Assembly (NCBI GenBank): GCA_017643215.1
Contig: JAEPNV010000014.1
Span: forward strand, 1 to 64,000
Direction: 5' to 3'
Source: Roseibium sp.
GTDB lineage: Bacteria > Pseudomonadota > Alphaproteobacteria > Rhizobiales > Stappiaceae
DNA length: 64,000 nt
A program made the translations under genes and the position numbers. Positions 1-64,000 of this stretch are shown piece after piece (position 1 is the stretch's first letter; each line of letters starts with the position of its first letter). The notes under the pieces are model-generated. The model did not search any database, was not told the DNA's origin, and saw only the letters and a list, made by a program, of their open reading frames with translations.

Positions 1-402
1 GACAAGCGGGTGGCCGAGATTGCCGAAAAAACGATCAAGGAGGTCGCCTATCATCTGGAGCGGTCCGCCGATCTGGTGATCCGGCTCGGCGACGGGACCG
101 CGGAAAGCCATGCCCGCATGCAGGCAGCGCTGCACGATCTTTGGCCTTACACCGGTGAGTTGTTCATCGCCGATGACGTGGACGACGCGGTCGTTGCGGC
201 CGGGATCGGCCCGGAGCCGGACAGCCTGAAGGCGGACTGGCACGAGACGGTGGATAGCGTTCTGCGGGCCGCCACCTTGACCGTTCCGGACGGCGATTTT
301 GCCCACAAGGGCGGCAAGCACGGCATCCACACTGAACATCTCGGCTACATTCTGGCCGACATGCAGTTCCTGCAGCGCGCTTATCCCGGTGCGACCTGGT
401 AG
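1..402 (+). CDS. paaC: 1,2-phenylacetyl-CoA epoxidase subunit PaaC, 3' part
   Basis: C-terminal 133 residues of a PaaC subunit; the reading frame is open to the left edge, so the start lies outside the window. PaaC is the ferritin-like structural subunit that pairs with catalytic PaaA in the complex that epoxidises the ring of phenylacetyl-CoA in the cytoplasm. The motifs KEVAYHLERSADLVIRLGDG and HTEHLGYILADMQFLQRA are typical of the PaaC C-terminus, including the final aromatic-tryptophan end. It is followed 4 nt later by paaD and then paaE, the conserved paaABCDE order; paaA and paaB should lie just outside the window. Confidence 0.93.
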   Translation, partial: DKRVAEIAEKTIKEVAYHLERSADLVIRLGDGTAESHARMQAALHDLWPYTGELFIADDVDDAVVAAGIGPEPDSLKADWHETVDSVLRAATLTVPDGDFAHKGGKHGIHTEHLGYILADMQFLQRAYPGATW

Positions 403-406
403 ATCC

Positions 407-919
407 ATGCAGCCCGCCGTCGAAACTGTCTGGACCTGGCTGTCGGAGATTCCGGACCCTGAAATTCCGGTGATCTCGCTGACCGACCTCGGCATCATTC
501 GAGATGTTGAATGGCAGGAAGACACGCTCGTGGTCACCGTCACACCAACCTATTCGGGCTGTCCGGCAACGACCGTGATCGGGCTTGAAATCGAAAACGC
601 GCTGCGTGATCACGGCGTTCAGCGGTTTCGTCTGGACCGCCGGTTGTCGCCGCCCTGGACAACCGATTGGATCAGTGCCGAAGGCCGGGAAAAACTGCGC
701 GGATTCGGCATTGCGCCGCCGATCGATGGGACGGCAGCTGATGGCAAGACCGCGGCGCTCGCCGGCCGCCTGCTGACCGGCGGCAATCTGGTGGTCGAAT
801 GCCCGCGCTGCGGCTCGACCGAGACGGAAAAGGTCAGCCAGTTCGGCTCGACCCCGTGCAAGGCCTCGTACCGGTGCAAAAGCTGCCTGGAACCATTCGA
901 CTATTTCAAGTGCATTTGA
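407..919 (+). CDS. paaD: phenylacetate-CoA oxygenase maturation protein PaaD
   Basis: A 170-residue protein of the MIP18/SufT-like PaaD family, needed to mature the phenylacetyl-CoA epoxidase. The N-terminal half carries the family motif DPEIPVISLTDLGIIRDV and the TPTYSGCPAT cysteine motif. The C-terminus adds a CPRCGS...C...C zinc-ribbon-like knuckle, as in E. coli PaaD (about 165 residues). The start at 407 is the ATG 4 nt after the paaC stop. A longer open frame reaches back to 299, but it lies inside paaC and does not resemble the family. Translation is probably coupled to paaC. Confidence 0.93.
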   Translation: MQPAVETVWTWLSEIPDPEIPVISLTDLGIIRDVEWQEDTLVVTVTPTYSGCPATTVIGLEIENALRDHGVQRFRLDRRLSPPWTTDWISAEGREKLRGFGIAPPIDGTAADGKTAALAGRLLTGGNLVVECPRCGSTETEKVSQFGSTPCKASYRCKSCLEPFDYFKCI

Positions 920-942
920 GCGATGCGGGAGACGCGATAGAC

Positions 943-2019
943 ATGGCCCGGTTTCATCCCCTCGAAGTAACGGAGGTGCGGCGCGACACCCGCGATGCCG
1001 TTGTTGTCTCGCTGAGGCCGCGGGATGAAGACAGGGCCGCGTTCGACTTCATTCAAGGGCAGTATCTGACGTTCCGCCGCGAGTTCGACGGCGAGGAACT
1101 GCGCCGGTCCTATTCGATTTGCGCCGGCAAGGACGACGGCGTCTTGCGCGTGGGGATCAAGCGGGTCGACGGCGGGGCGTTTTCCACCTGGGCTAATGAA
1201 AACCTGGAGCCGGGCATCGTGCTGGAGGCGATGCCGCCGATGGGCCGGTTTTTCACCGCGCTCGATCCGTCTTCGGAAAAACACTATCTCGGATTTGCCG
1301 GCGGTTCGGGGATCACGCCGGTCCTGTCGATCATCAAGACCGTTTTGGCGAGGGAGCCGGCATCGGAATTCACGCTCGTCTACGCCAATCGCCAAATCAG
1401 CTCGATCATGTTCCGCGAGGAACTGGAGGACCTGAAGAACCTCTATCTCGGCCGGTTTTCGGTTCTGCATATTCTGGAGACCGAGGCCCAGGAGATCGAT
1501 CTATTCACGGGCCGGATCGATGCGGACAAGATGAACCGCCTGTTTGACACCTGGATCGACCCGACAACGATCGACACCGCGTTTATCTGCGGGCCTGAAC
1601 CGATGATGCTGACGATCGCCGAGAGCCTCCGGGCCCACGGCGTGACCGACGATCGCATCAAGTTCGAACTGTTCGCCTCCGGTCAGCCAGGGCGGGCGAA
1701 ACGGCCGGCGGTGAGCCGGGAGGCGGCCAATCGCAGCGGCACCGCGCGGGCCACGATTACCCTCGACGGGGCGACGCGCACGGTCGATATGCCCAAGGAG
1801 GGGCAGACGCTTCTGGAAGCGGCTCTGGAACACGATCTCGACGCCCCGTTCGCCTGTAAGGCCGGCGTGTGTTCCACCTGCCGCGCCAAGGTGCTCGACG
1901 GCGAGGTGGAGATGGCAGTGAACCACGCCCTGGAAGACTATGAAGTCCGCCAGGGCTATGTTCTGACCTGTCAGTGCACACCGGTCACAGACACGCTTGT
2001 CATCAGCTACGATCAGTAG
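943..2019 (+). CDS. paaE: phenylacetyl-CoA epoxidase reductase subunit PaaE
   Basis: A 358-residue NAD(P)H-dependent reductase that feeds electrons to the PaaAC di-iron centre. Domains run as ferredoxin-NADP reductase-like FAD domain (RRSYSICAGK), nucleotide domain (GGSGITPVLSIIK), then a plant-type 2Fe-2S domain with CKAGVCSTC and a later TCQC cysteine. Length matches E. coli PaaE (356). The ATG at 943 is 24 nt downstream of the paaD stop. An open frame extends upstream to 799, but that part overlaps paaD and lacks family similarity. Confidence 0.95.
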   Translation: MARFHPLEVTEVRRDTRDAVVVSLRPRDEDRAAFDFIQGQYLTFRREFDGEELRRSYSICAGKDDGVLRVGIKRVDGGAFSTWANENLEPGIVLEAMPPMGRFFTALDPSSEKHYLGFAGGSGITPVLSIIKTVLAREPASEFTLVYANRQISSIMFREELEDLKNLYLGRFSVLHILETEAQEIDLFTGRIDADKMNRLFDTWIDPTTIDTAFICGPEPMMLTIAESLRAHGVTDDRIKFELFASGQPGRAKRPAVSREAANRSGTARATITLDGATRTVDMPKEGQTLLEAALEHDLDAPFACKAGVCSTCRAKVLDGEVEMAVNHALEDYEVRQGYVLTCQCTPVTDTLVISYDQ

Positions 2020-2060
2020 GGGGCCGCGCCGACCCGGGCGGTCAGAGGGGAGAAACCAAT

Positions 2061-2831
2061 ATGTCCGATGCAGCGGCCGTGGAAACCATGGAGCTTGAGG
2101 ACTATCTGGCGCGCGGTGGCGTTTTGACCTCGCCGCTCAATGTGCCGGCCCGCTACCGCGGCGAGCTGATGCGCCTGATGGCCGCGTTTGTCGACAGTGA
2201 ACTCGCCGGGTCCGCCGGATTTGCGGATGTGATCAACGACGCGCCGGGCATCAAGCAGCGCATTGCCGCGGCGCGGATCGTGCTGGAAAAGGCCGACCAC
2301 GCCGAGCGCGTCCTCGATATCATGGCCGAGTTTGGCGCCGATCGCGGGCGGTATGCCGTGCACCAGCCCTGGGGCGCCCGGATCGCGCGCGATGCCGATA
2401 TCGGCCCGACCCGCCATGGCAACGATATGCGTTTGTCCGTGTTTCATTATCCGCTCGATGGCTGGACCGACGCGGTTGTCATGAACGTGTTGATGGGCCT
2501 TGCCACCGGCGTGCAACTGGAGGAGCTGAGCAACGTCTCCTACGCCCCGCTCGCCGAGGTGTTCCGCGCCATCGCGCCGATTGAGGCGCGCCATGCCGAG
2601 CTCGGACTTGAAGGGCTCGCCCGGATCGTTGAGACGGCCGAGGGGCGCGGGCAAGCCCGGGAGAGCGTGTCCTATTGGCGGCCACGGGTGGCCGCGACCT
2701 TCGGGCTTGCTGGGTCCGGCCGGTTTGAAACGCTGCGACGTTTTGGACTTCGTCACACCCCAAATGGCGATCTGAGGGCCAAATGGGCCTTTCGCCTGGC
2801 CGACGAACTCGCCCGCGCCGGATTGGCCTGA
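2061..2831 (+). CDS. PaaA/PaaC-family ferritin-like protein
   Basis: A 256-residue protein of the PaaA_PaaC fold that is neither the canonical PaaA nor PaaC, since paaC is present upstream. Two carboxylate/histidine motifs typical of di-iron four-helix bundles are visible: EKADHAERVL in the middle and EARHAELG near the C-terminus, so it could bind metal. A strong GAGGGGAGA ribosome site precedes the ATG at 2061. It lies 41 nt after paaE and 27 nt before paaZ, in the same operon. Its role is unknown. It may be an accessory or alternative oxygenase subunit, or act on another CoA thioester. Confidence 0.75.
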   Translation: MSDAAAVETMELEDYLARGGVLTSPLNVPARYRGELMRLMAAFVDSELAGSAGFADVINDAPGIKQRIAAARIVLEKADHAERVLDIMAEFGADRGRYAVHQPWGARIARDADIGPTRHGNDMRLSVFHYPLDGWTDAVVMNVLMGLATGVQLEELSNVSYAPLAEVFRAIAPIEARHAELGLEGLARIVETAEGRGQARESVSYWRPRVAATFGLAGSGRFETLRRFGLRHTPNGDLRAKWAFRLADELARAGLA

Positions 2832-2858
2832 GTTTTTGAGCGTTTTAAAGGATTTTCG

Positions 2859-4937
2859 ATGATGACCGCTTCCAGCCCGGCCCCGCGCCAGCTTGAGAGT
2901 TTTCTTGCCGGATCATGGCGGCGGGGCGCCGGCGGCGGCAAACCGCTCCGCAACGCGGCGACCGGCGATCCGGTCGCGTTGATTGATGCGAGCGGTCTGG
3001 ATTTTGCCGCCGCGCTGGACTGGGGGCGGACGGTCGGCCGGGCAAACCTTCAAAAACACTCATTTCACGAACGCGCGGCGATGCTGAAAGCGCTGGCACA
3101 GGCGCTGATGGCTAAAAAGGAAGCGTTTTACGCCGAGAGCCTGTGGACTGGCGCAACGCGCACCGACGGCTGGATCGACATCGAGGGCGGCATCGGCACG
3201 CTGTTCGCTTATTCCTCAAAGGCCCGGCGGGAGCTGCCAAATACCCGTGTTCTAACCGACGGCGACGTGGAGCCCTTGTCCAAGGACGGCACATTTTCCG
3301 CGCAGCATATCCTGTCGCCGCTGCAGGGGATCGCGGTCCACATCAATGCCTTCAATTTCCCCTGCTGGGGCATGCTGGAAAAGATCGCGCCCGCGCTCAT
3401 CGCCGGCATGCCGTGCGTCGTTAAACCGGCCAGCCAGACCGCTTATTTGACCGAGTTGATGGTCCGCGAGATCCTGAAGACGGGGATCCTGCCCGACGGC
3501 GCGCTGCAGCTCGTCTCCGGATCGGCCGGGGATCTGCTGGACCATCTGACCGGCCAGGACGTGCTGACCTTCACCGGGTCGGCGGCGACCGGCCGGTCTT
3601 TGAAGGCGCATCCCGTGGTCGTGCGTGAGGCCGTGCGGTTCACCATGGAAGCCGACAGCCTCAATTCGTCCATTCTCGGCCAAGATGCCGCGCCAGACAC
3701 GCCGGAGTTTGATCTGTTCGTCAAGGAGGTCGCGCGGGAAATGACGGTCAAGGCCGGTCAGAAATGCACCGCGATCCGGCGCGTCTTCGTCCCGCGCGCG
3801 CTTATCGATCCGGTCGTCGCGGCGCTCGCCGCGCGCCTCGGCAAGTCCGTGCTCGGCGATCCGGCCAATGAAAAAACCCGGATGGGTCCGCTCGCCTCAA
3901 AGGAGCAGCGCGACGAGGTGCGGGCCCGCATTGCGGACCTGAAGAGCGACGCCGAGATCGTCGCCGGCGATCCTGAAATGGTCTCGGTGGCCTCAGGCGA
4001 TCCGCAGAGCGGCGCGTTTCTAAGTCCCGTCCTTCTCCACTGCGCCGATCCGTTCAACGCCGACACTGTGCACGATGTGGAGGCGTTCGGCCCGGTGGCG
4101 ACCGTCATGCCCTATGACGAAATCGATGAAGCCGTGGCCCTGGCGCGCCGCGGCAAGGGCTCGCTGGTCGCTTCTGTCTTCACCGACGATCCGAAAGTGG
4201 CCGAGGCCGCTGCTATTGGCATGGCGCCGTTTCACGGCCGGGTGCTGATCGGCAACCGGGCCAGCGCAAAAAGCTCCACGGGCCATGGTTCGCCCCTGCC
4301 GAATCTGGTCCATGGCGGGCCTGGCCGGGCGGGCGGCGGTGAGGAACTTGGCGGGATGCGTGCGGTCAAGCACTACATGCAGCGCACCGCCGTCCAGGGC
4401 ACGCCGCGGCTCTTATCAGCGGTCACCGGGCGCTGGCTGGCGGGCGCCGGGGCAACGGACACGTCAGAGCATCCGTTTCGCAAGTCACTGGCGGAGCTGA
4501 GGATCGGCGACCAGCTCGTCACTGGCGCGCGTGAAATCACCCTGGCCGACATTGAGCATTTCGCGACGTTCACCGGCGATACCTTTTATGCCCATATGGA
4601 CGAGGCGGCCGCGCGGGCCAATCCGTTCTTCGACGGCCGCGTGGCCCACGGCTATCTGATCGTGTCCTTCGCCGCCGGGCTGTTTGTCGATCCGGCGCCG
4701 GGGCCGGTGCTCGCCAATTACGGCGTCGACAATTTGCGCTTCTTGACGCCCGTTTATCCGGGTGACTGTCTCAAGGTCCAGCTCACCTGCAAGGAAATCA
4801 ATCCGCGCATCAACGCCGATCACGGTGAAGTGCGCTGGGACTGTGAGGTGAGCAACCAGGACGGCGAGATCGTCGCACAGTATGACGTCCTCACCATGGT
4901 GGCAAAGACCTGGCCGCTCGCCGAGGCGGCGGAGTAG
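2859..4937 (+). CDS. paaZ: oxepin-CoA hydrolase / 3-oxo-5,6-dehydrosuberyl-CoA semialdehyde dehydrogenase
   Basis: A bifunctional 692-residue ring-opening enzyme of the phenylacetate pathway. The N-terminal aldehyde dehydrogenase domain (about 1-530) shows TFTGSAATG, the general base Glu264 (TMEADSLN) and nucleophile Cys303 (GQKCTAIRR). The C-terminal MaoC-like hydratase domain (about 540-690) has the Asp574/His579 pair in GDTFYAH followed by DGRVAHGYL. These match E. coli PaaZ (681 residues) with small constant offsets. An AAAGGA ribosome site lies 6 nt before ATGATG at 2859. It ends the + strand paa block and converges with paaR. Confidence 0.96.
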
Positions 4938-4969
4938 GTCCGCGAACAGGACCGCTGCGGTCAGCGGAC
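4938..4969. terminator. nested inverted repeat between convergent paaZ and paaR
   Basis: Two nested stems lie in the 23-bp convergent gap: outer GTCCGC (4938-4943) with GCGGAC (4964-4969), and inner GACCG (4950-4954) with CGGTC (4958-4962) around a 3-nt loop. The structure starts one base after the paaZ stop and overlaps the paaR stop codon. There is no U-tract on either strand, so a bidirectional terminator role is inferred only from position. Confidence 0.35.
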
Positions 4970-5560
4970 GGCCTTCACGCCTTCCAGGATCAGGGTCGTG
5001 GCAAGGTCCGCGTAGTCCTGGCGGGTGAGGGGGCCGCCGTCGCGAAACCACATGTAGACCCAATTCATCATGCCAAACAAGGACATGGTGGCCGGCATCA
5101 AGAGCTGCCGCTCGGGCGTGTCGAGACCGGGATTGATGTCCTTCAAAACGGCGGAAAAGCGGCGCACGATCCGCCGCTCCAGATCGAGGATTTCGCGCCT
5201 TTGCGCCTCGCTTAACAGTGGGCCGGCATTGAGCTGAACTTTGTGCTGATTGTCCGCCCCCCGGTAGTTCTCAAGGACGGCACGCACCAGGCGGTTCAAC
5301 CGGTCTTCCGGCGCAGCATCCGCCTTGTCCGCATCGGCGATATCCTTGTCGAGATCTTCCAGATGGCTGCGGATGATCTCAAAAATCAGCGCGTCCTTGT
5401 TGGGATAGTAGTGATAGAGCAGCGACTTGGAGACGCCGGAGGCACTTGCGATGCCGGACATCGACGCCTTTTCCATGCCCTGCTCGGCAAACACGGCGGC
5501 TGCCCGCACCAGAATATGGCGCTGTTTGTCCTCGAAGTCTTCGGCGCGGGTACGAGCCAT
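4961..5560 (-). CDS. paaR: TetR-family regulator of phenylacetate catabolism
   Basis: A 199-residue TetR repressor. The N-terminal helix-turn-helix is clear (MSGIASASGVSKSLLYHYYP), followed by an all-helical ligand domain. PaaR proteins of alpha- and betaproteobacteria are TetR members that release DNA when phenylacetyl-CoA accumulates. It is last in the - strand block paaG-paaI-paaK-paaR, 64 nt behind paaK. Candidate operators of the ACCG-NN-CGGT type lie ahead of paaG at 8287-8298 and 8378-8387. The assignment as PaaR rests on family and neighbourhood. Confidence 0.87.
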   Translation of the reverse strand: MARTRAEDFEDKQRHILVRAAAVFAEQGMEKASMSGIASASGVSKSLLYHYYPNKDALIFEIIRSHLEDLDKDIADADKADAAPEDRLNRLVRAVLENYRGADNQHKVQLNAGPLLSEAQRREILDLERRIVRRFSAVLKDINPGLDTPERQLLMPATMSLFGMMNWVYMWFRDGGPLTRQDYADLATTLILEGVKAVR

Positions 5561-5624
5561 AATTTACAGTAATCTTTCTTTTGTTTCAGTATTTTGAGTT
5601 GAATTGAGTTCGCTTGTGAAATGA

Positions 5625-6938
5625 TTACGCATTGGTCAGTCTGTTGTCGACCACCCGTTTGGCCTTGCCCTCCGATCGGGCCACGGTTCCCGGCGTCGAC
5701 ACATCGATCCGGGTGGAAATCCCAATGACGCTTTTGATGTGATGGGCCAATTCCTTGGCCGAGGCCGCGCGTGCCGGCTCGCTGGCCTGATCCCTTGTGG
5801 CTTCGACATGAACCGTCATGGTGTCCATCCGTCCGTCCTTGGTCAGTTCGATCTGAAAATGCGGCGCGAGCCCGGCGCATTTCAGGATCTGCTCCTCGAT
5901 CTGGGTTGGAAACACGTTGACGCCGCGCAGGATGATCATGTCGTCGGATCGGCCGGTGATCTTCTCCATCCGCCGCATGGAGCGGGCCGTGCCAGGCAAA
6001 AGCCGGGTCAGATCCCGGGTCCGGTACCGGATCATCGGCAGGCCTTCCTTGGTCAGCGTCGTGAACACCAACTCGCCGATCTCGCCGTCCGGAAGCACCG
6101 CGCCGGTCTCCGGATCGATGATCTCCGGATAGAAGTGATCCTCCCAGATATGCAGACCATCCTTGGTTTCCACGCATTCGTTGGCAACGCCGGGCCCCAT
6201 GATTTCGGACAGGCCATAAATGTCGACCGCATGCATGTTGAAGGCCTGTTCGATTTCAGACCGCATGGAATTGGTCCATGGTTCAGCGCCGAAAATGCCG
6301 ACCGCGAGCGAGCAGTCGCGCGGATCGATCCCCTGGCGGCGGAACTCATCCAGGATCGACAGCATATAGGAGGGCGTCACCATGATGATGCGCGGACCGA
6401 AATCGGTGATCAGTGTCACCTGGCGCTCGGTCATACCGCCGGAGATCGGCACCACGGTGCAGCCGAGCCGTTCGGCGCCGTAATGGGCGCCGAGGCCGCC
6501 TGTGAAAAGTCCATACCCATAGGCCACATGCACCATGTCGCCAGTCCGGCCTCCGGAGGCGCGGATCGAGCGGGCCATGAGATCCGACCACATGTCGATA
6601 TCGGCTTTGGTGTAACCCACGACCGTTGGTTTGCCGGTGGTTCCGGAGGATCCATGAACGCGGATGATTTGGTCCCTTGGAACGGCAAACATGCCGAACG
6701 GATAGGTGTCGCGCAGGTCCTGCTTGGTCGTGAACGGGAATTTTGCAAGATCGTCCAGCGATTGAAGGTCATCGGGATGGACACCATGGGCGTCGAAGCG
6801 TTGCCGGTAAAACGGCGAATTGTCATAGGCATGGCGGAGCGAGCAGCGCATGCGCTCAAGCTGCACGGAAGCAATTTCGTCGCGCGAGGCCGTTTCAATT
6901 GGCTCCAGGTCACCGGGCCTCGGTGCAAGATCTTCCAT
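5625..6938 (-). CDS. paaK: phenylacetate-CoA ligase
   Basis: A 437-residue AMP-forming ligase (same length as E. coli PaaK) that activates phenylacetate to phenylacetyl-CoA, the committed step. The adenylation P-loop motif reads VHGSSGTTGKPTVVGYTK. Downstream are YGLSEIMGPGVANEC, MIRYRTRDL and the hinge ITGRSDDMIILRGVN. The start was set at 6938 because an AGGAGGA ribosome site precedes this ATG. The open frame extends to 7163, but the upstream part overlaps paaI on the same strand. Confidence 0.96.
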   Translation of the reverse strand: MEDLAPRPGDLEPIETASRDEIASVQLERMRCSLRHAYDNSPFYRQRFDAHGVHPDDLQSLDDLAKFPFTTKQDLRDTYPFGMFAVPRDQIIRVHGSSGTTGKPTVVGYTKADIDMWSDLMARSIRASGGRTGDMVHVAYGYGLFTGGLGAHYGAERLGCTVVPISGGMTERQVTLITDFGPRIIMVTPSYMLSILDEFRRQGIDPRDCSLAVGIFGAEPWTNSMRSEIEQAFNMHAVDIYGLSEIMGPGVANECVETKDGLHIWEDHFYPEIIDPETGAVLPDGEIGELVFTTLTKEGLPMIRYRTRDLTRLLPGTARSMRRMEKITGRSDDMIILRGVNVFPTQIEEQILKCAGLAPHFQIELTKDGRMDTMTVHVEATRDQASEPARAASAKELAHHIKSVIGISTRIDVSTPGTVARSEGKAKRVVDNRLTNA

Positions 6939-6979
6939 AGGGTCCTCCTGTTGCCGGTCGCCTGCCGGTCGCATCCCGG

Positions 6980-7432
6980 TCAGTCCGGCACATGTGTGCC
7001 GGCGACGGTGCGGGAATGGCCGCGAAACTCGGCAACTGTTACGCCGGTCTGATTGACGATCGTGATGTCGTAAATCCCGGACCGTCCCTGGCGTGCGACC
7101 ACGCGGGCGGTCGCGGTCAGCCGGTCGCCGATCTGTCCGGGATTGAGATAGGTGACGCTGCAATGCTGAGCCACGGCTTTTTGGTTGAAACTATTACAGG
7201 CGAAGGCGAACGCGCTGTCGGCAAGTGTGAAGATATAGCCGCCATGGCACATGCCGTGACCGTTGGACATCTCGCGTGTCAACGTCATCGACAGGCTGGC
7301 TTCGCCGGGTGCGATCCGGTCGAGCGACATGGCGAGCCCTTGCGAGGCGTGATCGGTGGCCCACATCGCCCTGGCGCAGGCTTCGGCGAGCTCCTGGGGC
7401 GACAACTGGCTTGCCCGGGCCGGCGCACTCAT
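6980..7432 (-). CDS. paaI: hydroxyphenylacetyl-CoA thioesterase PaaI
   Basis: A 150-residue hotdog-fold thioesterase. The diagnostic PaaI motif NGHGMCHGGYIFTLADSAFA is intact. In the pathway it hydrolyses stalled ring-hydroxylated phenylacetyl-CoA products to free CoA. Its ATG overlaps the paaG stop (ATGA at 7429-7432), so the two are translationally coupled. PaaK begins 41 nt further on. Confidence 0.93.
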   Translation of the reverse strand: MSAPARASQLSPQELAEACARAMWATDHASQGLAMSLDRIAPGEASLSMTLTREMSNGHGMCHGGYIFTLADSAFAFACNSFNQKAVAQHCSVTYLNPGQIGDRLTATARVVARQGRSGIYDITIVNQTGVTVAEFRGHSRTVAGTHVPD

Positions 7433-8217
7433 TTTCCAGAAAACTCCGGGACGCGTTTTTCAAGAAACGCGGCGACACCCTCGGCATAGTCCGCGCTGTA
7501 ACCGGCCTTGCGCTGAAAGTCACGTTCCATGTCGAGTTGGCTGTCGAGCGTTTGGGTCGAAGCGGCATGAATGGCCTGTTTGGTCAGGCCGTAGCCCTTT
7601 GTCGGCCCCTTGGCGAAAGCCTCAACCAGCGCCCGCGCCTCATCCGCCAGTGCTTCGTCGTCGACCGCTTTCCAGATCAAGCCCCAGCGCTCTGCCGTTT
7701 CCGCGTCGAGCGGCTCGCCGGTCAGCGCCAGCGCCTTGGCGCGCGCTTCACCAAGCAACCGCGTCAAATGCCAGCTGCCACCCGCATCCGGCACCAGTCC
7801 CAATCGGCAAAAGGCTTGAATGAACCGCGCGGATTTCGCTGCCAGCACGATATCGCAGGCAAGGGCGAAATTGGCACCGGCGCCTGCTGCAACCCCGTTC
7901 ACCGCGCACACGACCGGTTTCTCGATTGCCCGGATCAGGCGGACGGTCGGATTGTAAAACGTCTCAAGCGTATGACCGAGGTCTGGCACGCCCCGACGTG
8001 GATCGCGGTCCCCCAGGTCCTGTCCGGCGCAAAATGCCCGGCCCGCACCGGTCAACAAGATAGCGCGCGCGTCTTCCGCCTCGCGCGCCTCCGCCAGAGC
8101 CTGTCTGAGCGCCAAATGCATATCGTCGTTGAAGGCATTCAGTTTGTCCGGGCGGTTCAGCGTTATGGTAACCGCGCCGCCGGACCGGTTCACCAAAACG
8201 GTGTCCGTATCGCTCAT
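7429..8217 (-). CDS. paaG: ring-1,2-epoxyphenylacetyl-CoA isomerase
   Basis: A 262-residue crotonase (same length as E. coli PaaG) that isomerises epoxyphenylacetyl-CoA to oxepin-CoA, which PaaZ then opens. Oxyanion-hole segments GRAFCAGQDLGDRD and CAVNGVAAGAGANFALACD are visible, and the family Asp-bearing motif LVPDAGGSWHLTRL is present. The start at 8217 is chosen for its GGGAGGA ribosome site 5 nt upstream. The open frame runs to 8304, but that extension crosses a regulator-like palindrome and looks like leader DNA. It is first of the four-gene - strand operon. Confidence 0.93.
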   Translation of the reverse strand: MSDTDTVLVNRSGGAVTITLNRPDKLNAFNDDMHLALRQALAEAREAEDARAILLTGAGRAFCAGQDLGDRDPRRGVPDLGHTLETFYNPTVRLIRAIEKPVVCAVNGVAAGAGANFALACDIVLAAKSARFIQAFCRLGLVPDAGGSWHLTRLLGEARAKALALTGEPLDAETAERWGLIWKAVDDEALADEARALVEAFAKGPTKGYGLTKQAIHAASTQTLDSQLDMERDFQRKAGYSADYAEGVAAFLEKRVPEFSGK

Positions 8218-8286
8218 CAGTATCCTCCCTGCGTGGTCCGGAACCGCGTCCAGCGGTGCGGCCGCATTTGTGGAATTAGTCGCATA

Positions 8287-8298
8287 GACCGAACGGTC
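8287..8298. promoter_or_regulatory. candidate PaaR (TetR-type) operator 1
   Basis: A perfect 12-bp palindrome, GACCGAACGGTC, 70 bp upstream of the paaG start. TetR operators commonly have this short two-arm form, and reported PaaR sites share ACCG/CGGT arms. The link to PaaR is inferred from symmetry, position and the presence of paaR in the downstream operon. Confidence 0.5.
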
Positions 8299-8377
8299 AG
8301 TCAATTCCGCGTCGGCATGGGCACAAGGGATGACGCTGAATCAACTGATGAAAAAACCTAAAGAAATCAGGAGTTGG

Positions 8378-8387
8378 ACCGTTCGGT
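8378..8387. promoter_or_regulatory. candidate PaaR (TetR-type) operator 2
   Basis: ACCGTTCGGT is a 10-bp palindrome with the same ACCG/CGGT arms as the site at 8287-8298; its centre is 90 bp further upstream of paaG. A pair of matching sites in one intergenic gap strengthens both. It could equally serve the rightward gene at 8608. Confidence 0.4.
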
Positions 8388-8607
8388 TTTGATCGCCTCA
8401 AGTTCGGTACGGTGGGCCTCGATGGTTTCCGGCGCGGATGTGTCATCCGAGGTCCCCACCGGATCTAACGATGAGGTCGCCGGGACTTTGGAACGGGGTC
8501 GCTCGTCGGCCAATCCATGTGCGCCTGGTCAGGTATGGGTTTGCTTTGAGGACCGCGTTTCTTTCCGATAGCATGAGGCGGGGTCCCACCGGAAAGATCA
8601 GTCTGCC

Positions 8608-8991
8608 ATGTCCCAGGACCAGGTGCTTCGTGACGAGATCGAAAGCTTGAAAGCGGAAGTCGCGCGGCTGCGGCAAGAGGCCGGCCGGCGGAAAAGACGC
8701 CCGGCAACATCAATATCAGGTCGCGGGAACGAAGAACACGAGCCGGATCCGCCGGTAAAGAAAGACCGGGCGCCGACCGGTACACCTGACGCCGCGGAGG
8801 CCAGCCCGGCGAGCGCGGGCAGAACCGACGCCAGCAGCGCCGCCGCAGATGGCGAAACGCTCACGGAACTCGCGCAACAGCTCCACGAGATGCTGGACAA
8901 AGCTGAAGAGGAAATTGTGGCCCATCCGCTTGCGGCGGTCATGGGCGCCTTTGCACTTGGACTGGTGGTTGGCGCGGTTTTGCGCCGCTAG
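8608..8991 (+). CDS. small membrane-anchored protein, DUF883/ElaB-like
   Basis: A 127-residue protein in three parts. The N-terminus (1-25) is a charged coiled-coil helix. The middle (26-80) is a low-complexity Pro/Ala/Ser linker. The C-terminus has an amphipathic helix (TLTELAQQLHEMLDKAEEEI) and a single Gly/Ala-rich membrane segment ending in two arginines. This layout resembles DUF883/ElaB-type ribosome- or membrane-associated stress proteins. A GGAAAGA site precedes the ATG. It is 24 nt ahead of a holin-superfamily-III-like gene, a pairing common in proteobacteria. Function unknown. Confidence 0.65.
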   Translation: MSQDQVLRDEIESLKAEVARLRQEAGRRKRRPATSISGRGNEEHEPDPPVKKDRAPTGTPDAAEASPASAGRTDASSAAADGETLTELAQQLHEMLDKAEEEIVAHPLAAVMGAFALGLVVGAVLRR

Positions 8992-9015
8992 ATCCTAAAA
9001 CGAGAGGAACACGGC

Positions 9016-9516
9016 ATGGAGTCCTTGGTGCGAACGCTTCGCGTCATCTGGCGGGCCGAATTGCTCATCATCGAGGCCAAGATGCAAATTGCTGTCCGGC
9101 GGATCGGCGCAGTCGCCTTCGCCGGACTGATTGTCATGTTTGGTCTTGGCATGTTGAATTTGGCCGGGTTCTTCGCGCTCGAACGGATCTGGGGCCCGGT
9201 CAACGCCGCGTTGGGGATCGCGGCTGCGGATTTTCTGGTGGCGCTTCTTCTTGTCCTATGGGCATCGCGCTTGTCGGGCGGTCGCGAGCTCGCTTTGGCC
9301 CAGGAGGTCCGGGATGCCGGGCTTGAAGAACTGGAAGCGAAAGCAGAACGGGTACAGGATGAATTCGAGACGCTGCGCGAGGAGCTTTCGGCCCTGCGCA
9401 AAGGGTTGACATCGGTGGCGAAGAGCCCGCTCGATGGCGCGGTGGCGTCACTGCTCGTGCCGCTGCTGACAGCGCTTGTCAAATCGATGTCGGGGCGGAA
9501 AAAGCCATCGGAATAG
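9016..9516 (+). CDS. phage-holin-family (superfamily III-like) membrane protein
   Basis: A 166-residue protein with two membrane helices (about 32-58 and 68-90), then a long charged coiled coil (95-140). It matches the layout of the 'phage holin family' proteins (Putative Holin-X type), which despite the name are widespread chromosomal membrane proteins. A GAGAGGAA ribosome site lies 7-8 nt before the ATG. It is co-directional with the DUF883-like gene. There are no other phage genes nearby, so a prophage function is unlikely. Confidence 0.65.
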   Translation: MESLVRTLRVIWRAELLIIEAKMQIAVRRIGAVAFAGLIVMFGLGMLNLAGFFALERIWGPVNAALGIAAADFLVALLLVLWASRLSGGRELALAQEVRDAGLEELEAKAERVQDEFETLREELSALRKGLTSVAKSPLDGAVASLLVPLLTALVKSMSGRKKPSE

Positions 9517-9563
9517 ACCGTTCGACGCGTGATGGTTGACGCTCCTACTACCTTTGATGCGGC

Positions 9564-10400
9564 TCATACCCGCCAGGCAAGCACGCGGCGTTCAATCCAT
9601 CCAACCGCCGAATTCATCAGAACGCCGAGGACGGACAGGATCAAGACACCGGCAAACAGCCGGTCGAGGTCGTAGAGAGATCCGGCCTGCAGGATGTAAG
9701 CGCCGATGCCGTACTCCGCGCCGAGCATTTCGGCCGCGACCAGCAGGATGATTGCAATGGCAAGGCTGATCCTGAGACCCGACAGGATCCCCGGCATGGC
9801 GCCCGGCAGAACGATCTTGCGCACAATAGACATCCAGGACAGGCCGAAACTCTGACCCATGCGGATCAAGGTCCGGTCAACATTGTCGACGGCGCCGTAA
9901 GTGGCCACCACCGTTGGCGTGAAGGTGCCGAAGGCGATCAGCGCATATTTCGAACCTTCATCGATCCCGAACCAGATCACAAAGAGCGGCAGGAGGGCGA
10001 TCTTGGGGATCGGGAAAATGGCGGCGACCAGCGGGACAAGGCCGGCACGCACATAGGAGAACAGTCCGATCATCAGGCCGATCGCGATCCCGGTCCCGGC
10101 GCCGATCGCCGCGCCGACGGCGAGGCGGGTGAGGGACGGCAGGATATTCAAGACCAGTTGGCCGGTTTGGTAAAACTCGACGAGTGTCCAGAAGACATCG
10201 CTCGGGCGCGGCAACGTGAGGGGAGAAATCCAGCCCTGGCGTGTGCCCATTTCCGCAAGGCCGATCAGCACGATGAACACGATAAGGCCGATGCCGCCCC
10301 GTTCAACGGGCTTGAACCCACCGCCGCGAAACGGCACCGGCCGCTGAGCCTGTGCCGGCGCCTCGGCTGTGCGTTTTGGTTCAAGCACGGCGTCAGACAT
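9564..10400 (-). CDS. NitT/TauT-type ABC transporter permease
   Basis: A 278-residue inner-membrane permease of the SsuC/TauC/NrtB class with about six hydrophobic segments. The EAA-type loop (GQSFGLSWMSIVRKIVLPGA) contacts the ATPase. The start at 10400 overlaps the ATPase stop by 8 nt, indicating coupled translation. With the ATPase and the binding protein upstream it forms an importer for a small organic anion such as a sulfonate, a nitrogen compound or a thiamine precursor. The substrate is not visible from the sequence. Confidence 0.88.
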   Translation of the reverse strand: MSDAVLEPKRTAEAPAQAQRPVPFRGGGFKPVERGGIGLIVFIVLIGLAEMGTRQGWISPLTLPRPSDVFWTLVEFYQTGQLVLNILPSLTRLAVGAAIGAGTGIAIGLMIGLFSYVRAGLVPLVAAIFPIPKIALLPLFVIWFGIDEGSKYALIAFGTFTPTVVATYGAVDNVDRTLIRMGQSFGLSWMSIVRKIVLPGAMPGILSGLRISLAIAIILLVAAEMLGAEYGIGAYILQAGSLYDLDRLFAGVLILSVLGVLMNSAVGWIERRVLAWRV

Positions 10401-11160
10401 GGACCAGCTCCGCATCCGCCGCCCGTGCCTCGTCGCGCATCAACTGCCACAGATGATCGTGCTGCTTTTGCAGGACCGGATCGCTCAGCGATCGACCTGG
10501 TAGTGGTGCATCGATCTCGACGATCTCGTGAATTCGCCCCGGACGGCGTGACAGAACCACGATCTGATGGCCGAGGCGAACCGCTTCCTGCAGATTGTGG
10601 GTGACATAAACGGCCGTAAACGGCGCGCGGGTCCAGAGCGTCACCAGATCGTCCATCAAGAGTTCACGGGTTTGGGCATCGAGCGCGGAAAGCGGCTCGT
10701 CCATCAACAGCACTGCGGGATTGACCGCGAGCGCGCGGGCAATCGCGACGCGCTGTTTCATGCCGCCTGACAACTGCTTGGGCAGGGCATCCTTGAAATC
10801 AGAGAGGCTCGTGCGCGCGAGCACGTCCGCAATGGTTTTGGTGACGGCGCTCTGACCGAGGCCGTGATCCTCCAGTACCAGACTGATGTTGCCGGCCACC
10901 GTGCGCCAGGGCAAAAGCGCAAAGTCCTGGAAGATGTAGGTGAAGGCGTTGAGGCAATCGTCCGGCGGCGCGCCGACCTCTGTGACCGAACCGCTTGTGG
11001 GTTGCTCCAGGCCGCCCATGAACCTTAAAAGCGTCGACTTGCCGCAGCCCGATGGCCCGACAATGCAGGTGATCTGGCCGCTTGGAATTTCAAGCGTGAT
11101 ATCCTGAAGGACCTCGACGGCCCCGTATTGGTGACCGACGCCGTCCAGGCGAATGTGCAT
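10393..11160 (-). CDS. NitT/TauT-type ABC transporter ATPase
   Basis: A 255-residue ABC ATPase: Walker A GPSGCGKST, signature LSGGMKQRVAIARA, Walker B VLLMDEPLSALD and the switch histidine in YVTHNLQEAV. These are the SsuB/TauB features. The start is placed at 11160, with a GGAG site upstream; the frame is open to 11202, giving a 14-residue longer alternative. It is second in the binding protein-ATPase-permease operon on the - strand. Confidence 0.88.
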   Translation of the reverse strand: MHIRLDGVGHQYGAVEVLQDITLEIPSGQITCIVGPSGCGKSTLLRFMGGLEQPTSGSVTEVGAPPDDCLNAFTYIFQDFALLPWRTVAGNISLVLEDHGLGQSAVTKTIADVLARTSLSDFKDALPKQLSGGMKQRVAIARALAVNPAVLLMDEPLSALDAQTRELLMDDLVTLWTRAPFTAVYVTHNLQEAVRLGHQIVVLSRRPGRIHEIVEIDAPLPGRSLSDPVLQKQHDHLWQLMRDEARAADAELVHV

Positions 11161-11231
11161 GGCGGGTGAACTCCGGGCAAGCGACAAGGCGGGCGCCGGC
11201 ACCCGCCCATATTTTCATTCCCATCAGCCGC

Positions 11232-12251
11232 TTAGCTGCGCATATCGGCGTAGCTGCTGTCGACGAGCGTGTCGAGGGTGATGTTCTTGCTGACGAGGTC
11301 CTCGGACTGGAACCAGGCAAGCTGATCCTCTACGGATGCGACATTAAGCGCCGCGCCTTCGTTGAGGCGCATCGTGCCGTTGATGATGGACGGGGCCGCC
11401 TTTTCGCGCGGACGGTCGGTGTAGACGTATTTGTGAATGAGGTCGACCATCTCATCAACGCCGGCATCACCACTATCCCTGGCGATCATCGTGGCATTGT
11501 AGTCCGCCACGCCTTTTGAGAACCCGGCGAGGAAACCTCTCGTCATGTCGTTTTCGCTGGCTGCGTTGTTCGCCGATGTAAAGACGGTCGTGACCTGATA
11601 ATTTGGCAGGTAGTCCGAAATATTGCCAATGATGTGAACGGCGCCGGAACCGGCAAGCGGCTTGGCGATATGCGGGACGATTGACCATGCGTCGATCTGG
11701 CCCGACTTCAATGCGCCGATGATCGCGCCGACCTTCTGCAAGGGCTTGAACTTCATGCTGCCGCCTTCCGCGGCCACGACCTTGGAGCCCATATAGTGGA
11801 AGGAGGAGCCCGCGGTCGTCATGCCGAAGGTCTTGCCGTCTAGCGCGGCCGGGCTTGTCAGGCCAGCCTGAAAGGCCGCGTCGGACGCGAGAATTTTCTG
11901 ACCGTCAATTCCCGGTTCTTCAGAAAGAGCGCCGCCGATCACCTTCACCGCGCCTTTATCGGCGAGTGAGATCAACCCGCCGGAAATCGCCGTGATACCG
12001 AAATCGACATCGCCGGACGCGATCGCAACCGCCATGGGCTGTGCGGCCTGGAAGAATTTCAACTCCACATCCAGTCCGGCCTCGTCGAAATAGCCGCGCT
12101 CATAGGCGATGAAACTGCCCGAGTGGCTGGTGAAACGCAGCGCGCCGAGCACGATCTTGCGGCTTTGGGCGATCGCGGGGCGCGGCAGAGCCGCAGCGGC
12201 GGCCGCACTGCCCATCAGTCCCAGCGCCGTGCGGCGGGTCAATTTCGTCAT
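11232..12251 (-). CDS. ABC transporter substrate-binding protein (NMT1/SsuA-like)
   Basis: A 339-residue periplasmic binding protein. The N-terminus has a twin-arginine-like signal (TRRTALGLMGSAAAAAALP, with a likely cut after AIAQ). The mature part opens with KIVLGALRFTSHSGSFIAYE and AYERGYFDEAGLDVELKFF, the usual start of NMT1/SsuA-type binding proteins. A strong GGGAGGAA ribosome site precedes the ATG. It is first in the importer operon and divergent from cydAB. Ligand unknown. Confidence 0.85.
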   Translation of the reverse strand: MTKLTRRTALGLMGSAAAAAALPRPAIAQSRKIVLGALRFTSHSGSFIAYERGYFDEAGLDVELKFFQAAQPMAVAIASGDVDFGITAISGGLISLADKGAVKVIGGALSEEPGIDGQKILASDAAFQAGLTSPAALDGKTFGMTTAGSSFHYMGSKVVAAEGGSMKFKPLQKVGAIIGALKSGQIDAWSIVPHIAKPLAGSGAVHIIGNISDYLPNYQVTTVFTSANNAASENDMTRGFLAGFSKGVADYNATMIARDSGDAGVDEMVDLIHKYVYTDRPREKAAPSIINGTMRLNEGAALNVASVEDQLAWFQSEDLVSKNITLDTLVDSSYADMRS

Positions 12252-12590
12252 CTTATTGTTCCTCCCAAAGGTGTCTCGTCATGCCGTCCATCGGCAACCG
12301 GTCTCACCCTTTGCGGGCGTAAACCGGCTGCGCGGCGGCTTGGCCGTAAGTTGAATCCAAGCTGAGAAAAATGGCAAGGGCGGTTCGGTTGAAAACGAAT
12401 TCCGCAATCTTCGGATTCAACGCGGGATCTGTTCCGCCTGTATGATGTAACGTCGGCATGCGTGGCCTGTGACGGGCTGCCGCAGGACAGGTCGACGCAT
12501 GACCACCCTGCGGTATTGAGGAGGTGACGCCTCTGATACATATCCTGTCGCAACGCTTGGAATTCGTCCTCCTCCAGCCTGGATTGACCC
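12252..12590. other. divergent promoter region between the ABC importer and cydAB
   Basis: 339 bp without a supported gene. It holds a spaced inverted repeat, GTTGAATCC (12350-12358) with GGATTCAAC (12413-12421), 54 bp apart. This could be paired half-sites for a dimeric regulator that loops or spans the promoter. I looked for an FNR/ANR-type box (TTGAT-N4-ATCAA) expected near oxidase genes and saw none. The short open frames here look like chance frames. Confidence 0.45.
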
Positions 12591-13967
12591 ATGGAAGAGC
12601 TGATTTTAAGCCGCATTCAGTTTGCGGCGAACATTTCGTTCCACATCCTGTTCCCGACGATCACCATCGCGCTCGGCTGGGTGTTGTTGTTTTTCAAGTT
12701 GCGCTTCAACGCCACCGGCGATGACCGGTGGATGGCCGCTTATCACTTCTGGGTCAAGATCTTCGCTCTGTCCTTCGGCCTTGGGGTCGTCAGTGGCATC
12801 ACCATGAGTTTCCAGTTCGGTACGAATTGGCCCGGTTTCATGGAGACGGTCGGCAATGTCGCCGGGCCGCTCCTGGCCTATGAGGTGCTGACCGCCTTCT
12901 TCCTTGAGGCGGCGTTCCTGGGGATCATGCTGTTTGGCGCGCGGCGGGTGCCGAATTGGCTGCACACGCTGGCGACATTTCTAGTCGCTTTCGGCACGAC
13001 GATCAGCGCGTTCTGGATTTTGGTGCTGAATTCCTGGATGCACACGCCAGCCGGCTTTGAGCTGCGCGACGGCGTGGTTCATGCAACGGACTGGATGGCA
13101 ATCATCTTCAATCCGTCCATGCCCTATCGGCTAGTCCATATGCTGCTTGCCAGCGGGTTGACGGTCGCCTTCCTTATTGCCGGCATCTCGGCCTACCGGC
13201 GTCTGATCGGCGACCGGTCGAAGGGTGTGCGGCTGACACTCAAGACCGGCGTGTGGCTGGCGGCAATCCTCATTCCGCTTCAAATCCTCGCCGGCGACAT
13301 GCACGGCCTCAACACACTTGAACACCAGCCGCAGAAGGTTGCGGCCATGGAGGGCAACTGGGAGACCGGTTCGAATGTGCCGCTGCTTCTGTTCGCCTGG
13401 CCGGACGAGGAGGCGCGCGAGAACCGGTTCGAAATCGGCATACCCGACGGCGCGTCACTCATCTTGACACATGACCCCGAGGGGATCGTGCCCGGCCTGA
13501 ACGATTTTTACGCCGAGGACGGGGCCGCGCTTCACCCGCCGGTCGCGCCGGTGTTCTGGTCATTTCGGGTGATGGTGGGGACCGGCGTCCTGATGCTGCT
13601 GATCAGCTGGGCGACCGTGATTGCCATGCGCGGAGGGAGTGCGGTCGACCGGCTCAATCCGTGGGTGCTGCGGGCCCTTGCGGCCATGACCTTCTCCGGC
13701 TGGCTGGCGACCCTGGCCGGGTGGTACACGACCGAGATCGGCCGTCAGCCCTGGCTCGTTCAAGGTGTGCTGACGACCGAGGCGGCGGTGGCCGATGTGC
13801 CAGCACCGATGATCGCCACGACACTTGCCGCGTATCTGATCGTCTACGCGGTGCTGCTCCTTGCCTATGTGATGGTGATTTTCCGGCTGGCCCGGAAAGC
13901 ATCCAGCGACGCGAGCGTCCGCCCGCATTCAGGCGCGGCGCAGGTCGCTCTGGTACCGGCGGAGTGA
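12591..13967 (+). CDS. cydA: cytochrome bd-type quinol oxidase subunit I (CioA-like)
   Basis: A 458-residue integral membrane subunit that carries haems b558, b595 and d and oxidises quinol. His18 (NISFHILFPT) and His183 (YRLVHMLLASG) match the conserved haem ligands. GDMHGLNTLEHQPQKVAAME marks the quinol-loop entry. The Q-loop is short, as in cyanide-insensitive oxidases (CioA), rather than the long E. coli CydA form. About nine hydrophobic segments are present. CydB follows after 4 nt. This is a high-affinity, low-proton-yield oxidase used at low oxygen or under oxidase inhibition. Confidence 0.94.
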   Translation: MEELILSRIQFAANISFHILFPTITIALGWVLLFFKLRFNATGDDRWMAAYHFWVKIFALSFGLGVVSGITMSFQFGTNWPGFMETVGNVAGPLLAYEVLTAFFLEAAFLGIMLFGARRVPNWLHTLATFLVAFGTTISAFWILVLNSWMHTPAGFELRDGVVHATDWMAIIFNPSMPYRLVHMLLASGLTVAFLIAGISAYRRLIGDRSKGVRLTLKTGVWLAAILIPLQILAGDMHGLNTLEHQPQKVAAMEGNWETGSNVPLLLFAWPDEEARENRFEIGIPDGASLILTHDPEGIVPGLNDFYAEDGAALHPPVAPVFWSFRVMVGTGVLMLLISWATVIAMRGGSAVDRLNPWVLRALAAMTFSGWLATLAGWYTTEIGRQPWLVQGVLTTEAAVADVPAPMIATTLAAYLIVYAVLLLAYVMVIFRLARKASSDASVRPHSGAAQVALVPAE

Positions 13968-13971
13968 GCGG

Positions 13972-14982
13972 ATGACACTGTTTGGAGATCCGGCCGTCTG
14001 GCTGCCGCTCGCGTTTGCCGCCCTCATGGGGGTGTCGATCCTGGTCTACGTCGTGCTCGATGGTTTCGACCTTGGCGTCGGCCTCCTCCTGCCATTGGGC
14101 GATGAGGCCGAAAAAGACCGGATGATCGCGGCCATCGGTCCGTTCTGGGATGCCAACGAAACTTGGCTGGTGCTGGCCGTCGGCCTCTTGCTGGTCGCGT
14201 TTCCGGCCGCCCATGGTGCGATCTTGACCGCACTTTATTTGCCTGTGGCGGTCATGCTGATCGGGCTCATCTTGCGCGGTGTCGCCTTCGAGTTCCGCGC
14301 CAAGACAACAGGCCGGATGAAAACGCGGTGGAACTGGGCCTTTTTTGCCGGGTCCTTGTCGGCGTCACTCTCTCAGGGCTACATGCTCGGACTTTACATC
14401 ATGGGCCTTGAGCACACGGCCGCGACCATCGCCTTTGGGGTCTTGACCGCTGTTTGCCTCACGGCGGGTTATGGCTTTATCGGCGCGACCTGGCTGATCA
14501 TCAAGAGCGAAGGCGCATTGCAATTGAAAGCGATCGCCTGGGCCCGGCGCCGGTTGTGGGGTGTCATAATTGGCCTCGGGGCTGTCTCGCTCGCAAGTCC
14601 GCTGGTGAGCGAGCGGATCTTCGACAAATGGTTCTCGTTCCCGTCGATGATCCTGCTGGCGCCGTTGCCGCTGATGTCCGCGCTTTTGGTGTTCATCTTG
14701 TGGACCGCGCTCAAACATCTTCCGGCTGAGGACGATAAATGGAGCTGGGTGCCGTTTTCGGCGACGTCGGCCCTGTTCCTCATGGCGTTTTCCGGGCTTG
14801 CCTATTCGTTCTACCCCTATGTCGTACCGGAAAAACTGACGCTTTATGAAAGCGCCAGTGCGCCTGAAAGCCTGTTCATCATCTTGCTGGGTGCACTGTT
14901 CGTCCTGCCGGTGATCATTGGCTACACGGTGCTTGCCTACACGGTCTTCCGCGGCAAGGCGACGGAATTGCGGTACGACTAA
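13972..14982 (+). CDS. cydB: cytochrome bd-type quinol oxidase subunit II (CioB-like)
   Basis: A 336-residue membrane subunit with about eight hydrophobic segments. The conserved N-terminal stretch LVYVVLDGFDLGVGLLLPL and the WDANETWLVLAVG motif are those of CydB/CioB. It starts 4 nt after cydA and completes the oxidase heterodimer. No CydX-like micro-ORF follows, which fits the CIO subtype. The cydDC assembly exporter is not in the window. Confidence 0.94.
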   Translation: MTLFGDPAVWLPLAFAALMGVSILVYVVLDGFDLGVGLLLPLGDEAEKDRMIAAIGPFWDANETWLVLAVGLLLVAFPAAHGAILTALYLPVAVMLIGLILRGVAFEFRAKTTGRMKTRWNWAFFAGSLSASLSQGYMLGLYIMGLEHTAATIAFGVLTAVCLTAGYGFIGATWLIIKSEGALQLKAIAWARRRLWGVIIGLGAVSLASPLVSERIFDKWFSFPSMILLAPLPLMSALLVFILWTALKHLPAEDDKWSWVPFSATSALFLMAFSGLAYSFYPYVVPEKLTLYESASAPESLFIILLGALFVLPVIIGYTVLAYTVFRGKATELRYD

Positions 14983-14997
14983 GGCGGACGCTCCGAT

Positions 14998-15261
14998 CTA
15001 CTGCGCGATCTTGCCGGCCATGACCGAGATGGTCTGGACATGGACACTGGCCTTGTTCCACTTGCCGATCACGCCGTGGTCCGCCGTGCCCGGTCCCCAG
15101 GGCTGACCGCGCCGCCATCCCTTTTTCTTCAGGTCGTTGGCGGTGGAACCGAGCACATCGGGGATGGAGCGGATCAGGCCGCGCCGGCCGTTGCGGCCGA
15201 AATCGACCGCATATTCGACACAGGATGAGGCAAGGAACTGGGTCTGGCCAATTTTTGCCGG
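14998..15261 (-). pseudogene. 3' remnant of a lytic murein transglycosylase (MltB/SLT_2-like)
   Basis: The last 87 codons of this frame read like the C-terminal end of the catalytic domain of MltB-type lytic transglycosylases: KIGQTQFLASS, YAVDFGRNGRRGLIRSIPDV, LGSTANDLKKKGWRRGQPWG, then IGKWNKASVHVQTISVMAGK. Family members are about 400 residues and carry the catalytic Glu in an earlier segment. Here the similarity stops abruptly near 15261, and the upstream frame (to 15405) is unrelated. So it is truncated at the 5' side and presumably dead. It lies in a 475-bp gap between cydB and ridA. No insertion sequence is visible at the breakpoint. Confidence 0.65.
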
Positions 15262-15457
15262 TCCAGGCGTTCGTCTGACATAAGGGGCGCGTATCACCGC
15301 GCGCGCGTCCTCCCGAACAGCAAAAATGACCAGGCAGAACAAAGGCCCCGCGCCATGTTTTTCACCTCGCTGGTTGCGATTGTCGCCCTTAGCTGAACGC
15401 GACACGCTACGTGTCGAAAAATCTAATGAAAATCAGCGCGAAGGTCTGATTTCGGAC
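15262..15457. other. gap between transglycosylase remnant and ridA
   Basis: No gene supported. A perfect 7-bp hairpin, CGACACG (15400-15406) with CGTGTCG (15410-15416) around a 3-nt loop, is the only structure I see. It has no U-tract in either direction. Confidence 0.4.
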
Positions 15458-15859
15458 CTATGACTTGGACAGCACGGCCGTTGCCTCGATCTCCACCAAG
15501 GCGTCATCTTCGATGAGTTCGGAGACGACCAGCATCGACATGGCCGGAAAATGGCGGCCGAAGACCTGCCGATAGGCTTCGCCGACCTCCCGTTGGTGGG
15601 CGAGATAGACCTTCTTGTCGGTCACGAACCAGGTCAGCCGGACGATATCCGACGCTGTGCCACCTGCGGCTTCCACGATGGCGAGGATGTTCTCAAGCGC
15701 CTGTTTCATCTGGCCGATGAAATCGTGGCGTTCGAACCGCTGCTCCGCGGTCCAGCCGATCTGGCCACCGATGTAAAGGGTGCCGTCCGCCGTCAGCATG
15801 CCGTTGGCATAGCCCTTTGCCGGCGCCCAGCCTTCGGGTTGAATGACTTTGTGGCTCAT
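15458..15859 (-). CDS. RidA/YjgF family protein
   Basis: A 133-residue member of the RidA/Rid enamine/imine deaminase family. Characteristic segments are GTLYIGGQIGW, IGQMKQALENI and VRLTWFVTDK. The arginine that binds the carboxylate in true RidA (in the IRVEIEATA-like region) is replaced by VEIEATAVLS without an Arg here, so it may be another Rid subgroup. It is last in the kyn operon, 45 nt after kynU. It may clear reactive imines released during kynurenine or 2-aminobenzoyl-CoA breakdown; the substrate is inferred only. Confidence 0.82.
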   Translation of the reverse strand: MSHKVIQPEGWAPAKGYANGMLTADGTLYIGGQIGWTAEQRFERHDFIGQMKQALENILAIVEAAGGTASDIVRLTWFVTDKKVYLAHQREVGEAYRQVFGRHFPAMSMLVVSELIEDDALVEIEATAVLSKS

Positions 15860-15904
15860 GATCTTGTTTCCAAAAGAATTGTTGGTTCAGGCATGCGGGC
15901 CAAA

Positions 15905-17122
15905 TCAGGTGACCCTCGAGCGCACCGCGTATGCCGGGTCCTTCCAGGTCTCGCGGGCCATGATGTCTTCGAGGATTTGGGCGGCGGCGATGATGTCGGC
16001 GTCATCGAGATAAAGCGGCGTGAAGCCGAACCGCATGATGTCGGGCGCGCGGAAATCACCGATGACGCCGCGGGCAATGAGTGCCTGCATCGCTTCATAG
16101 CCGTTGTCGAACCGGAACGAGACCTGGGATCCGCGGTCCTCGGGATCGCGGGGGGAGGCGAGGGTCAGCATCGGGCACCGTGCCTCGACCTCGCGGATGA
16201 AAAGCTCCGAAAGCCGGATGGAGGATGCGCGCAGGTCCTGCATTCCAATCCCGTCAAAGGCGTCGAGCGCCTCGTCCAGGATCGCAAGCTGCACGATGGG
16301 CGGCGTGCCGATCCGCAGCCGTTCGGTGCTCATCGCAGGCCGATAGGTCATTTCCATGGCGAACGGCGCATCATGGCCGAGCCAACCGGCGAGCGCCGGC
16401 TCGACCGTCTCGATGATGTCCGGCCGGGCATAGATGAAGGCCGGCGCGCCGGGCCCGCCATTGAGATACTTGTAGGTGCAGCCGACCGCAAATTCGGCGC
16501 CGGAGGCGGTGATATCGACCGGCACCGCGCCGGCCGAATGGGCGAGATCCCAGATCATCACCGCACCGGCCGCGTGCGCGGACCTCGTGATGCCGTCCAT
16601 GTCGTGTAATCGCCCGGTCCGGTAGTCGACATGGGTCAGCATCACCGCCGCGACGTCCTCGGAGATCGCGGCTTCCACGTCTTCCGGCGCGACCGTCTTC
16701 AGAACGTGATCCTTGCCGATCGTGTCGATGAGCCCTTGCGCCATATAAAGGTCGGTCGGGAAATTGCCGGTATCAGACAGGATGACTTTGCGGTCCGGAC
16801 GCTGTTTGAGGGCCGTGGCGACAGCCTGAAAGACCTTAATGGACAAGGTGTCGCCCGTCGCGATGGATCCTTCCGGCGCGCCGATGAGCGGCGCAATCTT
16901 GTCGCCGACCTTTTGTGGCAGCGCCATCCAGCCGGCGGTGTTCCAGGCCTTGATGAGCTCGGTGCCCCATTCATCCTGGATGGTTCTGAGAGCCCGGTCG
17001 GCAGCCCCTTTCGGCAAGACGCCGAGCGAATTGCCATCCAGATAGATCGTGCCCTCGGGGATGTCGAACCGGTCCTTGCGGGGCAGCATGGCGTGGCTGG
17101 GAGCCGGGGCGTTCGTCATCAA
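15905..17122 (-). CDS. kynU: kynureninase
   Basis: A 405-residue PLP enzyme that splits kynurenine into anthranilate and alanine in tryptophan breakdown. The Schiff-base lysine is Lys218 in the motif [15 protein letters not shown], preceded by the Asp-bearing [13 protein letters not shown] segment. Length fits the family (about 410). Its ATG overlaps the kynA stop (ATGA at 17119-17122). The operon order abmG-kynA-kynU-ridA supplies anthranilate and the ligase that activates it from one transcript. Confidence 0.95.
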
Positions 17123-17958
17123 AGATCTCCCCGCACATGCCAGAGTTCGGGGAAAAGTTCCACATCCAGCATCCGCTTCAGATAACTCACACCGGCCGTG
17201 CCGCCCGTGCCGCGTTTAAAGCCGATGACCCGTTCCACCGTGGTCACGTGGTTGAACCGCCAGCGCCGGAAGTAGTCCTCAAGATCGACCAGTTTTTCGG
17301 CGAGCTCATAGAGCATCCAGTGCTTCGAGACGTTCTCATAAACGATCTGCCATTTGGCCTTGATCTCGTCCTTGGCCTGGTGCGGGGCGTTCAGATCGGT
17401 CGCCGGCGGTTGGGCATTTGGTCCATCCAGCGTCTTATAGAGGAGGGCAACGGCATCGTCGTAAAAGCTCGGCCGGGACAGCTCCGCTTCCAGCGCCGCA
17501 ACGATGTCCGGATGGTGCGCATGCGGTTTGATCATGTTCGCATTCCGGTTGCCCAAAATGAACTCGATCATCCGATACTGCCAGGACTGAAAGCCGGAGG
17601 AGGGGCCGAGCGCATCCCGGAACTCGGTGTATTCGCTCGGCGTCATGGTGCGCAGGACATCCCAGGCGCCGTTGAGCTGTTCAAAGATCCGCGCGACCCG
17701 GGCCAGCATCTTGAAGGCGGGCGCCATCTCGCCGGCATTCATTTTTTCCCGCGCGCTGGTCAGTTCGTGGATGGCGAGTTTCATCCAGAGTTCGCTGGTC
17801 TGATGCTGGATGATGAACAGCATCTCATCGTGCGCATCGCTTAAGGGATGCTGCGCCGTGACGACCGGGTCTAGATGGAGATAGTCGCCATAGGACATGG
17901 CGTCCTTGAAATCCATTTTGGCCCCCTCGCGCCGGGGATCATAGGGAGACGGGCTCAT
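17119..17958 (-). CDS. kynA: tryptophan 2,3-dioxygenase
   Basis: A 279-residue haem dioxygenase that opens the indole ring of L-tryptophan to N-formylkynurenine. The family motifs [27 protein letters not shown] and the haem-ligand region [15 protein letters not shown] followed by [11 protein letters not shown] are all intact. It overlaps abmG upstream (ATGA at 17955-17958) and kynU downstream, a tightly coupled operon. Confidence 0.96.
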
Positions 17959-19583
17959 GATGCGTCTTTCAATCTGAAGCGCTGGATCTTGCCGGTGGCC
18001 GTCTTGGGCAAGGTCTCGGCGAACACGACCGAGCGCGGGTATTTGTAAGGTGCGATGGTCGCTTTCACGTGGTCCTGAAGGGCCTTGATCATCGCCTCGC
18101 CGGCGTCCGCTCCGGCGGCAAGCACCACATGGGCCTCAACGATGGCCCCGCGGTCATCGTCGGCAACGCCGATCACCGCGCATTCGGCGACCGCGTCATG
18201 GGCAAGAAGCGCGGCTTCCACTTCGGGTCCAGCGATGTTGTAACCGGAGGAAATGATCATATCGTCGTTGCGGGCGGCAAAATGGAAGTAGCCATCGGCG
18301 TCCCGGCTGAAAGCATCGCCTGTGATGTTCCAGCCTTCATGCACGTATTCGGCCTGGCGTTCACCGCCAAGGTACCGGCAACCGGTCGGCCCGCGCACGG
18401 CAAGCCGTCCGACCTCGCCGTCGGGCAAATCTGTGCCGTCCGGTCCAATCACCTTGGCTTCATAGCCGGTGACGGGTTTTCCCGTGCACGCCGGACGGTG
18501 ATCGGTGAACCGGTTGGAAATGAAGATGTGCAGGAGTTCCGTCGCCCCGATGCCGTCGAGCATCGGCTTGCCGGTCTTTTGCATCCATTCCTCGTAGACG
18601 GGCGCCGGCAGCGTTTCTCCGGCCGAGACCGCGGCGCGCAGGGACGACAAGTCCGCGCCTTCGTCCATCGCCTTCATCATGGCGCGATAGGCGGTCGGCG
18701 CCGTAAAGCACACGGTCGCCTTGTATTTCTGGATGATGTCGATCATGTTCGGCGGCGTCGCCTGCTCCAAAAGCGTCGCCGCGGCGCCGAAACGCAGCGG
18801 AAACACAGCCAGCCCGCCGAGCCCGAAGGTGAAGGCCAGCGGCGGAGAGCCGACAAAAATATCGTCGGGCTGAACGCCCAGCACCTCCTTGGCGTAGCCA
18901 TCGGCGATGATCAGCAAATCCCGGTGAAAATGCATCGTCGCTTTGGGCGCGCCGGTCGAGCCGGAGGTGAAGCCGAGCAGCGCGACATCGTCCTGCGAGG
19001 TTTCAACCGCATCGAACTTCACCGATTTTTCAAGCGCGAGCCGGTCGAGTTCCGCGTCGTGATTGGATGTGCCGTCAAAGCCAACAACCGTGTTGAGGAT
19101 CGGGCTGTCCTTCGCGCAGGCGGTGATTTCGTCCATCAGCCGTGTGTCGCACAGGGCATGGGTGATTTCGGCCATCTCGACATATTTCATCAACTCGCCG
19201 GCCCGCAGCATGGGCATGGTGTTGATGACAACGGCCCCGGCTTTGGTGGCCGCGAGCCAGCAGGCCACCATGGCCGGATTGTTGGCCGAGCGCACCAGCA
19301 CCCGGTTGCCGGGCTTGACGCCAAGATCCTCAACCAGCGCGTGGGCGAGGCGATTGGTCCAGTCGGCGAGCTCCTTGTAGGTCCGGCGGCGGCCGTTGCC
19401 GATCAGCGCCGTGTGGTCGCCGAAGCCCTTGTCCACCATGGCGTCGGTGAGTTCCACGGCGGCATTCAGCGTCTCGGGATAGTCGAAACCGTCCAGCAAA
19501 AGGTCCGGCCAAAGGTCCATCGGCGGCAGGTTGTCCCGCGCGAAGGTGTCGACGTGGGCCGACGGCAGCAGTGATCTTGCCAT
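17955..19583 (-). CDS. abmG: 2-aminobenzoate-CoA ligase
   Basis: A 542-residue AMP-forming acyl-CoA synthetase of the benzoate-CoA ligase subgroup. Visible motifs are [19 protein letters not shown] (AMP-binding), [19 protein letters not shown] (hinge) and the catalytic lysine in [15 protein letters not shown]. It most likely activates anthranilate to 2-aminobenzoyl-CoA, the substrate of AbmA encoded upstream, as in the Azoarcus evansii aerobic 2-aminobenzoate route. A benzoate or salicylate preference cannot be excluded from sequence. It is first in the abmG-kynA-kynU-ridA block. Confidence 0.87.
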
Positions 19584-19598
19584 GATCGATCTCCTTAA

Positions 19599-19776
19599 AG
19601 GACGCTCGCCGTCCTCAGACTGCTGGCTAAGCCAGCAGTTTTTTTCCTTAGGTCCTGCTCGAGCGTGTCCCGAGCATCCACAAGCTCCTGACTTTTCGGG
19701 GTCCTCGGGACGTTGCCCGAGGATGACAATCGATAAGAATCAGGGTTGTCATCAAACAGAGGACGCCAGGCGTCCT
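19599..19776. repeat. cluster of six inverted repeats (REP-like palindromic element)
   Basis: The 191-bp gap between the cupin gene and abmG is packed with hairpins. They are AGGACG/CGTCCT (19599-19615); ACTGCTGGCT/AGCCAGCAGT around a single A (19619-19639), followed by T7 on the + strand; TGCTCG/CGAGCA (19656-19676); TCCTCGGG/CCCGAGGA (19702-19723); GATGACAA/TTGTCATC (19722-19753); and AGGACGCC/GGCGTCCT (19760-19776), which overlaps the cupin stop codon. The 19702-19753 part, read on the - strand (TTGTCATCCTCGGG), resembles dispersed palindromic repeats seen in many alphaproteobacterial genomes. A role in mRNA processing or attenuation between the two operon halves is inferred. Confidence 0.6.
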
Positions 19777-20227
19777 ATTCATTCGCCTCCGGTGGCAGGA
19801 AATCGACGTCGTGTTCCGCGGAAACGCGAACCACGGCTTCGACATCCGTCATGTCGTGAAGCTCGTCGAACAGCTCCTTGAGCTTGCCGGCCGGAGAGAC
19901 CCAGAAGAGGGCTCGGCAGGGCTTGTCCGATTTGTTGAAATAGCCATGCGGCACGCCCATCGGCATGCGAACCAAATCGCCAGCCTGGGCCTTCACCCAC
20001 TTGCCATCCAGCTTCAGGTCCAGTTCACCGTCCTGAACGAGGATGAATTCGTCCTGGGTCGGATGAACGTGGACCGGGACGTGCTGGCCCGGCAGGGAGT
20101 TGGTTTCAAACGCGAACGTGCTCTCGCACCAGGCCTTCGGATAATAGGTCTGACCGAGGATATTCAGTGTCACTCCGTCAAATCCTTCGCCGTTCCGGGT
20201 AATGCCGCCGTCGAGTTTCTTGCCCAT
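19775..20227 (-). CDS. cupin-domain protein
   Basis: A 150-residue single-domain cupin. The metal-site motifs are recognisable: HVPVHVHPTQDEFILVQDGE (three His and a Glu) and the second motif GDLVRMPMGVPHGYFN. It lies in the 2-aminobenzoyl-CoA operon directly after the acyl-CoA dehydrogenase. It could act on a non-aromatic CoA intermediate or its product. It does not look like 3-hydroxyanthranilate dioxygenase, which has different metal spacing and length. Exact role unknown. Confidence 0.8.
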   Translation of the reverse strand: MGKKLDGGITRNGEGFDGVTLNILGQTYYPKAWCESTFAFETNSLPGQHVPVHVHPTQDEFILVQDGELDLKLDGKWVKAQAGDLVRMPMGVPHGYFNKSDKPCRALFWVSPAGKLKELFDELHDMTDVEAVVRVSAEHDVDFLPPEANE

Positions 20228-20254
20228 AGTCCTGTCCTCCCTGTTTGCCTGAAT

Positions 20255-21412
20255 TTAGTTCATCGCATTCATCGTCTGCCGTGCGATCACGACCCGCTGG
20301 ACGTCGGACGCGCCTTCGTAAATGCGCAAGGCCCGGATTTCCCGGTAGAGCCTTTCGACCGTCTGGCCGGCGCGTACGCCGTCGCCGCCATGAAGCTGGA
20401 CCGCCCGGTCGATGATCTGCTGGGCCTGATCGGTGGCAAAGAGCTTGGCCATCGCGGCCTCGCGGGTCACGCGCGGCGCGCCGGAATCCTTTGTCCAGGC
20501 GGCGCGGTAGACAAGAAGTGCCGCCGCATCGATGTCGAGCGCCATATCGGCGATGTGGCCCTGGACCATCTGCAGATCGAAAAGGGGTGCACCCTGGATT
20601 TGGCGGGTCGTCACGCGGTGAAGCGCTTCATCAAGTGCGCGCCGGGCAAAGCCGAGCGCGGCCGCCGCGACCGTCGAGCGGAAGACATCCAAAACGGACA
20701 TGGCGATCTTGAAGCCATCGCCCGGCGTGCCGATCAGGGCCGAAGCCGGCACACGGCAGTCGCTGAACCGCAAGGAGGCCAAGGGATGCGGCGCGATGGT
20801 GTCCAGACGCTCGGCGATCTCAAGGCCTTGTGTTTCGGCCGGAACGACAAAGGCGGACAGGCCCTTGGCCCCCGGCGCTTCACCGGTCCGGGCAAAGACC
20901 GTGTAGACATCGGCAATGCCGCCGTTGGAAATCCAGGTCTTTTCGCCGTCGAGCACGAAATGGTTGCCGTCGCGCGAAGCCGTCATGGTTGAATTGGCAA
21001 CATCGGAGCCCGATTGCGGCTCCGTCAGCGCGAAGGCGGAGATGGCCTTGCCCGTCCGCGTCAGCGGCAGCCAGTCGCGCTTCTGCTCCTCAGACCCAAA
21101 AAGTGAAATCGCGCCTGTCCCAAGCCCTTGCATGGCAAAGGCAAAATCGGCAAGGCCGTCATGGCGGGCGAGGATTTCCCGAATGAGGCACAGGCTGCGT
21201 ACATCGAGTGTCCCACCACCATCTGGATCGATCCCGGTAGGGGCGAGGTATCCATCGCTCCCCAGCAGGGCGACCAACTGGCGGCAGGCCGCATCGGTGT
21301 CGGAGTGATCCACCGTTGCTAGATGGGATGCGGCCCATTGGTCGAGTTCGGTGGCTAGGAGACGGTGGCGGTCTTCAAAAAAGGGCCAGGTGAGGAAGCT
21401 TGTGTCCGCCAT
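20255..21412 (-). CDS. acyl-CoA dehydrogenase
   Basis: A 385-residue FAD acyl-CoA dehydrogenase with the standard three-domain order. FAD/substrate motifs [16 protein letters not shown] and [13 protein letters not shown] and the C-terminal [20 protein letters not shown] with YEGASDVQR are visible. In this operon it should oxidise an alicyclic or ring-opened CoA ester made after AbmA. Its ATG shares one base with the stop of the enoyl-CoA hydratase frame (TGATG at 21410-21414). Confidence 0.9.
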
Positions 21413-22218
21413 CAGTCGCCCTCAAAAACCGGCCGCTCTTTGGCGACGAAGGCATTATATGCGCGCTTGAAATCCTCCGTTTGCATGCAGATCGCCTGGG
21501 CTTGAGCCTCAGCCTCGATCGCCTGCTCGATCGACATCGACCATTCCTGGTTGAGCATGGTCTTGGTCATCATGTTGGCGAAATTCGGCCCGGCCACGAG
21601 CCGTGCCGCCATGTCGCCCGCCGTTGCTTCCAAGTCACCGGAGGGAACAACGCGGTTGAAAAAGCCCCACGCATGGCCTTCCTCGGCGGAGAGCGACCGG
21701 CCGAAGTAAAGCAGCTCCGCCGCGCGGCCCTGGCCGATGATCCGCGGCAGGATCGCACACGCACCCATGTCGCAGCCGGCAAGGCCGACGCGATTGAACA
21801 GGAACACGACCTTGGCATCCGGTGCCGCGATCCTCAGATCAGAGGCCATGGCAATGATCGCGCCGGCGCCGGCGCACACCCCTTCAACGGCGGAGATAAC
21901 CGGCTTGCCGCAATTCATCATCGCCTTGACCAGGTCGCCGGTCATCCGGGTGAAGGCGAGCAGCTCTTTCATGGTCATCTTGGTGAGCGGTCCAATGATG
22001 TCGTGGACATCACCGCCGGAGCAAAAATTTCCGCCATTGGGCAAAAAGACAACCGCCTTCACATCCTCCGCGTAGTGAAGATCGCGAAACCAGTCCCGCA
22101 GTTCAGCGTAACTGTCGAAGGTCAGCGGGTTTTTGCGGTCAGGACGGTTCAAGGAAATCCGGGCGACACCGTCGGCAATGGCGCAGTTGAAATGCGTGAC
22201 ATCCGTGCGCATCGTCAT
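21412..22218 (-). CDS. enoyl-CoA hydratase/isomerase family protein
   Basis: A 268-residue crotonase. Oxyanion-hole motifs [15 protein letters not shown] and [20 protein letters not shown] are present, and the active-site region reads [16 protein letters not shown]. The start at 22218 is set by the ATGA overlap with the marR stop; the open frame reaches 22317, but that part lies within marR. It probably hydrates or isomerises the product of AbmA, in step with the SDR and acyl-CoA dehydrogenase encoded beside it. Confidence 0.88.
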
Positions 22219-22691
22219 GCCTTCGGCTCCTCCAGGCTGTGGATCAATTTGTCGAGCCGATGGCTCATCCCCTCGGTGTCGTCCGCGGACAGGCCGCCGA
22301 GCAGGCCGTCGATCCATTCCTCATGGGCCGCGGCGTGGTCGGCGAAGGCCGCGCGTCCGGTGTTTGTCAAACGCACCAGAGACGCCCGCCGGTCGCCGGG
22401 AACCGCGACACGCACTGCCAGGCCTTCCTGGGTCAACCGGTCGACAATACCGGTGATGTTGCCGTTGGAGACCCGAAGAAGTTCGGAAATCTCGCTCATT
22501 TTGAGCCCGTCCGAATACCGGAACAAGGCGGACATCACGTCGAACCGAGGCAGGGTGGACTGATACTCGTCCCGCAGCTTGCGCCGGATTTCCTCTTCGA
22601 TCCGGTTGCTGGCCTTCAACAGCTTCAACCACAGGCGCAGGCGTGTTTTGGAGAGTGGTTCGGCGGGTGATGCCTTTGTTTTAACGGTCAT
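22215..22691 (-). CDS. MarR-family transcriptional regulator
   Basis: A 158-residue winged-helix repressor. The DNA-reading helix ([20 protein letters not shown]) and the wing ([15 protein letters not shown]) are typical of MarR members. It is embedded in the abm operon between the SDR (ATGA overlap, 22688-22691) and the hydratase (ATGA, 22215-22218), so it is made in fixed proportion with the pathway. Related regulators of aromatic-CoA pathways sense CoA thioesters. The palindrome at 25792-25825 ahead of abmA is the likely operator. Confidence 0.88.
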
Positions 22692-23428
22692 ATTTCGCCT
22701 CCCGAAAGCGACAGCGTGTGACCGTTGACCGAACGGGCGGCCTCCGAACACAGCCAGAGGGCCGCGCCGGCCACCTCGTCGGTCTGAATGAAGCGATCCT
22801 GCGGATTGCCCTTGCGCAAGGTCTTGGCCGCGTCATCGGCGCTCATGCCCGTTTTCGCGACGATGTTGGCAATCGAGCGCTCCAGCATCGGCGTTTCAAT
22901 GAAGCCCGGGCAAATGGCGTTGACCGTGATGTTGGCCGGACCCAGTTCCTGGGCCAGCGATCGGGTGAGCCCGACGACGCCGTGCTTGGCGGCGCAATAG
23001 GCCGAGACATAGGGATATCCCTTGAGCCCCGCTGTGGAGGCGATTGCAATCATGCGCCCCCAGCCGACGGCTTTCATGTCGTAAAGCGCGGTGTGCCAGA
23101 GATTGAAAACGCCGAGGAGATTGACCGAAAGCATCGCCTGCAGTGTATCCGGCGTCATTTTGGAGAACGGAACGCTGTCGGCGGCCCCTGCGTTGGCGAC
23201 CGCGATGTCGATGGTTCCAAAGTCCTTGTGGGCGCCCTCAAAGGCGTGTTTGACCTGCTCCAAGTCCGTGACGTCGCAGACCCGGTAGGGAAGCCGCTGG
23301 GCCTTGAGCTTTTGTTCGTCGCGGCCGAGGATGCACACGCGGGCGCCGGCTTCTGCGAATGCGCGCGCGATTTCCGCGCCAACGCCCGATCCGCCGCCGG
23401 ACACCATCACATGTTTGCCGGCGACCAT
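22688..23428 (-). CDS. short-chain dehydrogenase/reductase
   Basis: A 246-residue classical SDR: cofactor motif SGGGSGVGAEIARAF, NAG motif VANAGAA, catalytic Ser in IAIASTAGLKG and the YVSAYCAAK catalytic Tyr/Lys. The AspGlyArg segment ILGRDEQKL after strand 2 may suit NAD(P). It probably oxidises a 3-hydroxyacyl-CoA-like intermediate in 2-aminobenzoyl-CoA degradation. It is joined to abmA by a TGATG overlap at 23426-23430. Confidence 0.88.
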   Translation of the reverse strand: MVAGKHVMVSGGGSGVGAEIARAFAEAGARVCILGRDEQKLKAQRLPYRVCDVTDLEQVKHAFEGAHKDFGTIDIAVANAGAADSVPFSKMTPDTLQAMLSVNLLGVFNLWHTALYDMKAVGWGRMIAIASTAGLKGYPYVSAYCAAKHGVVGLTRSLAQELGPANITVNAICPGFIETPMLERSIANIVAKTGMSADDAAKTLRKGNPQDRFIQTDEVAGAALWLCSEAARSVNGHTLSLSGGEI

Positions 23429-25725
23429 CAGACCTTCACCACCGCTTCGGCCTCGCGGTCCGCCAGGCGCCAGGTCTGGTCACGGCCGGCCAGATAAGGC
23501 GGTAGCCAGTCGGCGTGCCGGTCGCCGATCCGGGCGCCCTCGTGCAAGGTCCAGTAAGGATCCGACAAATGCGGCCGTCCGACGCACACGAGATCAGCAC
23601 GCCCGGCCATCAGGATGGAGTTGACATGGTCGGCCTCGTAGATGTTTCCGACGGCCATGGTCTTCAAATCCGCCTCGTTGCGGATCCGGTCTGAGAACGG
23701 GGTCTGGAACATGCGGCCGTAGACGGGCCTTGCATTGATGCTGGTCTGTCCGGCCGAGACATCGATGATGTCGGCGCCGGCGGCCGAGAACATCCGGCCG
23801 ACCTCGACCGCGTCTTCCGGCGTGATGCCGTCCTCGCCAACCCAGTCATTCGCGGAAATACGCACCGACATCGGCTTTTCCGCGGGCCAGACCGCGCGCA
23901 TGGCCTGAAAGACCTCGAGCGGATAACGCATCCGGTTGTTCAGGCTGCCGCCATACTCGTCGGCTCGCGTGTTGGAGACCGGCGAGATGAACGAGGAAAT
24001 CAGATAGCCGTGGGCCGCGTGCAGTTCGATCATGTCGAAACGGGCCCGCTCGGCCATTTCCGCGGCCGCGACAAACTCGGCCGTGATGGCGTCCATATCC
24101 GCACGGGTCATCGCCCGCGGCACGGCGTTTGTCCCCGACCAGGGGATGGCGGACGCGGAAATAAGCTCCCAATTGCCGGTCGCAAGCGGTGTATCCATGC
24201 CCTCCCAACCGATATTGGTCGACCCCTTGCGGCCCGAATGGCCGATCTGGCAACAGATCTTCGCATCCGTTTCGCCGTGCACGAAGTCAGTCAGGCGCGT
24301 CCACGCTGCTTCGTGCTCGGGCGCGTAAAGGCCCGGGCAGCCGGGGCTAATCCGGCCGGGCGCCGACACGCAGGTCATTTCTGTGTAGATGAGCCCGGCG
24401 CCGCCCTTGGCGCGCTCGCCATAGTGAACGAGATGCCAGTCGGTCGGGCAGCCGTCGACGGCCTTGTACTGCGCCATCGGCGAAACGACGACCCGGTTCC
24501 TCAGCTCCATCTCCCGGAGCTTGAACGGTGCGAACATCGGCGCGCGGACCGGGCCGTTGGCGGGGGCGCCGGCCTGGTCCTGGAACCATTTTTCCGCCGA
24601 GCGCAGCCAGTCCGGATCGCGCAAGCGCAAATTCTCGTGGCTGATGCGCTGCGAACGGGTCAAAAGCGAGTAGTTGAACTGGACCGGATCGAGATCGAGA
24701 TAGCGCTCGACTTCCTCGAACCACTCCAGCGAATTGCGCGCGGCCGATTGAAGGCGGAGGACTTCAAGCCGCCGTTCGTCCTGGTAACGTTCAAATGCCT
24801 CGGCAAGACTGGGCTCTGAATGGAGATAGTCAGCGAGGGCAATCGCGCTGTCAAAGGCCAAGCGCGTGCCGGACCCGATCGAGAAATGCGCGGTCGCGGA
24901 GGCATCGCCCAGGAGCACCACATTGTCGTGGTACCAGCGCTCACACAAAACCCGCGGGAAATTCATCCAGACGGCGGAGCCCCTGAGGTGCGCCGCGTTG
25001 GACATGAGCGCGTGACCGCCAAGGTGGTTCGCGAAGACCTTTTCGCAGGTCGCGATGGTCTCTTCCTTGGACATCGTCTCAAAGCCGAAGCGGTCCCACG
25101 TGTCTTCCGTGCATTCGACGATGAACGTCGCGGTGTCGGCGTCGAACTGGTAGACATGGGCCCAGATCCAGCCATGCTCGGTCTTTTCGAAGATGAATGT
25201 GAAGGCGTCGTCGAACTTCTGATGCGTGCCGAGCCAGATGAACTTGCATTTTCGGACGTCGACCTGCGGCTTGAAGTGCTCGGCGTAGGTGCCGCGGATC
25301 TTTGAATTGATGCCGTCGCACGCGACCACCAGATCGTAGTCACGCTTAAACGCCTCGACGTCGTCAAACTCGGTCTCGAACTTCAATTCGATCCCCAGTT
25401 CGCGGGCCCGTGCCTGCAACAGAACCAGCATTTTCTTGCGGCCAATGCCGGCGAAGCCGTGCCCGCCGGAAACCGTGCGCACGCCATTGTGGACGACCGC
25501 GATGTCGTCCCAGTAGGCAAAGTTGTCCCGGATCGCCTCCGCGCTTTCAGGATCGTTGTCCTGGAGGTTGTCCAACGCGTCGTCGGAGAGCACCACGCCC
25601 CAGCCGAACGTGTCGTTGGCTTTGTTGCGCTCGATCACGACGATCTCGTGGGCTGCATCGCGCAGTTTCATGGAGATGGCGAAATAGAGCCCGGCCGGTC
25701 CGCCGCCCAAACACGCGATGCGCAT
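23428..25725 (-). CDS. abmA: 2-aminobenzoyl-CoA monooxygenase/reductase (two-domain flavoenzyme)
   Basis: A 765-residue fusion. Residues 1 to about 385 form a group A flavoprotein monooxygenase ([14 protein letters not shown] at the N-terminus, [20 protein letters not shown] for the GD motif), close to salicylyl-CoA 5-hydroxylases. From about 390 to the end is an old-yellow-enzyme reductase ([51 protein letters not shown]). This order is that of Azoarcus ACMR, which hydroxylates and then reduces the ring of 2-aminobenzoyl-CoA. A GAAGGAGG site precedes the ATG. It is the first gene of the operon running to the cupin. Confidence 0.9.
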
Positions 25726-25791
25726 TTAACTGCCTCCTTCGAAGGGGCGCGCCGAAACCTCCGGCGGCCACGAGACTCAGTCTATATTTAG

Positions 25792-25825
25792 AGCTTAAAT
25801 GTTTCAAGATTGAAATATTTAAGCT
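25792..25825. promoter_or_regulatory. 34-bp near-perfect palindrome, candidate MarR operator
   Basis: Left arm AGCTTAAATGTTTCAA (25792-25807), centre GA, right arm TTGAAATATTTAAGCT (25810-25825); 15 of 16 pairs match. The core TTTCAA-GA-TTGAAA is perfect. It sits 67 bp upstream of abmA and 53 bp upstream of the divergent kynB, in an AT-rich patch unlike the GC-rich surroundings. A dimeric regulator here could control both directions; the in-operon MarR protein is the natural candidate (inference). Confidence 0.65.
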
Positions 25826-25877
25826 GCACGAATATCCTGATAAGGCGTTGAACTGTGCGGCAGTGAGGGAGCGCGCC

Positions 25878-26705
25878 ATGGCGGATACAAGTGGGATCGA
25901 CTGGGACGACGCCTTTGCGAACGGGCCCTATATTGACGGCGCAGCGGATTATCCGGGCCGATGGGCAGACAAGGCAGCGGCCTATCGGCAAGCACATGAA
26001 AACAAGGAGCTTGATGTTGCCTATGGCGATCATCCGCTCCGACGGTTCGATCTGTTCATGCCGTCAGGCACACCGCGCGGGCTGGCGGTGTTCGTGCATG
26101 GTGGATACTGGCTGAAGTTCGATAAGTCGTTCTGGTCACATCTGGCCGCCGGCGCTTGTGCCAAGGGGTGGGCCGTGGCTCTGCCGAGTTATGTTCTGGC
26201 GCCTGAAGCCCGCATTTCCGCAATCACGCGGGATATCGCCCGCGCCGTTGAGACCGCGGCGCGGAAAGTCGACGGGCCGATCCACCTTGCCGGGCATTCG
26301 GCCGGCGGCCATCTGGTCAGCCGTATGGCCTGCCAAGGCGGCCCGCTTGATACGCGCATTGCGAAGCGCCTTGAACGCATTGTGTCTATCAGCGGTCTTC
26401 ACGATTTGCGGCCGCTGCAACTGACCGACATGAACCAGGGGCTCCGTCTCGATCCTGATGAAGCGACCGCCGAAAGCGCGGCCTTGCAAGATCCACAGCC
26501 CGGGCTCGACATCGTGTGCTGGGTTGGCGCAAGGGAACGGCCGGAGTTTTTGCGCCAGACGCGCCTTCTGGAGGAAGCGTGGGGCCGGAAGGGGGCCACG
26601 ATCAACGCCCACTACGATCCTGGCCGGCATCATTTCGATGTGATTGACGGACTGGCGGATCTGAAAGGCGCGCTGACGAACGCCTTTATTGGTGTCCGCC
26701 CCTGA
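25878..26705 (+). CDS. arylformamidase (kynurenine formamidase), alpha/beta-hydrolase type
   Basis: A 275-residue alpha/beta hydrolase. The HGGYW motif (74-78) forms the oxyanion hole, the nucleophile is Ser141 in GHSAGGH, and the catalytic His is 251 or 252 in GRHHFDVIDG. HGGYW plus this length is typical of the eukaryote-like kynurenine formamidases, which hydrolyse N-formylkynurenine to kynurenine, the step between kynA and kynU. It is divergent from abmA and shares its promoter region. A GAGGGAG site precedes the ATG at 25878. The bacterial metal-dependent KynB family is different in fold. Confidence 0.85.
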   Translation: MADTSGIDWDDAFANGPYIDGAADYPGRWADKAAAYRQAHENKELDVAYGDHPLRRFDLFMPSGTPRGLAVFVHGGYWLKFDKSFWSHLAAGACAKGWAVALPSYVLAPEARISAITRDIARAVETAARKVDGPIHLAGHSAGGHLVSRMACQGGPLDTRIAKRLERIVSISGLHDLRPLQLTDMNQGLRLDPDEATAESAALQDPQPGLDIVCWVGARERPEFLRQTRLLEEAWGRKGATINAHYDPGRHHFDVIDGLADLKGALTNAFIGVRP

Positions 26706-26734
26706 TCCCGGATCGAACCGCCGTTCTGACCGGC

Positions 26735-27544
26735 TCACGGCTCCATCTGATAGAACCGCTGCCAGATCTTTTCGCCGATCATGCAGTCATAGCCCTCCGG
26801 AGTCAGCCCGGACCAGTCCGCGTTGATCACCGGCGGGCGAACAGGCGCTGGTTCCGGCAATCGTCCGGCAAGTTCCAGAATCAGTTTGCGCCGCACCGCG
26901 CCAGGAAACTCCTCCCAGCTGTAGACCGGGATCGAAAACGACAAGGGACCGCCAATCACGCATTCAGCGTAATAAAGGTCGAGGTCCTCCAGGTGAAACT
27001 GCTGGCCGGCCCCCTCACGGGTCATGAGGGGCAGGCCGTTGATGACAAATCCCTGGTAAACGAGTTCGTCGCGCACCTGAACAACGGGCGGGCCCATGTT
27101 ATTCGGACCGTCTCCAGAGACATCGATGACCTGACGCTCACCGAAGAAGCCGTTGTCAGCGAAGGACGCAGGCGCAAAGCCCAAAATGCCGGAAATGGAG
27201 GTCCGGCGGAGTGTCGTTGGCGGATTGATGGTGAGTTTGGCGGCAAATGCGTCAAGATCAGCCGGTGTTTCGATCAGCGTCCACGGAACCACGACCCGCT
27301 GCGAAAATGCCCCTGACCATTCCACGTAGGAAATCGCGACCTTGCCGTGATAGCCGGTCTCAATCGCCGCAAAAACCGCGGGATCGCGCAGGGCCGATGC
27401 ATAGCCACGGCGCTGGATTTCTTGCTCGTTTGTCGACATGGAATAGGAAATGTCGACAGCGAGCATGAGTTCCACATCGACGGGCGTTTCGGCCACCACG
27501 GCGGTCGGCAGGACTGTCAGCGCCAGAATTGCGGGCCATCTCAT
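26735..27544 (-). CDS. DUF1194 secreted protein (vWA-like)
   Basis: A 269-residue protein with an N-terminal signal peptide (RWPAILALTVLPTAVVA, then ETPVDVELML). The mature part opens with LMLAVDISYSMSTNEQEIQRRGY, a MIDAS-like DxSxS motif of von Willebrand A domains, and later has DVSGDGPNNMG. This is the DUF1194 family, common in alphaproteobacteria and functionally uncharacterised. The start at 27544 is chosen because it creates the signal peptide and has a GGAGGGA site; the frame is open to 27601. It converges with kynB and diverges from the dehalogenase. Confidence 0.85.
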   Translation of the reverse strand: MRWPAILALTVLPTAVVAETPVDVELMLAVDISYSMSTNEQEIQRRGYASALRDPAVFAAIETGYHGKVAISYVEWSGAFSQRVVVPWTLIETPADLDAFAAKLTINPPTTLRRTSISGILGFAPASFADNGFFGERQVIDVSGDGPNNMGPPVVQVRDELVYQGFVINGLPLMTREGAGQQFHLEDLDLYYAECVIGGPLSFSIPVYSWEEFPGAVRRKLILELAGRLPEPAPVRPPVINADWSGLTPEGYDCMIGEKIWQRFYQMEP

Positions 27545-27771
27545 CAACGCGTCCCTCCATCCGATCCAAAGATATCCCAAAACATGGCGGCGTTCGCGCA
27601 TAAGATGCCGCTAGATGCGTCGGCCGCTCTGGATAGATAGGATGTGTGACGCATATCGGAACCGTTGGTGCCACTCCGGCAGGCAAAAGCGCTGTCTCGA
27701 CCATATTCATTTGCGCCAGGATACGGTCGATAGTTACAGTTGAAACCATTCGCTTCTTTGGGAGGACGTGC

Positions 27772-30700
27772 GTGGGGCTTCGTTTTTTCAGTGACCGGGA
27801 CCGGCCCGTTCATTTGGGACCTTATCCGACCGAATGGCTCCGCCGCACGGACATCCCTGCCGATCTAGGTCGTGTACCGGCTCCCAAACCGGTACTATTC
27901 CGCCGGGCGGACCGGCCCGAAAACCTCGTCAACGCGATGGGCGAGTATCAGGCTATGCTCGACGCCATCCGCGACGGGATGGTCAACAGGGCCCGGGCGG
28001 ACATTCCCTCCGATCCCAAAGAGCGGGCCAATCATCTCAAAGCGTTCGGTTATTTTTCCGATGCCGCGATGGTCGGCATCTGCGCGCTCCCGGAGGCGGC
28101 GGTGTTGACGGTGCCGATTGAAAATCCGGACATCGGCCGGCTCGCCGAGGATCTGAAAACGCGTCAGACGAAAACGCTCGCCTCGGGCATCGATGTCATC
28201 ATGGCGGATCTCAAAGACAGCATGGAGGCGCCGCCGACCACGATCGACGGGCACACCCACGCGGTGGTGTTTCTCTATGAAAACCCGCGGGTGCCGGAAC
28301 CGGGTGAGCCGGGGGCGGACTGGATATCAGACGCGCTGGACCAGCGCGCGGCCTTGCGGGCCAATGAGACCGCGACAGTGATTGCCAACTACATCCGGCT
28401 ATTGGGTTTCGACGCCAAGGCCCATTCCGTCACTGCGGCGGACGTGGATCTTGGCCGGCTCGCGGTCACCGCCGGTCTCGCGTTGGTGGAGGAAGAGCGC
28501 CTTGTGGCGCCTTATATCGGCGAAAGCTTCGGGCTTGCCGCGATCACCTGCGCGCTCGACCTTGCCGTCGACCGGCCATTGGCGCCAATGCGCGACCAGC
28601 CCAGGTTCAAGGCGTTCGGCCCCGCCTGGTGGACCGGCAAGGGGGTGCAGAAATCAGCGCTCAACCGCGATCCGTTCAAACGGCGCCGGTTTGCCGATGG
28701 CCCGCATCCCTTTGAAAAACTGAAGCGCGTCGACGAACCGACAACCTTTATCGACGAGGACCGGGTCGCGCGCGTTCCGAAGCGCACGGACATGTTTGCA
28801 CGGGCCCAGTTCGGCGATATGGGCAAGGCCGTTCAAAACGGGGCGAAGGGCGGGCATTATGCCCGGAAGTCGGCGCCGAGTTTTGCCCAGCGCAGGGCGC
28901 TCGGCGCGTTTGTCCTGCTCCAGGACGGCGCCCCGGATCCGGATGGCGCCCGCCCGTCGGATCCGGACAAGAACGCTCAGACCATCAAGGCGGCCTGTTA
29001 TTTTCTCGGGGTCGATGCGGTGGGCCTGTCCAGGTGTCCGGACTGGACGTGGTACTCCCACGATGCGGCCGGGGAACCGATCGATCCGCCGCACGATCAG
29101 GCGATCTCAATGATCATCGACCAGGGCTATGAGACCATGGAGGGTGCCTCAGGCGATGACTGGATCTCCGTCGCCCAGTCCATGCGTGCCTACCTGCGGT
29201 TTTCGCTGCTCGGCGGGGTGATCGCCAAACAGATCCGCAACCTCGGCTACAAGGCCAAGGCCCACACGGTGCTCGATGGCGAGGTGCTTCAGCCGCCGCT
29301 GTTGCTCTTGTCGGGACTGGGCGAGGTCAGCCGTATCGGGGAGGTGATCCTCAATCCGTTTCTCGGACCGCGCCTGAAGTCGGGGGTGGTGACGACGGAC
29401 ATGCCGATTGCCCATGACCGTCCGATCGATTTCGGGCTGCAGAACTTTTGTGAGAACTGCAACAAATGCGCGCGCGAATGCCCGTCCGGCGCGATCACGG
29501 CCGGCCCGAAGCTGATGTTCAACGGCTATGAGATCTGGAAGTCGGACAGTCAAAAGTGTGCCACCTACCGGATCACAACGCCCGGCGGGGCCATGTGTGG
29601 CCGCTGCATGAAGACCTGCCCCTGGAACCTTGAAGGCCTTTTTGCCGAAACGCCGTTCCGGTGGGCGGCATCGAATATTCCCGCCGCCGCGCCCCTTCTG
29701 GCGAAACTCGACGACATGGCCGGCAATGGCGGATTGAACCCGGTCAAGAAATGGTGGTGGGACATCGAACTCCAGGACTACGGTGCCTACCGGCCGTCCC
29801 GCCATCCGGTGAACAGCCGCGATCTTCAAAAGGACCTGGACCTGAAATACGAGGACCAGACGCTGGCGGTCTATCCGGCGCCGCTTGCGCCGCATCCATG
29901 GCCTTACCCCTTTCCCATGGACCGGGAGGCCGGCATCAAGGCCTACGAGGTGCTGGTGGCCGCCGAGGAGTACTTGCAGAAGCTCGAGCGCGGCGAGACC
30001 GATCATCTCCACATCTATCAGGTTCCGGGGGATGCGCCGGTGCTTCCGGTCGTGGTCAGCCGCGTTGAGCACCTGTCTGGCACGACCGCACGTTTCGAAC
30101 TCCGCGCACTGGATGGTGGTCATCTTCCGCCCTGGACGGCCGGTGCGCATCTCGACGTGGTCGTTGCGCCGGAGTTCCTGCGCCAATATTCCTTGTGCGG
30201 CGATCCGGCCGACCACGGCCGGTACGAGATCGCCGTGCTGCGCGAAAACGGCGGCCGCGGCGGATCGGCTCTCTTGCACCGGATTTTTTCCAAAGGCCGA
30301 CGGATCTTTGTTTCCAAACCGATCAACCATTTCGAATTGGATGAAACGGCTGAAAAAAGTTTCCTCATGGGCGGTGGGATCGGCATCACGCCAATGATCG
30401 CCTTCGCCCACCGGCTTCACGCGCTGGGCCGGGAGTTCGAACTGCACTATTCCGCGCCGTCCCGGCAACAGGCGCCGTTTTTGGAAGAACTGACGCGCAT
30501 GACTTGGCGGGACCAGGTGACGGTGCATCTGTCCGCGGACGGGACGCGGGCCGATTTTGACCGGATCCTCTCCGGCCCTCCAGCAGATGCCCATGTCTAT
30601 GCCTGCGGCCCCGATCGCTACATGGACGCGGTCATGGCTGCCGCCGAACGGGCCAGCTTTCCCGAGGACGCCCGCCATCTTGAGTATTTTTCGGTCCCCG

Positions 30701-30984
30701 AGCAGCCGGACTACGAGAACCGTGCCTTCGTTCTACGCCTCAAGGACGGCCGCGAGTTCCGCGTGCCGGCCGACAGGACGGCGGCCGATGCCCTCAATGA
30801 AAACGGCATTCATGTCGACGTGAAATGCGCCGACGGCCTGTGCGGGGTCTGCAAGTGCGGGCTGATTTCAGGCGATGTTGAGCACCGGGACTTCGTTCTA
30901 TCTGCCAAGCAACGCGAAACCGCGTTGATCTTGTGCCAAAGCCGCGCCCGTGATCCGGATGGCGTTTTGGAAATCGACCTCTGA
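27772..30984 (+). CDS. self-sufficient cobalamin-dependent reductive dehalogenase with fused FMN/NAD/2Fe-2S reductase
   Basis: A 1070-residue catabolic reductive dehalogenase of the BhbA/NpRdhA kind. Residues 1 to about 330 are a degenerate RdhA-like repeat; compare LGFDAKAHSV (211-220) with LGYKAKAHTV (491-500). Residues about 330-720 are the catalytic half, with 4Fe-4S ligands Cys560/563/566/570 and Cys596/609/612/616. Residues about 755-1070 are a phthalate-dioxygenase-reductase-type module: RQYSLCGD (FMN), GGGIGITPMI (NAD), then CADGLCGVCKC (2Fe-2S). There is no Tat signal and no RdhB anchor, so it is cytoplasmic and probably NAD(P)H-driven. The GTG start has GGGAGGA 5 nt upstream. Tyr428 and Lys494 are candidate catalytic residues by position. 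Confidence 0.92.
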   Translation: MGLRFFSDRDRPVHLGPYPTEWLRRTDIPADLGRVPAPKPVLFRRADRPENLVNAMGEYQAMLDAIRDGMVNRARADIPSDPKERANHLKAFGYFSDAAMVGICALPEAAVLTVPIENPDIGRLAEDLKTRQTKTLASGIDVIMADLKDSMEAPPTTIDGHTHAVVFLYENPRVPEPGEPGADWISDALDQRAALRANETATVIANYIRLLGFDAKAHSVTAADVDLGRLAVTAGLALVEEERLVAPYIGESFGLAAITCALDLAVDRPLAPMRDQPRFKAFGPAWWTGKGVQKSALNRDPFKRRRFADGPHPFEKLKRVDEPTTFIDEDRVARVPKRTDMFARAQFGDMGKAVQNGAKGGHYARKSAPSFAQRRALGAFVLLQDGAPDPDGARPSDPDKNAQTIKAACYFLGVDAVGLSRCPDWTWYSHDAAGEPIDPPHDQAISMIIDQGYETMEGASGDDWISVAQSMRAYLRFSLLGGVIAKQIRNLGYKAKAHTVLDGEVLQPPLLLLSGLGEVSRIGEVILNPFLGPRLKSGVVTTDMPIAHDRPIDFGLQNFCENCNKCARECPSGAITAGPKLMFNGYEIWKSDSQKCATYRITTPGGAMCGRCMKTCPWNLEGLFAETPFRWAASNIPAAAPLLAKLDDMAGNGGLNPVKKWWWDIELQDYGAYRPSRHPVNSRDLQKDLDLKYEDQTLAVYPAPLAPHPWPYPFPMDREAGIKAYEVLVAAEEYLQKLERGETDHLHIYQVPGDAPVLPVVVSRVEHLSGTTARFELRALDGGHLPPWTAGAHLDVVVAPEFLRQYSLCGDPADHGRYEIAVLRENGGRGGSALLHRIFSKGRRIFVSKPINHFELDETAEKSFLMGGGIGITPMIAFAHRLHALGREFELHYSAPSRQQAPFLEELTRMTWRDQVTVHLSADGTRADFDRILSGPPADAHVYACGPDRYMDAVMAAAERASFPEDARHLEYFSVPEQPDYENRAFVLRLKDGREFRVPADRTAADALNENGIHVDVKCADGLCGVCKCGLISGDVEHRDFVLSAKQRETALILCQSRARDPDGVLEIDL

Positions 30985-31057
30985 CGGCCTTGTTCAGACG
31001 GGAACGCCGTCATTCGGCCCGCAAATCCGTATGAGGCGCGCGCCGGATCTACCGGTT

Positions 31058-32332
31058 TCAAGGCGAGGTGCGGTCGGGTTTCAGGCAATCAACGATCGCG
31101 GTCAGTGTGTCTCGCCCAAGCGGCGCCTGGCCGATGCCGAACGCATCGTGAAACAGCCAGTCGCCCGCCGAGGTCGCGGCGAGGCAAATGGTCGCCGGTT
31201 CCGGACCTTCCCAATGGTAGAGGTAGAGTTCTCCGGCAAGGATTTCAGACAGATAGGTCGCCGCGCCATTGTTCATGCCGGTTTGCTCGGCCTCAAGGCC
31301 ATAGCGGCTTGAAATTGGCAGCAGCGGCCCGGTCGCGGCAACGGGCGGGGCGGGAAAACGCCGCGACTTGTAGCCGAGATCTGTCCAGCGCGCGAACCAC
31401 CATTGGAGGGTATGCGGCGCACGGATGTCCGAAAGACCATGCAGCGCGGCCTTTTTCTGACGGTCGGTCAGATGGCGCATCCCCTCGCTCAACACATAAT
31501 GGAGCCGGGAAATGGGAACGCCCTGCGCCATCAAGCCGGCGGCATCGATCCGGTCGAGCGGTTCGGGAAATGTGGAAAAAACCTCGTTGACGATGTCCGA
31601 GACTGCAGCGGAGACGATCTCCGGCTCGCCCGTTTTCAGAGCCTCGAGAAGATGTTTGTCATGGTCTTCTTGAAGCGAGGCGGGGAGTTTTTCAAGGAAG
31701 GGCAGGATAGCACCGGAAAGCGTCCGGCCGATCAATTCACCAAAAAGATCCATGCGTTTTGATGTCATCAGACGGACCGCGAATGCGGCCCGATCCTCCC
31801 GGCCTGTTTGTCCGGCATCCATGAAAAGCCGCAGGAGCAAACCGGTCACGCCCGTCCGTCCGTGCGTTCGTTCCTTGTGAAGAAAGCGCCAAAAGCCTCG
31901 TTGCTGGTAACATAGATCAAGGACAAGCCATTGCGCCCGGCCGAACGGGGCCGCAAGCCGCCTGACCGTGACCGGAACCGAATTCAGGTATTCGGCAAGG
32001 TAGACATCCGCCCGGTGACCGGGTTTGACCTTGATGTCGGAGATGGCTTTTCCGCGGGCCAGAACGCTGACCGGGCTGCCATTCACACCGGATAATGGGT
32101 CGGAAAACACCGGCCATGATGGCAAAATCTCGTCCAGCCTCTCATCCCCGGAGGAGATCCAGCACCCGAACAAACGCTCCCAGAAGCCGTAGACAACCGC
32201 GCCAGTCTCGAACTTCTCGGTCAAGCCCTGCGGTGTCCAGTGGTAAGTGGCATAGACGGGAATGCTATCCCTGTCGCCACTTTGGTGAAGGTCGAGCGCG
32301 GCCTGAATGGGATCGGAACCTGTTCGGCCCAT
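31058..32332 (-). CDS. hypothetical protein
   Basis: A 424-residue protein I do not recognise. It has no signal peptide or membrane segment. It is rich in aromatic residues (QWWFARW, CYQQRGFWRFLH). The C-terminal part (TYLSEILAGELYLYHWEGPE, ATICLAATSAGDWLFHDAFG) faintly recalls the PcfJ-like family, but this is too weak to name. A GGAG site is upstream of the ATG at 32332. It converges with the dehalogenase and has an AT-rich 240-bp leader behind it. Codon use looks normal for the window, so it is probably a real gene. Confidence 0.6.
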   Translation of the reverse strand: MGRTGSDPIQAALDLHQSGDRDSIPVYATYHWTPQGLTEKFETGAVVYGFWERLFGCWISSGDERLDEILPSWPVFSDPLSGVNGSPVSVLARGKAISDIKVKPGHRADVYLAEYLNSVPVTVRRLAAPFGRAQWLVLDLCYQQRGFWRFLHKERTHGRTGVTGLLLRLFMDAGQTGREDRAAFAVRLMTSKRMDLFGELIGRTLSGAILPFLEKLPASLQEDHDKHLLEALKTGEPEIVSAAVSDIVNEVFSTFPEPLDRIDAAGLMAQGVPISRLHYVLSEGMRHLTDRQKKAALHGLSDIRAPHTLQWWFARWTDLGYKSRRFPAPPVAATGPLLPISSRYGLEAEQTGMNNGAATYLSEILAGELYLYHWEGPEPATICLAATSAGDWLFHDAFGIGQAPLGRDTLTAIVDCLKPDRTSP

Positions 32333-32572
32333 GGAAGATCTCCGGTTGATACGGAGAAAACCTGCCGATCCGGCCCCCCTGTTTCAATTGGGAGCAAAAA
32401 CTCGTTTCGCGTTGTGAACAGGCGACTGTATTTCATTGGTAATTATTATAGTGTCAATTTCCACAAGTCAGAGCGGTGTGTGCGAGTTCTGTGGCGCCGA
32501 AGCTCTAGTCCGCCAGGGCCATCTTCGGTGCTAAATCAAGACGCGGCGCCAGCTGGCCTTCAATTCAAGGCC

Positions 32573-33637
32573 TCACGTTGGCAGAAACAGCTCCGGATCG
32601 GTCGGGCCTTCGGGCTTCAGCGTGAATTCGGCAAAGCCGATCGCAAGCCGGCCGTCGAAAACCGGTTTTTCGGTTAAAAGGCGGACTTGCAGCGAGGCGA
32701 GGGGATCGTTGTGCTGAAAGGCAAGGGTGACGTCCATCCGGCCCGCGGTCGATATCACCACATGCGTCCGCGTGAGTTCATGAACGCCGAACTGATCGGA
32801 GGCACACACGTCAATGAGACACGGCACGCCGACCGCTTCTTCGGAAAAGCTGATCATGTAACGCAGGAGCCACGTCCCGGCGGGCAGGTGAATAAATGGC
32901 CCAAACGCGACATAGCGGGACCGTCCGGTCATGTCGACCGGCGCCGACACAGCTTCGTGAGGCGGCTCGCCGTTCAAGAACAGCTCTTTAGTGACGACAA
33001 TTGGAGCGGCGCGCTGACCGGCCAGATGACGGTCCAGACCGGTCAGCATGAACTGTCCGGCCCGGGCAAGATTTTCGTCGAGGTTTGATGTCCAGGTAGT
33101 CTCAATATCGGTGCCGCCGTTTTCCGGCGCGACCATCAACTCCACCAGTTCTTGGGTATCCTGCGCGATCCGGTGCACCTGCATCGGCGAAACGGCAAGG
33201 TCATACAGCCGGGCAATCTCGGCAATGACGGCCAGCGGCGCTTCCAGCACCTGCTCGAACCGGATCGGCGCGACGGTCTCGCAGTCGGCCAGGTTGATCA
33301 GGCAGGAACAATCGCCGCTGATCGACCGGATGGCGGTCAAGACGTCGAGATCGCCATTCTCCACCAGATGGATGAGCGACCGGCGGGGATCCGACAGCGC
33401 GAGCAGGATCGGCTTTTTTGAATCGCGCAGCGCGTTGGCAAGATCATTGTCCGGACGAGAGACCGCGACGACCAAGTGGTCTTTCTCGCACAGGATCAGC
33501 TGACGCCCGACATCGGTCAAACTGCCGGTGCTGTTGACCTCGTCGACGCGCCGTCCGGCGGCGATCAAGAGCTGCGTAGTCACCGTTTGGCACCAGGCGG
33601 TCAGGGGACCGGGAAGTCCGAGCGTGGCATAAATCAT
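32573..33637 (-). CDS. hypothetical protein of the polysaccharide locus
   Basis: A 354-residue protein without a clear family. The N-terminal half is alpha/beta (MIYATLGLPGPLTAW, then KPILLALSDPRRSLIHLVE), loosely reminiscent of sulfotransferase-type folds but without a visible nucleotide P-loop. The C-terminal 150 residues look like a beta-sandwich (YVAFGPFIHLPAGTWLLRYM, TLAFQHNDPLASLQVRLL), similar in style to carbohydrate-binding tails of glycosyltransferases. It is 31 nt downstream of gmd on the same strand, suggesting a role in the same glycan. Confidence 0.6.
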   Translation of the reverse strand: MIYATLGLPGPLTAWCQTVTTQLLIAAGRRVDEVNSTGSLTDVGRQLILCEKDHLVVAVSRPDNDLANALRDSKKPILLALSDPRRSLIHLVENGDLDVLTAIRSISGDCSCLINLADCETVAPIRFEQVLEAPLAVIAEIARLYDLAVSPMQVHRIAQDTQELVELMVAPENGGTDIETTWTSNLDENLARAGQFMLTGLDRHLAGQRAAPIVVTKELFLNGEPPHEAVSAPVDMTGRSRYVAFGPFIHLPAGTWLLRYMISFSEEAVGVPCLIDVCASDQFGVHELTRTHVVISTAGRMDVTLAFQHNDPLASLQVRLLTEKPVFDGRLAIGFAEFTLKPEGPTDPELFLPT

Positions 33638-33668
33638 GACTGTAAAGCTCCACGCCAGGGGCGCCGGA

Positions 33669-35196
<1,528 letters not shown>

Positions 35197-36471
35197 ATGG
35201 CGACAGCGAAAGAGAAACAGACACTGATTGCGGAAGTGGACGGGAGCAAACGCGTGCATGCGCTTGATCCCGTCGATGATCGCATGCCGCCTGACAAAAG
35301 CGGCACGGGCAAGATCCAGAAGCTTGTTTTTCCGCCGTCCGAATCGCTCGACGCGATGGTCGATGACTGGAAAAGCCGATTGAGAATCGGCGGGATTGGC
35401 TCCTTTGCCATTCTCGTATTGCTGCCCACGCTTCTTGCCGGCCTTTATTTTTTTGTCATCGCCTCCGATCAATATGTGTCGGAGGCGAAGTTCATCGTTC
35501 GCTCCTCCGACAAGCAACAGGTCGGCGGGCTCGGCGCGCTGTTGCAGACAACCGGTCTTGGAACGGCGCCGGAAGAAACCTATTCGGTGATCGATTATCT
35601 GGTCTCACGCGACGGCTTGCGCGCGGTGGACGAAAAGCTGGACTATCAAGCAATGATGGGCAGCGACCAGATTGACTTTCTGGGCCGGTTTCCAAATCCG
35701 ATCGATGGCGACACCCGGGAGGGGATGTACGACCATTACCAGCGCCACGTGATCGCGCTGCACGATCCGTCCAGCGGCGTTTCGGAACTGACCGTGAAGG
35801 GTTTCACGCCGGAAAGCGCGGAACAAATCGCCCTGACGCTGCTTGATAGCGGTGAGCTTTTAATCAACAGGATGAACGAGCGCGCGCTTGACGATGCGCT
35901 GCAAATCGCCCGTGACGAAGTTCGGCTTGCCGAACAGCGGGTCTTGAACAATCAACTGGCAATGAAGGCGTTCCGGGTCCGTGAGGGAATCGTCGACCCG
36001 GAAGCGGAATCGGAACAGGCGCTGGAACTGATCAGCGAGCTGAAGGGCCGGCGTGCAGAAATCAGGACCGAGCTCAATCTGACCAGCCAGGTGTCTCCTG
36101 AAAGCGTCAGGAACAACATGCTGAGCGAGCAGCTCATCGCGATCGAAAAGCAGCTTGCGGCCGAACAGGCGCGGGTCATCAGCGAAAACGGCGCTCTGAT
36201 CGGCGCTTACGCCGATTATGCGAAACTGGCATTGGAAGGGGAATTTGCCGGGCAGGCGCTGTTGACGGCGGAGGCCAATCTCGCATCAGCGCGGGTCGAG
36301 GCATCGCGCAAACAGCTCTATCTGGAGCGTATCGTTGAACCCAACCGCCCTGACTATGCGCGGTATCCCAAACGGTTCCTGTCGGTGGTTACCGTATTCA
36401 TGACGGCGTTTTTGATTTATGCCATCATCTGGCTGCTTTATGTGAATGCGCGGGAACACAGGCATTCATGA
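35197..36471 (+). CDS. kpsE: capsule polysaccharide export inner-membrane protein (KpsE/CtrB-like)
   Basis: A 424-residue polysaccharide co-polymerase of the KpsE/BexC/CtrB class. Membrane helices lie near residues 65-90 (GSFAILVLLPTLLAGLYFF) and at the C-terminus (VVTVFMTAFLIYAIIWLLY), flanking a periplasmic domain with long coiled coils. VSEAKFIVRSS and VEPNRPDYARYPKR are family hallmarks. There is no Walker kinase, so it is not Wzc. The start at 35197 is preferred on content; the frame is open to 35104. It overlaps kpsM (ATGA). It links the ABC exporter to an outer-membrane pore not encoded here. Confidence 0.88.
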   Translation: MATAKEKQTLIAEVDGSKRVHALDPVDDRMPPDKSGTGKIQKLVFPPSESLDAMVDDWKSRLRIGGIGSFAILVLLPTLLAGLYFFVIASDQYVSEAKFIVRSSDKQQVGGLGALLQTTGLGTAPEETYSVIDYLVSRDGLRAVDEKLDYQAMMGSDQIDFLGRFPNPIDGDTREGMYDHYQRHVIALHDPSSGVSELTVKGFTPESAEQIALTLLDSGELLINRMNERALDDALQIARDEVRLAEQRVLNNQLAMKAFRVREGIVDPEAESEQALELISELKGRRAEIRTELNLTSQVSPESVRNNMLSEQLIAIEKQLAAEQARVISENGALIGAYADYAKLALEGEFAGQALLTAEANLASARVEASRKQLYLERIVEPNRPDYARYPKRFLSVVTVFMTAFLIYAIIWLLYVNAREHRHS

Positions 36472-37295
36472 AAACTGGGTCCTACATAACGCCCGACCAC
36501 AAGCTCCCATTGTGGAGCCGGTTTTCCGCGAAACTGGAATCGCAAAGCCGGGTCGTCGGCGCGCTGGTCATGCGCGAGATCCACACGCGGTTCGGCCGCG
36601 AGAACATCGGCTTTGCCTGGATCATCGCCGAGCCGGTGCTGTTCTGTCTCGGTGTCATCTTGATGTGGTCGATCGTAAAATCGGAAAACCACATTGAAAC
36701 GCCGATCGTTCCGTTTCTTCTGTCCGGTTATATGCCGCTGCTGCTCTACCGGCACTGCGTGATGCGGGCCCTGCGCTGCATGCAGGCGAACCTGGAGCTG
36801 ATGTATCACCGGCAGGTGACGATCTTTGCGATGTACATGGCGCGCATGGCCGTCGAGATCATCGGCACGATCGCGGCCTTTTTCATCACCGGCTTCATTT
36901 TCTTCATGTGGGGCTTTGTCAAAGTGCCGTACGACATGGGGCCGATCGTGCTCGGCTGGCTCCTTTATGCCTGGTACTCAGTGGCGGTCGCGATTACGAT
37001 CGGCGCACTCAGCGAGCGCTCGGAGGTCGTTGAAAAAATCTGGCATCCGATCTCCTACATCATGATTCCCCTGTCCGGCGCCTTTTACATGGTCGACTGG
37101 CTGCCCAAATCGGTGCATCACCTGATCATCCTGTTTCCGCAGGTCAGTGCCGTTGAATATATGAGGGGCGGGTATTTCGGTCCCGGGGTTCCGGTCTATT
37201 ACAATTTGCCGGTGGCGATCTACACCTCGGCCGTGATCACGGTGATTGGCCTCTATTTCCTCAAAGATGCCCGTTCCTACGTTGAAGTGACATGA
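36468..37295 (+). CDS. kpsM: capsule polysaccharide ABC exporter permease
   Basis: A 275-residue ABC-2-type permease with about six membrane helices, the membrane half of a KpsMT/CtrCD exporter. The segment [20 protein letters not shown] is the conserved N-terminal amphipathic motif of KpsM. It overlaps kpsE and kpsT by ATGA at both ends, so the three are co-translated. Confidence 0.9.
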
Positions 37296-37939
37296 TCCGC
37301 GTCGTCAATCTGGTCAAGGAATACAAGACCGGCCATATCCGGAAACGGGTGCTGAACGACGTGAATTTCGACGTCGCCCGGGGCGAGCGGCTGGCTGTGC
37401 TGGGCCGCAACGGCGCCGGCAAATCGACCCTGGTGCGGCTGTTGGGCGGGCTGGAATATCCAACCAGCGGCCATATCATCTGCGACATGTCACTGTCTTG
37501 GCCGCTCGGTCTGAACGGCGGCTTCCAGGGCAGCCTCAGTGGCACGGACAATATGAAGTTCGTCGCCCGGATCTATGGCAAGCCTTACCGGGACGTTTAC
37601 GACTTCGTGGAGTATTTTTCCGAGCTCGGCGCTTATCTGGAGGAGCCGGTCAAGACCTATTCCTCCGGCATGCGGGCGCGCCTGGCATTCGGCCTGTCGC
37701 TCGCGATTGATTTCGACTGTTATCTCATCGATGAGGTGATTTTTGTCGGCGACCAGCGCTTTCACCGCAAATGCCGGGAAGAGATCTTCGAAAAGCGGGC
37801 CGACCGGTCCCTTCTGCTTGTGTCACATGACGCGAACATCCTCAACGAATACTGCAACGGAGCGCTCGTTCTGCATGGCGGCCGGTCGAAGGTGTTCAAG
37901 GATGTGCCGCTCGCGCTCGATATCTACAACTCGCTCTAA
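37292..37939 (+). CDS. kpsT: capsule polysaccharide ABC exporter ATPase
   Basis: A 215-residue ABC ATPase with Walker [10 protein letters not shown], signature [14 protein letters not shown] and Walker [13 protein letters not shown]; the SSGM-type signature is typical of KpsT/CtrD. Short length and the lack of a C-terminal glycan-binding domain argue against Wzt-type O-antigen exporters. It powers export with KpsM. The operon probably ends here, since the next gene begins about 130 nt later after two hairpins. Confidence 0.9.
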
Positions 37940-37990
37940 TCGCATCTCCTTTTTCGCATTCCGTTCGGGCTCTTGGCTGGTTCCGGAGAT

Positions 37991-38020
37991 TGCTTTGCAA
38001 GCACCGTCTTTGTAAGACGG
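37991..38020. terminator. tandem hairpins after kpsT
   Basis: Two adjacent perfect stems: TGCTT/AAGCA (37991-38003) and CCGTCTT/AAGACGG (38004-38020), each with a 3-nt loop. No U-tract follows. They could be an mRNA-stabilising or attenuating structure between the exporter genes and the methyltransferase gene. Confidence 0.4.
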
Positions 38021-38072
38021 CGCGGGGAACCGGCGCGGCCGGCCGATGACAAGACTTCATACGAGAGACATC

Positions 38073-38963
38073 ATGGTTGCCGAAGGCATTCTGGAAAAAT
38101 ACAAACATATCGACGAGACTGCGGCACCGGATGGGTTCTTTACCAATTTCCTGGGGGTCAAGACCCGGATCGGCAATCTTCCGCAAGGGCCAGACCTCAA
38201 TGGCAAGGTCTTTTCCGACACGCCCGGTGCGGCCTCAGGCGACGGCGTGTTCGCCGGGCAAAGCGAATACAATGCTCTTTTGACCGCGTTGGACGCCTGT
38301 GTGGGGGCGGAAACGGTTACGATCGCGGAGTTCGGCGCGGGCTGGGGCCCATGGATCTCGGCCGCCGGGGTCGTCGCGCGCCGCATGGGCATTCCCGATA
38401 TCCGCCTGATCGCGGTCGAGGCCGATGCCTACAAACACAGTCAGCTCCTGTTGCATATGGAGGACAACGGCCTTGTTCGCGAAAATGGCGTGACCGTCAC
38501 GACCCACAATGCCGCCATTTCGCATAGCGACGGCGTGTTGCATTTTCCAAAGGACCTCAATCCACTGGATTATGGCGGGCAGGCCAGCGAGACAGGACAT
38601 TCGGTCGACTACCGCGGCATGGGCTATCAGACGATCGAAGTCCCTGCGCTGTCGATCGAAACAGTGCTCAAGGACGCCGGACCGGTCGACTATCTTCACG
38701 TCGACATTCAGGGGGCGGAATACGAGGCACTCCAGCCCTGCCGGTCGTTCCTGACGGAACACGTGAAGTACATGTTCATCGGCACCCATTCGCGCATGAT
38801 CGACGGACAGATTGTTGAACTCCTGCATGAGTGGGACTGGCAGATCCATATCGCCCATCCCTGCGGCTTCGTTCATGACCGGTCCGTACCGACCCTGGAA
38901 GGCATGACCGTTGCCGACGGTGAGGTGTTTGCGTCCAATCCGCGTTTGACAGGCTCAGATTGA
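38073..38963 (+). CDS. FkbM-family methyltransferase
   Basis: A 296-residue class I SAM methyltransferase of the FkbM type. The SAM-binding motif I is AEFGAGWGPWISAAG, and the FkbM hallmark VDYLHVDIQGAEYEALQ is clear. Such enzymes O-methylate sugars or sugar acids in surface glycans and natural products. The start at 38073 has GAGAGA 4 nt upstream; an in-frame ATG at 38046 is an alternative. It lies between the capsule exporter and a glycosyltransferase, so a capsule or glycan substrate is likely. Confidence 0.82.
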   Translation: MVAEGILEKYKHIDETAAPDGFFTNFLGVKTRIGNLPQGPDLNGKVFSDTPGAASGDGVFAGQSEYNALLTALDACVGAETVTIAEFGAGWGPWISAAGVVARRMGIPDIRLIAVEADAYKHSQLLLHMEDNGLVRENGVTVTTHNAAISHSDGVLHFPKDLNPLDYGGQASETGHSVDYRGMGYQTIEVPALSIETVLKDAGPVDYLHVDIQGAEYEALQPCRSFLTEHVKYMFIGTHSRMIDGQIVELLHEWDWQIHIAHPCGFVHDRSVPTLEGMTVADGEVFASNPRLTGSD

Positions 38964-39038
38964 CGGAATGATGCGGGTCGATCCAGCCACCCGTCAGCGG
39001 TCCTGCCAATGGCCGCAAAGATCTTTGCGGACTTGGTC

Positions 39039-40241
39039 ATGAGATGGCTGGTCATCGACATCGGCAGATTGGAACGCCGGTTGGGGCGGGCGGCGCCGAC
39101 CGGTGTCGACCGGGTGATCCTTGCTTATGCGCGCGAGCTGGAAAGACGGTTCCCCGAAAGGACGTGTTTCGTGCGCACGGCGTTCGGCCGCATCATTCCC
39201 TATTCGAGGGCGCGGGCCGCGCGGATTCTCGATCTGACTGAATCCAATTGGGCGACCGGGGCCAGGGACGTTCCGGGCCGGGTGTCGACGGTGCTGGCCC
39301 GCGTGCAGGACTATGCGCGCGCCGCGGCAATTGGAGGATTGAAGAAACCGTTTGTCTTTTTTTCTCTCGATCACAACGGATTGGAGGAAAAGGGCGCCGT
39401 GTGGCGATCCAAACAGCAGGCCGAAAACCGGGCGGTGGTGTTCCTGCACGATTTGATCCCGTTGACGCATCCTGAATATGTCGTGCCCGCCACGGAACAA
39501 AAGCATCGCCAGCGCATGCGCTCGATGGCCGGGCACGCCGACCTGGTGATTGCTAATTCCAGCTATACGCAGGATGAATTTGCCCGCTACCTCGGCAAGG
39601 CCAATCTCCCGGAGCCCAACACGATGGTCGCCTGGCTCGGCGCACAGCCGCATTGGCAAGAAAACGGCAGGAGCCCGGGTGTTGAAAGGCCTTATTTTGT
39701 CGTCCTGGGCACGATTGAAGCCCGGAAAAACCATGTGCTTATTCTAAGCGTCTGGCGCCATCTTGCGGAACGGCTGGGGCCAGAGGCGCCAGTCCTGCAT
39801 GTCGTCGGCCGGCGCGGCTGGGAGGCCGAGGCAGCGGTTGACATGCTGGAGCGGTGTCCGGCGTTGAAGCCCTGCGTCGTGGAACACGCCAATATGGCCG
39901 ACAAAGACCTGGTTCCACTCGTCCACAATGCCCGGGCTTTACTGTTTCCCTCCTTTGTCGAAGGGTTCGGCTTGCCGCTCGTGGAAGCGCTTGGCAGCGG
40001 GATCCCGGTGATCGCCTCGGACATCCCGGTGTTCCGGGAAATTGCGGGCAACATTCCCGACTACACCGACGCGCTGGATGGTCCGGGCTGGGAGCGGCTC
40101 ATTGAGGCCTATTGCGACGCCGATAGCCCCGCTCGCGCCGCCCAGCTTCAAAGGATCGCGTCTTTCGATCCTCCGTCCTGGGACGATCATTTTAAAACGG
40201 TTCTTCCGCACATTACGGACCTGGTCGAGCATCCGGGCTGA
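39039..40241 (+). CDS. glycosyltransferase, GT4-type
   Basis: A 400-residue GT-B glycosyltransferase. The N-terminal motif WLVIDIGRLERR with PTGVDRVILAYARE is typical of the mannosyl/rhamnosyl GT4 subgroup. HDLIPLTHPEY lies in the acceptor domain, and the donor domain shows VVLGTIEARKNH, FPSFVEGFGLPLVEALG (the EX7E motif) and VIASDIPVFREIAG. The start at 39039 fits the family N-terminus; an ATG at 39009 is in frame. It probably adds one residue of the exported glycan. Confidence 0.87.
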   Translation: MRWLVIDIGRLERRLGRAAPTGVDRVILAYARELERRFPERTCFVRTAFGRIIPYSRARAARILDLTESNWATGARDVPGRVSTVLARVQDYARAAAIGGLKKPFVFFSLDHNGLEEKGAVWRSKQQAENRAVVFLHDLIPLTHPEYVVPATEQKHRQRMRSMAGHADLVIANSSYTQDEFARYLGKANLPEPNTMVAWLGAQPHWQENGRSPGVERPYFVVLGTIEARKNHVLILSVWRHLAERLGPEAPVLHVVGRRGWEAEAAVDMLERCPALKPCVVEHANMADKDLVPLVHNARALLFPSFVEGFGLPLVEALGSGIPVIASDIPVFREIAGNIPDYTDALDGPGWERLIEAYCDADSPARAAQLQRIASFDPPSWDDHFKTVLPHITDLVEHPG

Positions 40242-40257
40242 CGCGGTATGGACCGCG
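40242..40257. terminator. hairpin between convergent glycosyltransferase genes
   Basis: CGCGGT (40242-40247) pairs with ACCGCG (40252-40257) around ATGG. It starts at the base after the stop codon of the 39039 gene and lies in a 68-bp convergent gap. There is no U-tract, so the terminator role is inferred from position only. Confidence 0.35.
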
Positions 40258-40309
40258 CAACGCAGGCGGCGCATGCATCTTCGGACGCGCCAGACCGGGC
40301 GAGGGTAAT

Positions 40310-41596
40310 TTAGGTGACTTTGTCGTAGAGCGCGCTCAGCCGTTTCCGGTAGGCCTCGGGCGAGAATTTGGCGGCCTGTTCCGGGCCCTTGCCGCTTAGT
40401 TCCTTCAAAAGCCCGTCATCGCTGTCGAGCGCCAAAATGCCGTCGCGAATGCTTCGCACGCTGATCGGATCGACAGCGACCGCCGCATCCCCCGCCACTT
40501 CGCTCAAAGATGATCCGTTTGACGCAAGCACCGGCGTGCCGAGTGCCATCGCCTCGAGCGCGGGCAGTCCAAAGCCTTCATAAAGTGACGGGAACAGCAC
40601 CGCGCGGGCGCCGCGGATCAGGCTGATCAGGAACTCATAGGGAAGGTAGCTCAGTTTGGTGATCCCGCTTCCATCCGGGCGGCGGGGGTTTTCCTTGATG
40701 ATCTGCAATTCGGCCTTGTTCTGCCAGCCGCCCGACGACACGATCACCAGAGGGCGTTTCACGCGTGAACTGAGATAGGCCTCGATCAGTCTGCGGATGT
40801 TCTTCTTCGGTTCAATTGCACCGAAGAAAAGGTAGTAGTCCCGATACCCAAGGGAAAACAGGCCGGAAATCTCGTCCTCGATTTCCTGGTCCGATTTGGC
40901 CTTGGCCTCCTCGGGTATGTTGATCGCCTGATAGGTGTTTGTCACCCGCTCCTCAGGCACGCCCAGCGCCCGAATGATATCGGCTTTGGACTGTTCCGAC
41001 ACGGTGACGATGTGATCGGCCGTGTTCTTGATTTCCTGGAAGAGTTTGTAAGAGCGCCGCTTGTTGTCCAAGGACGCGTAGGGAAGGATCAACGGCACCA
41101 GGTCGTGGATTGTATAAATGTTTGGGGCGTTTTGAATCCGAACCGGCAGTTGAAACGTGAAATGCGCCACGCTGGGGGGGCGGTCCAGCGTCACTGGAAA
41201 CAATTTGCCGCGGACCGAAAAGAACCGGTTCGCACGCGGAAACAGATTGGGGACAACGAGGTGCGACGCCGCATCGGTGACCCGGTTCCGGATCGGATTC
41301 TCCAGGAGATAACTCTCTGACGGCAGCCGTGTCGCCCGTGCGCCGCGCGCGCTGGTCGTGAACGCCTCAACCGTATAGCGAGCGTATTCCAGCTCCGTGG
41401 TTTTCTTCTCCCGGTCCTCGAACAGGATGGACTTTGCAAGCTCCAGATTTTTCGGCACATCACCCTGGATTTCATGGAGCAGTTCGGCGCTGTAGCCAAT
41501 GGATGGCGCGATGTTGACGAGCGCGCGGGCATAGGTCGCAATGCCGGTGCCGGTTGGCAGCGAGATGTTGTAGGAATCGTAGAGTATCGTTTTCAT
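40310..41596 (-). CDS. glycosyltransferase, GT4-type
   Basis: A 428-residue GT-B enzyme. N-terminal YDSYNISLPTGTGIATYAR matches the GT4 'DG.N..TGIGRY' start. The acceptor side has YTIHDLVPLILPYASLD, and the donor side FFGAIEPKKNIRRLIEAY and LFPSLYEGFGLPALEAMALG. The start is the ATG at 41596; the frame is open to 41635 without a better ribosome site. It is 50 nt downstream of the rmd-like gene on the same strand, consistent with use of GDP-D-rhamnose as donor (inference). Confidence 0.87.
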   Translation of the reverse strand: MKTILYDSYNISLPTGTGIATYARALVNIAPSIGYSAELLHEIQGDVPKNLELAKSILFEDREKKTTELEYARYTVEAFTTSARGARATRLPSESYLLENPIRNRVTDAASHLVVPNLFPRANRFFSVRGKLFPVTLDRPPSVAHFTFQLPVRIQNAPNIYTIHDLVPLILPYASLDNKRRSYKLFQEIKNTADHIVTVSEQSKADIIRALGVPEERVTNTYQAINIPEEAKAKSDQEIEDEISGLFSLGYRDYYLFFGAIEPKKNIRRLIEAYLSSRVKRPLVIVSSGGWQNKAELQIIKENPRRPDGSGITKLSYLPYEFLISLIRGARAVLFPSLYEGFGLPALEAMALGTPVLASNGSSLSEVAGDAAVAVDPISVRSIRDGILALDSDDGLLKELSGKGPEQAAKFSPEAYRKRLSALYDKVT

Positions 41597-41646
41597 ATGC
41601 GGACTTTTTGAGATCGGCGGAGCGGCCGGACGCAAAGGCGCGCCCT

Positions 41647-42645
41647 CTATGCGGCGTTGGATCTTTGATCGTCAAGAACATCGCGAAGGATCGCCGTGAT
41701 ATCTGACGGCGGCGCCCAGCCGATGACCTCCTGAAGCGCCGCCGGCGAGGCTTCCGCCCTTGGAATATCAACAGGCCGGAAACGGTCGGGATCCGGTTCG
41801 ACCTCGATCGCACAGCCCGACATGGAAATCAGATCGTCGACGACCTTGGACAACAGCACCGGCCTGCCTGAGCAGATGTTAAAAGTCGCGCGGCTGGGAA
41901 GGTCATCGGTCATCTTGAGAAGGTCAACGATCGCGTGAACGACGTCCTGGACATGGATAATGTCACGTTCCACCTGGAGGTTTCCGACCTTCAGGACGGG
42001 AGGTGCCGTGCCTCTTTCAATAGCCACGACCTGAGCGGCGAAATTCGGCAAGACGTAGCCGGGGTCCTGGCCCTTGCCGGAATGATTGGTTGGCCGGGTG
42101 ATGATCAGACGGCTGTCCGTGGGAAGAATGTCGGCGAGCAGTTGCTCGCAGGCGATCTTTGATCGTGCGTAGCTGTTTTGCGGGACCGGCAGGGACGTCT
42201 CGTTGACACGCCCGTCTAAAAACGCGCGCCCATACACATCCGCCGAGCTTGAGAACAGAAAGGTTGATCCGGGCACGTGGCGGGCAACCGATCGCGCAAG
42301 GTTCAGTGTGCTTAAAAAATTGGTGCGCCATGTCTCGGCCGCGCCGTCGGCAAATGCGCCCGCAATCGATGCCTGCGCGGCCAGGTGGACGATCACGGCC
42401 GGTTTGTGTTCACGTATGAGGGCATCGACATCGGCATCGTCGGTCAAATCGCAATATGCGGCGATCCAGGGCTGCTCAAGGCGGGCCAGTTGAGCGGTGC
42501 CCGCCCGGCCAACGGCAATGCGGGGCCCTTGAAGGGTAAATTCCCCCGACAGGGCCGCGAGCAGATGACGCCCGACAAAACCGCCCGCGCCGGTCACCAG
42601 AATTGTCCCGTCCAGGCCCGGAACGGTGTTGTCATCTTGTGTCAT
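41647..42645 (-). CDS. GDP-6-deoxy-D-mannose reductase-like NAD-dependent epimerase/dehydratase
   Basis: A 332-residue extended SDR. The cofactor motif TGAGGFVGRHLLAAL, VIVHLAAQASIAGAF, FSSSADVYG and the NSYARSKIACEQL Tyr/Lys site are intact. VERDIIHVQDVVHAIVDLL resembles the RMD proteins that reduce GDP-4-keto-6-deoxymannose to GDP-D-rhamnose, and gmd lies 7 kb away in the same locus. A GDP-talose or other nucleotide-sugar role is possible. The start at 42645 is a judgement; the frame is open to 42696. Confidence 0.8.
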   Translation of the reverse strand: MTQDDNTVPGLDGTILVTGAGGFVGRHLLAALSGEFTLQGPRIAVGRAGTAQLARLEQPWIAAYCDLTDDADVDALIREHKPAVIVHLAAQASIAGAFADGAAETWRTNFLSTLNLARSVARHVPGSTFLFSSSADVYGRAFLDGRVNETSLPVPQNSYARSKIACEQLLADILPTDSRLIITRPTNHSGKGQDPGYVLPNFAAQVVAIERGTAPPVLKVGNLQVERDIIHVQDVVHAIVDLLKMTDDLPSRATFNICSGRPVLLSKVVDDLISMSGCAIEVEPDPDRFRPVDIPRAEASPAALQEVIGWAPPSDITAILRDVLDDQRSNAA

Positions 42646-42876
42646 GTGAAGAAGCGCGGCACGTGGGTAATGATGCGGTCTTATAGTCCCATCCAAGCGC
42701 CGATGTCATCCGGTAAGCCGGACCCGCGTGTCAAATTCAATGGCCAGGACCGCCGCCAAACATAGGAAAACCGGCCATATAGTATTTACTTTCATAGGGG
42801 TCTCCGATATATGTTAAGCGATCGCGGGACCGCCAGGGTCCACCGGACCAGGGCGTATGAGTCGAAAGTTGAGAAC

Positions 42877-43185
42877 ATGGGCAGGTTAGAAGGTTCCACA
42901 GCTCGGATTGAAGCCGAGCACGACATGGCCGAGCTGCGCAAGGCAGCCGGTGAATGGTTGAAAGGGCTTCGGGAAGCCAGGGGCTTGTCGCAGACCGAGC
43001 TTGCCGAGCGGGTCGGCGTGGACTACTACTCCTTCATCTCTCAGATCGAGAACGGCCGGGGACGTATTCCCTCCGCGCGCTACGCCAAATGGGCAGATGC
43101 ACTCGGCCTCCCGCGGCGGGAATTCGTCCGCAACATTTTGAAATATTACGATCCGACGGTATACGACTTGTTGTTCGAAGACTGA
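42877..43185 (+). CDS. XRE-family helix-turn-helix regulator
   Basis: A 102-residue protein with one Cro/C1-type HTH: LKGLREARGLSQTELAERVG, followed by the turn and recognition helix VDYYSFISQIENGRGRIPSA. A short C-terminal tail (NILKYYDPTVYDLLFED) follows. The start at 42877 is preferred; the frame is open to 42811. It is 32 nt ahead of the 498-residue orphan gene and upstream of the type I secretion genes, so it may control this surface-protein cluster. Confidence 0.82.
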   Translation: MGRLEGSTARIEAEHDMAELRKAAGEWLKGLREARGLSQTELAERVGVDYYSFISQIENGRGRIPSARYAKWADALGLPRREFVRNILKYYDPTVYDLLFED

Positions 43186-43217
43186 TTCGCGGATCATAAT
43201 CAACGGTTCGATTTCGC

Positions 43218-44714
43218 ATGGCTCTGATTTCATTCTCGGCATTTGGCAAGCCCAAGCCTCAACCGGCCGATTGGACACAAGAAGAGCTGGCCGAGATTTA
43301 CCGGGTTTTGCACCTGTTGCAAAAAGCCGGCGTGTCCATCTGCTTGGACCGGGGTCTGACGGACAAACATGAGCCCTGGTGCGCGTTTTTCGATCCGGCC
43401 GGTGAAGATGTTTTCCTTCATATTGCCCGGATCGACGGCGCATATATTCTGGTCAGCGAAATCATCAACATCCGCGTGTCCGGCCCCACGCTGCGCGCTG
43501 CCACGGCCCGTTTCGAAGAGGCCATCGGCGTTGTCCTGGAAGGCAACCGGGATCGCCAATCCAAGATCGTGACCCATCCGGCCGCGCAACTGATGTTCTC
43601 GCTGGCGGCAGTTTTCCTCGTCATCAAGGCAAAATCGGCCACCGCAAGCGAATACTCCGCAATCGGATCGGAAGACGCAGAATTCGCCGCAATGGCGAAG
43701 GTGCGCGCTTTGTTGGCACGGATTCAGGAGACCGTGGACAATCCAGCGCTTGTCGCAGCCCTTGTCGCGGCGGTGGCTTTGGGCTCTTCGTCCACGTCGC
43801 TCGGGGAGCTTGGGCTGACCGAGGGCGACCGGAACAAGATCCAGGCTTTGGTCGAGAAAATCGAGGAAAACGCCCAAAGCGCCGAAGGTGGGGACGTCCA
43901 AGTGGCGTCTGTAGCGCCGCAAACGGCTGGCGAAGCAGCAGCGGGAACGCAAGCTGCAGCCAAGGCGCAGGAGCGTGGCCCTGATCGCTCGCTGTCGGAA
44001 GAACCCGAAGCCGCCCAGGTCGACCTTGAAGACACTGGGCCCGTGACGATTGAAACCGCGCATGTCGCCGATCAAGCGGAGAATGACGGTTTGGAAGAAC
44101 CGGTCGTTGTGGCGGAAGAACCGTTCGACGCTCATCAAACCGGTTCTGACGTGGTTGTTGTCGCGGATCTCGATGGACAGCCTCTGGGGTCCGGGTCGGG
44201 TTCCAGCTCCTTGTTCTCCGTGATCGATGGCATGGCCGGCTCCGATCAATCTCAAGGCGGGTACACGGTCGTAGACTTGAGCCCGGATGTGGATTTGGAT
44301 TTCAGCGGACTGACCGTTGTCGCGCGGGCATCGGAAGCGTCTGAAATCGTACCGCTGCTTCAGACGGACCAGGTGTTGGATCAAGACAGCTCGACAGGCG
44401 CACTGGTCTCCAGCCTTGGGTCGTCTCCTGAAATCAGCAACGGGATCGGTATTGCGTCCACTTCGCCCGCCGCCGTGTTTGACAGCTTTCTCGAGCAGGT
44501 TGCTGGACTGGTCGATGCGTTTGGCGAATTTGACCTCTATAACTATGCCAACAGCACTTACCGGCATGTCATTATCGTCGATTCCGATTCCCGTAATCTT
44601 GATGGTGGGGACCTGGCCTATTTGAGTGGTGAGATCCGCGACGGGTTCTCAGTTTCGCTGATCGGCTCCCGCGAAATGATCGACACCTTTATTGAAGAAA
44701 CAACCCCGGCCTGA
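43218..44714 (+). CDS. hypothetical acidic protein of the type I secretion locus
   Basis: A 498-residue protein of unknown family. Residues 1-115 form a compact, Trp/Cys-containing domain (EIYRVLHLLQKAGVSICLDR, EPWCAFFDPAGEDVFLHIAR). Around 118-140 is a hydrophobic helix (AAQLMFSLAAVFLVIKAKS), then an Ala-rich helical stretch. From about 220 to 420 it is acidic and low-complexity. The last 80 residues (YRHVIIVDSDSRNLDGGDLA) look folded again. It directly follows the XRE gene and precedes the ABC exporter by 210 bp. It could be a secreted substrate, a membrane-tethered regulator or a chaperone; none can be proven from sequence. Confidence 0.65.
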   Translation: MALISFSAFGKPKPQPADWTQEELAEIYRVLHLLQKAGVSICLDRGLTDKHEPWCAFFDPAGEDVFLHIARIDGAYILVSEIINIRVSGPTLRAATARFEEAIGVVLEGNRDRQSKIVTHPAAQLMFSLAAVFLVIKAKSATASEYSAIGSEDAEFAAMAKVRALLARIQETVDNPALVAALVAAVALGSSSTSLGELGLTEGDRNKIQALVEKIEENAQSAEGGDVQVASVAPQTAGEAAAGTQAAAKAQERGPDRSLSEEPEAAQVDLEDTGPVTIETAHVADQAENDGLEEPVVVAEEPFDAHQTGSDVVVVADLDGQPLGSGSGSSSLFSVIDGMAGSDQSQGGYTVVDLSPDVDLDFSGLTVVARASEASEIVPLLQTDQVLDQDSSTGALVSSLGSSPEISNGIGIASTSPAAVFDSFLEQVAGLVDAFGEFDLYNYANSTYRHVIIVDSDSRNLDGGDLAYLSGEIRDGFSVSLIGSREMIDTFIEETTPA

Positions 44715-44924
44715 TTAAACCAGCGTGCTGCCGGTGTTTGGGGGATTGGTTCATGCAGTGGCATGGCCAACGGGTTTGGGGCAAATCTGGCGGGTCCAAA
44801 AAGGGCTTTCCATCTTCATCGAATGGCCGTAAATCACCCCTAACTCTCGCCTTGGCGTATGCTGAAAACGCGTCGCCGACGGATCGCCTGGCTCAGGCTT
44901 GGAAACGAAAGTCCAGCATTCGCA

Positions 44925-46667
44925 ATGAAAGAACAGTCGCCCCTGGGAATAGCCCTGAAGAAGTTCCGGTCCGTACTCGGAACCACGGTTGTATTCAGTT
45001 TTTTCATCAATCTTTTGATGTTCGTCGGCCCGCTTTACATGCTCCAGGTCTACGACCGCGTTCTGAACAGTGAGAACGAAACGACCCTGCTGATGCTGAC
45101 GGTCATCGCGTGCGGCATGCTGGTGATCTATGGGATTTTGGAGTTCCTGCGCTCACGAACGCTGGTCCGTTCGGGCATTCAATTCGATGAAGTGCTGGCA
45201 AGCCCGCTGTTCCACCGCGTGCTCAAGGGCACGTTGCAGATGCCAGGCTCGAATACGACCTTCGCGCTTTCCGACATCGACAAGCTGCGCGAATTTTTGA
45301 CCGGAAACGGGCTACTCGCGATCCTCGACGCGCCCTGGGTTCCGATCTTCCTGGTCGTGTGCTTCATCTTTCATCCGCTGCTCGGTGTGATCGCAACCAT
45401 CGGCGCGGTGATCATCTTTTTCCTGGCTCTGTTGAACGAGCTGTCGACCAGCAAGACGCTCGGCGAAGCCGGGAATGCGTCTCAGATGGCCAATCATTTC
45501 GCCACGACCACGCTGCAAAACGCCGAAGTGATCAAGGCGCTCGGCATGGAGCGTCCGCTTCGGGCCATGTGGCAGCAAAAACACCGGGCCATGCTGACCC
45601 TGCAAGCCCGGGCAAGTGACCGCGCAGGTGCGGTGATGTCCGTGTCGAAGTTCGTGCGCATGTCACTCCAGGTGTTTATCCTTGGCGCGGGCGCCTATCT
45701 GGTGTTGCTCAATGAAATCACGCCCGGGATCATGATCGCGGCGTCAATCATGATGGGCCGGGCGCTGGCGCCGGTGGAACAGGCGGTTGGCCACTGGAAA
45801 CAGGTGGTTGCGGCCCGGTCCGCTTATGCCCGTTTGACCAGCCTTTTTTCCAAAGTCGCCGAAGACAAGGAAAAGACCGAACTTCCCAAACCGGAAGGCG
45901 AAATCGCGGTCGAAAACCTGGTTTCGGTGATCCCGGGGACCCGCAACACGGTTCTGAACGGGGTCAGTTTCTCGCTTGTTCCAGGGGATGTACTTGCCGT
46001 CATTGGTCCAAGCGGCGCCGGTAAGACCAGTCTCGTCCGTCATCTCGTCGGTGTCTGGTCGCCCATCAGTGGCAGCGTGCGGCTCGACGGTTCCGAGCTT
46101 GCCCATTGGAACCCGGAAAGCCTGGCTGAACACATCGGTTACCTGCCGCAGGACGTTGAACTGTTCTCCGGCTCGATCTCCGACAACATCGCCCGCTTTC
46201 AGGAGGGCGACGATGAACTTGTCGTGGAAGCCGCGCAGCGGTCAGGCGTTCACGACCTGATCCAGGAGTTGCCCGACGGATACAACACGCAGATCGGCGA
46301 GGGCGGGCGGCAGTTGTCCGGCGGTCAAAGGCAGCGGGTCGGTCTTGCCCGCGCGATGTACAAACGCCCGCGGCTGGTCGTCTTGGACGAACCGAACTCG
46401 AACCTTGATTCGGTGGGTGAAGAAGCCCTGAAGGGCGCAATTGAATCCTTGCGCGAGGATGGCTCTACGGTGATCTTTGTCAGTCACAAGGCGAACCTCT
46501 TGGCTTTGTCGAACAAGGTTCTTGTCTTGAACAAGGGCCGCGTCCAGGCGTTTGGACCCACCCAGCAACTGATGCGTCCGACATCATCGGTCGAGGGATC
46601 GACCCAGACAGGTTCCACTCAGATCGGACAGGGCGAAAGCGGCCCATTGAAGATCCAAAATGCGTGA
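44925..46667 (+). CDS. type I secretion ABC exporter (PrtD/RsaD-like)
   Basis: A 580-residue ABC exporter with an N-terminal membrane domain (about six helices; GPLYMLQVYDRVL is the PrtD hallmark) and a C-terminal ATPase with Walker A GPSGAGKTSLVRH, signature QLSGGQRQRVGLARA and Walker B RLVVLDEPNSNLD. It has no C39 peptidase domain. It exports RTX proteins across both membranes with the HlyD partner 9 nt downstream and an outer-membrane TolC not encoded here. The 1187-residue RTX protein at 52798 is the obvious cargo. The start at 44925 fits the family; the frame is open to 44859. Confidence 0.92.
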   Translation: MKEQSPLGIALKKFRSVLGTTVVFSFFINLLMFVGPLYMLQVYDRVLNSENETTLLMLTVIACGMLVIYGILEFLRSRTLVRSGIQFDEVLASPLFHRVLKGTLQMPGSNTTFALSDIDKLREFLTGNGLLAILDAPWVPIFLVVCFIFHPLLGVIATIGAVIIFFLALLNELSTSKTLGEAGNASQMANHFATTTLQNAEVIKALGMERPLRAMWQQKHRAMLTLQARASDRAGAVMSVSKFVRMSLQVFILGAGAYLVLLNEITPGIMIAASIMMGRALAPVEQAVGHWKQVVAARSAYARLTSLFSKVAEDKEKTELPKPEGEIAVENLVSVIPGTRNTVLNGVSFSLVPGDVLAVIGPSGAGKTSLVRHLVGVWSPISGSVRLDGSELAHWNPESLAEHIGYLPQDVELFSGSISDNIARFQEGDDELVVEAAQRSGVHDLIQELPDGYNTQIGEGGRQLSGGQRQRVGLARAMYKRPRLVVLDEPNSNLDSVGEEALKGAIESLREDGSTVIFVSHKANLLALSNKVLVLNKGRVQAFGPTQQLMRPTSSVEGSTQTGSTQIGQGESGPLKIQNA

Positions 46668-46676
46668 GTTGGTGCG

Positions 46677-47981
46677 ATGACAACGCAAAAGACCGAGAGT
46701 TTCAGCCCGCGGCCCTTTATCTTTTGGGGCTATATCACGATCTTTCTGTTTTTTGGTGTTCTTGGCGGCTGGGCCGCGACCGCGCCTTTGGGAAGCGCGG
46801 TGATCGCATCCGGCGTCTTGAGCGTCGAAAGCTCCAAGAAGATCGTGGACCATTATGAAGGTGGTATCGTCCGGGAAATCCTGGTGACCGAAGCTGAACC
46901 GGTCTCCACGGGGCAAATCCTCATGCGGCTTAGCGATATCCAGTCGCAGGCCAATGCGGCGATGGTGAATACACGTCTGAGCATTGCCCGAGCAGAACTG
47001 GCGCGTCTTGAAGCCGAGCGGTCAAACGCGGCCACGTTGGTGTTTCCTCAGGATTTGAAAGAGATTGAGGATCTTCGGATCAGATATGCCATGAAGTCGC
47101 AAGAGGACCTGTTCAATGACCGCGTTCTCGTTCGCGACAGCCAAATCAGTATTCTTGTATCCAAGATCGAGCAGCTCAAACAGCAGATTTCGGGGCTGAC
47201 TCTACAACGGGATGCGGCCGAGACCGAAATAGACCTGATTGCCGAGGAGGTCGTCCGGCTGAACGACGGCACCGACAAAGGGGTGGTGTCGACAAATCGC
47301 CTGTCCTCCCTCAAACGCGAGCAGGCCCAGCGGCAGGGTGCATTTGGCCGGCTTGTCTCCGACATTGCGCGGGTTGAAGAGAGTATCGGTGAAACCGAAC
47401 TCGAAATCGTCCGGATAAGGCAGAGTTTCAGCGAACGCGCTGCAACGGAACTCCAGGAGGTTCGGAGGGTGATTGCCGAACTGGAAGAACAGGTGGTTGT
47501 TGCGGCCGATGTGCTTGAGCGGACCGAGATCCGGGCGCAGGTGGACGGGATCGTCCAGAATATTCAAACCCACACGGTTGGCGGGGTTGTCAAGCCGGGA
47601 CAACCGATCATGGAGATCATACCGGTCAACGACGAGATCGTGATCAACGGCGAAATCCGGACATTGGACATCGACAACATCTATCCGGGTATGGAAGCCC
47701 AGGTCCGGTTGTCCTCATTCACCAACCGCTTGTTGCCAACGATCTACGGTATCGTTGAGTATATTTCGCCCGATACAATTGAATCGTCCAACCCGAACAT
47801 TCCGCCGCATTATGAGGCGCGGATCGTCGTCAAGCAGGAAGCTTTGCCTGAAGAGGTGAGGGGAAAACTCACACCGGGCATGCCTGCCGAGATCATCATC
47901 CCGACTGGCGAGCGCACCGTCGTTGAGTACCTTGTCGAGCCCATCCAAAATGCCATCCGGACGAGCATGCGGGAAGAATAG
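46677..47981 (+). CDS. type I secretion membrane-fusion protein (HlyD/PrtE/RsaE-like)
   Basis: A 434-residue periplasmic adaptor. One N-terminal membrane helix (FIFWGYITIFLFFGVLGGWA) is followed by the biotinyl-lipoyl-like half motif HYEGGIVREILVTE, long alpha-helical hairpins (about 95-270) and the second lipoyl half with IRAQVDGIVQN. VEYLVEPIQNAIRTSMREE is the classic PrtE/HlyD C-terminus. It bridges the ABC exporter to TolC. Confidence 0.93.
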   Translation: MTTQKTESFSPRPFIFWGYITIFLFFGVLGGWAATAPLGSAVIASGVLSVESSKKIVDHYEGGIVREILVTEAEPVSTGQILMRLSDIQSQANAAMVNTRLSIARAELARLEAERSNAATLVFPQDLKEIEDLRIRYAMKSQEDLFNDRVLVRDSQISILVSKIEQLKQQISGLTLQRDAAETEIDLIAEEVVRLNDGTDKGVVSTNRLSSLKREQAQRQGAFGRLVSDIARVEESIGETELEIVRIRQSFSERAATELQEVRRVIAELEEQVVVAADVLERTEIRAQVDGIVQNIQTHTVGGVVKPGQPIMEIIPVNDEIVINGEIRTLDIDNIYPGMEAQVRLSSFTNRLLPTIYGIVEYISPDTIESSNPNIPPHYEARIVVKQEALPEEVRGKLTPGMPAEIIIPTGERTVVEYLVEPIQNAIRTSMREE

Positions 47982-48132
47982 CCCGTTGCGGCATATTCCC
48001 GTCATGGCAGGCCATTCCGGGCCTCAATGACAGATGTCGACGGCCCAGGTGTCTCGGCATCAAGCCGTTGACCGCTTGATCTTTTTTGGAAATCCACGCC
48101 AAAGTGCCGATTGGATAGAGTAAGGAAGTCCC

Positions 48133-48930
48133 ATGGTGTCGATCCAACCGGTGTCCCGTGACCGGCACGCGTCCAAACACTGGCAGCGGTTTTCAAGTTA
48201 CGAATTCGCGCAAAAGACGGCGGTCGCTCCGCTCGTCATGGCCGAGTTTCCGAAGGCGACCCAGTCGTTTCCCATTGGATTTATCAAGGAAGCCGATCGC
48301 TATTTTCCGGTCGCGGTCCTCGGCATTGAACCGAACGTCAATTTGTATGTCGGGCCCGACGGGCGGTGGATCGGCGGATACATTCCCGCCAGCTTGCGGG
48401 GGTATCCGTTTCGAATTGGCGAGACGGAAGCAGGGGAGCAACTCCTTTGTATCGACGAGGACAGCGGGCTGATCACCGATCCGCCAGAGGGACTGCCTTT
48501 CTTCGATGAGAACGGCGACTTGACCGCCGATGTGCAGCAGATCCTTGTGTTTTTGGGCCAGACATATCAAAACCGCGCGGCAACCTTGGATGTTTGCAAG
48601 CTCCTTGCCGGCGCCGGTTTGATCGTGCCCTGGGACATCAAGATCGTCGCCGATGACGGCGAAAAAGCCCTTCAGGGTCTGCACCGGATCGACGAGGAAG
48701 CGTTGAACAAGCTGGACACGGGGCAATTCGAGAAGATCCGGCAAGCGGCGGCCTTGCCGCTTGTCTACTCGCAGCTCCTATCCATGCAGCATGTGAAATT
48801 GCTCGGCAAACTCACGGATGCCCGTGCGCAAAGGGCCGCCCTCATGGCCAAGGAAACACCGAAGGTTCCCGAACTCACCCAATCGCTCACCGAATCCGAT
48901 ACGATTGACTGGTCCAAGTTTGGAATGTGA
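48133..48930 (+). CDS. SapC-family protein
   Basis: A 265-residue member of the SapC family (first described beside a Campylobacter S-layer gene and common near alphaproteobacterial RTX/S-layer loci). The motifs RFSSYEFAQKTAVAPLVMAE, FPIGFI and GRWIGGYIPASLRGYPF are family-typical. There is no signal peptide; function is unknown. AAGGAAG precedes the ATG. It overlaps the next gene (TGATG) and lies 151 nt after the HlyD gene, on the same strand. Its presence supports an S-layer-like cargo for this secretion system. Confidence 0.88.
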   Translation: MVSIQPVSRDRHASKHWQRFSSYEFAQKTAVAPLVMAEFPKATQSFPIGFIKEADRYFPVAVLGIEPNVNLYVGPDGRWIGGYIPASLRGYPFRIGETEAGEQLLCIDEDSGLITDPPEGLPFFDENGDLTADVQQILVFLGQTYQNRAATLDVCKLLAGAGLIVPWDIKIVADDGEKALQGLHRIDEEALNKLDTGQFEKIRQAAALPLVYSQLLSMQHVKLLGKLTDARAQRAALMAKETPKVPELTQSLTESDTIDWSKFGM

Positions 48931-49445
48931 TGAGCGCCGACACCGCCAAGACGATTAACCGTCTGACCACGAGTTACAACGAGACAGAGGACCGGCTGCG
49001 GGTGTCAGGCCAGCTGAGCGGGTCCGAGACAATCGTCTTGTGGCTGACACAGCGGTTGGCGCGCCGGCTTGTTCAGGCGTTGTGCGGCTGGCTGGACAAG
49101 GATGTTGCCGGAACCGCGGCGGACAGCGTCCGGCAGGAATTTGCGCAAATGGCCGCCGAAGCGGGTCTCGCCCCGCAGGAGCCGGTCAAGCCGCGCGAGG
49201 AGACGGCCGAGCGCCTTGTTACCGAAGTCAATCTGCAGCGGGCAGGCGGGCAGGTGACATTCGTGTTCAGAGACGCCGGCGGCGACGGCGTGAACATGTC
49301 GTTTTCCGAAACGGAGCTTCGCCAGTGGCTTTCGATCGTCCGGGGATCTTTCGAGCGGGCGAATTGGCCGCTTGACTGCTGGCCCGATTGGCTTCTCGCC
49401 GATCCTGCCCCCAAAGAAGATGGCGGGCGGGCATTCATTCACTGA
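48930..49445 (+). CDS. hypothetical protein coupled to sapC
   Basis: A 171-residue soluble protein without a recognised family. It has a central helical part (TQRLARRLVQALCGWLDKDV) and a beta-rich C-terminal part with NMSFSETELRQWLSIVRGSF and a Trp-rich end. It starts inside the sapC stop (TGATG at 48928-48932), so its synthesis is tied to SapC; a GTG one codon earlier is an alternative. Co-occurrence suggests an accessory role in secretion or modification of the surface protein. Confidence 0.7.
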   Translation: MSADTAKTINRLTTSYNETEDRLRVSGQLSGSETIVLWLTQRLARRLVQALCGWLDKDVAGTAADSVRQEFAQMAAEAGLAPQEPVKPREETAERLVTEVNLQRAGGQVTFVFRDAGGDGVNMSFSETELRQWLSIVRGSFERANWPLDCWPDWLLADPAPKEDGGRAFIH

Positions 49446-49555
49446 AGCACAAACGGGCCACCATATACCGCGTTGTTTCAAGCTCACGCGAGCGGCTGCC
49501 GGACGGTTGATTTCCACCCCAAATGCGGATCGGTTCCTTTGGAAGGTCCGGGTGT

Positions 49556-49582
49556 TTGACAACAATTGGCCGCTCGTATAAC
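49556..49582 (+). promoter_or_regulatory. candidate sigma-70-type promoter for the 77-residue protein gene
   Basis: A consensus -35 (TTGACA, 49556-49561) and a good -10 (TATAAC, 49577-49582) are separated by 15 bp, shorter than the optimal 17. It would give a leader of roughly 45-50 nt before the ATG at 49638. With the strong terminator at 49903-49940 the small gene appears to form its own transcription unit. Confidence 0.45.
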
Positions 49583-49637
49583 CGGTCGCTTCACCCGCAT
49601 AGACCCCTGACCTGCCAAGACCAGAAAGAGAAGACAG

Positions 49638-49871
49638 ATGTCCATAGATCCCCCGGCAAAACCGGTCACCACCGACGAAAACACCCAGATCACCATCGAT
49701 GGGCAGCAGTACAATCTGTCCGAGCTTTCCGCTGAGGCGCAGGCGCAGATCCGGAACATCCAGGAAGTCGACCGCAAAATGGTCGCCGCCCAGAACGAGA
49801 TCAAATCCTTGCAGACCTGGCGGATGGTTCACAGTCATTCGCTGAAGGTGGAACTGGAAACGGCCTCCTGA
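49638..49871 (+). CDS. DUF6447-like small protein
   Basis: A 77-residue protein: a disordered N-terminus, a short beta motif (QITIDGQQYNLSELS) and a long helix (AQAQIRNIQEVDRKMVAAQN) with a C-terminal LKVELETAS. It matches the short family now called DUF6447, often seen beside SapC, glycosyltransferases and secreted repeat proteins in marine bacteria. It has its own promoter-like sequence, an AGAAAGAGAAG ribosome region and a strong terminator. This suggests separate, possibly high expression. Function unknown. Confidence 0.75.
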   Translation: MSIDPPAKPVTTDENTQITIDGQQYNLSELSAEAQAQIRNIQEVDRKMVAAQNEIKSLQTWRMVHSHSLKVELETAS

Positions 49872-49902
49872 CACCGGCCGTTGAGGTCATGCCTTATTAA
49901 AG

Positions 49903-49940
49903 GACCGGTGAGCCGTGGAAACGGCGCGCCGGTCTTTTTT
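49903..49940 (+). terminator. Rho-independent terminator with GGAA tetraloop
   Basis: Outer stem GACCGG (49903-49908) with CCGGTC (49929-49934); inner stem GCCGT (49912-49916) with ACGGC (49921-49925) around the GNRA loop GGAA; followed by T6 (49935-49940). It ends the DUF6447 unit and lies between it and the convergent glycosyltransferase gene. Confidence 0.85.
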
Positions 49941-50000
49941 GTCGGGCGCCGGGCAGGGCAGCTTTATATATAGTGTCGTTATGCGCCATATATCGCGTCG

Positions 50001-52262
50001 CTACGCGCCGGTGGTGGTCGCGCCAATCACCAAGGTGTGGGTGAAAAAGCGGTCCGGCCCGGGCGTTCCGGTTCCAAGGCGGGCAACGGCAATGGACAGC
50101 GGCAAGAGCCGGCTGTCGCGCGGCAGCGTGCCCTCGATCTTCAACTGGAAGCTGATCCGGTTGGTGCCGGTGTCCATTGGGACGGTGAACGACAGCGCGA
50201 TGGCGGCATCGGCGGACAGACGGACGGACCCGCGTTTTTCCGCACCGGCATGAAAAGCCGCGACACAGCCGTCGGTCAGGGACCGGCTCCCCTTCAGTTC
50301 CAGAAAGACCGGAACCTCGATGGGCGGGCCGTCATCCGCTTTGGCCGCGGCAGGTGCTCCGTCCGGTCCGGCGTCCAGCGTGAGGTCGAAGTGCGCCGCA
50401 TCGCCGATCAGCCACTTGATGCCGTCATTGTCCCAGAACCAGCGCTCGTCAAAGGCAAAGTCGGCGGCCGCCAGCATGCGGACCCGGTCCAGATGCGCTT
50501 CTTCCATGGAATCCTCAAAACGCATGGTCGCCGCCGGCGGCAGCTTGAAGACATGCGCCGGGTCGCCCGGATCGGTGTTCGCGTCAAGACGTTTGCGGTG
50601 ATGATCGATGTCCGACAGAAGATTGTCCGCCACCGCCCGCCAGGTGACCGGCGTGAAGCTTTCCTTGATCCGCTGACGCCTTTGGGCGAGCGCACCCTCG
50701 TCAAACAAGAGCTCCTCGAACAGCTCCACACCGCCGGTGATGTTGAATGGGTCGATGTAATCGACCATGTCGCCACCGACTTCCGGCATGGACGAGGTGT
50801 TGGAGGCAACGCACGGCGTGCCGTAGGTGAGGCTTTCGCCGATCGGCAGGCCCCAGCCCTCCACGATGCTTGGAAAACAGGTGAATTTCGCGTGGCGATA
50901 GAGAAGCGCCAGATCCGCGTCGCCGATCCCGGTGAGAACCTTCAGATCGCCGCCGAGATAACCAGTGTCCTTGAAGCTCTCCATCAGATCATCGACGCGC
51001 CAGCCCTTCTTGCCGACAAACACCAGCTTGGGCAGTTTCCGGTCCGGATGGCGGGCGGCCAGCATCTGCCAGGCCCGGAACAGGTACATATGGTTCTTGC
51101 GCGCCTCGATCGTGGAGACGAAGAGAACGTAATCCTCGTCCAGAAGCCGCGTGATCCGGGCGCTGGCCTGGTCGCGGCGCGGGGCGGCCGGCATTTCGTG
51201 GGCTAGGGACAAGGTGGAGACCGGCGCGAGCCCGTCGACCTTCGGCGCGAACACACGCGTCAGCTCCGCGCCCGAATAGTCGGAAATGGTGAAGACGAAA
51301 TCCGCCAGATGCAGGAAATGGAAAAGGCAACGTGTGAAGCGCGACACCAGGCCGCGCGCGCAAAACTCCGGATGGGTGACCGGAATGATGTCATAGATAT
51401 AAACACCAATCCGCACGCCGGCGCTTTTCAGCCACTGATAAAGGCCATGCACATCCGGCAGCATCCAGAACGCGCCGGCCACGAAGATCGTGTCGCCGGC
51501 TCTTGGAGCATACGGCCGGGCGGCCTGTTCGGCCTCGCCGATCAGCGCCTTGAGGCGGCCAGGATCGGTATCATGGGCCTTGAGCACCCGGCACAGCTCC
51601 AGGATCGGCCCGGCCGGAACGCAATAATAGGCGCGGGTCACCTCATCGAGATAGGACACGGTGAGATCGGCGCGCCCGCTGTCCAAGAGCGCCTCGGTCA
51701 TGGCGAGCTGGACCCGCTGAATGCCCGAGACGGTGGAATTTTCCTTAAGGAATTTGAAGACGTCCGACAGATCGAGCAGGATTTTCGCGCCTTGCGCCAC
51801 GCCGCCGGGCCGCCCATCCGCTGCCGCGCGTTGCGCCTGGTCGGCCAGAAGCCGGGCCGGAAACGCGCCAAGGGCGGAGAGCTCCCGGAACGCCTGGGCG
51901 TCCGCCGGGTCGATCGTCAGCGCCTTTTTGTAAAACGCCTCCGCGTCATCGTATCGAGCCCAGCGTTTGTAAAGATGCCCGAGCATGAGCGCCGTGTCGG
52001 CGTTGTCCGGTTCAAGCCGCAGCGCGGTCCGGTAACAGTCTTCGGCCGCCGAATGGTTGCCGCTTTCCTTCAGCATGTGGCCGAGCTGAACATGGATCCC
52101 GGCCGCCTCGGGCCGGTCCTTCAAGAACGCCCGGTAACCGTCGGCGGCCGCGTCAAACGCGCGCGCGTCGCGGGCCGCGTCCGCCTGCTCCAAAAGCGCG
52201 CCGAGCCGCTTGTCCTCGGGCGAGGGGCCGCGGCGGCGGCGAAACCGGTCGATGGGATTCAA
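50001..52262 (-). CDS. TPR-containing glycosyltransferase
   Basis: About 753 residues. TPR repeats sit near the N-terminus (IHVQLGHMLKESGNHSAAED, ALMLGHLYKRWARYDDAEAF). The middle is a GT-B glycosyltransferase with YIYDIIPVTHPEFC, FVSTIEARKNHMYLFRAW, FPSIVEGWGLPIGESL and ASNTSSMPEVGG. The C-terminal 200 residues are a beta-rich tail (FLELKGSRSLTDGC, ISFQLKIEGTLPRD). No ATG exists between the distal frame start (52565) and the TPRs, so I place the start at a TTG (52262) preceded by AAAGGT. TPR-linked transferases often glycosylate proteins, and the neighbouring RTX protein is an attractive target (inference). Confidence 0.82.
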   Translation of the reverse strand: MNPIDRFRRRRGPSPEDKRLGALLEQADAARDARAFDAAADGYRAFLKDRPEAAGIHVQLGHMLKESGNHSAAEDCYRTALRLEPDNADTALMLGHLYKRWARYDDAEAFYKKALTIDPADAQAFRELSALGAFPARLLADQAQRAAADGRPGGVAQGAKILLDLSDVFKFLKENSTVSGIQRVQLAMTEALLDSGRADLTVSYLDEVTRAYYCVPAGPILELCRVLKAHDTDPGRLKALIGEAEQAARPYAPRAGDTIFVAGAFWMLPDVHGLYQWLKSAGVRIGVYIYDIIPVTHPEFCARGLVSRFTRCLFHFLHLADFVFTISDYSGAELTRVFAPKVDGLAPVSTLSLAHEMPAAPRRDQASARITRLLDEDYVLFVSTIEARKNHMYLFRAWQMLAARHPDRKLPKLVFVGKKGWRVDDLMESFKDTGYLGGDLKVLTGIGDADLALLYRHAKFTCFPSIVEGWGLPIGESLTYGTPCVASNTSSMPEVGGDMVDYIDPFNITGGVELFEELLFDEGALAQRRQRIKESFTPVTWRAVADNLLSDIDHHRKRLDANTDPGDPAHVFKLPPAATMRFEDSMEEAHLDRVRMLAAADFAFDERWFWDNDGIKWLIGDAAHFDLTLDAGPDGAPAAAKADDGPPIEVPVFLELKGSRSLTDGCVAAFHAGAEKRGSVRLSADAAIALSFTVPMDTGTNRISFQLKIEGTLPRDSRLLPLSIAVARLGTGTPGPDRFFTHTLVIGATTTGA

Positions 52263-52797
52263 GGCGAGACCTTTCCGGTTGTCGATCGGGTGGACCGCGG
52301 CCGGGCGCCATACGGGCGCGGCCGGATCCGGTCCGTTCTCCCCTATGGCAGGCGCGCCAAGAGCGCAAGACGGTAAATCAACAGGGTAAAGGACCGGCAA
52401 AGGCGCATGCAGCACCGGGTGGATGGGTTGGACGGCAAAATACGCGCAAGTCCCGGCGGAACGCGTGCAGGTTGCGCCAAAAACCGACAAAAGCCCTTGC
52501 GCCTCCGGGATTTGCGGGTATGAATGGGGCCGGTGTTTTGCCGCCTTCATGGGACCAATCCGCAAAAAAACCGGATCGCTCTTGTAAGGGTGTGTAATTT
52601 ACTATACACCGGTGACTCGTTGGGGGAATCATTTCCAGCCCGCTTTTTGGTTTTGACACCGCAAACCTCGCGCCGCCTTTATGCGGAGAGGGGCGGGGCG
52701 GGGTTGAAAAACCAGAAGTGGCCAAATATGACCATCCCGGCGGCGGGACTGCCAAACGGCACCCGTACGTACATGTACTCTTCAAGGGACTATGGAT
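52263..52797. other. long leader/promoter region of the RTX surface-protein gene
   Basis: 535 bp without a supported gene, between divergent genes. An AT-rich patch around 52582-52610 contains TTGTAA (52582-52587) and TATACA (52603-52608), spaced 15 bp, within a GTGTA/TACAC inverted repeat (52592-52609); this is a plausible rightward promoter. It would leave a leader of about 180 nt, unusually long, as seen for some abundant S-layer mRNAs. AAGGGA (52784-52789) is the ribosome site. A 191-residue open frame on the - strand (52378-52953) looks like chance. Confidence 0.5.
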
Positions 52798-55700
52798 ATG
52801 ACTACGTCCGCTACCGTTACTCAATTCTACAACAACGTGCTCCAGCGCGATCCGACAGCGTCGGAACTCAGCAGCTGGGTCGCGTTGATCGACTCCGGCG
52901 CGCTCACCAGCGCACAGGCGCTCGACGCAATTGTAAACTCGTCTGAGGCCCAAACCTACGCCTGGCAGGTTGTCCGCTTCTATCAGGCTGCGTTTGGCCG
53001 CGTGCCGGACACGACCGGTGTCAACGGCTGGGTTGACCAGCTCGTCGCCGGAACGCTGACCACGACCGATCTTGCCGTCGGTTTCGTGCTGTCGGCCGAA
53101 TGGACCGCACGTTATGGCGGCACCACGGTCAACGAGCCGGTTCTACAAGGCCTTTACCAGAATGTCCTGGGCCGCCAGGGCTCGGCTGCTGAGATCCAGG
53201 CCTGGATCGACACCGGTCTGTCGCTCGACCAGATCCTGATCGGTTTTGCGAACTCGGCCGAGTTCCAGAACAACTCCAACGCGGCGGTCACGAACCTTCT
53301 GACCACGGCCGGCAACACGGCCACCGCGAACATCGCGACCGTGTTCGACGGAACGACCCCGCTCGACACGACCGTGTCCGGCGACACGTTCACACTGACC
53401 ACCGGCACCGACAACTTCACCGGCGGCACCGGCGCGGACACGTTCGATTCGGCGGTCATCGCCGGTAACATGACCTTCGGCGCTTCGGACAACCTTGATG
53501 GTGGGTCCGGGACCGATACGCTGAACGTGACGACGAATGCTGGCACCACCCAGCCGGCTGGCCTCAACAGCATCGAAGTTGTGAACGCAACGGCCACTGG
53601 TGCGTCTGGGATCTCCTTCCTTGGAACCTCGGGTGTCACGAACATCAACAGCATTGGTTCGACCGCGCTGTTCACGGGTTCGAACATCGGCTCGTCGTCC
53701 ACGGCCCTGGGCATCACCAACTCGTCGGCTGGCGCCACCTTCAGCTTCGCGAACACCGCTCTGTCGGGTTCGAGCGACACGGCCGGTATCACGCTGAACA
53801 ATGTGACGGGTGGTACGGTCACGATTTCGCCGACGTCGGGCACGAACGGTTTTGAAACCATCGGCATCACATCGTCTGGCTCAGCGAATACGATCACGTT
53901 GAACGATGGTACGTCCACGAGCCTGACCACGCTGAACGTCAGCGGCGACCAGGGCCTGACCCTGACCACCACGCCAACGACGATTACGACGGTCAACGCG
54001 TCTGGCATGACCGCCGGTGGCCTGACTCACACCACCACCAATGCCGGCACAAGCGGCATCACGGTGACTGGTAGTGCAGGCAACGATGCGTTGACGCTCG
54101 GCGCAAACACCGGCAACGACACTGTCGACGCTGGCGCTGGCAACGATACCGTGACCTACACCGGCAATCTCACGAACGCCGACACGGTAAACGGTGGTGA
54201 CGGTACGGACACCCTGGTCGGTACATCGGCCAACCTGACCGCACTGACGGTCCCGACAACGCCGACCATCACGAACTTTGAGTCGCTGACGGTTTCGAAC
54301 GCCTTGGCTGCGAACCTGAGCACGGCAAATGTTCAAGCAGGTCTTTCCACTGTGAACCTTGCTGGTGGTTCGGGTGCGTTCGGCGTTACGATGGAAGCCG
54401 GTTCTCAGACCGTGAACATCGCAGCGGCCAACACGGGTGCCCTGACGATCACCGACACCGGCACGGCAACCAACGACACGCTGCGCGTCGACAACACCGC
54501 AACGACGGCAACCGACGTTCTGGCGGGGCAGAACCTGCTCATCAATGGCTTTGAAACCACCACGCTCGACACGGGTGACTTCTCGACCGTTGCGGGCAAC
54601 GTTGACGTAAACGCCATCACGATGACGTCTGACACAGGCGGCACGGACACGCTGAACATCGTTGGGTCCGCGACCCTTGATACTGCAGGTGCCATCACGG
54701 CCGAAATTATCGATGCGTCCGGTCTGACCGGCACTGCTGCCCTTAACATGGGTGCTGCGGCTGTTGGCGTGACCTCCATCACCGGTAGCGCGGGCAACGA
54801 CACCCTTTTGGGTGACGCTTCTTCGAGCATCATCGGTGGGGCAGGCAACGACACCATCACCGGTGGTACGGGCAACGATGTTCTTGACGGTGGTGACGGC
54901 AACGATGCCATCACGACCAACACCGGTAACGATACTGTCACAGGTGGTGCCGGTAACGACACGGCCACGTTCGGCGCGAACTTCGGTTCCGGCGATGCAT
55001 TGGACGGCGGTGACGGAACCGACACGCTTAGCGTCACGAACGCCTCGCTGACCACGCTTGCTGGATTGACAATCGGTCAGATCAACACGTTGAACGGCAA
55101 CGTCAGCAACGTTGAGCAGGTGACCTTGACGGATGCACTCAATCAGGGAACGTTTGACGTTGCACGGTTGGACAGCATCAGCAATATCACCACCAACACC
55201 TGGACCGGCGCCGAAACGCTCACCGGCCTTGCCGGTGGTGCGTCGGTCACCCTGAACGACGGTGAAAGTGCCAACGCTGCCAACGCGCTTACCCTTGCGC
55301 TGGCCGACTCTTCGGGTTCGAGCGATACGCTGACGGTCAACCTGGTCAACAATGCATCGAACGACTTTGAGAACATCGCAGTCTCGGGCATTGAGACTTT
55401 GAACGTTACGACGGCTGAAGCGACCGCCACTACTACTGCTGAAACCCATGTGCTGGATATTGCAGCAACAGGGCTTTCGACCCTTACATTGACGGGTACG
55501 GAAGGCCTGAACCTGAGTGGTGCGGCAATCAATGCGACCACGATCGATGCATCAGGCATTGCCGATGCAACGGCGGGTACGGCGCCTTCGGTGAACATCC
55601 TTGGTGCCGGTGCAGACCAGACGATCACGGGTACAGCGGGTGCGGACACGATCGACGCCGGTGCGGGTGCTGACACCATCCTCGGTGGCGGCGGAGCCGA

Positions 55701-56361
55701 CACCCTGACAGGTGGCGCTGGTGCTGACACGATCACCGGCGGGGAAGGTGCTGACGACATCATCGGCGGTGCTGGCGATGACCAAATCACGCTGACAGAA
55801 ACCACGGCAACGGTGGACGAGGTTCGCCTCACGCACTCCGAGCGTGGTGCCGACGTCGACGTGATCACCGGCTTCACCACCGGAACCGGCGGTGACCAGA
55901 TCGAAATCAGCTTGGGTGCTCTGGAATCGAACACGGTGACCGGTATCTTCACTGCGGCGACCAACTTCGAAGAGCTGCAAGACGGCACGGATGTGGCCGC
56001 CGGCGCGGCAACCTTGGAGTTGATCACCGGTGCGGCCACCATTTCGGCTGGAACGGACATCATCGGTCTGCAAGGCGCGACCTTCTCGTCGGCCGACAGC
56101 GTCGAGGATGCGCTGGAAGTGGGTGGTGCGTTCGCCCTGACGGTCAATGCCTTGGCAACTGCTGCAAATAGCGCCTTCATGATCGTCTACACGGACGGCA
56201 CGAACGCGAAAGTGGCGGCGGTTCACGCGGTGAACCAAACCGCAGCAGACACCGACTTCGAAGCCGGTGATCTCAACGTGATCGACCTGGCGACGATTGA
56301 AGGTGTGAGCGCGATCGGTGCGACCACGTTTGTGTCGACAAACTTCGAGTTCATCGCCTAA
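52798..56361 (+). CDS. DUF4214/RTX repeat surface protein, S-layer-like
   Basis: A 1187-residue secreted protein without a Sec signal. Residues 5-160 hold three DUF4214-type units (VTQFYNNVLQRDPTASEL, VVRFYQAAFGRVPDTTGV, VLQGLYQNVLGRQGSAAE). Residues about 160-940 are Thr/Asn/Gly-rich beta repeats like alphaproteobacterial S-layer proteins. RTX nonapeptides (GGxGNDT) occur near 424-451, 662-722 and 942-998. The C-terminus ends STNFEFIA, a type I-like tail. Start 52798 is chosen over 52792 because AAGGGA lies 8 nt upstream. GGT codons and repeats differ from neighbours, suggesting high expression. RsaA-like S-layer is the best guess; a large adhesin is the alternative. Confidence 0.9.
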   Translation: MTTSATVTQFYNNVLQRDPTASELSSWVALIDSGALTSAQALDAIVNSSEAQTYAWQVVRFYQAAFGRVPDTTGVNGWVDQLVAGTLTTTDLAVGFVLSAEWTARYGGTTVNEPVLQGLYQNVLGRQGSAAEIQAWIDTGLSLDQILIGFANSAEFQNNSNAAVTNLLTTAGNTATANIATVFDGTTPLDTTVSGDTFTLTTGTDNFTGGTGADTFDSAVIAGNMTFGASDNLDGGSGTDTLNVTTNAGTTQPAGLNSIEVVNATATGASGISFLGTSGVTNINSIGSTALFTGSNIGSSSTALGITNSSAGATFSFANTALSGSSDTAGITLNNVTGGTVTISPTSGTNGFETIGITSSGSANTITLNDGTSTSLTTLNVSGDQGLTLTTTPTTITTVNASGMTAGGLTHTTTNAGTSGITVTGSAGNDALTLGANTGNDTVDAGAGNDTVTYTGNLTNADTVNGGDGTDTLVGTSANLTALTVPTTPTITNFESLTVSNALAANLSTANVQAGLSTVNLAGGSGAFGVTMEAGSQTVNIAAANTGALTITDTGTATNDTLRVDNTATTATDVLAGQNLLINGFETTTLDTGDFSTVAGNVDVNAITMTSDTGGTDTLNIVGSATLDTAGAITAEIIDASGLTGTAALNMGAAAVGVTSITGSAGNDTLLGDASSSIIGGAGNDTITGGTGNDVLDGGDGNDAITTNTGNDTVTGGAGNDTATFGANFGSGDALDGGDGTDTLSVTNASLTTLAGLTIGQINTLNGNVSNVEQVTLTDALNQGTFDVARLDSISNITTNTWTGAETLTGLAGGASVTLNDGESANAANALTLALADSSGSSDTLTVNLVNNASNDFENIAVSGIETLNVTTAEATATTTAETHVLDIAATGLSTLTLTGTEGLNLSGAAINATTIDASGIADATAGTAPSVNILGAGADQTITGTAGADTIDAGAGADTILGGGGADTLTGGAGADTITGGEGADDIIGGAGDDQITLTETTATVDEVRLTHSERGADVDVITGFTTGTGGDQIEISLGALESNTVTGIFTAATNFEELQDGTDVAAGAATLELITGAATISAGTDIIGLQGATFSSADSVEDALEVGGAFALTVNALATAANSAFMIVYTDGTNAKVAAVHAVNQTAADTDFEAGDLNVIDLATIEGVSAIGATTFVSTNFEFIA

Positions 56362-56423
56362 TCTGGCAACAGCCAGACTCAGAAATGGCGCCTCCCGGGA
56401 GACCGGGGGGCGTTTCCTTTTTG
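56362..56423 (+). terminator. double-hairpin terminator of the RTX gene
   Basis: TCTGGC/GCCAGA (56362-56377, loop AACA) directly follows the stop. Then a 10-bp stem, CGCCTCCCGG (56389-56398) with CCGGGGGGCG (56403-56412), closes on a GAGA GNRA loop and is followed by TTTCCTTTTT. One T-G wobble is the only imperfection. This is a strong intrinsic terminator, as expected for a highly transcribed gene. Confidence 0.82.
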
Positions 56424-56449
56424 TAAGAACCAAAAAGGGGCGGGACGCG

Positions 56450-58126
56450 GTGACACCGGCAATATTCTTTCATCCGGACGGCTATTTTACCGGCGGCAAG
56501 GAGGTGGTCGGCCGCCAGGCTGCCGGCGAAAGTTTCCTGCGCGGGATCCTGTCCTACAGCACTGCTTCGGAGATCTGCATTCAGGTACCCAAAGCCCGGC
56601 AGGCAGAACAGTTCAAAGAACTCATGACTGGCCTTGGACTGGACCGGCCGGTCCAGTTCGTCGATCGGGAAAACCTCGGTCAGCTCGCCACCGTTGGCGG
56701 GTGTTATCACCCCGGTCCGGATTTGGCGCTTTTGTCGCGGGAGCGCTGCGGATTCGGCGACGCGGCGTGGTCGATCACCGGCGTGACCCATACCACCGCC
56801 ACCTTGCGGGTCATGGACGAACTGACCCAGATCATCACCGCGCCGGTTCAGCCCTGGGATGCGCTGATCTGCACGTCAACGGCGGTGAAGGCGAATGTCG
56901 AACGGGTGATGCAGGGCGAGGTTGACCGGCTGAAGGACCGGCTCGGTATCCAGAAACTGGTCCTGCCAAGATTGCCGGTGATCCCACTGGGCATTCACCC
57001 AGACGATTTTGTGTTTTCCGGGGACGATCGGGTGGCTGCCCGCCAAGCGGTCGGCGCGTCGAACAAGACCCATGTAGTATTGTATCTCGGCCGGCTGTCC
57101 TTTCACGCCAAGGCGAATCCGTTCGCCATGTACCGGGCGTTTGAGCTTGCGGCGCAAGATCTGCCGGCGGGTGAGGAGATCCTGCTGATTGAATGCGGCT
57201 GGCACGCCAATGACGGCCAAAAGGACGCATTCGACAAGGCGGCGAAACTCGCCGCGCCCTCGATCCGGACACTGACTTTGGATGGGCGGGACGCCAAAAT
57301 CCGCCGAAAGGCGTGGGCGGCGGCCGATGTGTTCTGTTCGCTCTCCGACAACATTCAGGAAACCTTCGGCATCACGCCGATCGAGGCGATGGTCGCCGGG
57401 CTTCCGGTGGTCGTCTCCGATTGGGATGGCTACAAGGAAACCGTGCGCGACGGCATTGACGGGTTCCGCGTGCCGACGATGATGCCGGCAGCCGGGCTCG
57501 GCGCGGACCTGGCGCTCCGGCACGGGCTGGAGCTGGACACCTATGACATGTATTGCGGCCAGGTGTCCTCGCTGATCGCGGTGGACATCGAGCGCACCGC
57601 CGCCGCGTTTTCCAAACTCTTTTCGTCCGAAGAGCTGCGCCGGCAGATGGGCGCGGCGGGCCGCGAGCGCGCGCGGGAGGTCTATGACTGGAAACACATC
57701 ATTCCGCAATATGAGGCGCTTTGGGCCGAACTTGATGCGGTGCGGAAGGCGGACGGGCCGAAACTGGCTCCGGCTGCGGTGCCCTGGCCGGCGCGGCCCG
57801 ATCCGTTTTTGGCCTTTGCCGCCTATCCGAGCGGTCTCTTGGGCGATGAAACGGTTCTGGAACTGGTGCCGCCCTCGGCCGGCGCGGCGATGGACCAGGT
57901 GCGCAGCTATCTCACCTTGTTTTTGGTGAACTACACGCCGCGGGTCATTCCAGCTGAAAGCGAGATCCGGCACATCTTGGCCATCGCCGAAGCCGGCCCG
58001 TCCCCGGCGCTCGCGCTCGTTTACGGTCTTTCCGAAGACCGCCGCGCCTTTGCCTTCAGAGGCCTCGCCTGGCTGGTCAAGATCGGGGTTCTTAGGGTAA
58101 GAGCTTTCCATGCACGTAATGAATGA
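56450..58126 (+). CDS. glycosyltransferase, GT4-type
   Basis: A 558-residue GT-B enzyme. The N-terminus FFHPDGYFTGGKEVVGRQAAG is the typical GT4 acceptor start. The donor domain shows VVLYLGRLSFHAKANPFAMY, the EX7E-bearing TFGITPIEAMVAGLPVVVSD and DGIDGFRVPTMMP. The C-terminal 80 residues form an extra helical piece. The start is GTG at 56450 with AAGGGG upstream, since the frame before it crosses the RTX terminator. It overlaps the methyltransferase gene (ATGA). Position suggests surface-protein glycosylation. Confidence 0.87.
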   Translation: MTPAIFFHPDGYFTGGKEVVGRQAAGESFLRGILSYSTASEICIQVPKARQAEQFKELMTGLGLDRPVQFVDRENLGQLATVGGCYHPGPDLALLSRERCGFGDAAWSITGVTHTTATLRVMDELTQIITAPVQPWDALICTSTAVKANVERVMQGEVDRLKDRLGIQKLVLPRLPVIPLGIHPDDFVFSGDDRVAARQAVGASNKTHVVLYLGRLSFHAKANPFAMYRAFELAAQDLPAGEEILLIECGWHANDGQKDAFDKAAKLAAPSIRTLTLDGRDAKIRRKAWAAADVFCSLSDNIQETFGITPIEAMVAGLPVVVSDWDGYKETVRDGIDGFRVPTMMPAAGLGADLALRHGLELDTYDMYCGQVSSLIAVDIERTAAAFSKLFSSEELRRQMGAAGRERAREVYDWKHIIPQYEALWAELDAVRKADGPKLAPAAVPWPARPDPFLAFAAYPSGLLGDETVLELVPPSAGAAMDQVRSYLTLFLVNYTPRVIPAESEIRHILAIAEAGPSPALALVYGLSEDRRAFAFRGLAWLVKIGVLRVRAFHARNE

Positions 58127-59664
58127 GCGCGGGAAAGCGAATGGCGGACTGGTCATCGGGGTATGTATCTGAAATCGATTATACGCACGGGTATTATTCG
58201 GAACTCTGTCCGGGTCGCGCCCAAACGGCGGTTTTAACCGCGGGCTACAAGGCGCCGGCTCTGACGCGGATCTGCGAACTCGGCTGCGGCCAGGGGTTTT
58301 CAAGCAACCTTCACGCGGCGGCCAATCCCGGGATCGAATTTCACGCAACGGATTTCAATCCCGGTCAGATCGCCAACGCGCGCGCGCTGGCAGCAGATGC
58401 CGGTACGCACAACGTCACCTTTTATGACACGGCCTTTGCCGATTTCGCGGAGGAGCCGGGGCTTCCTGACCAATTCGATGTCATCGCGCTGCATGGTATC
58501 TACAGCTGGATCAGCCCGGAAAACCGCCAGGCGATCATTGATTTCATTGCCGAAAAACTTGCCATCGGCGGTCTCGTCTATATCAGCTACAACGCCCTGC
58601 CCGGGTGGGCGGCGGCGATGCCGCTGCGCCGTTTGATGGTTGATCACGCCGCGAGGTCAAACGGTCCGATCCTGCCGCGGATCGGCGAAGCGCTGGACTT
58701 TGCGGACAAGATGGCGGGGCAGGCCAAATATTTCACCGCCAATCCAGTATTGAAGGAACGGCTGGAGAAGCTCAAGGGCCAGTCGCGCCATTATCTCGCC
58801 CATGAGTATTTCAACCGGGACTGGACACCGTTTTATTTTGCTGATGTGGCCGCCGACATGGCCGAAGCCAAGCTGAGCTTTGTCGGGTCGGCCCATATTG
58901 TCGATCAGATCGACGCCATCAATCTGACCAAGGACCAGCAGGCACTGCTTTCTGCCGAGCCTGATCGGATCCGCCGGGAAGGCTTGAAGGATTTCATCAT
59001 CAACCAGCAGTTCCGGCGCGATGTTTACATCAAGGGCCCCCAAAAGCACGACCTTCTGTCGGTCCGCGATGCCTGGTCGGCGACCCGGTTCGCACTGTCG
59101 ATCGGGCGGGACGATGTGCCGATGAAAGTGACCGGTGCGCTCGGGGAAGCGGACCTTCAGCCTGATGTCTACACGCCGCTTCTTGATGCCTTGGCAAACG
59201 GTCCGGCGAGCGTTGATCAGATGATGCGTGCCGACAAGAAGATCGCGGATCTCGGCTGGCCCCGCCTGATGCAGGCCATGGCGATCTTATCAGGCTCGGG
59301 CAATGTCCATCCGTGTTTGCCAGCGAACGGTGAAGCGGACCGGGCGGCGCGGACGCGAGCGTTCAACGCCGCCGTCTGCGCCCGGGCCAAAACCTCGACC
59401 AGTCTCAATTATCTGGCTTCTCCGGTCACTGGCGGGGGGATTCCGGTTGACCGGTTCGGCCAATTGTTTCTCGGTTGCCGGCAGGCCGACGAGCCGGATC
59501 CTGTCGCCTCGGTCTGGTCGTTGTTGAAGCTGCAGAACCAGCGCGTCGTCAAGGATGGAAAACCGCTGCAATCGGAGGCGGAGACCGTGACCGAATTGAA
59601 ACAGCGTCTTGCTGAATTTGAGGAAAACCGCCTGCCGGTGCTCATGAAGCTTGGCATTGCCTAG
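58123..59664 (+). CDS. SAM methyltransferase with methyltransferase regulatory domain
   Basis: A 513-residue protein. The N-terminal class I methyltransferase domain (about 40-190) has motif I ICELGCGQGFSSNLHAAANP and FDVIALHGIYSWIS. It is followed by the methyltransferase regulatory domain (HYLAHEYFNRDWTPFYFADV region, about 215-300) and a helical C-terminus. This combination is found with glycosyltransferases and surface-protein loci. It starts within the stop of the glycosyltransferase gene (ATGA at 58123-58126). Substrate unknown; a glycan or protein side chain is plausible. Confidence 0.87.
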   Translation: MSAGKRMADWSSGYVSEIDYTHGYYSELCPGRAQTAVLTAGYKAPALTRICELGCGQGFSSNLHAAANPGIEFHATDFNPGQIANARALAADAGTHNVTFYDTAFADFAEEPGLPDQFDVIALHGIYSWISPENRQAIIDFIAEKLAIGGLVYISYNALPGWAAAMPLRRLMVDHAARSNGPILPRIGEALDFADKMAGQAKYFTANPVLKERLEKLKGQSRHYLAHEYFNRDWTPFYFADVAADMAEAKLSFVGSAHIVDQIDAINLTKDQQALLSAEPDRIRREGLKDFIINQQFRRDVYIKGPQKHDLLSVRDAWSATRFALSIGRDDVPMKVTGALGEADLQPDVYTPLLDALANGPASVDQMMRADKKIADLGWPRLMQAMAILSGSGNVHPCLPANGEADRAARTRAFNAAVCARAKTSTSLNYLASPVTGGGIPVDRFGQLFLGCRQADEPDPVASVWSLLKLQNQRVVKDGKPLQSEAETVTELKQRLAEFEENRLPVLMKLGIA

Positions 59665-59781
59665 CCATTTGCGGTTAGCTGAGAAAAGCCGCGATACGGC
59701 ACCTCTCTGACGCGCAAATGCCCTCGCGGTATTGAGCGGGTATCCGGAATCGGCCCTGGCGCGGGACTGCGAATAGAGCCC

Positions 59782-60714
59782 ATGACGCTGTTTCTGACCT
59801 ATTCGCTCGCTGACCGTTTCGTGGAAGGGCCCAACGGCGACGAGCTTTGGCCCGCGAGCGTGTTTGGCGCGAGATTCGCCGACACATTCGAAAGCGCGGT
59901 CGCCTGGCTGAACTCGCGTCTTGACCTCACAATCCTGGAAGTTCCGGCGTCCGGGACCACTTTCGGCGTGGACACGGCCGGTGATATTGCCGTTCATGGC
60001 GGCCGGATTGACGGCCCCAACCGGGTCCTCGCCCAAACCGTCATTTTCGGCGGCGGGCCGACGGCGATTGGCGATCAGATTTATGACATTGCCGACGGAC
60101 TTTGGTGGATCAATCCCGATACAGCCTTTCATGTCATGCTGCATGAACTGGTTCATTCAATCGGCCACCTGAACGGAAACGGTGGGCACCATTCGGGAAA
60201 TCCGAACCATCTGATGTGGCCTGGTATTTCCTACCGCAATCCAAAGGACGGGTTGGCGTCGGATGAACTGGTCCGGTACGCGGAGACCCTCGGATACGGT
60301 TATGATCCGGAAAACCATGTGAAAATAGATGGTTACGAAGGCCAGATCTACGGCCTATACGAGTTGGTGTTGGGCCGGCCGCCGGATAACGCGGGATTTG
60401 TTCATCACGCGAAGAAACTCACCGGCTGGCAGACCCCGCAACTCACGATCGAGGACCTGTACAGCGCACTTATGACCTCAGTTGAGGCCGAGGCCCGCTT
60501 TGGCCGGTTCGACAACGAGGATTTTGTCGAAGAGCTCTATATGCAGGCCTTGAAACGGCCGGCTGCACCGGACGAGGTGAGCGAGTGGGTCAAGCGTCTT
60601 GAGACCGGTGAGGCCGACCGGGCGGACGTGGCCGCCGACATTGGCCTTTCAGTGGAATATGTCTTCAGCCTCCACACGGCTTTCGAACAGCACATGTGGT
60701 ACGAAGTCGCCTGA
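59782..60714 (+). CDS. metzincin-like zinc protease with DUF4214 repeats
   Basis: A 310-residue protein. Residues 1 to about 155 resemble a metzincin catalytic domain: HELVHSIGH (His121, Glu122, His125, then His129) with a Met-turn-like NHLMWPG (Met145). The canonical third ligand of HExxHxxGxxH would be residue 131, which is Asn; His129, His136 or His137 may substitute. Residues about 185-305 are two DUF4214 units (GLYELVLGRPPDNAGF, ELYMQALKRPAAPDEV), as at the N-terminus of the RTX protein. There is no Sec signal, so it may share the type I exporter. It is 117 nt after the methyltransferase gene. Confidence 0.78.
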   Translation: MTLFLTYSLADRFVEGPNGDELWPASVFGARFADTFESAVAWLNSRLDLTILEVPASGTTFGVDTAGDIAVHGGRIDGPNRVLAQTVIFGGGPTAIGDQIYDIADGLWWINPDTAFHVMLHELVHSIGHLNGNGGHHSGNPNHLMWPGISYRNPKDGLASDELVRYAETLGYGYDPENHVKIDGYEGQIYGLYELVLGRPPDNAGFVHHAKKLTGWQTPQLTIEDLYSALMTSVEAEARFGRFDNEDFVEELYMQALKRPAAPDEVSEWVKRLETGEADRADVAADIGLSVEYVFSLHTAFEQHMWYEVA

Positions 60715-60779
60715 CGGCAACCACACCGCCCGCCGGTGCGTGGCGCAACTCCTTCACCAAAGGCCAACCCGTTTTCCCC

Positions 60780-62567
60780 CTATCGGCCAATCGCGTAGGC
60801 CTGCATCAGCCGCGGCGTGGCCGCGGCCTTCAGCAGTCCATTGGTTTCACGCTTTGCGGCCGTCAGGCGGCCGACCGTCCATTCATCGGCAATTTCCAGC
60901 GCGTGCCCCCGGGCGGTGAGGGCCGACAGGGTTTCTCGCGGAAAGTTCTTCTCCGCCATGAGATGACCCGGCTGGCGCTGACGCGGATGAAACGACGTTG
61001 GAAAGTGGGTCGTGTGAAACAGTGGCTGGTCAATCGCCTCCTGAAGGTTCAGCCCGAAATGAACAAGGCGGAGGAACAGTGCCAGTTGCCATTGATCCTG
61101 TTGATCGCCGCCCGGCGTTCCAAAGGAAAGCGCGGTGCCGTCCTCGTGAAACGCGAGGCTGGGAGACAAGGTGGTGCGCGGCCGTTTGCCCGGCGCCAAG
61201 GATCCGGGCAAGCCGTCTTGCAGCCAGAACATTTGCGCTCTTGAGTTCAGACTGAATCCGAGGCCGGGGATGACCGGCGAGGATTGCAGCCAGCCGCCGG
61301 ACGGGGTCGCGGAGACGATGTTGCCCCATCGGTCGATGACGTCGATATGAACCGTATCGCCGCGCCGCTCCGACAAATGCGCCATGGTCGGCTCATAGAT
61401 CCCCCGGTCGGCGATGCCGGCGCGCTCGATGACGGCCATGGTTTGGGCGACCTGATCCTCGTAGCCGGCCAGGACCCCGGGACGGAGATCGAAAGAGGCC
61501 TGGTCGGCAATGAGGTTCCGGCGGGCGGCGTTGTAATCTTCTGAAAGCAGCGCGCTGAGCGGAACGTCCACAAAATCCGGGTCGCCGTAATAGATTTCAC
61601 GGTCCGCGTAGGCCAGCTTCATCGCCTCGGTGACCAGATGGACGAACTGATCGCCAACCGGATCAATCGCGGAAAGATCCAAACCTTTCAGCAAGGCAAG
61701 AGACTGCAGGAGCACCGGGCCTTGCCCCCAGGCGCTGGTCTTGGCAATTGTCCAGCCGTGATAGGTGTCGGTGAGGGGATCTTCATAGGTTGCGCTCCAG
61801 CGGGCAAGATCATCGACTGTGAGAACGCCTTTGTGACGTTCGCCCGAGCCGTCCATCGCTTCTGTCTGGTCGACAAAACGCCCGATTTTTTCGGCAACAA
61901 AGCCGCGATAAAAACTGTCCCGCGCCGCCTCGATCTGGTTTTCACGGCCGGTCTTGCTTTCTGCTTCCGCCAAAAGCCGGGTCCAGGTGGCGGCCAAGAC
62001 CGGGTTCTTAAACACCTCATCGGGATCAGGCGTTCGGCCGCGCGGACACCAGGTGGCGTGGGATGTCGGCCATTCGGTCTCAAAGAACCCGGCGAGCCCG
62101 CCAATGGTGGCGCTGACGCGCGCAAGAAGCGGGTGACCGTGTTCGGCATAGTGGATCGCGGGTTCAAGAATCTCGCGCAGCGGCAGACTGCCATGGTCGC
62201 GCAGCATCAGCATCCAGCCGTCAAAGGCCCCTGGAATAACGGTGGCCAGCATTCCGTTGCCGGGAATGAGATCAAGGCCTTGTGTTTTATAGTGGTCGAT
62301 CGTCGCACCGGCGGGGGCGGGGCCCTGTCCGCAGACCACCTTCGTCTCGCCGGTTGCGGCCGAATGGAACAGGACCGGCAGATCGCCGCCCGGGCCGTTG
62401 AGATGGGGTTCGATCACCTGGAGCACCAAGCCGGTCGCCGTGGCCGCGTCAAACGCATTGCCGCCTTTTTCCAGGATGCTCATTCCGACCGCCGATGCGA
62501 TCCAATGGGTGGACGTCACGACACCGAATGTGCCCTTGATTTCCGGCCGGGTGGTGAAGATGGACAT
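60780..62567 (-). CDS. gamma-glutamyltransferase family protein
   Basis: A 595-residue Ntn-hydrolase precursor. The autoprocessing threonine is in RRGDTVHIDVIDRWGNIVSA, and the substrate-binding region PSGGWLQSSPVIPGLGFSLN and GKRPRTTLSPSLAF follows. There is no signal peptide, so it is probably cytoplasmic, unlike E. coli Ggt; relatives include cephalosporin-acylase-like and oxamate-type enzymes. AAGGGAG precedes the ATG. It is 25 nt downstream of a peptide-type ABC permease gene on the same strand, suggesting uptake and hydrolysis of gamma-glutamyl compounds. Confidence 0.9.
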   Translation of the reverse strand: MSIFTTRPEIKGTFGVVTSTHWIASAVGMSILEKGGNAFDAATATGLVLQVIEPHLNGPGGDLPVLFHSAATGETKVVCGQGPAPAGATIDHYKTQGLDLIPGNGMLATVIPGAFDGWMLMLRDHGSLPLREILEPAIHYAEHGHPLLARVSATIGGLAGFFETEWPTSHATWCPRGRTPDPDEVFKNPVLAATWTRLLAEAESKTGRENQIEAARDSFYRGFVAEKIGRFVDQTEAMDGSGERHKGVLTVDDLARWSATYEDPLTDTYHGWTIAKTSAWGQGPVLLQSLALLKGLDLSAIDPVGDQFVHLVTEAMKLAYADREIYYGDPDFVDVPLSALLSEDYNAARRNLIADQASFDLRPGVLAGYEDQVAQTMAVIERAGIADRGIYEPTMAHLSERRGDTVHIDVIDRWGNIVSATPSGGWLQSSPVIPGLGFSLNSRAQMFWLQDGLPGSLAPGKRPRTTLSPSLAFHEDGTALSFGTPGGDQQDQWQLALFLRLVHFGLNLQEAIDQPLFHTTHFPTSFHPRQRQPGHLMAEKNFPRETLSALTARGHALEIADEWTVGRLTAAKRETNGLLKAAATPRLMQAYAIGR

Positions 62568-62592
62568 GGGGCTCCCTTTTGGATTTGTTTTA

Positions 62593-63468
62593 TCAGTCTT
62601 CGCGCGGGTCCAGGGCGTCGCGCAAACCGTCGCCGAGCAGATTGAACCCGAGGACGACGAGGAAAATCGCGGCGCCGGGCCACCAGGCCATCCAGGGCGC
62701 CTGTTCCATGAAGTTTTTCGCGACGTTCAGCATCGATCCCCAGCTTGGCGCGGGCGGTTGCTGGCCAAGACCCAAAAAGGACAGGCTGGCCTCGGCGATA
62801 ATCGCGGTTGCGACTGTAAGTGTCGCTTGAACGAGCACCGGCGCGAAGACATTCGGCAGTACATAGCGGCTCATGATCGCGAAATTGGTCAAACCGATCG
62901 CATGGGCGCCTTCGACATAGTCCTCGGTCTTGACGGACAAGACCTGGCCGCGGGTCAGCCGGATGAAGATCGGCATGGCGGACAGACCAATCGCGATCAT
63001 CGCGTTCGTCAGGCTTGGACCCAAGAAGGCGGCCAGGGCGATGGCCAGGATCAGAAATGGTGTCGCCAGAAGAGCATCCGTGATCCGTGAAATGATCTGG
63101 TCGATCCAGCCGCCGAAATAGCCTGAAATCAGCCCGAAGGGTACGCCGATCAGGACCGCGATCAGGACAGATACGACACCGGCCATCAGCGAAGCCTGCG
63201 CCCCCCAGATCATCCGCGACAGGATATCCCGGCCGATCTCGTCGGTCCCCAGCCAGTAGGCCGCCGAGGGCGCCTCGCGAACAGCGGTCCAACTCGTGGC
63301 TGTTGGATCCGCGATCGGAAGGATCGGCGCGGCGATCGCGATCACAATGAAGAACGAAACGATGACCATGCCCAATAGGGCACTCTTGCTCGACCGGAGC
63401 TTCTTCCAGGCCCGGTTTTCAAGTTCGACCGTGTTCTGCGCGGGTGTGAGGTCTGACGCGGCCGTCAT
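62593..63468 (-). CDS. dipeptide/oligopeptide ABC transporter permease (DppC-like)
   Basis: A 291-residue inner-membrane permease with an N-terminal helix (LLGMVIVSFFIVIAIAAPIL), the DppC/OppC motif YWLGTDEIGRDILSRMIWGA, about six helices and the EAA loop (AHAIGLTNFAIMSRYVLPN). The start at 63468 shares a base with the upstream permease stop (TAATG); the frame is open to 63555. It works with the DppB-like partner; ATPases and binding protein lie outside the window. Confidence 0.92.
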   Translation of the reverse strand: MTAASDLTPAQNTVELENRAWKKLRSSKSALLGMVIVSFFIVIAIAAPILPIADPTATSWTAVREAPSAAYWLGTDEIGRDILSRMIWGAQASLMAGVVSVLIAVLIGVPFGLISGYFGGWIDQIISRITDALLATPFLILAIALAAFLGPSLTNAMIAIGLSAMPIFIRLTRGQVLSVKTEDYVEGAHAIGLTNFAIMSRYVLPNVFAPVLVQATLTVATAIIAEASLSFLGLGQQPPAPSWGSMLNVAKNFMEQAPWMAWWPGAAIFLVVLGFNLLGDGLRDALDPRED

Positions 63469-64000
63469 TAGAGGCTGCTCCTCATGCGCGGGTTCAGCAG
63501 GAAGTAGAGAACGTCGGCAATGAGGTTCATCAGGATGAACCCCGCCGCGGTGCACATCACAACACCCTGGACGACCGCGTAATCGCGGGTGAACACGGCG
63601 TCGACAATCAACTTTCCAAAGCCGGGAATTGTGAAAATCTGTTCGGTCAACACCGCTCCGGCAAGGAGCTCACCAAACAAGAGGGCGCTCAAGGTGACGA
63701 TGGGCAGCAAAGCGTTGCGGAAGGCGTGCTTGATGACAACGACCCGCTCATGCAGCCCCTTGGCCCGCGCCGTGCGAACGTAGTCCGCTTTCAAAACGCC
63801 GAGCATGGCCGAGCGTGTATGGCGCATCAAGGTGGCCGCCAATGCGGTTCCCAGCACGAACGCCGGCATGATCATGGTTTCAAACGAGCGAACGGGATCG
63901 ACGAACGGCGACTCGTAACCGGACGCGGGCAACCATCCGAGCTGAACCGATACCAGCATGATCAACATGATGCCGAGCCAGAAATTCGGGATCGACAGGC
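63468..64000 (-). CDS. dipeptide/oligopeptide ABC transporter permease (DppB-like), 3' part
   Basis: C-terminal 176 or so residues of a DppB/OppB-type permease. The frame is open past the right edge and the start is outside. Motifs LSIPNFWLGIMLIML, the EAA loop (RTARAKGLHERVVVIKHAFR) and the C-terminal INLIADVLYFLLNPRMR-like ending (here MNLIADVLYFLLNPRMRSSL) are typical. It is first of the visible permease pair in the operon with dppC-like and gamma-glutamyltransferase genes. Confidence 0.92.
   Translation of the reverse strand, partial: LSIPNFWLGIMLIMLVSVQLGWLPASGYESPFVDPVRSFETMIMPAFVLGTALAATLMRHTRSAMLGVLKADYVRTARAKGLHERVVVIKHAFRNALLPIVTLSALLFGELLAGAVLTEQIFTIPGFGKLIVDAVFTRDYAVVQGVVMCTAAGFILMNLIADVLYFLLNPRMRSSL

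Follow-up and report, generated by a model that had tools for sequence, protein, structure and literature searches.

The window analysed here, a 64,000-nucleotide stretch of Roseibium sp. DNA, harbors a gene for a fused protein of the reductive dehalogenase (RdhA) type, which starts with GTG, ends with TGA and encodes 1070 residues without an internal stop (Table 1). Among 116 distinct relatives, this first codon aligns with ATG in 62, GTG in three, TTG in two and some other codon in 49, and the inspected examples of relatives that have no start codon at this position have an ATG two codons later. The GTG fits as the start of the gene, given the probable ribosome-binding site ahead of it and the presence of a start codon at the aligned position in 67 of the 116 relatives. 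A first-pass annotation had described a single 1070-residue chain with a dehalogenase half and a reductase half, and every testable detail of that description is correct.

Table 1. Features of the fused RdhA gene and of the region upstream (positions in the window; aa, residues of the encoded protein)
Feature	Position	Strand	Basis or remark
Aryl-CoA degradation cluster: CoA ligase, salicylyl-CoA 5-hydroxylase/oxidoreductase, SDR, enoyl-CoA hydratase, acyl-CoA dehydrogenase	17955-25725	-	
Alpha/beta hydrolase gene	25857-26705	+	upstream of RdhA gene
DUF1194 gene	26735-27601	-	upstream of RdhA gene
Probable ribosome-binding site GGGAGG	27760-27765	+	sequence read directly
Self-sufficient (fused) catabolic reductive dehalogenase, 1070 aa	27772-30984	+	translation, profiles, PDB matches, alignment
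Degenerate N-terminal copy of cobalamin-binding RdhA core, aa 161-270; Tyr474/Lys536 equivalents are Ala194/Gly254	28252-28581	+	repeat alignment
Catalytic RdhA core, aa 441-620, with Ser470, Met471, Tyr474, Lys536, Arg600	29092-29631	+	profile, PDB, alignment
Two 4Fe-4S motifs, Cys560/563/566/570 and Cys596/609/612/616	29449-29619	+	Pfam, alignment
Phthalate-dioxygenase-reductase-like module, aa 760-1067: flavin, NAD(P) and 2Fe-2S domains	30049-30972	+	Pfam, PDB, alignment
2Fe-2S ferredoxin domain, aa 993-1059, Cys1019/1024/1027/1055	30748-30948	+	Pfam, alignment

From N- to C-terminus, the chain consists of a degenerate copy of the RdhA repeat, a second, catalytic copy that carries both 4Fe-4S motifs, and an FMN/NAD(P)/2Fe-2S module of the phthalate-dioxygenase-reductase type. 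In a comparison against the PDB, NpRdhA of Nitratireductor pacificus (PDB identifiers 4ras and 6zxu) matches residues 2-106 and 160-730, with an E-value of about 1e-163 and 45.2% identity over 568 aligned positions, and phthalate dioxygenase reductase (PDB identifier 2pia) matches residues 762-1067 with an E-value of 1.2e-57. In the reductase module Fer2 is above its Pfam cut-off and FAD_binding_6 and NAD_binding_1 are below theirs; RQYS is located at residue 804 and GGGIGITP at residue 867, which we take to be the FMN-binding and the NAD-binding motif, respectively. For conservation analysis we aligned 116 of the 117 distinct loci (window included), leaving out L119, for which the extrapolated reading meets a stop before the start. 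The eight 4Fe-4S cysteines, which the first-pass annotation had placed exactly, are invariant in all 117 rows (the 116 fused proteins and NpRdhA), and all 116 fused proteins keep the four 2Fe-2S cysteines. The two RdhA-like repeats are likewise real, since residues 161-270 and 441-552 align with a score of 141 as against a mean of 32.3 (SD 4.7) and a maximum of 51 for 200 shuffles. At the position of Tyr474 the N-terminal copy has Cys, Ala or Gly (77, 36 and 3 of the 116 proteins) and never Tyr, and at the position of Lys536 it has Gly, Ser, Thr or Ala (87, 14, 10 and 5) and never Lys. This degenerate copy corresponds to the vestigial core that an earlier report describes in catabolic RdhAs (PMC10463259).

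RDHs and epoxyqueuosine reductases (QueG) are both class III cobalamin enzymes (PMC10463259), and the window protein gives a weak match of 23.7 bits to the QueG profile TIGR00276, which is below the cut-off of 200. However, in the same NCBIfam search the RDH profile TIGR02486 scores 194.4 bits over a cut-off of 160.35, and a separate, true QueG is encoded elsewhere in the genome (contig C11, 452.8 bits on the QueG profile). The NpRdhA residues F291, S422, M423, Y426, K488 and R552 correspond to F342, S470, M471, Y474, K536 and R600, all of which, including the Tyr-Lys/Arg residues, are invariant in the 116 fused proteins. The Pfam family PF13486 (Dehalogenase) found no match in the protein or its genome, nor in the control genomes, and the RDH assignment is made on TIGR02486, the PDB relatives and the residues. 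A tree built from 32 catalytic cores places the window protein among 26 fused enzymes of alphaproteobacteria (support 95/99). NpRdhA, and BhbA together with the protein of Nitratireductor OM-1, adjoin this set, and PceA and QueG fall beyond a 100/99 branch, with long outgroup branches (length 10 for QueG). This is the phylogeny against BhbA, NpRdhA and respiratory RdhA proteins that had been called for earlier, and a placement with QueG was not found. The branch that unites 28 fused enzymes without NpRdhA has a support of only 53/44. Thus, profile scores, residues and tree rule out a QueG identity, and the chance that the protein is a QueG relative devoid of dehalogenase function is negligible.

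Within the tree the window protein pairs with that of Roseibium aquae (97/92), to which it is 79% identical, whereas its identity to the copies of its own genus that are linked to TRAP transporter and MarR genes is 64-69%. The Stappiaceae rows require eight changes on the first tree, a rough figure of which only three are forced by the starred branches; that tree was built with a mixture model, has outgroup branches up to length 10 and was not used for placement. The higher identity to R. aquae than to the TRAP-MarR-linked copies, along with the eight changes, makes horizontal movement of the fused RdhA likely, though not proven. Chance is excluded, since genome_contigs yielded 509 confirmed relatives, of which the best 80 share 70-79% identity over nearly the full length. 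Among these 80, 79 carry no title outside Alphaproteobacteria and one (L046) is titled as a Flavobacteriales MAG. A fused RdhA occurs in 34 of 87 Stappiaceae genomes (window included), in 31 of them above the profile cut-off. Nine of 289 genomes drawn from the class have a match at E ≤ 1e-150, six of which are full-length fused proteins (own genome included) and three cover the RdhA part only. Stretches from a genome of the same genus (L125) and from one of the same family (L116) encode RdhA proteins identical to those of R. aquae (L001) and Hongsoonwoonella zoysiae (L007), respectively. A wide occurrence of bhbA homologues in the Roseobacter clade has already been published (PMC13101508).

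The closest characterised counterparts differ in how much they have in common with the window protein. BhbA of Comamonas sp. 7D-2 (WP_015585978, plasmid pBHB) has the same architecture and 50.7% identity over 100% of the query, but its gene is part of a degradation cluster that also encodes LigAB and the binding protein of a TTT transporter, and the window copy has no such cluster. NpRdhA shares the duplicated RdhA core and the active-site residues; unlike the window protein, it has no reductase module (PMC10463259). JtRdhA of Jhaorihella thermophila (WP_104007082) resembles the window protein, by description rather than by sequence identity, in architecture, the named active-site residues and a marine host; JtRdhA has no Tat signal, and none is visible by eye in the window protein. 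According to the same report (PMC10463259), the purified JtRdhA debrominates ortho-bromophenols with NADPH, accepts a wide range of bromophenols and converts bromo and iodo compounds, the tested chloro-analogues acting only as inhibitors. The activity of JtRdhA is biochemically proven, that of the window protein predicted. In this light, the substrate class is not open, a point that the first-pass annotation had missed. Ros_A3X954 of Roseobacter MED193 is also a debrominase of a marine Roseobacter and is reported to be oxygen-sensitive (PMC13101508); its 4Fe-4S motifs at 283-294 and 337-345 suggest a shorter RdhA of another type. The kind of enzyme encoded in the window is already known and biochemically characterised, and the gene is an ordinary, well-formed member. 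It extends the set of NAD(P)H-driven reductive dehalogenases from aerobic marine alphaproteobacteria, and the survey of Stappiaceae genomes shows how frequent these enzymes are in one family.

Based on family placement, architecture and residues, which also favor the earlier proposal of an NAD(P)H-driven soluble catabolic dehalogenase, we predict with a probability of roughly 0.87 that the protein is a soluble, cytoplasmic, cobalamin-dependent reductive dehalogenase with its own NAD(P)H-driven reductase, which most likely debrominates phenol-type compounds. No Tat motif is visible by eye at the N-terminus of the translation, and the spaces adjoining the gene (170 bp at 27602-27771 and 73 bp at 30985-31057) are too short for an adjacent RdhB. 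By analogy with JtRdhA, BhbA and NpRdhA, NADPH (or NADH) would pass a hydride to FMN, and electrons would then travel one at a time by way of the 2Fe-2S cluster and both 4Fe-4S clusters until they reach cobalamin. Cobalt in its reduced state would remove a halogen that sits ortho to a phenol hydroxyl and is most likely bromine, with Tyr474, paired with Lys536/Arg600, delivering the proton. Since JtRdhA left the tested chlorinated analogues unconverted (PMC10463259), the natural leaving group is more likely to be bromine or iodine here as well.

The dehalogenated phenolic acid could then serve as a carbon source, the most likely exit being 4-hydroxybenzoate via PobA and protocatechuate 3,4-dioxygenase. 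The own genome encodes PobA (648.8 bits at C39:140514-141683), PcaH (360.2 bits at C39:146809-147474) and CobN (1599 bits on contig C22), with which a bromo-4-hydroxybenzoate could be debrominated and used; CobN is the one gene examined in response to the earlier suggestion to search for cobalamin genes. HpaB has no match in this genome, so that the 4-hydroxyphenylacetate exit used for JtRdhA in E. coli W (PMC10463259) is less likely here. We infer a substrate of the 4-hydroxybenzoate type. PobA is present in 78 of the 87 Stappiaceae genomes, viz., in 32 of 34 carriers and 46 of 53 non-carriers of the fused RdhA (Fisher p 0.47), and we rejected it as a discriminating co-occurrence; as it does not separate carriers from non-carriers, it supports plausibility only.

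The immediate surroundings raise a different candidate, namely that the enzyme acts on halogenated salicylate, anthranilate or tryptophan-kynurenine derivatives and feeds the aryl-CoA cluster, which starts about 2 kb upstream of the RdhA gene and contains a benzoate-CoA-ligase-family protein and a PRK08255 protein above their NCBIfam cut-offs. Yet the cluster lies on the opposite strand with the DUF1194 gene and the hydrolase in between, and its bifunctional hydroxylase and MarR protein have no relative beside RdhA at the 116 other loci (E ≤ 1e-10 over half the query), where its CoA ligase, acyl-CoA dehydrogenase, enoyl-CoA hydratase and SDR find only matches below 45% identity. This neighbour comparison had at least 6 kb on both sides of RdhA in 82 of all 117 loci; an earlier one covered 98 loci, of which 13 had almost no flanking sequence. 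The closest relative (L001, R. aquae) has the DUF1194 gene (65%), which among the 116 other loci is common to it and the window alone, and not the cluster. We accordingly rejected a functional link to the cluster and regard such substrates as highly improbable. The two genes downstream of RdhA gave no hit to Pfam or NCBIfam families at E 0.001 and have no relative at the 116 other loci; with an upstream cluster that is not conserved alongside RdhA, the window itself therefore offers no hint to the substrate, and none of its transport, regulatory or ring-cleavage genes is demonstrably coupled to the RdhA gene. The enzyme might also detoxify halogenated phenols, such as natural algal bromophenols, rather than serve in feeding, which would suit the patchy distribution in the family, gene surroundings that differ from clade to clade and the breadth of bromophenols taken by JtRdhA (PMC10463259). 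However, several relatives have genes for TRAP or TTT import and for ring cleavage next to them, as expected for uptake and catabolism, and we consider detoxification unlikely, if far less so than a role in the aryl-CoA cluster, and prefer a catabolic debrominase.

The transporter genes near relatives are the sole part of this analysis that may be new, and we do not claim novelty for the idea; a literature search for reductive dehalogenases together with TRAP transporters found papers on Chloroflexi or Desulfitobacterium, and the original BhbA paper may have discussed transport. Profile HMMs derived from the neighbours detected the substrate-binding protein of a TRAP transporter within 6 kb of RdhA at 18 of the 34 family loci (the window, which has none, included), at 6 of 83 other loci and at none of 40 control regions from eleven genomes of the same family, the last figure being flattering given that the profile was built from RdhA neighbours themselves. 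A broader search with single DctP queries found 19 of 34, 8 of 83 and 3 of 40, respectively (family versus controls, p 7e-6); its four own-genome queries are the longest frames of L178-L181, taken without individual check. The other loci are not enriched in either search (8/83 versus 3/40, p 1.0; 6/83 versus 0/40, p 0.18). All these p values overstate the evidence, as loci of one lineage are not independent, and just 23 of the 34 family loci and 59 of the 83 others have at least 6 kb on both sides. The TRAP density of the own genome (21 DctP-like matches) predicts about 5% by chance, which puts the binomial probability of finding at least 18 among 34 loci at 3e-15, again with lineages that are not independent.

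A MarR gene lies directly upstream of RdhA on the same strand at 15 family loci and on an Aminobacter plasmid; the TRAP genes are upstream on the other strand on the plasmid and at all of these family loci but one, 14 in number, the exception being L105, where TRAP genes are downstream. In L001, L007/L117, L014 and L020 the TRAP genes are in other orientations, which suggests more than one origin of the TRAP-RdhA link, and L096 has MarR on the other strand and no TRAP genes. TRAP systems carry organic acids, and the substrates in the TRAP-linked strains are therefore probably halogenated aromatic carboxylates, as these neighbours suggest. We tentatively propose that in Stappiaceae, and at least once outside the family (Aminobacter), the TRAP genes (DctP-DctQ-DctM), MarR and the fused RdhA may form a regulated uptake-and-dehalogenation module that imports such acids, and that the window copy has lost the module or never had it locally; our estimate for this proposal, already below even odds, was lowered slightly by the 3 of 40 controls and because loci outside the family are not enriched. 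A copy of the module in the window or elsewhere in its genome was rejected, as the window has no TRAP module and none of the genome's 21 DctP-like matches, the best at 31% identity, is an evident orthologue of the module DctP. The recurrent TRAP and MarR neighbours provide a testable guess at natural substrates, about which little is known for such enzymes.

One conserved operon across the whole family was not found, and the neighbours vary by clade. A TTT-type binding protein adjoins BhbA. The Nitratireductor OM-1 relative is located near pobA and an extradiol dioxygenase gene. Among neighbours named by eye from their sequences, LysR is upstream of RdhA at 19 loci, mostly of Ruegeria, and genes for the three subunits of a molybdenum-hydroxylase-like enzyme are near RdhA at 17, 12 and 21 loci, respectively.

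The aryl-CoA catabolic cluster of the window encodes a benzoate-CoA-ligase-family protein, an acyl-CoA dehydrogenase, an enoyl-CoA hydratase, MarR and SDR, together with a bifunctional salicylyl-CoA 5-hydroxylase/oxidoreductase (1295.8 bits), and resembles a 2-aminobenzoyl-CoA/salicylyl-CoA pathway. The DUF1194 gene is found at the same place in Roseibium aquae, at 65% to the window copy, and a further region looks like one for nucleotide-sugar/capsule export.

Other features of the window
Feature	Position	Strand	Remark
Aryl-CoA catabolic cluster	17955-25725	-	
DUF1194 gene	26735-27601	-	Divergent from RdhA
Nucleotide-sugar and capsule export genes, by appearance	about 33669-38527		Translations judged by eye

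The arrangement of the TRAP transporter genes DctM-DctQ-DctP with MarR-RdhA is a recurrent module in Stappiaceae, and is also present on an Aminobacter plasmid. Among the loci of relatives, DctM-DctQ-DctP lies upstream of RdhA and divergent from MarR-RdhA in L106, L110, L118, L121, L097 and others.

In the Ruegeria loci L013, L033, L050 and others, RdhA is followed on the same strand by a three-subunit gene set, which on inspection of the sequence by eye looks like a CoxM/CoxS/CoxL-type molybdenum hydroxylase; a divergent LysR, likewise named by eye, often lies upstream of RdhA in these loci.

The L046 contig, labelled as a Flavobacteriales MAG, carries an RdhA that is 70% identical, and downstream of this gene it is similar to L047, a contig from a Rhodobacteraceae MAG; L046 is probably misbinned.
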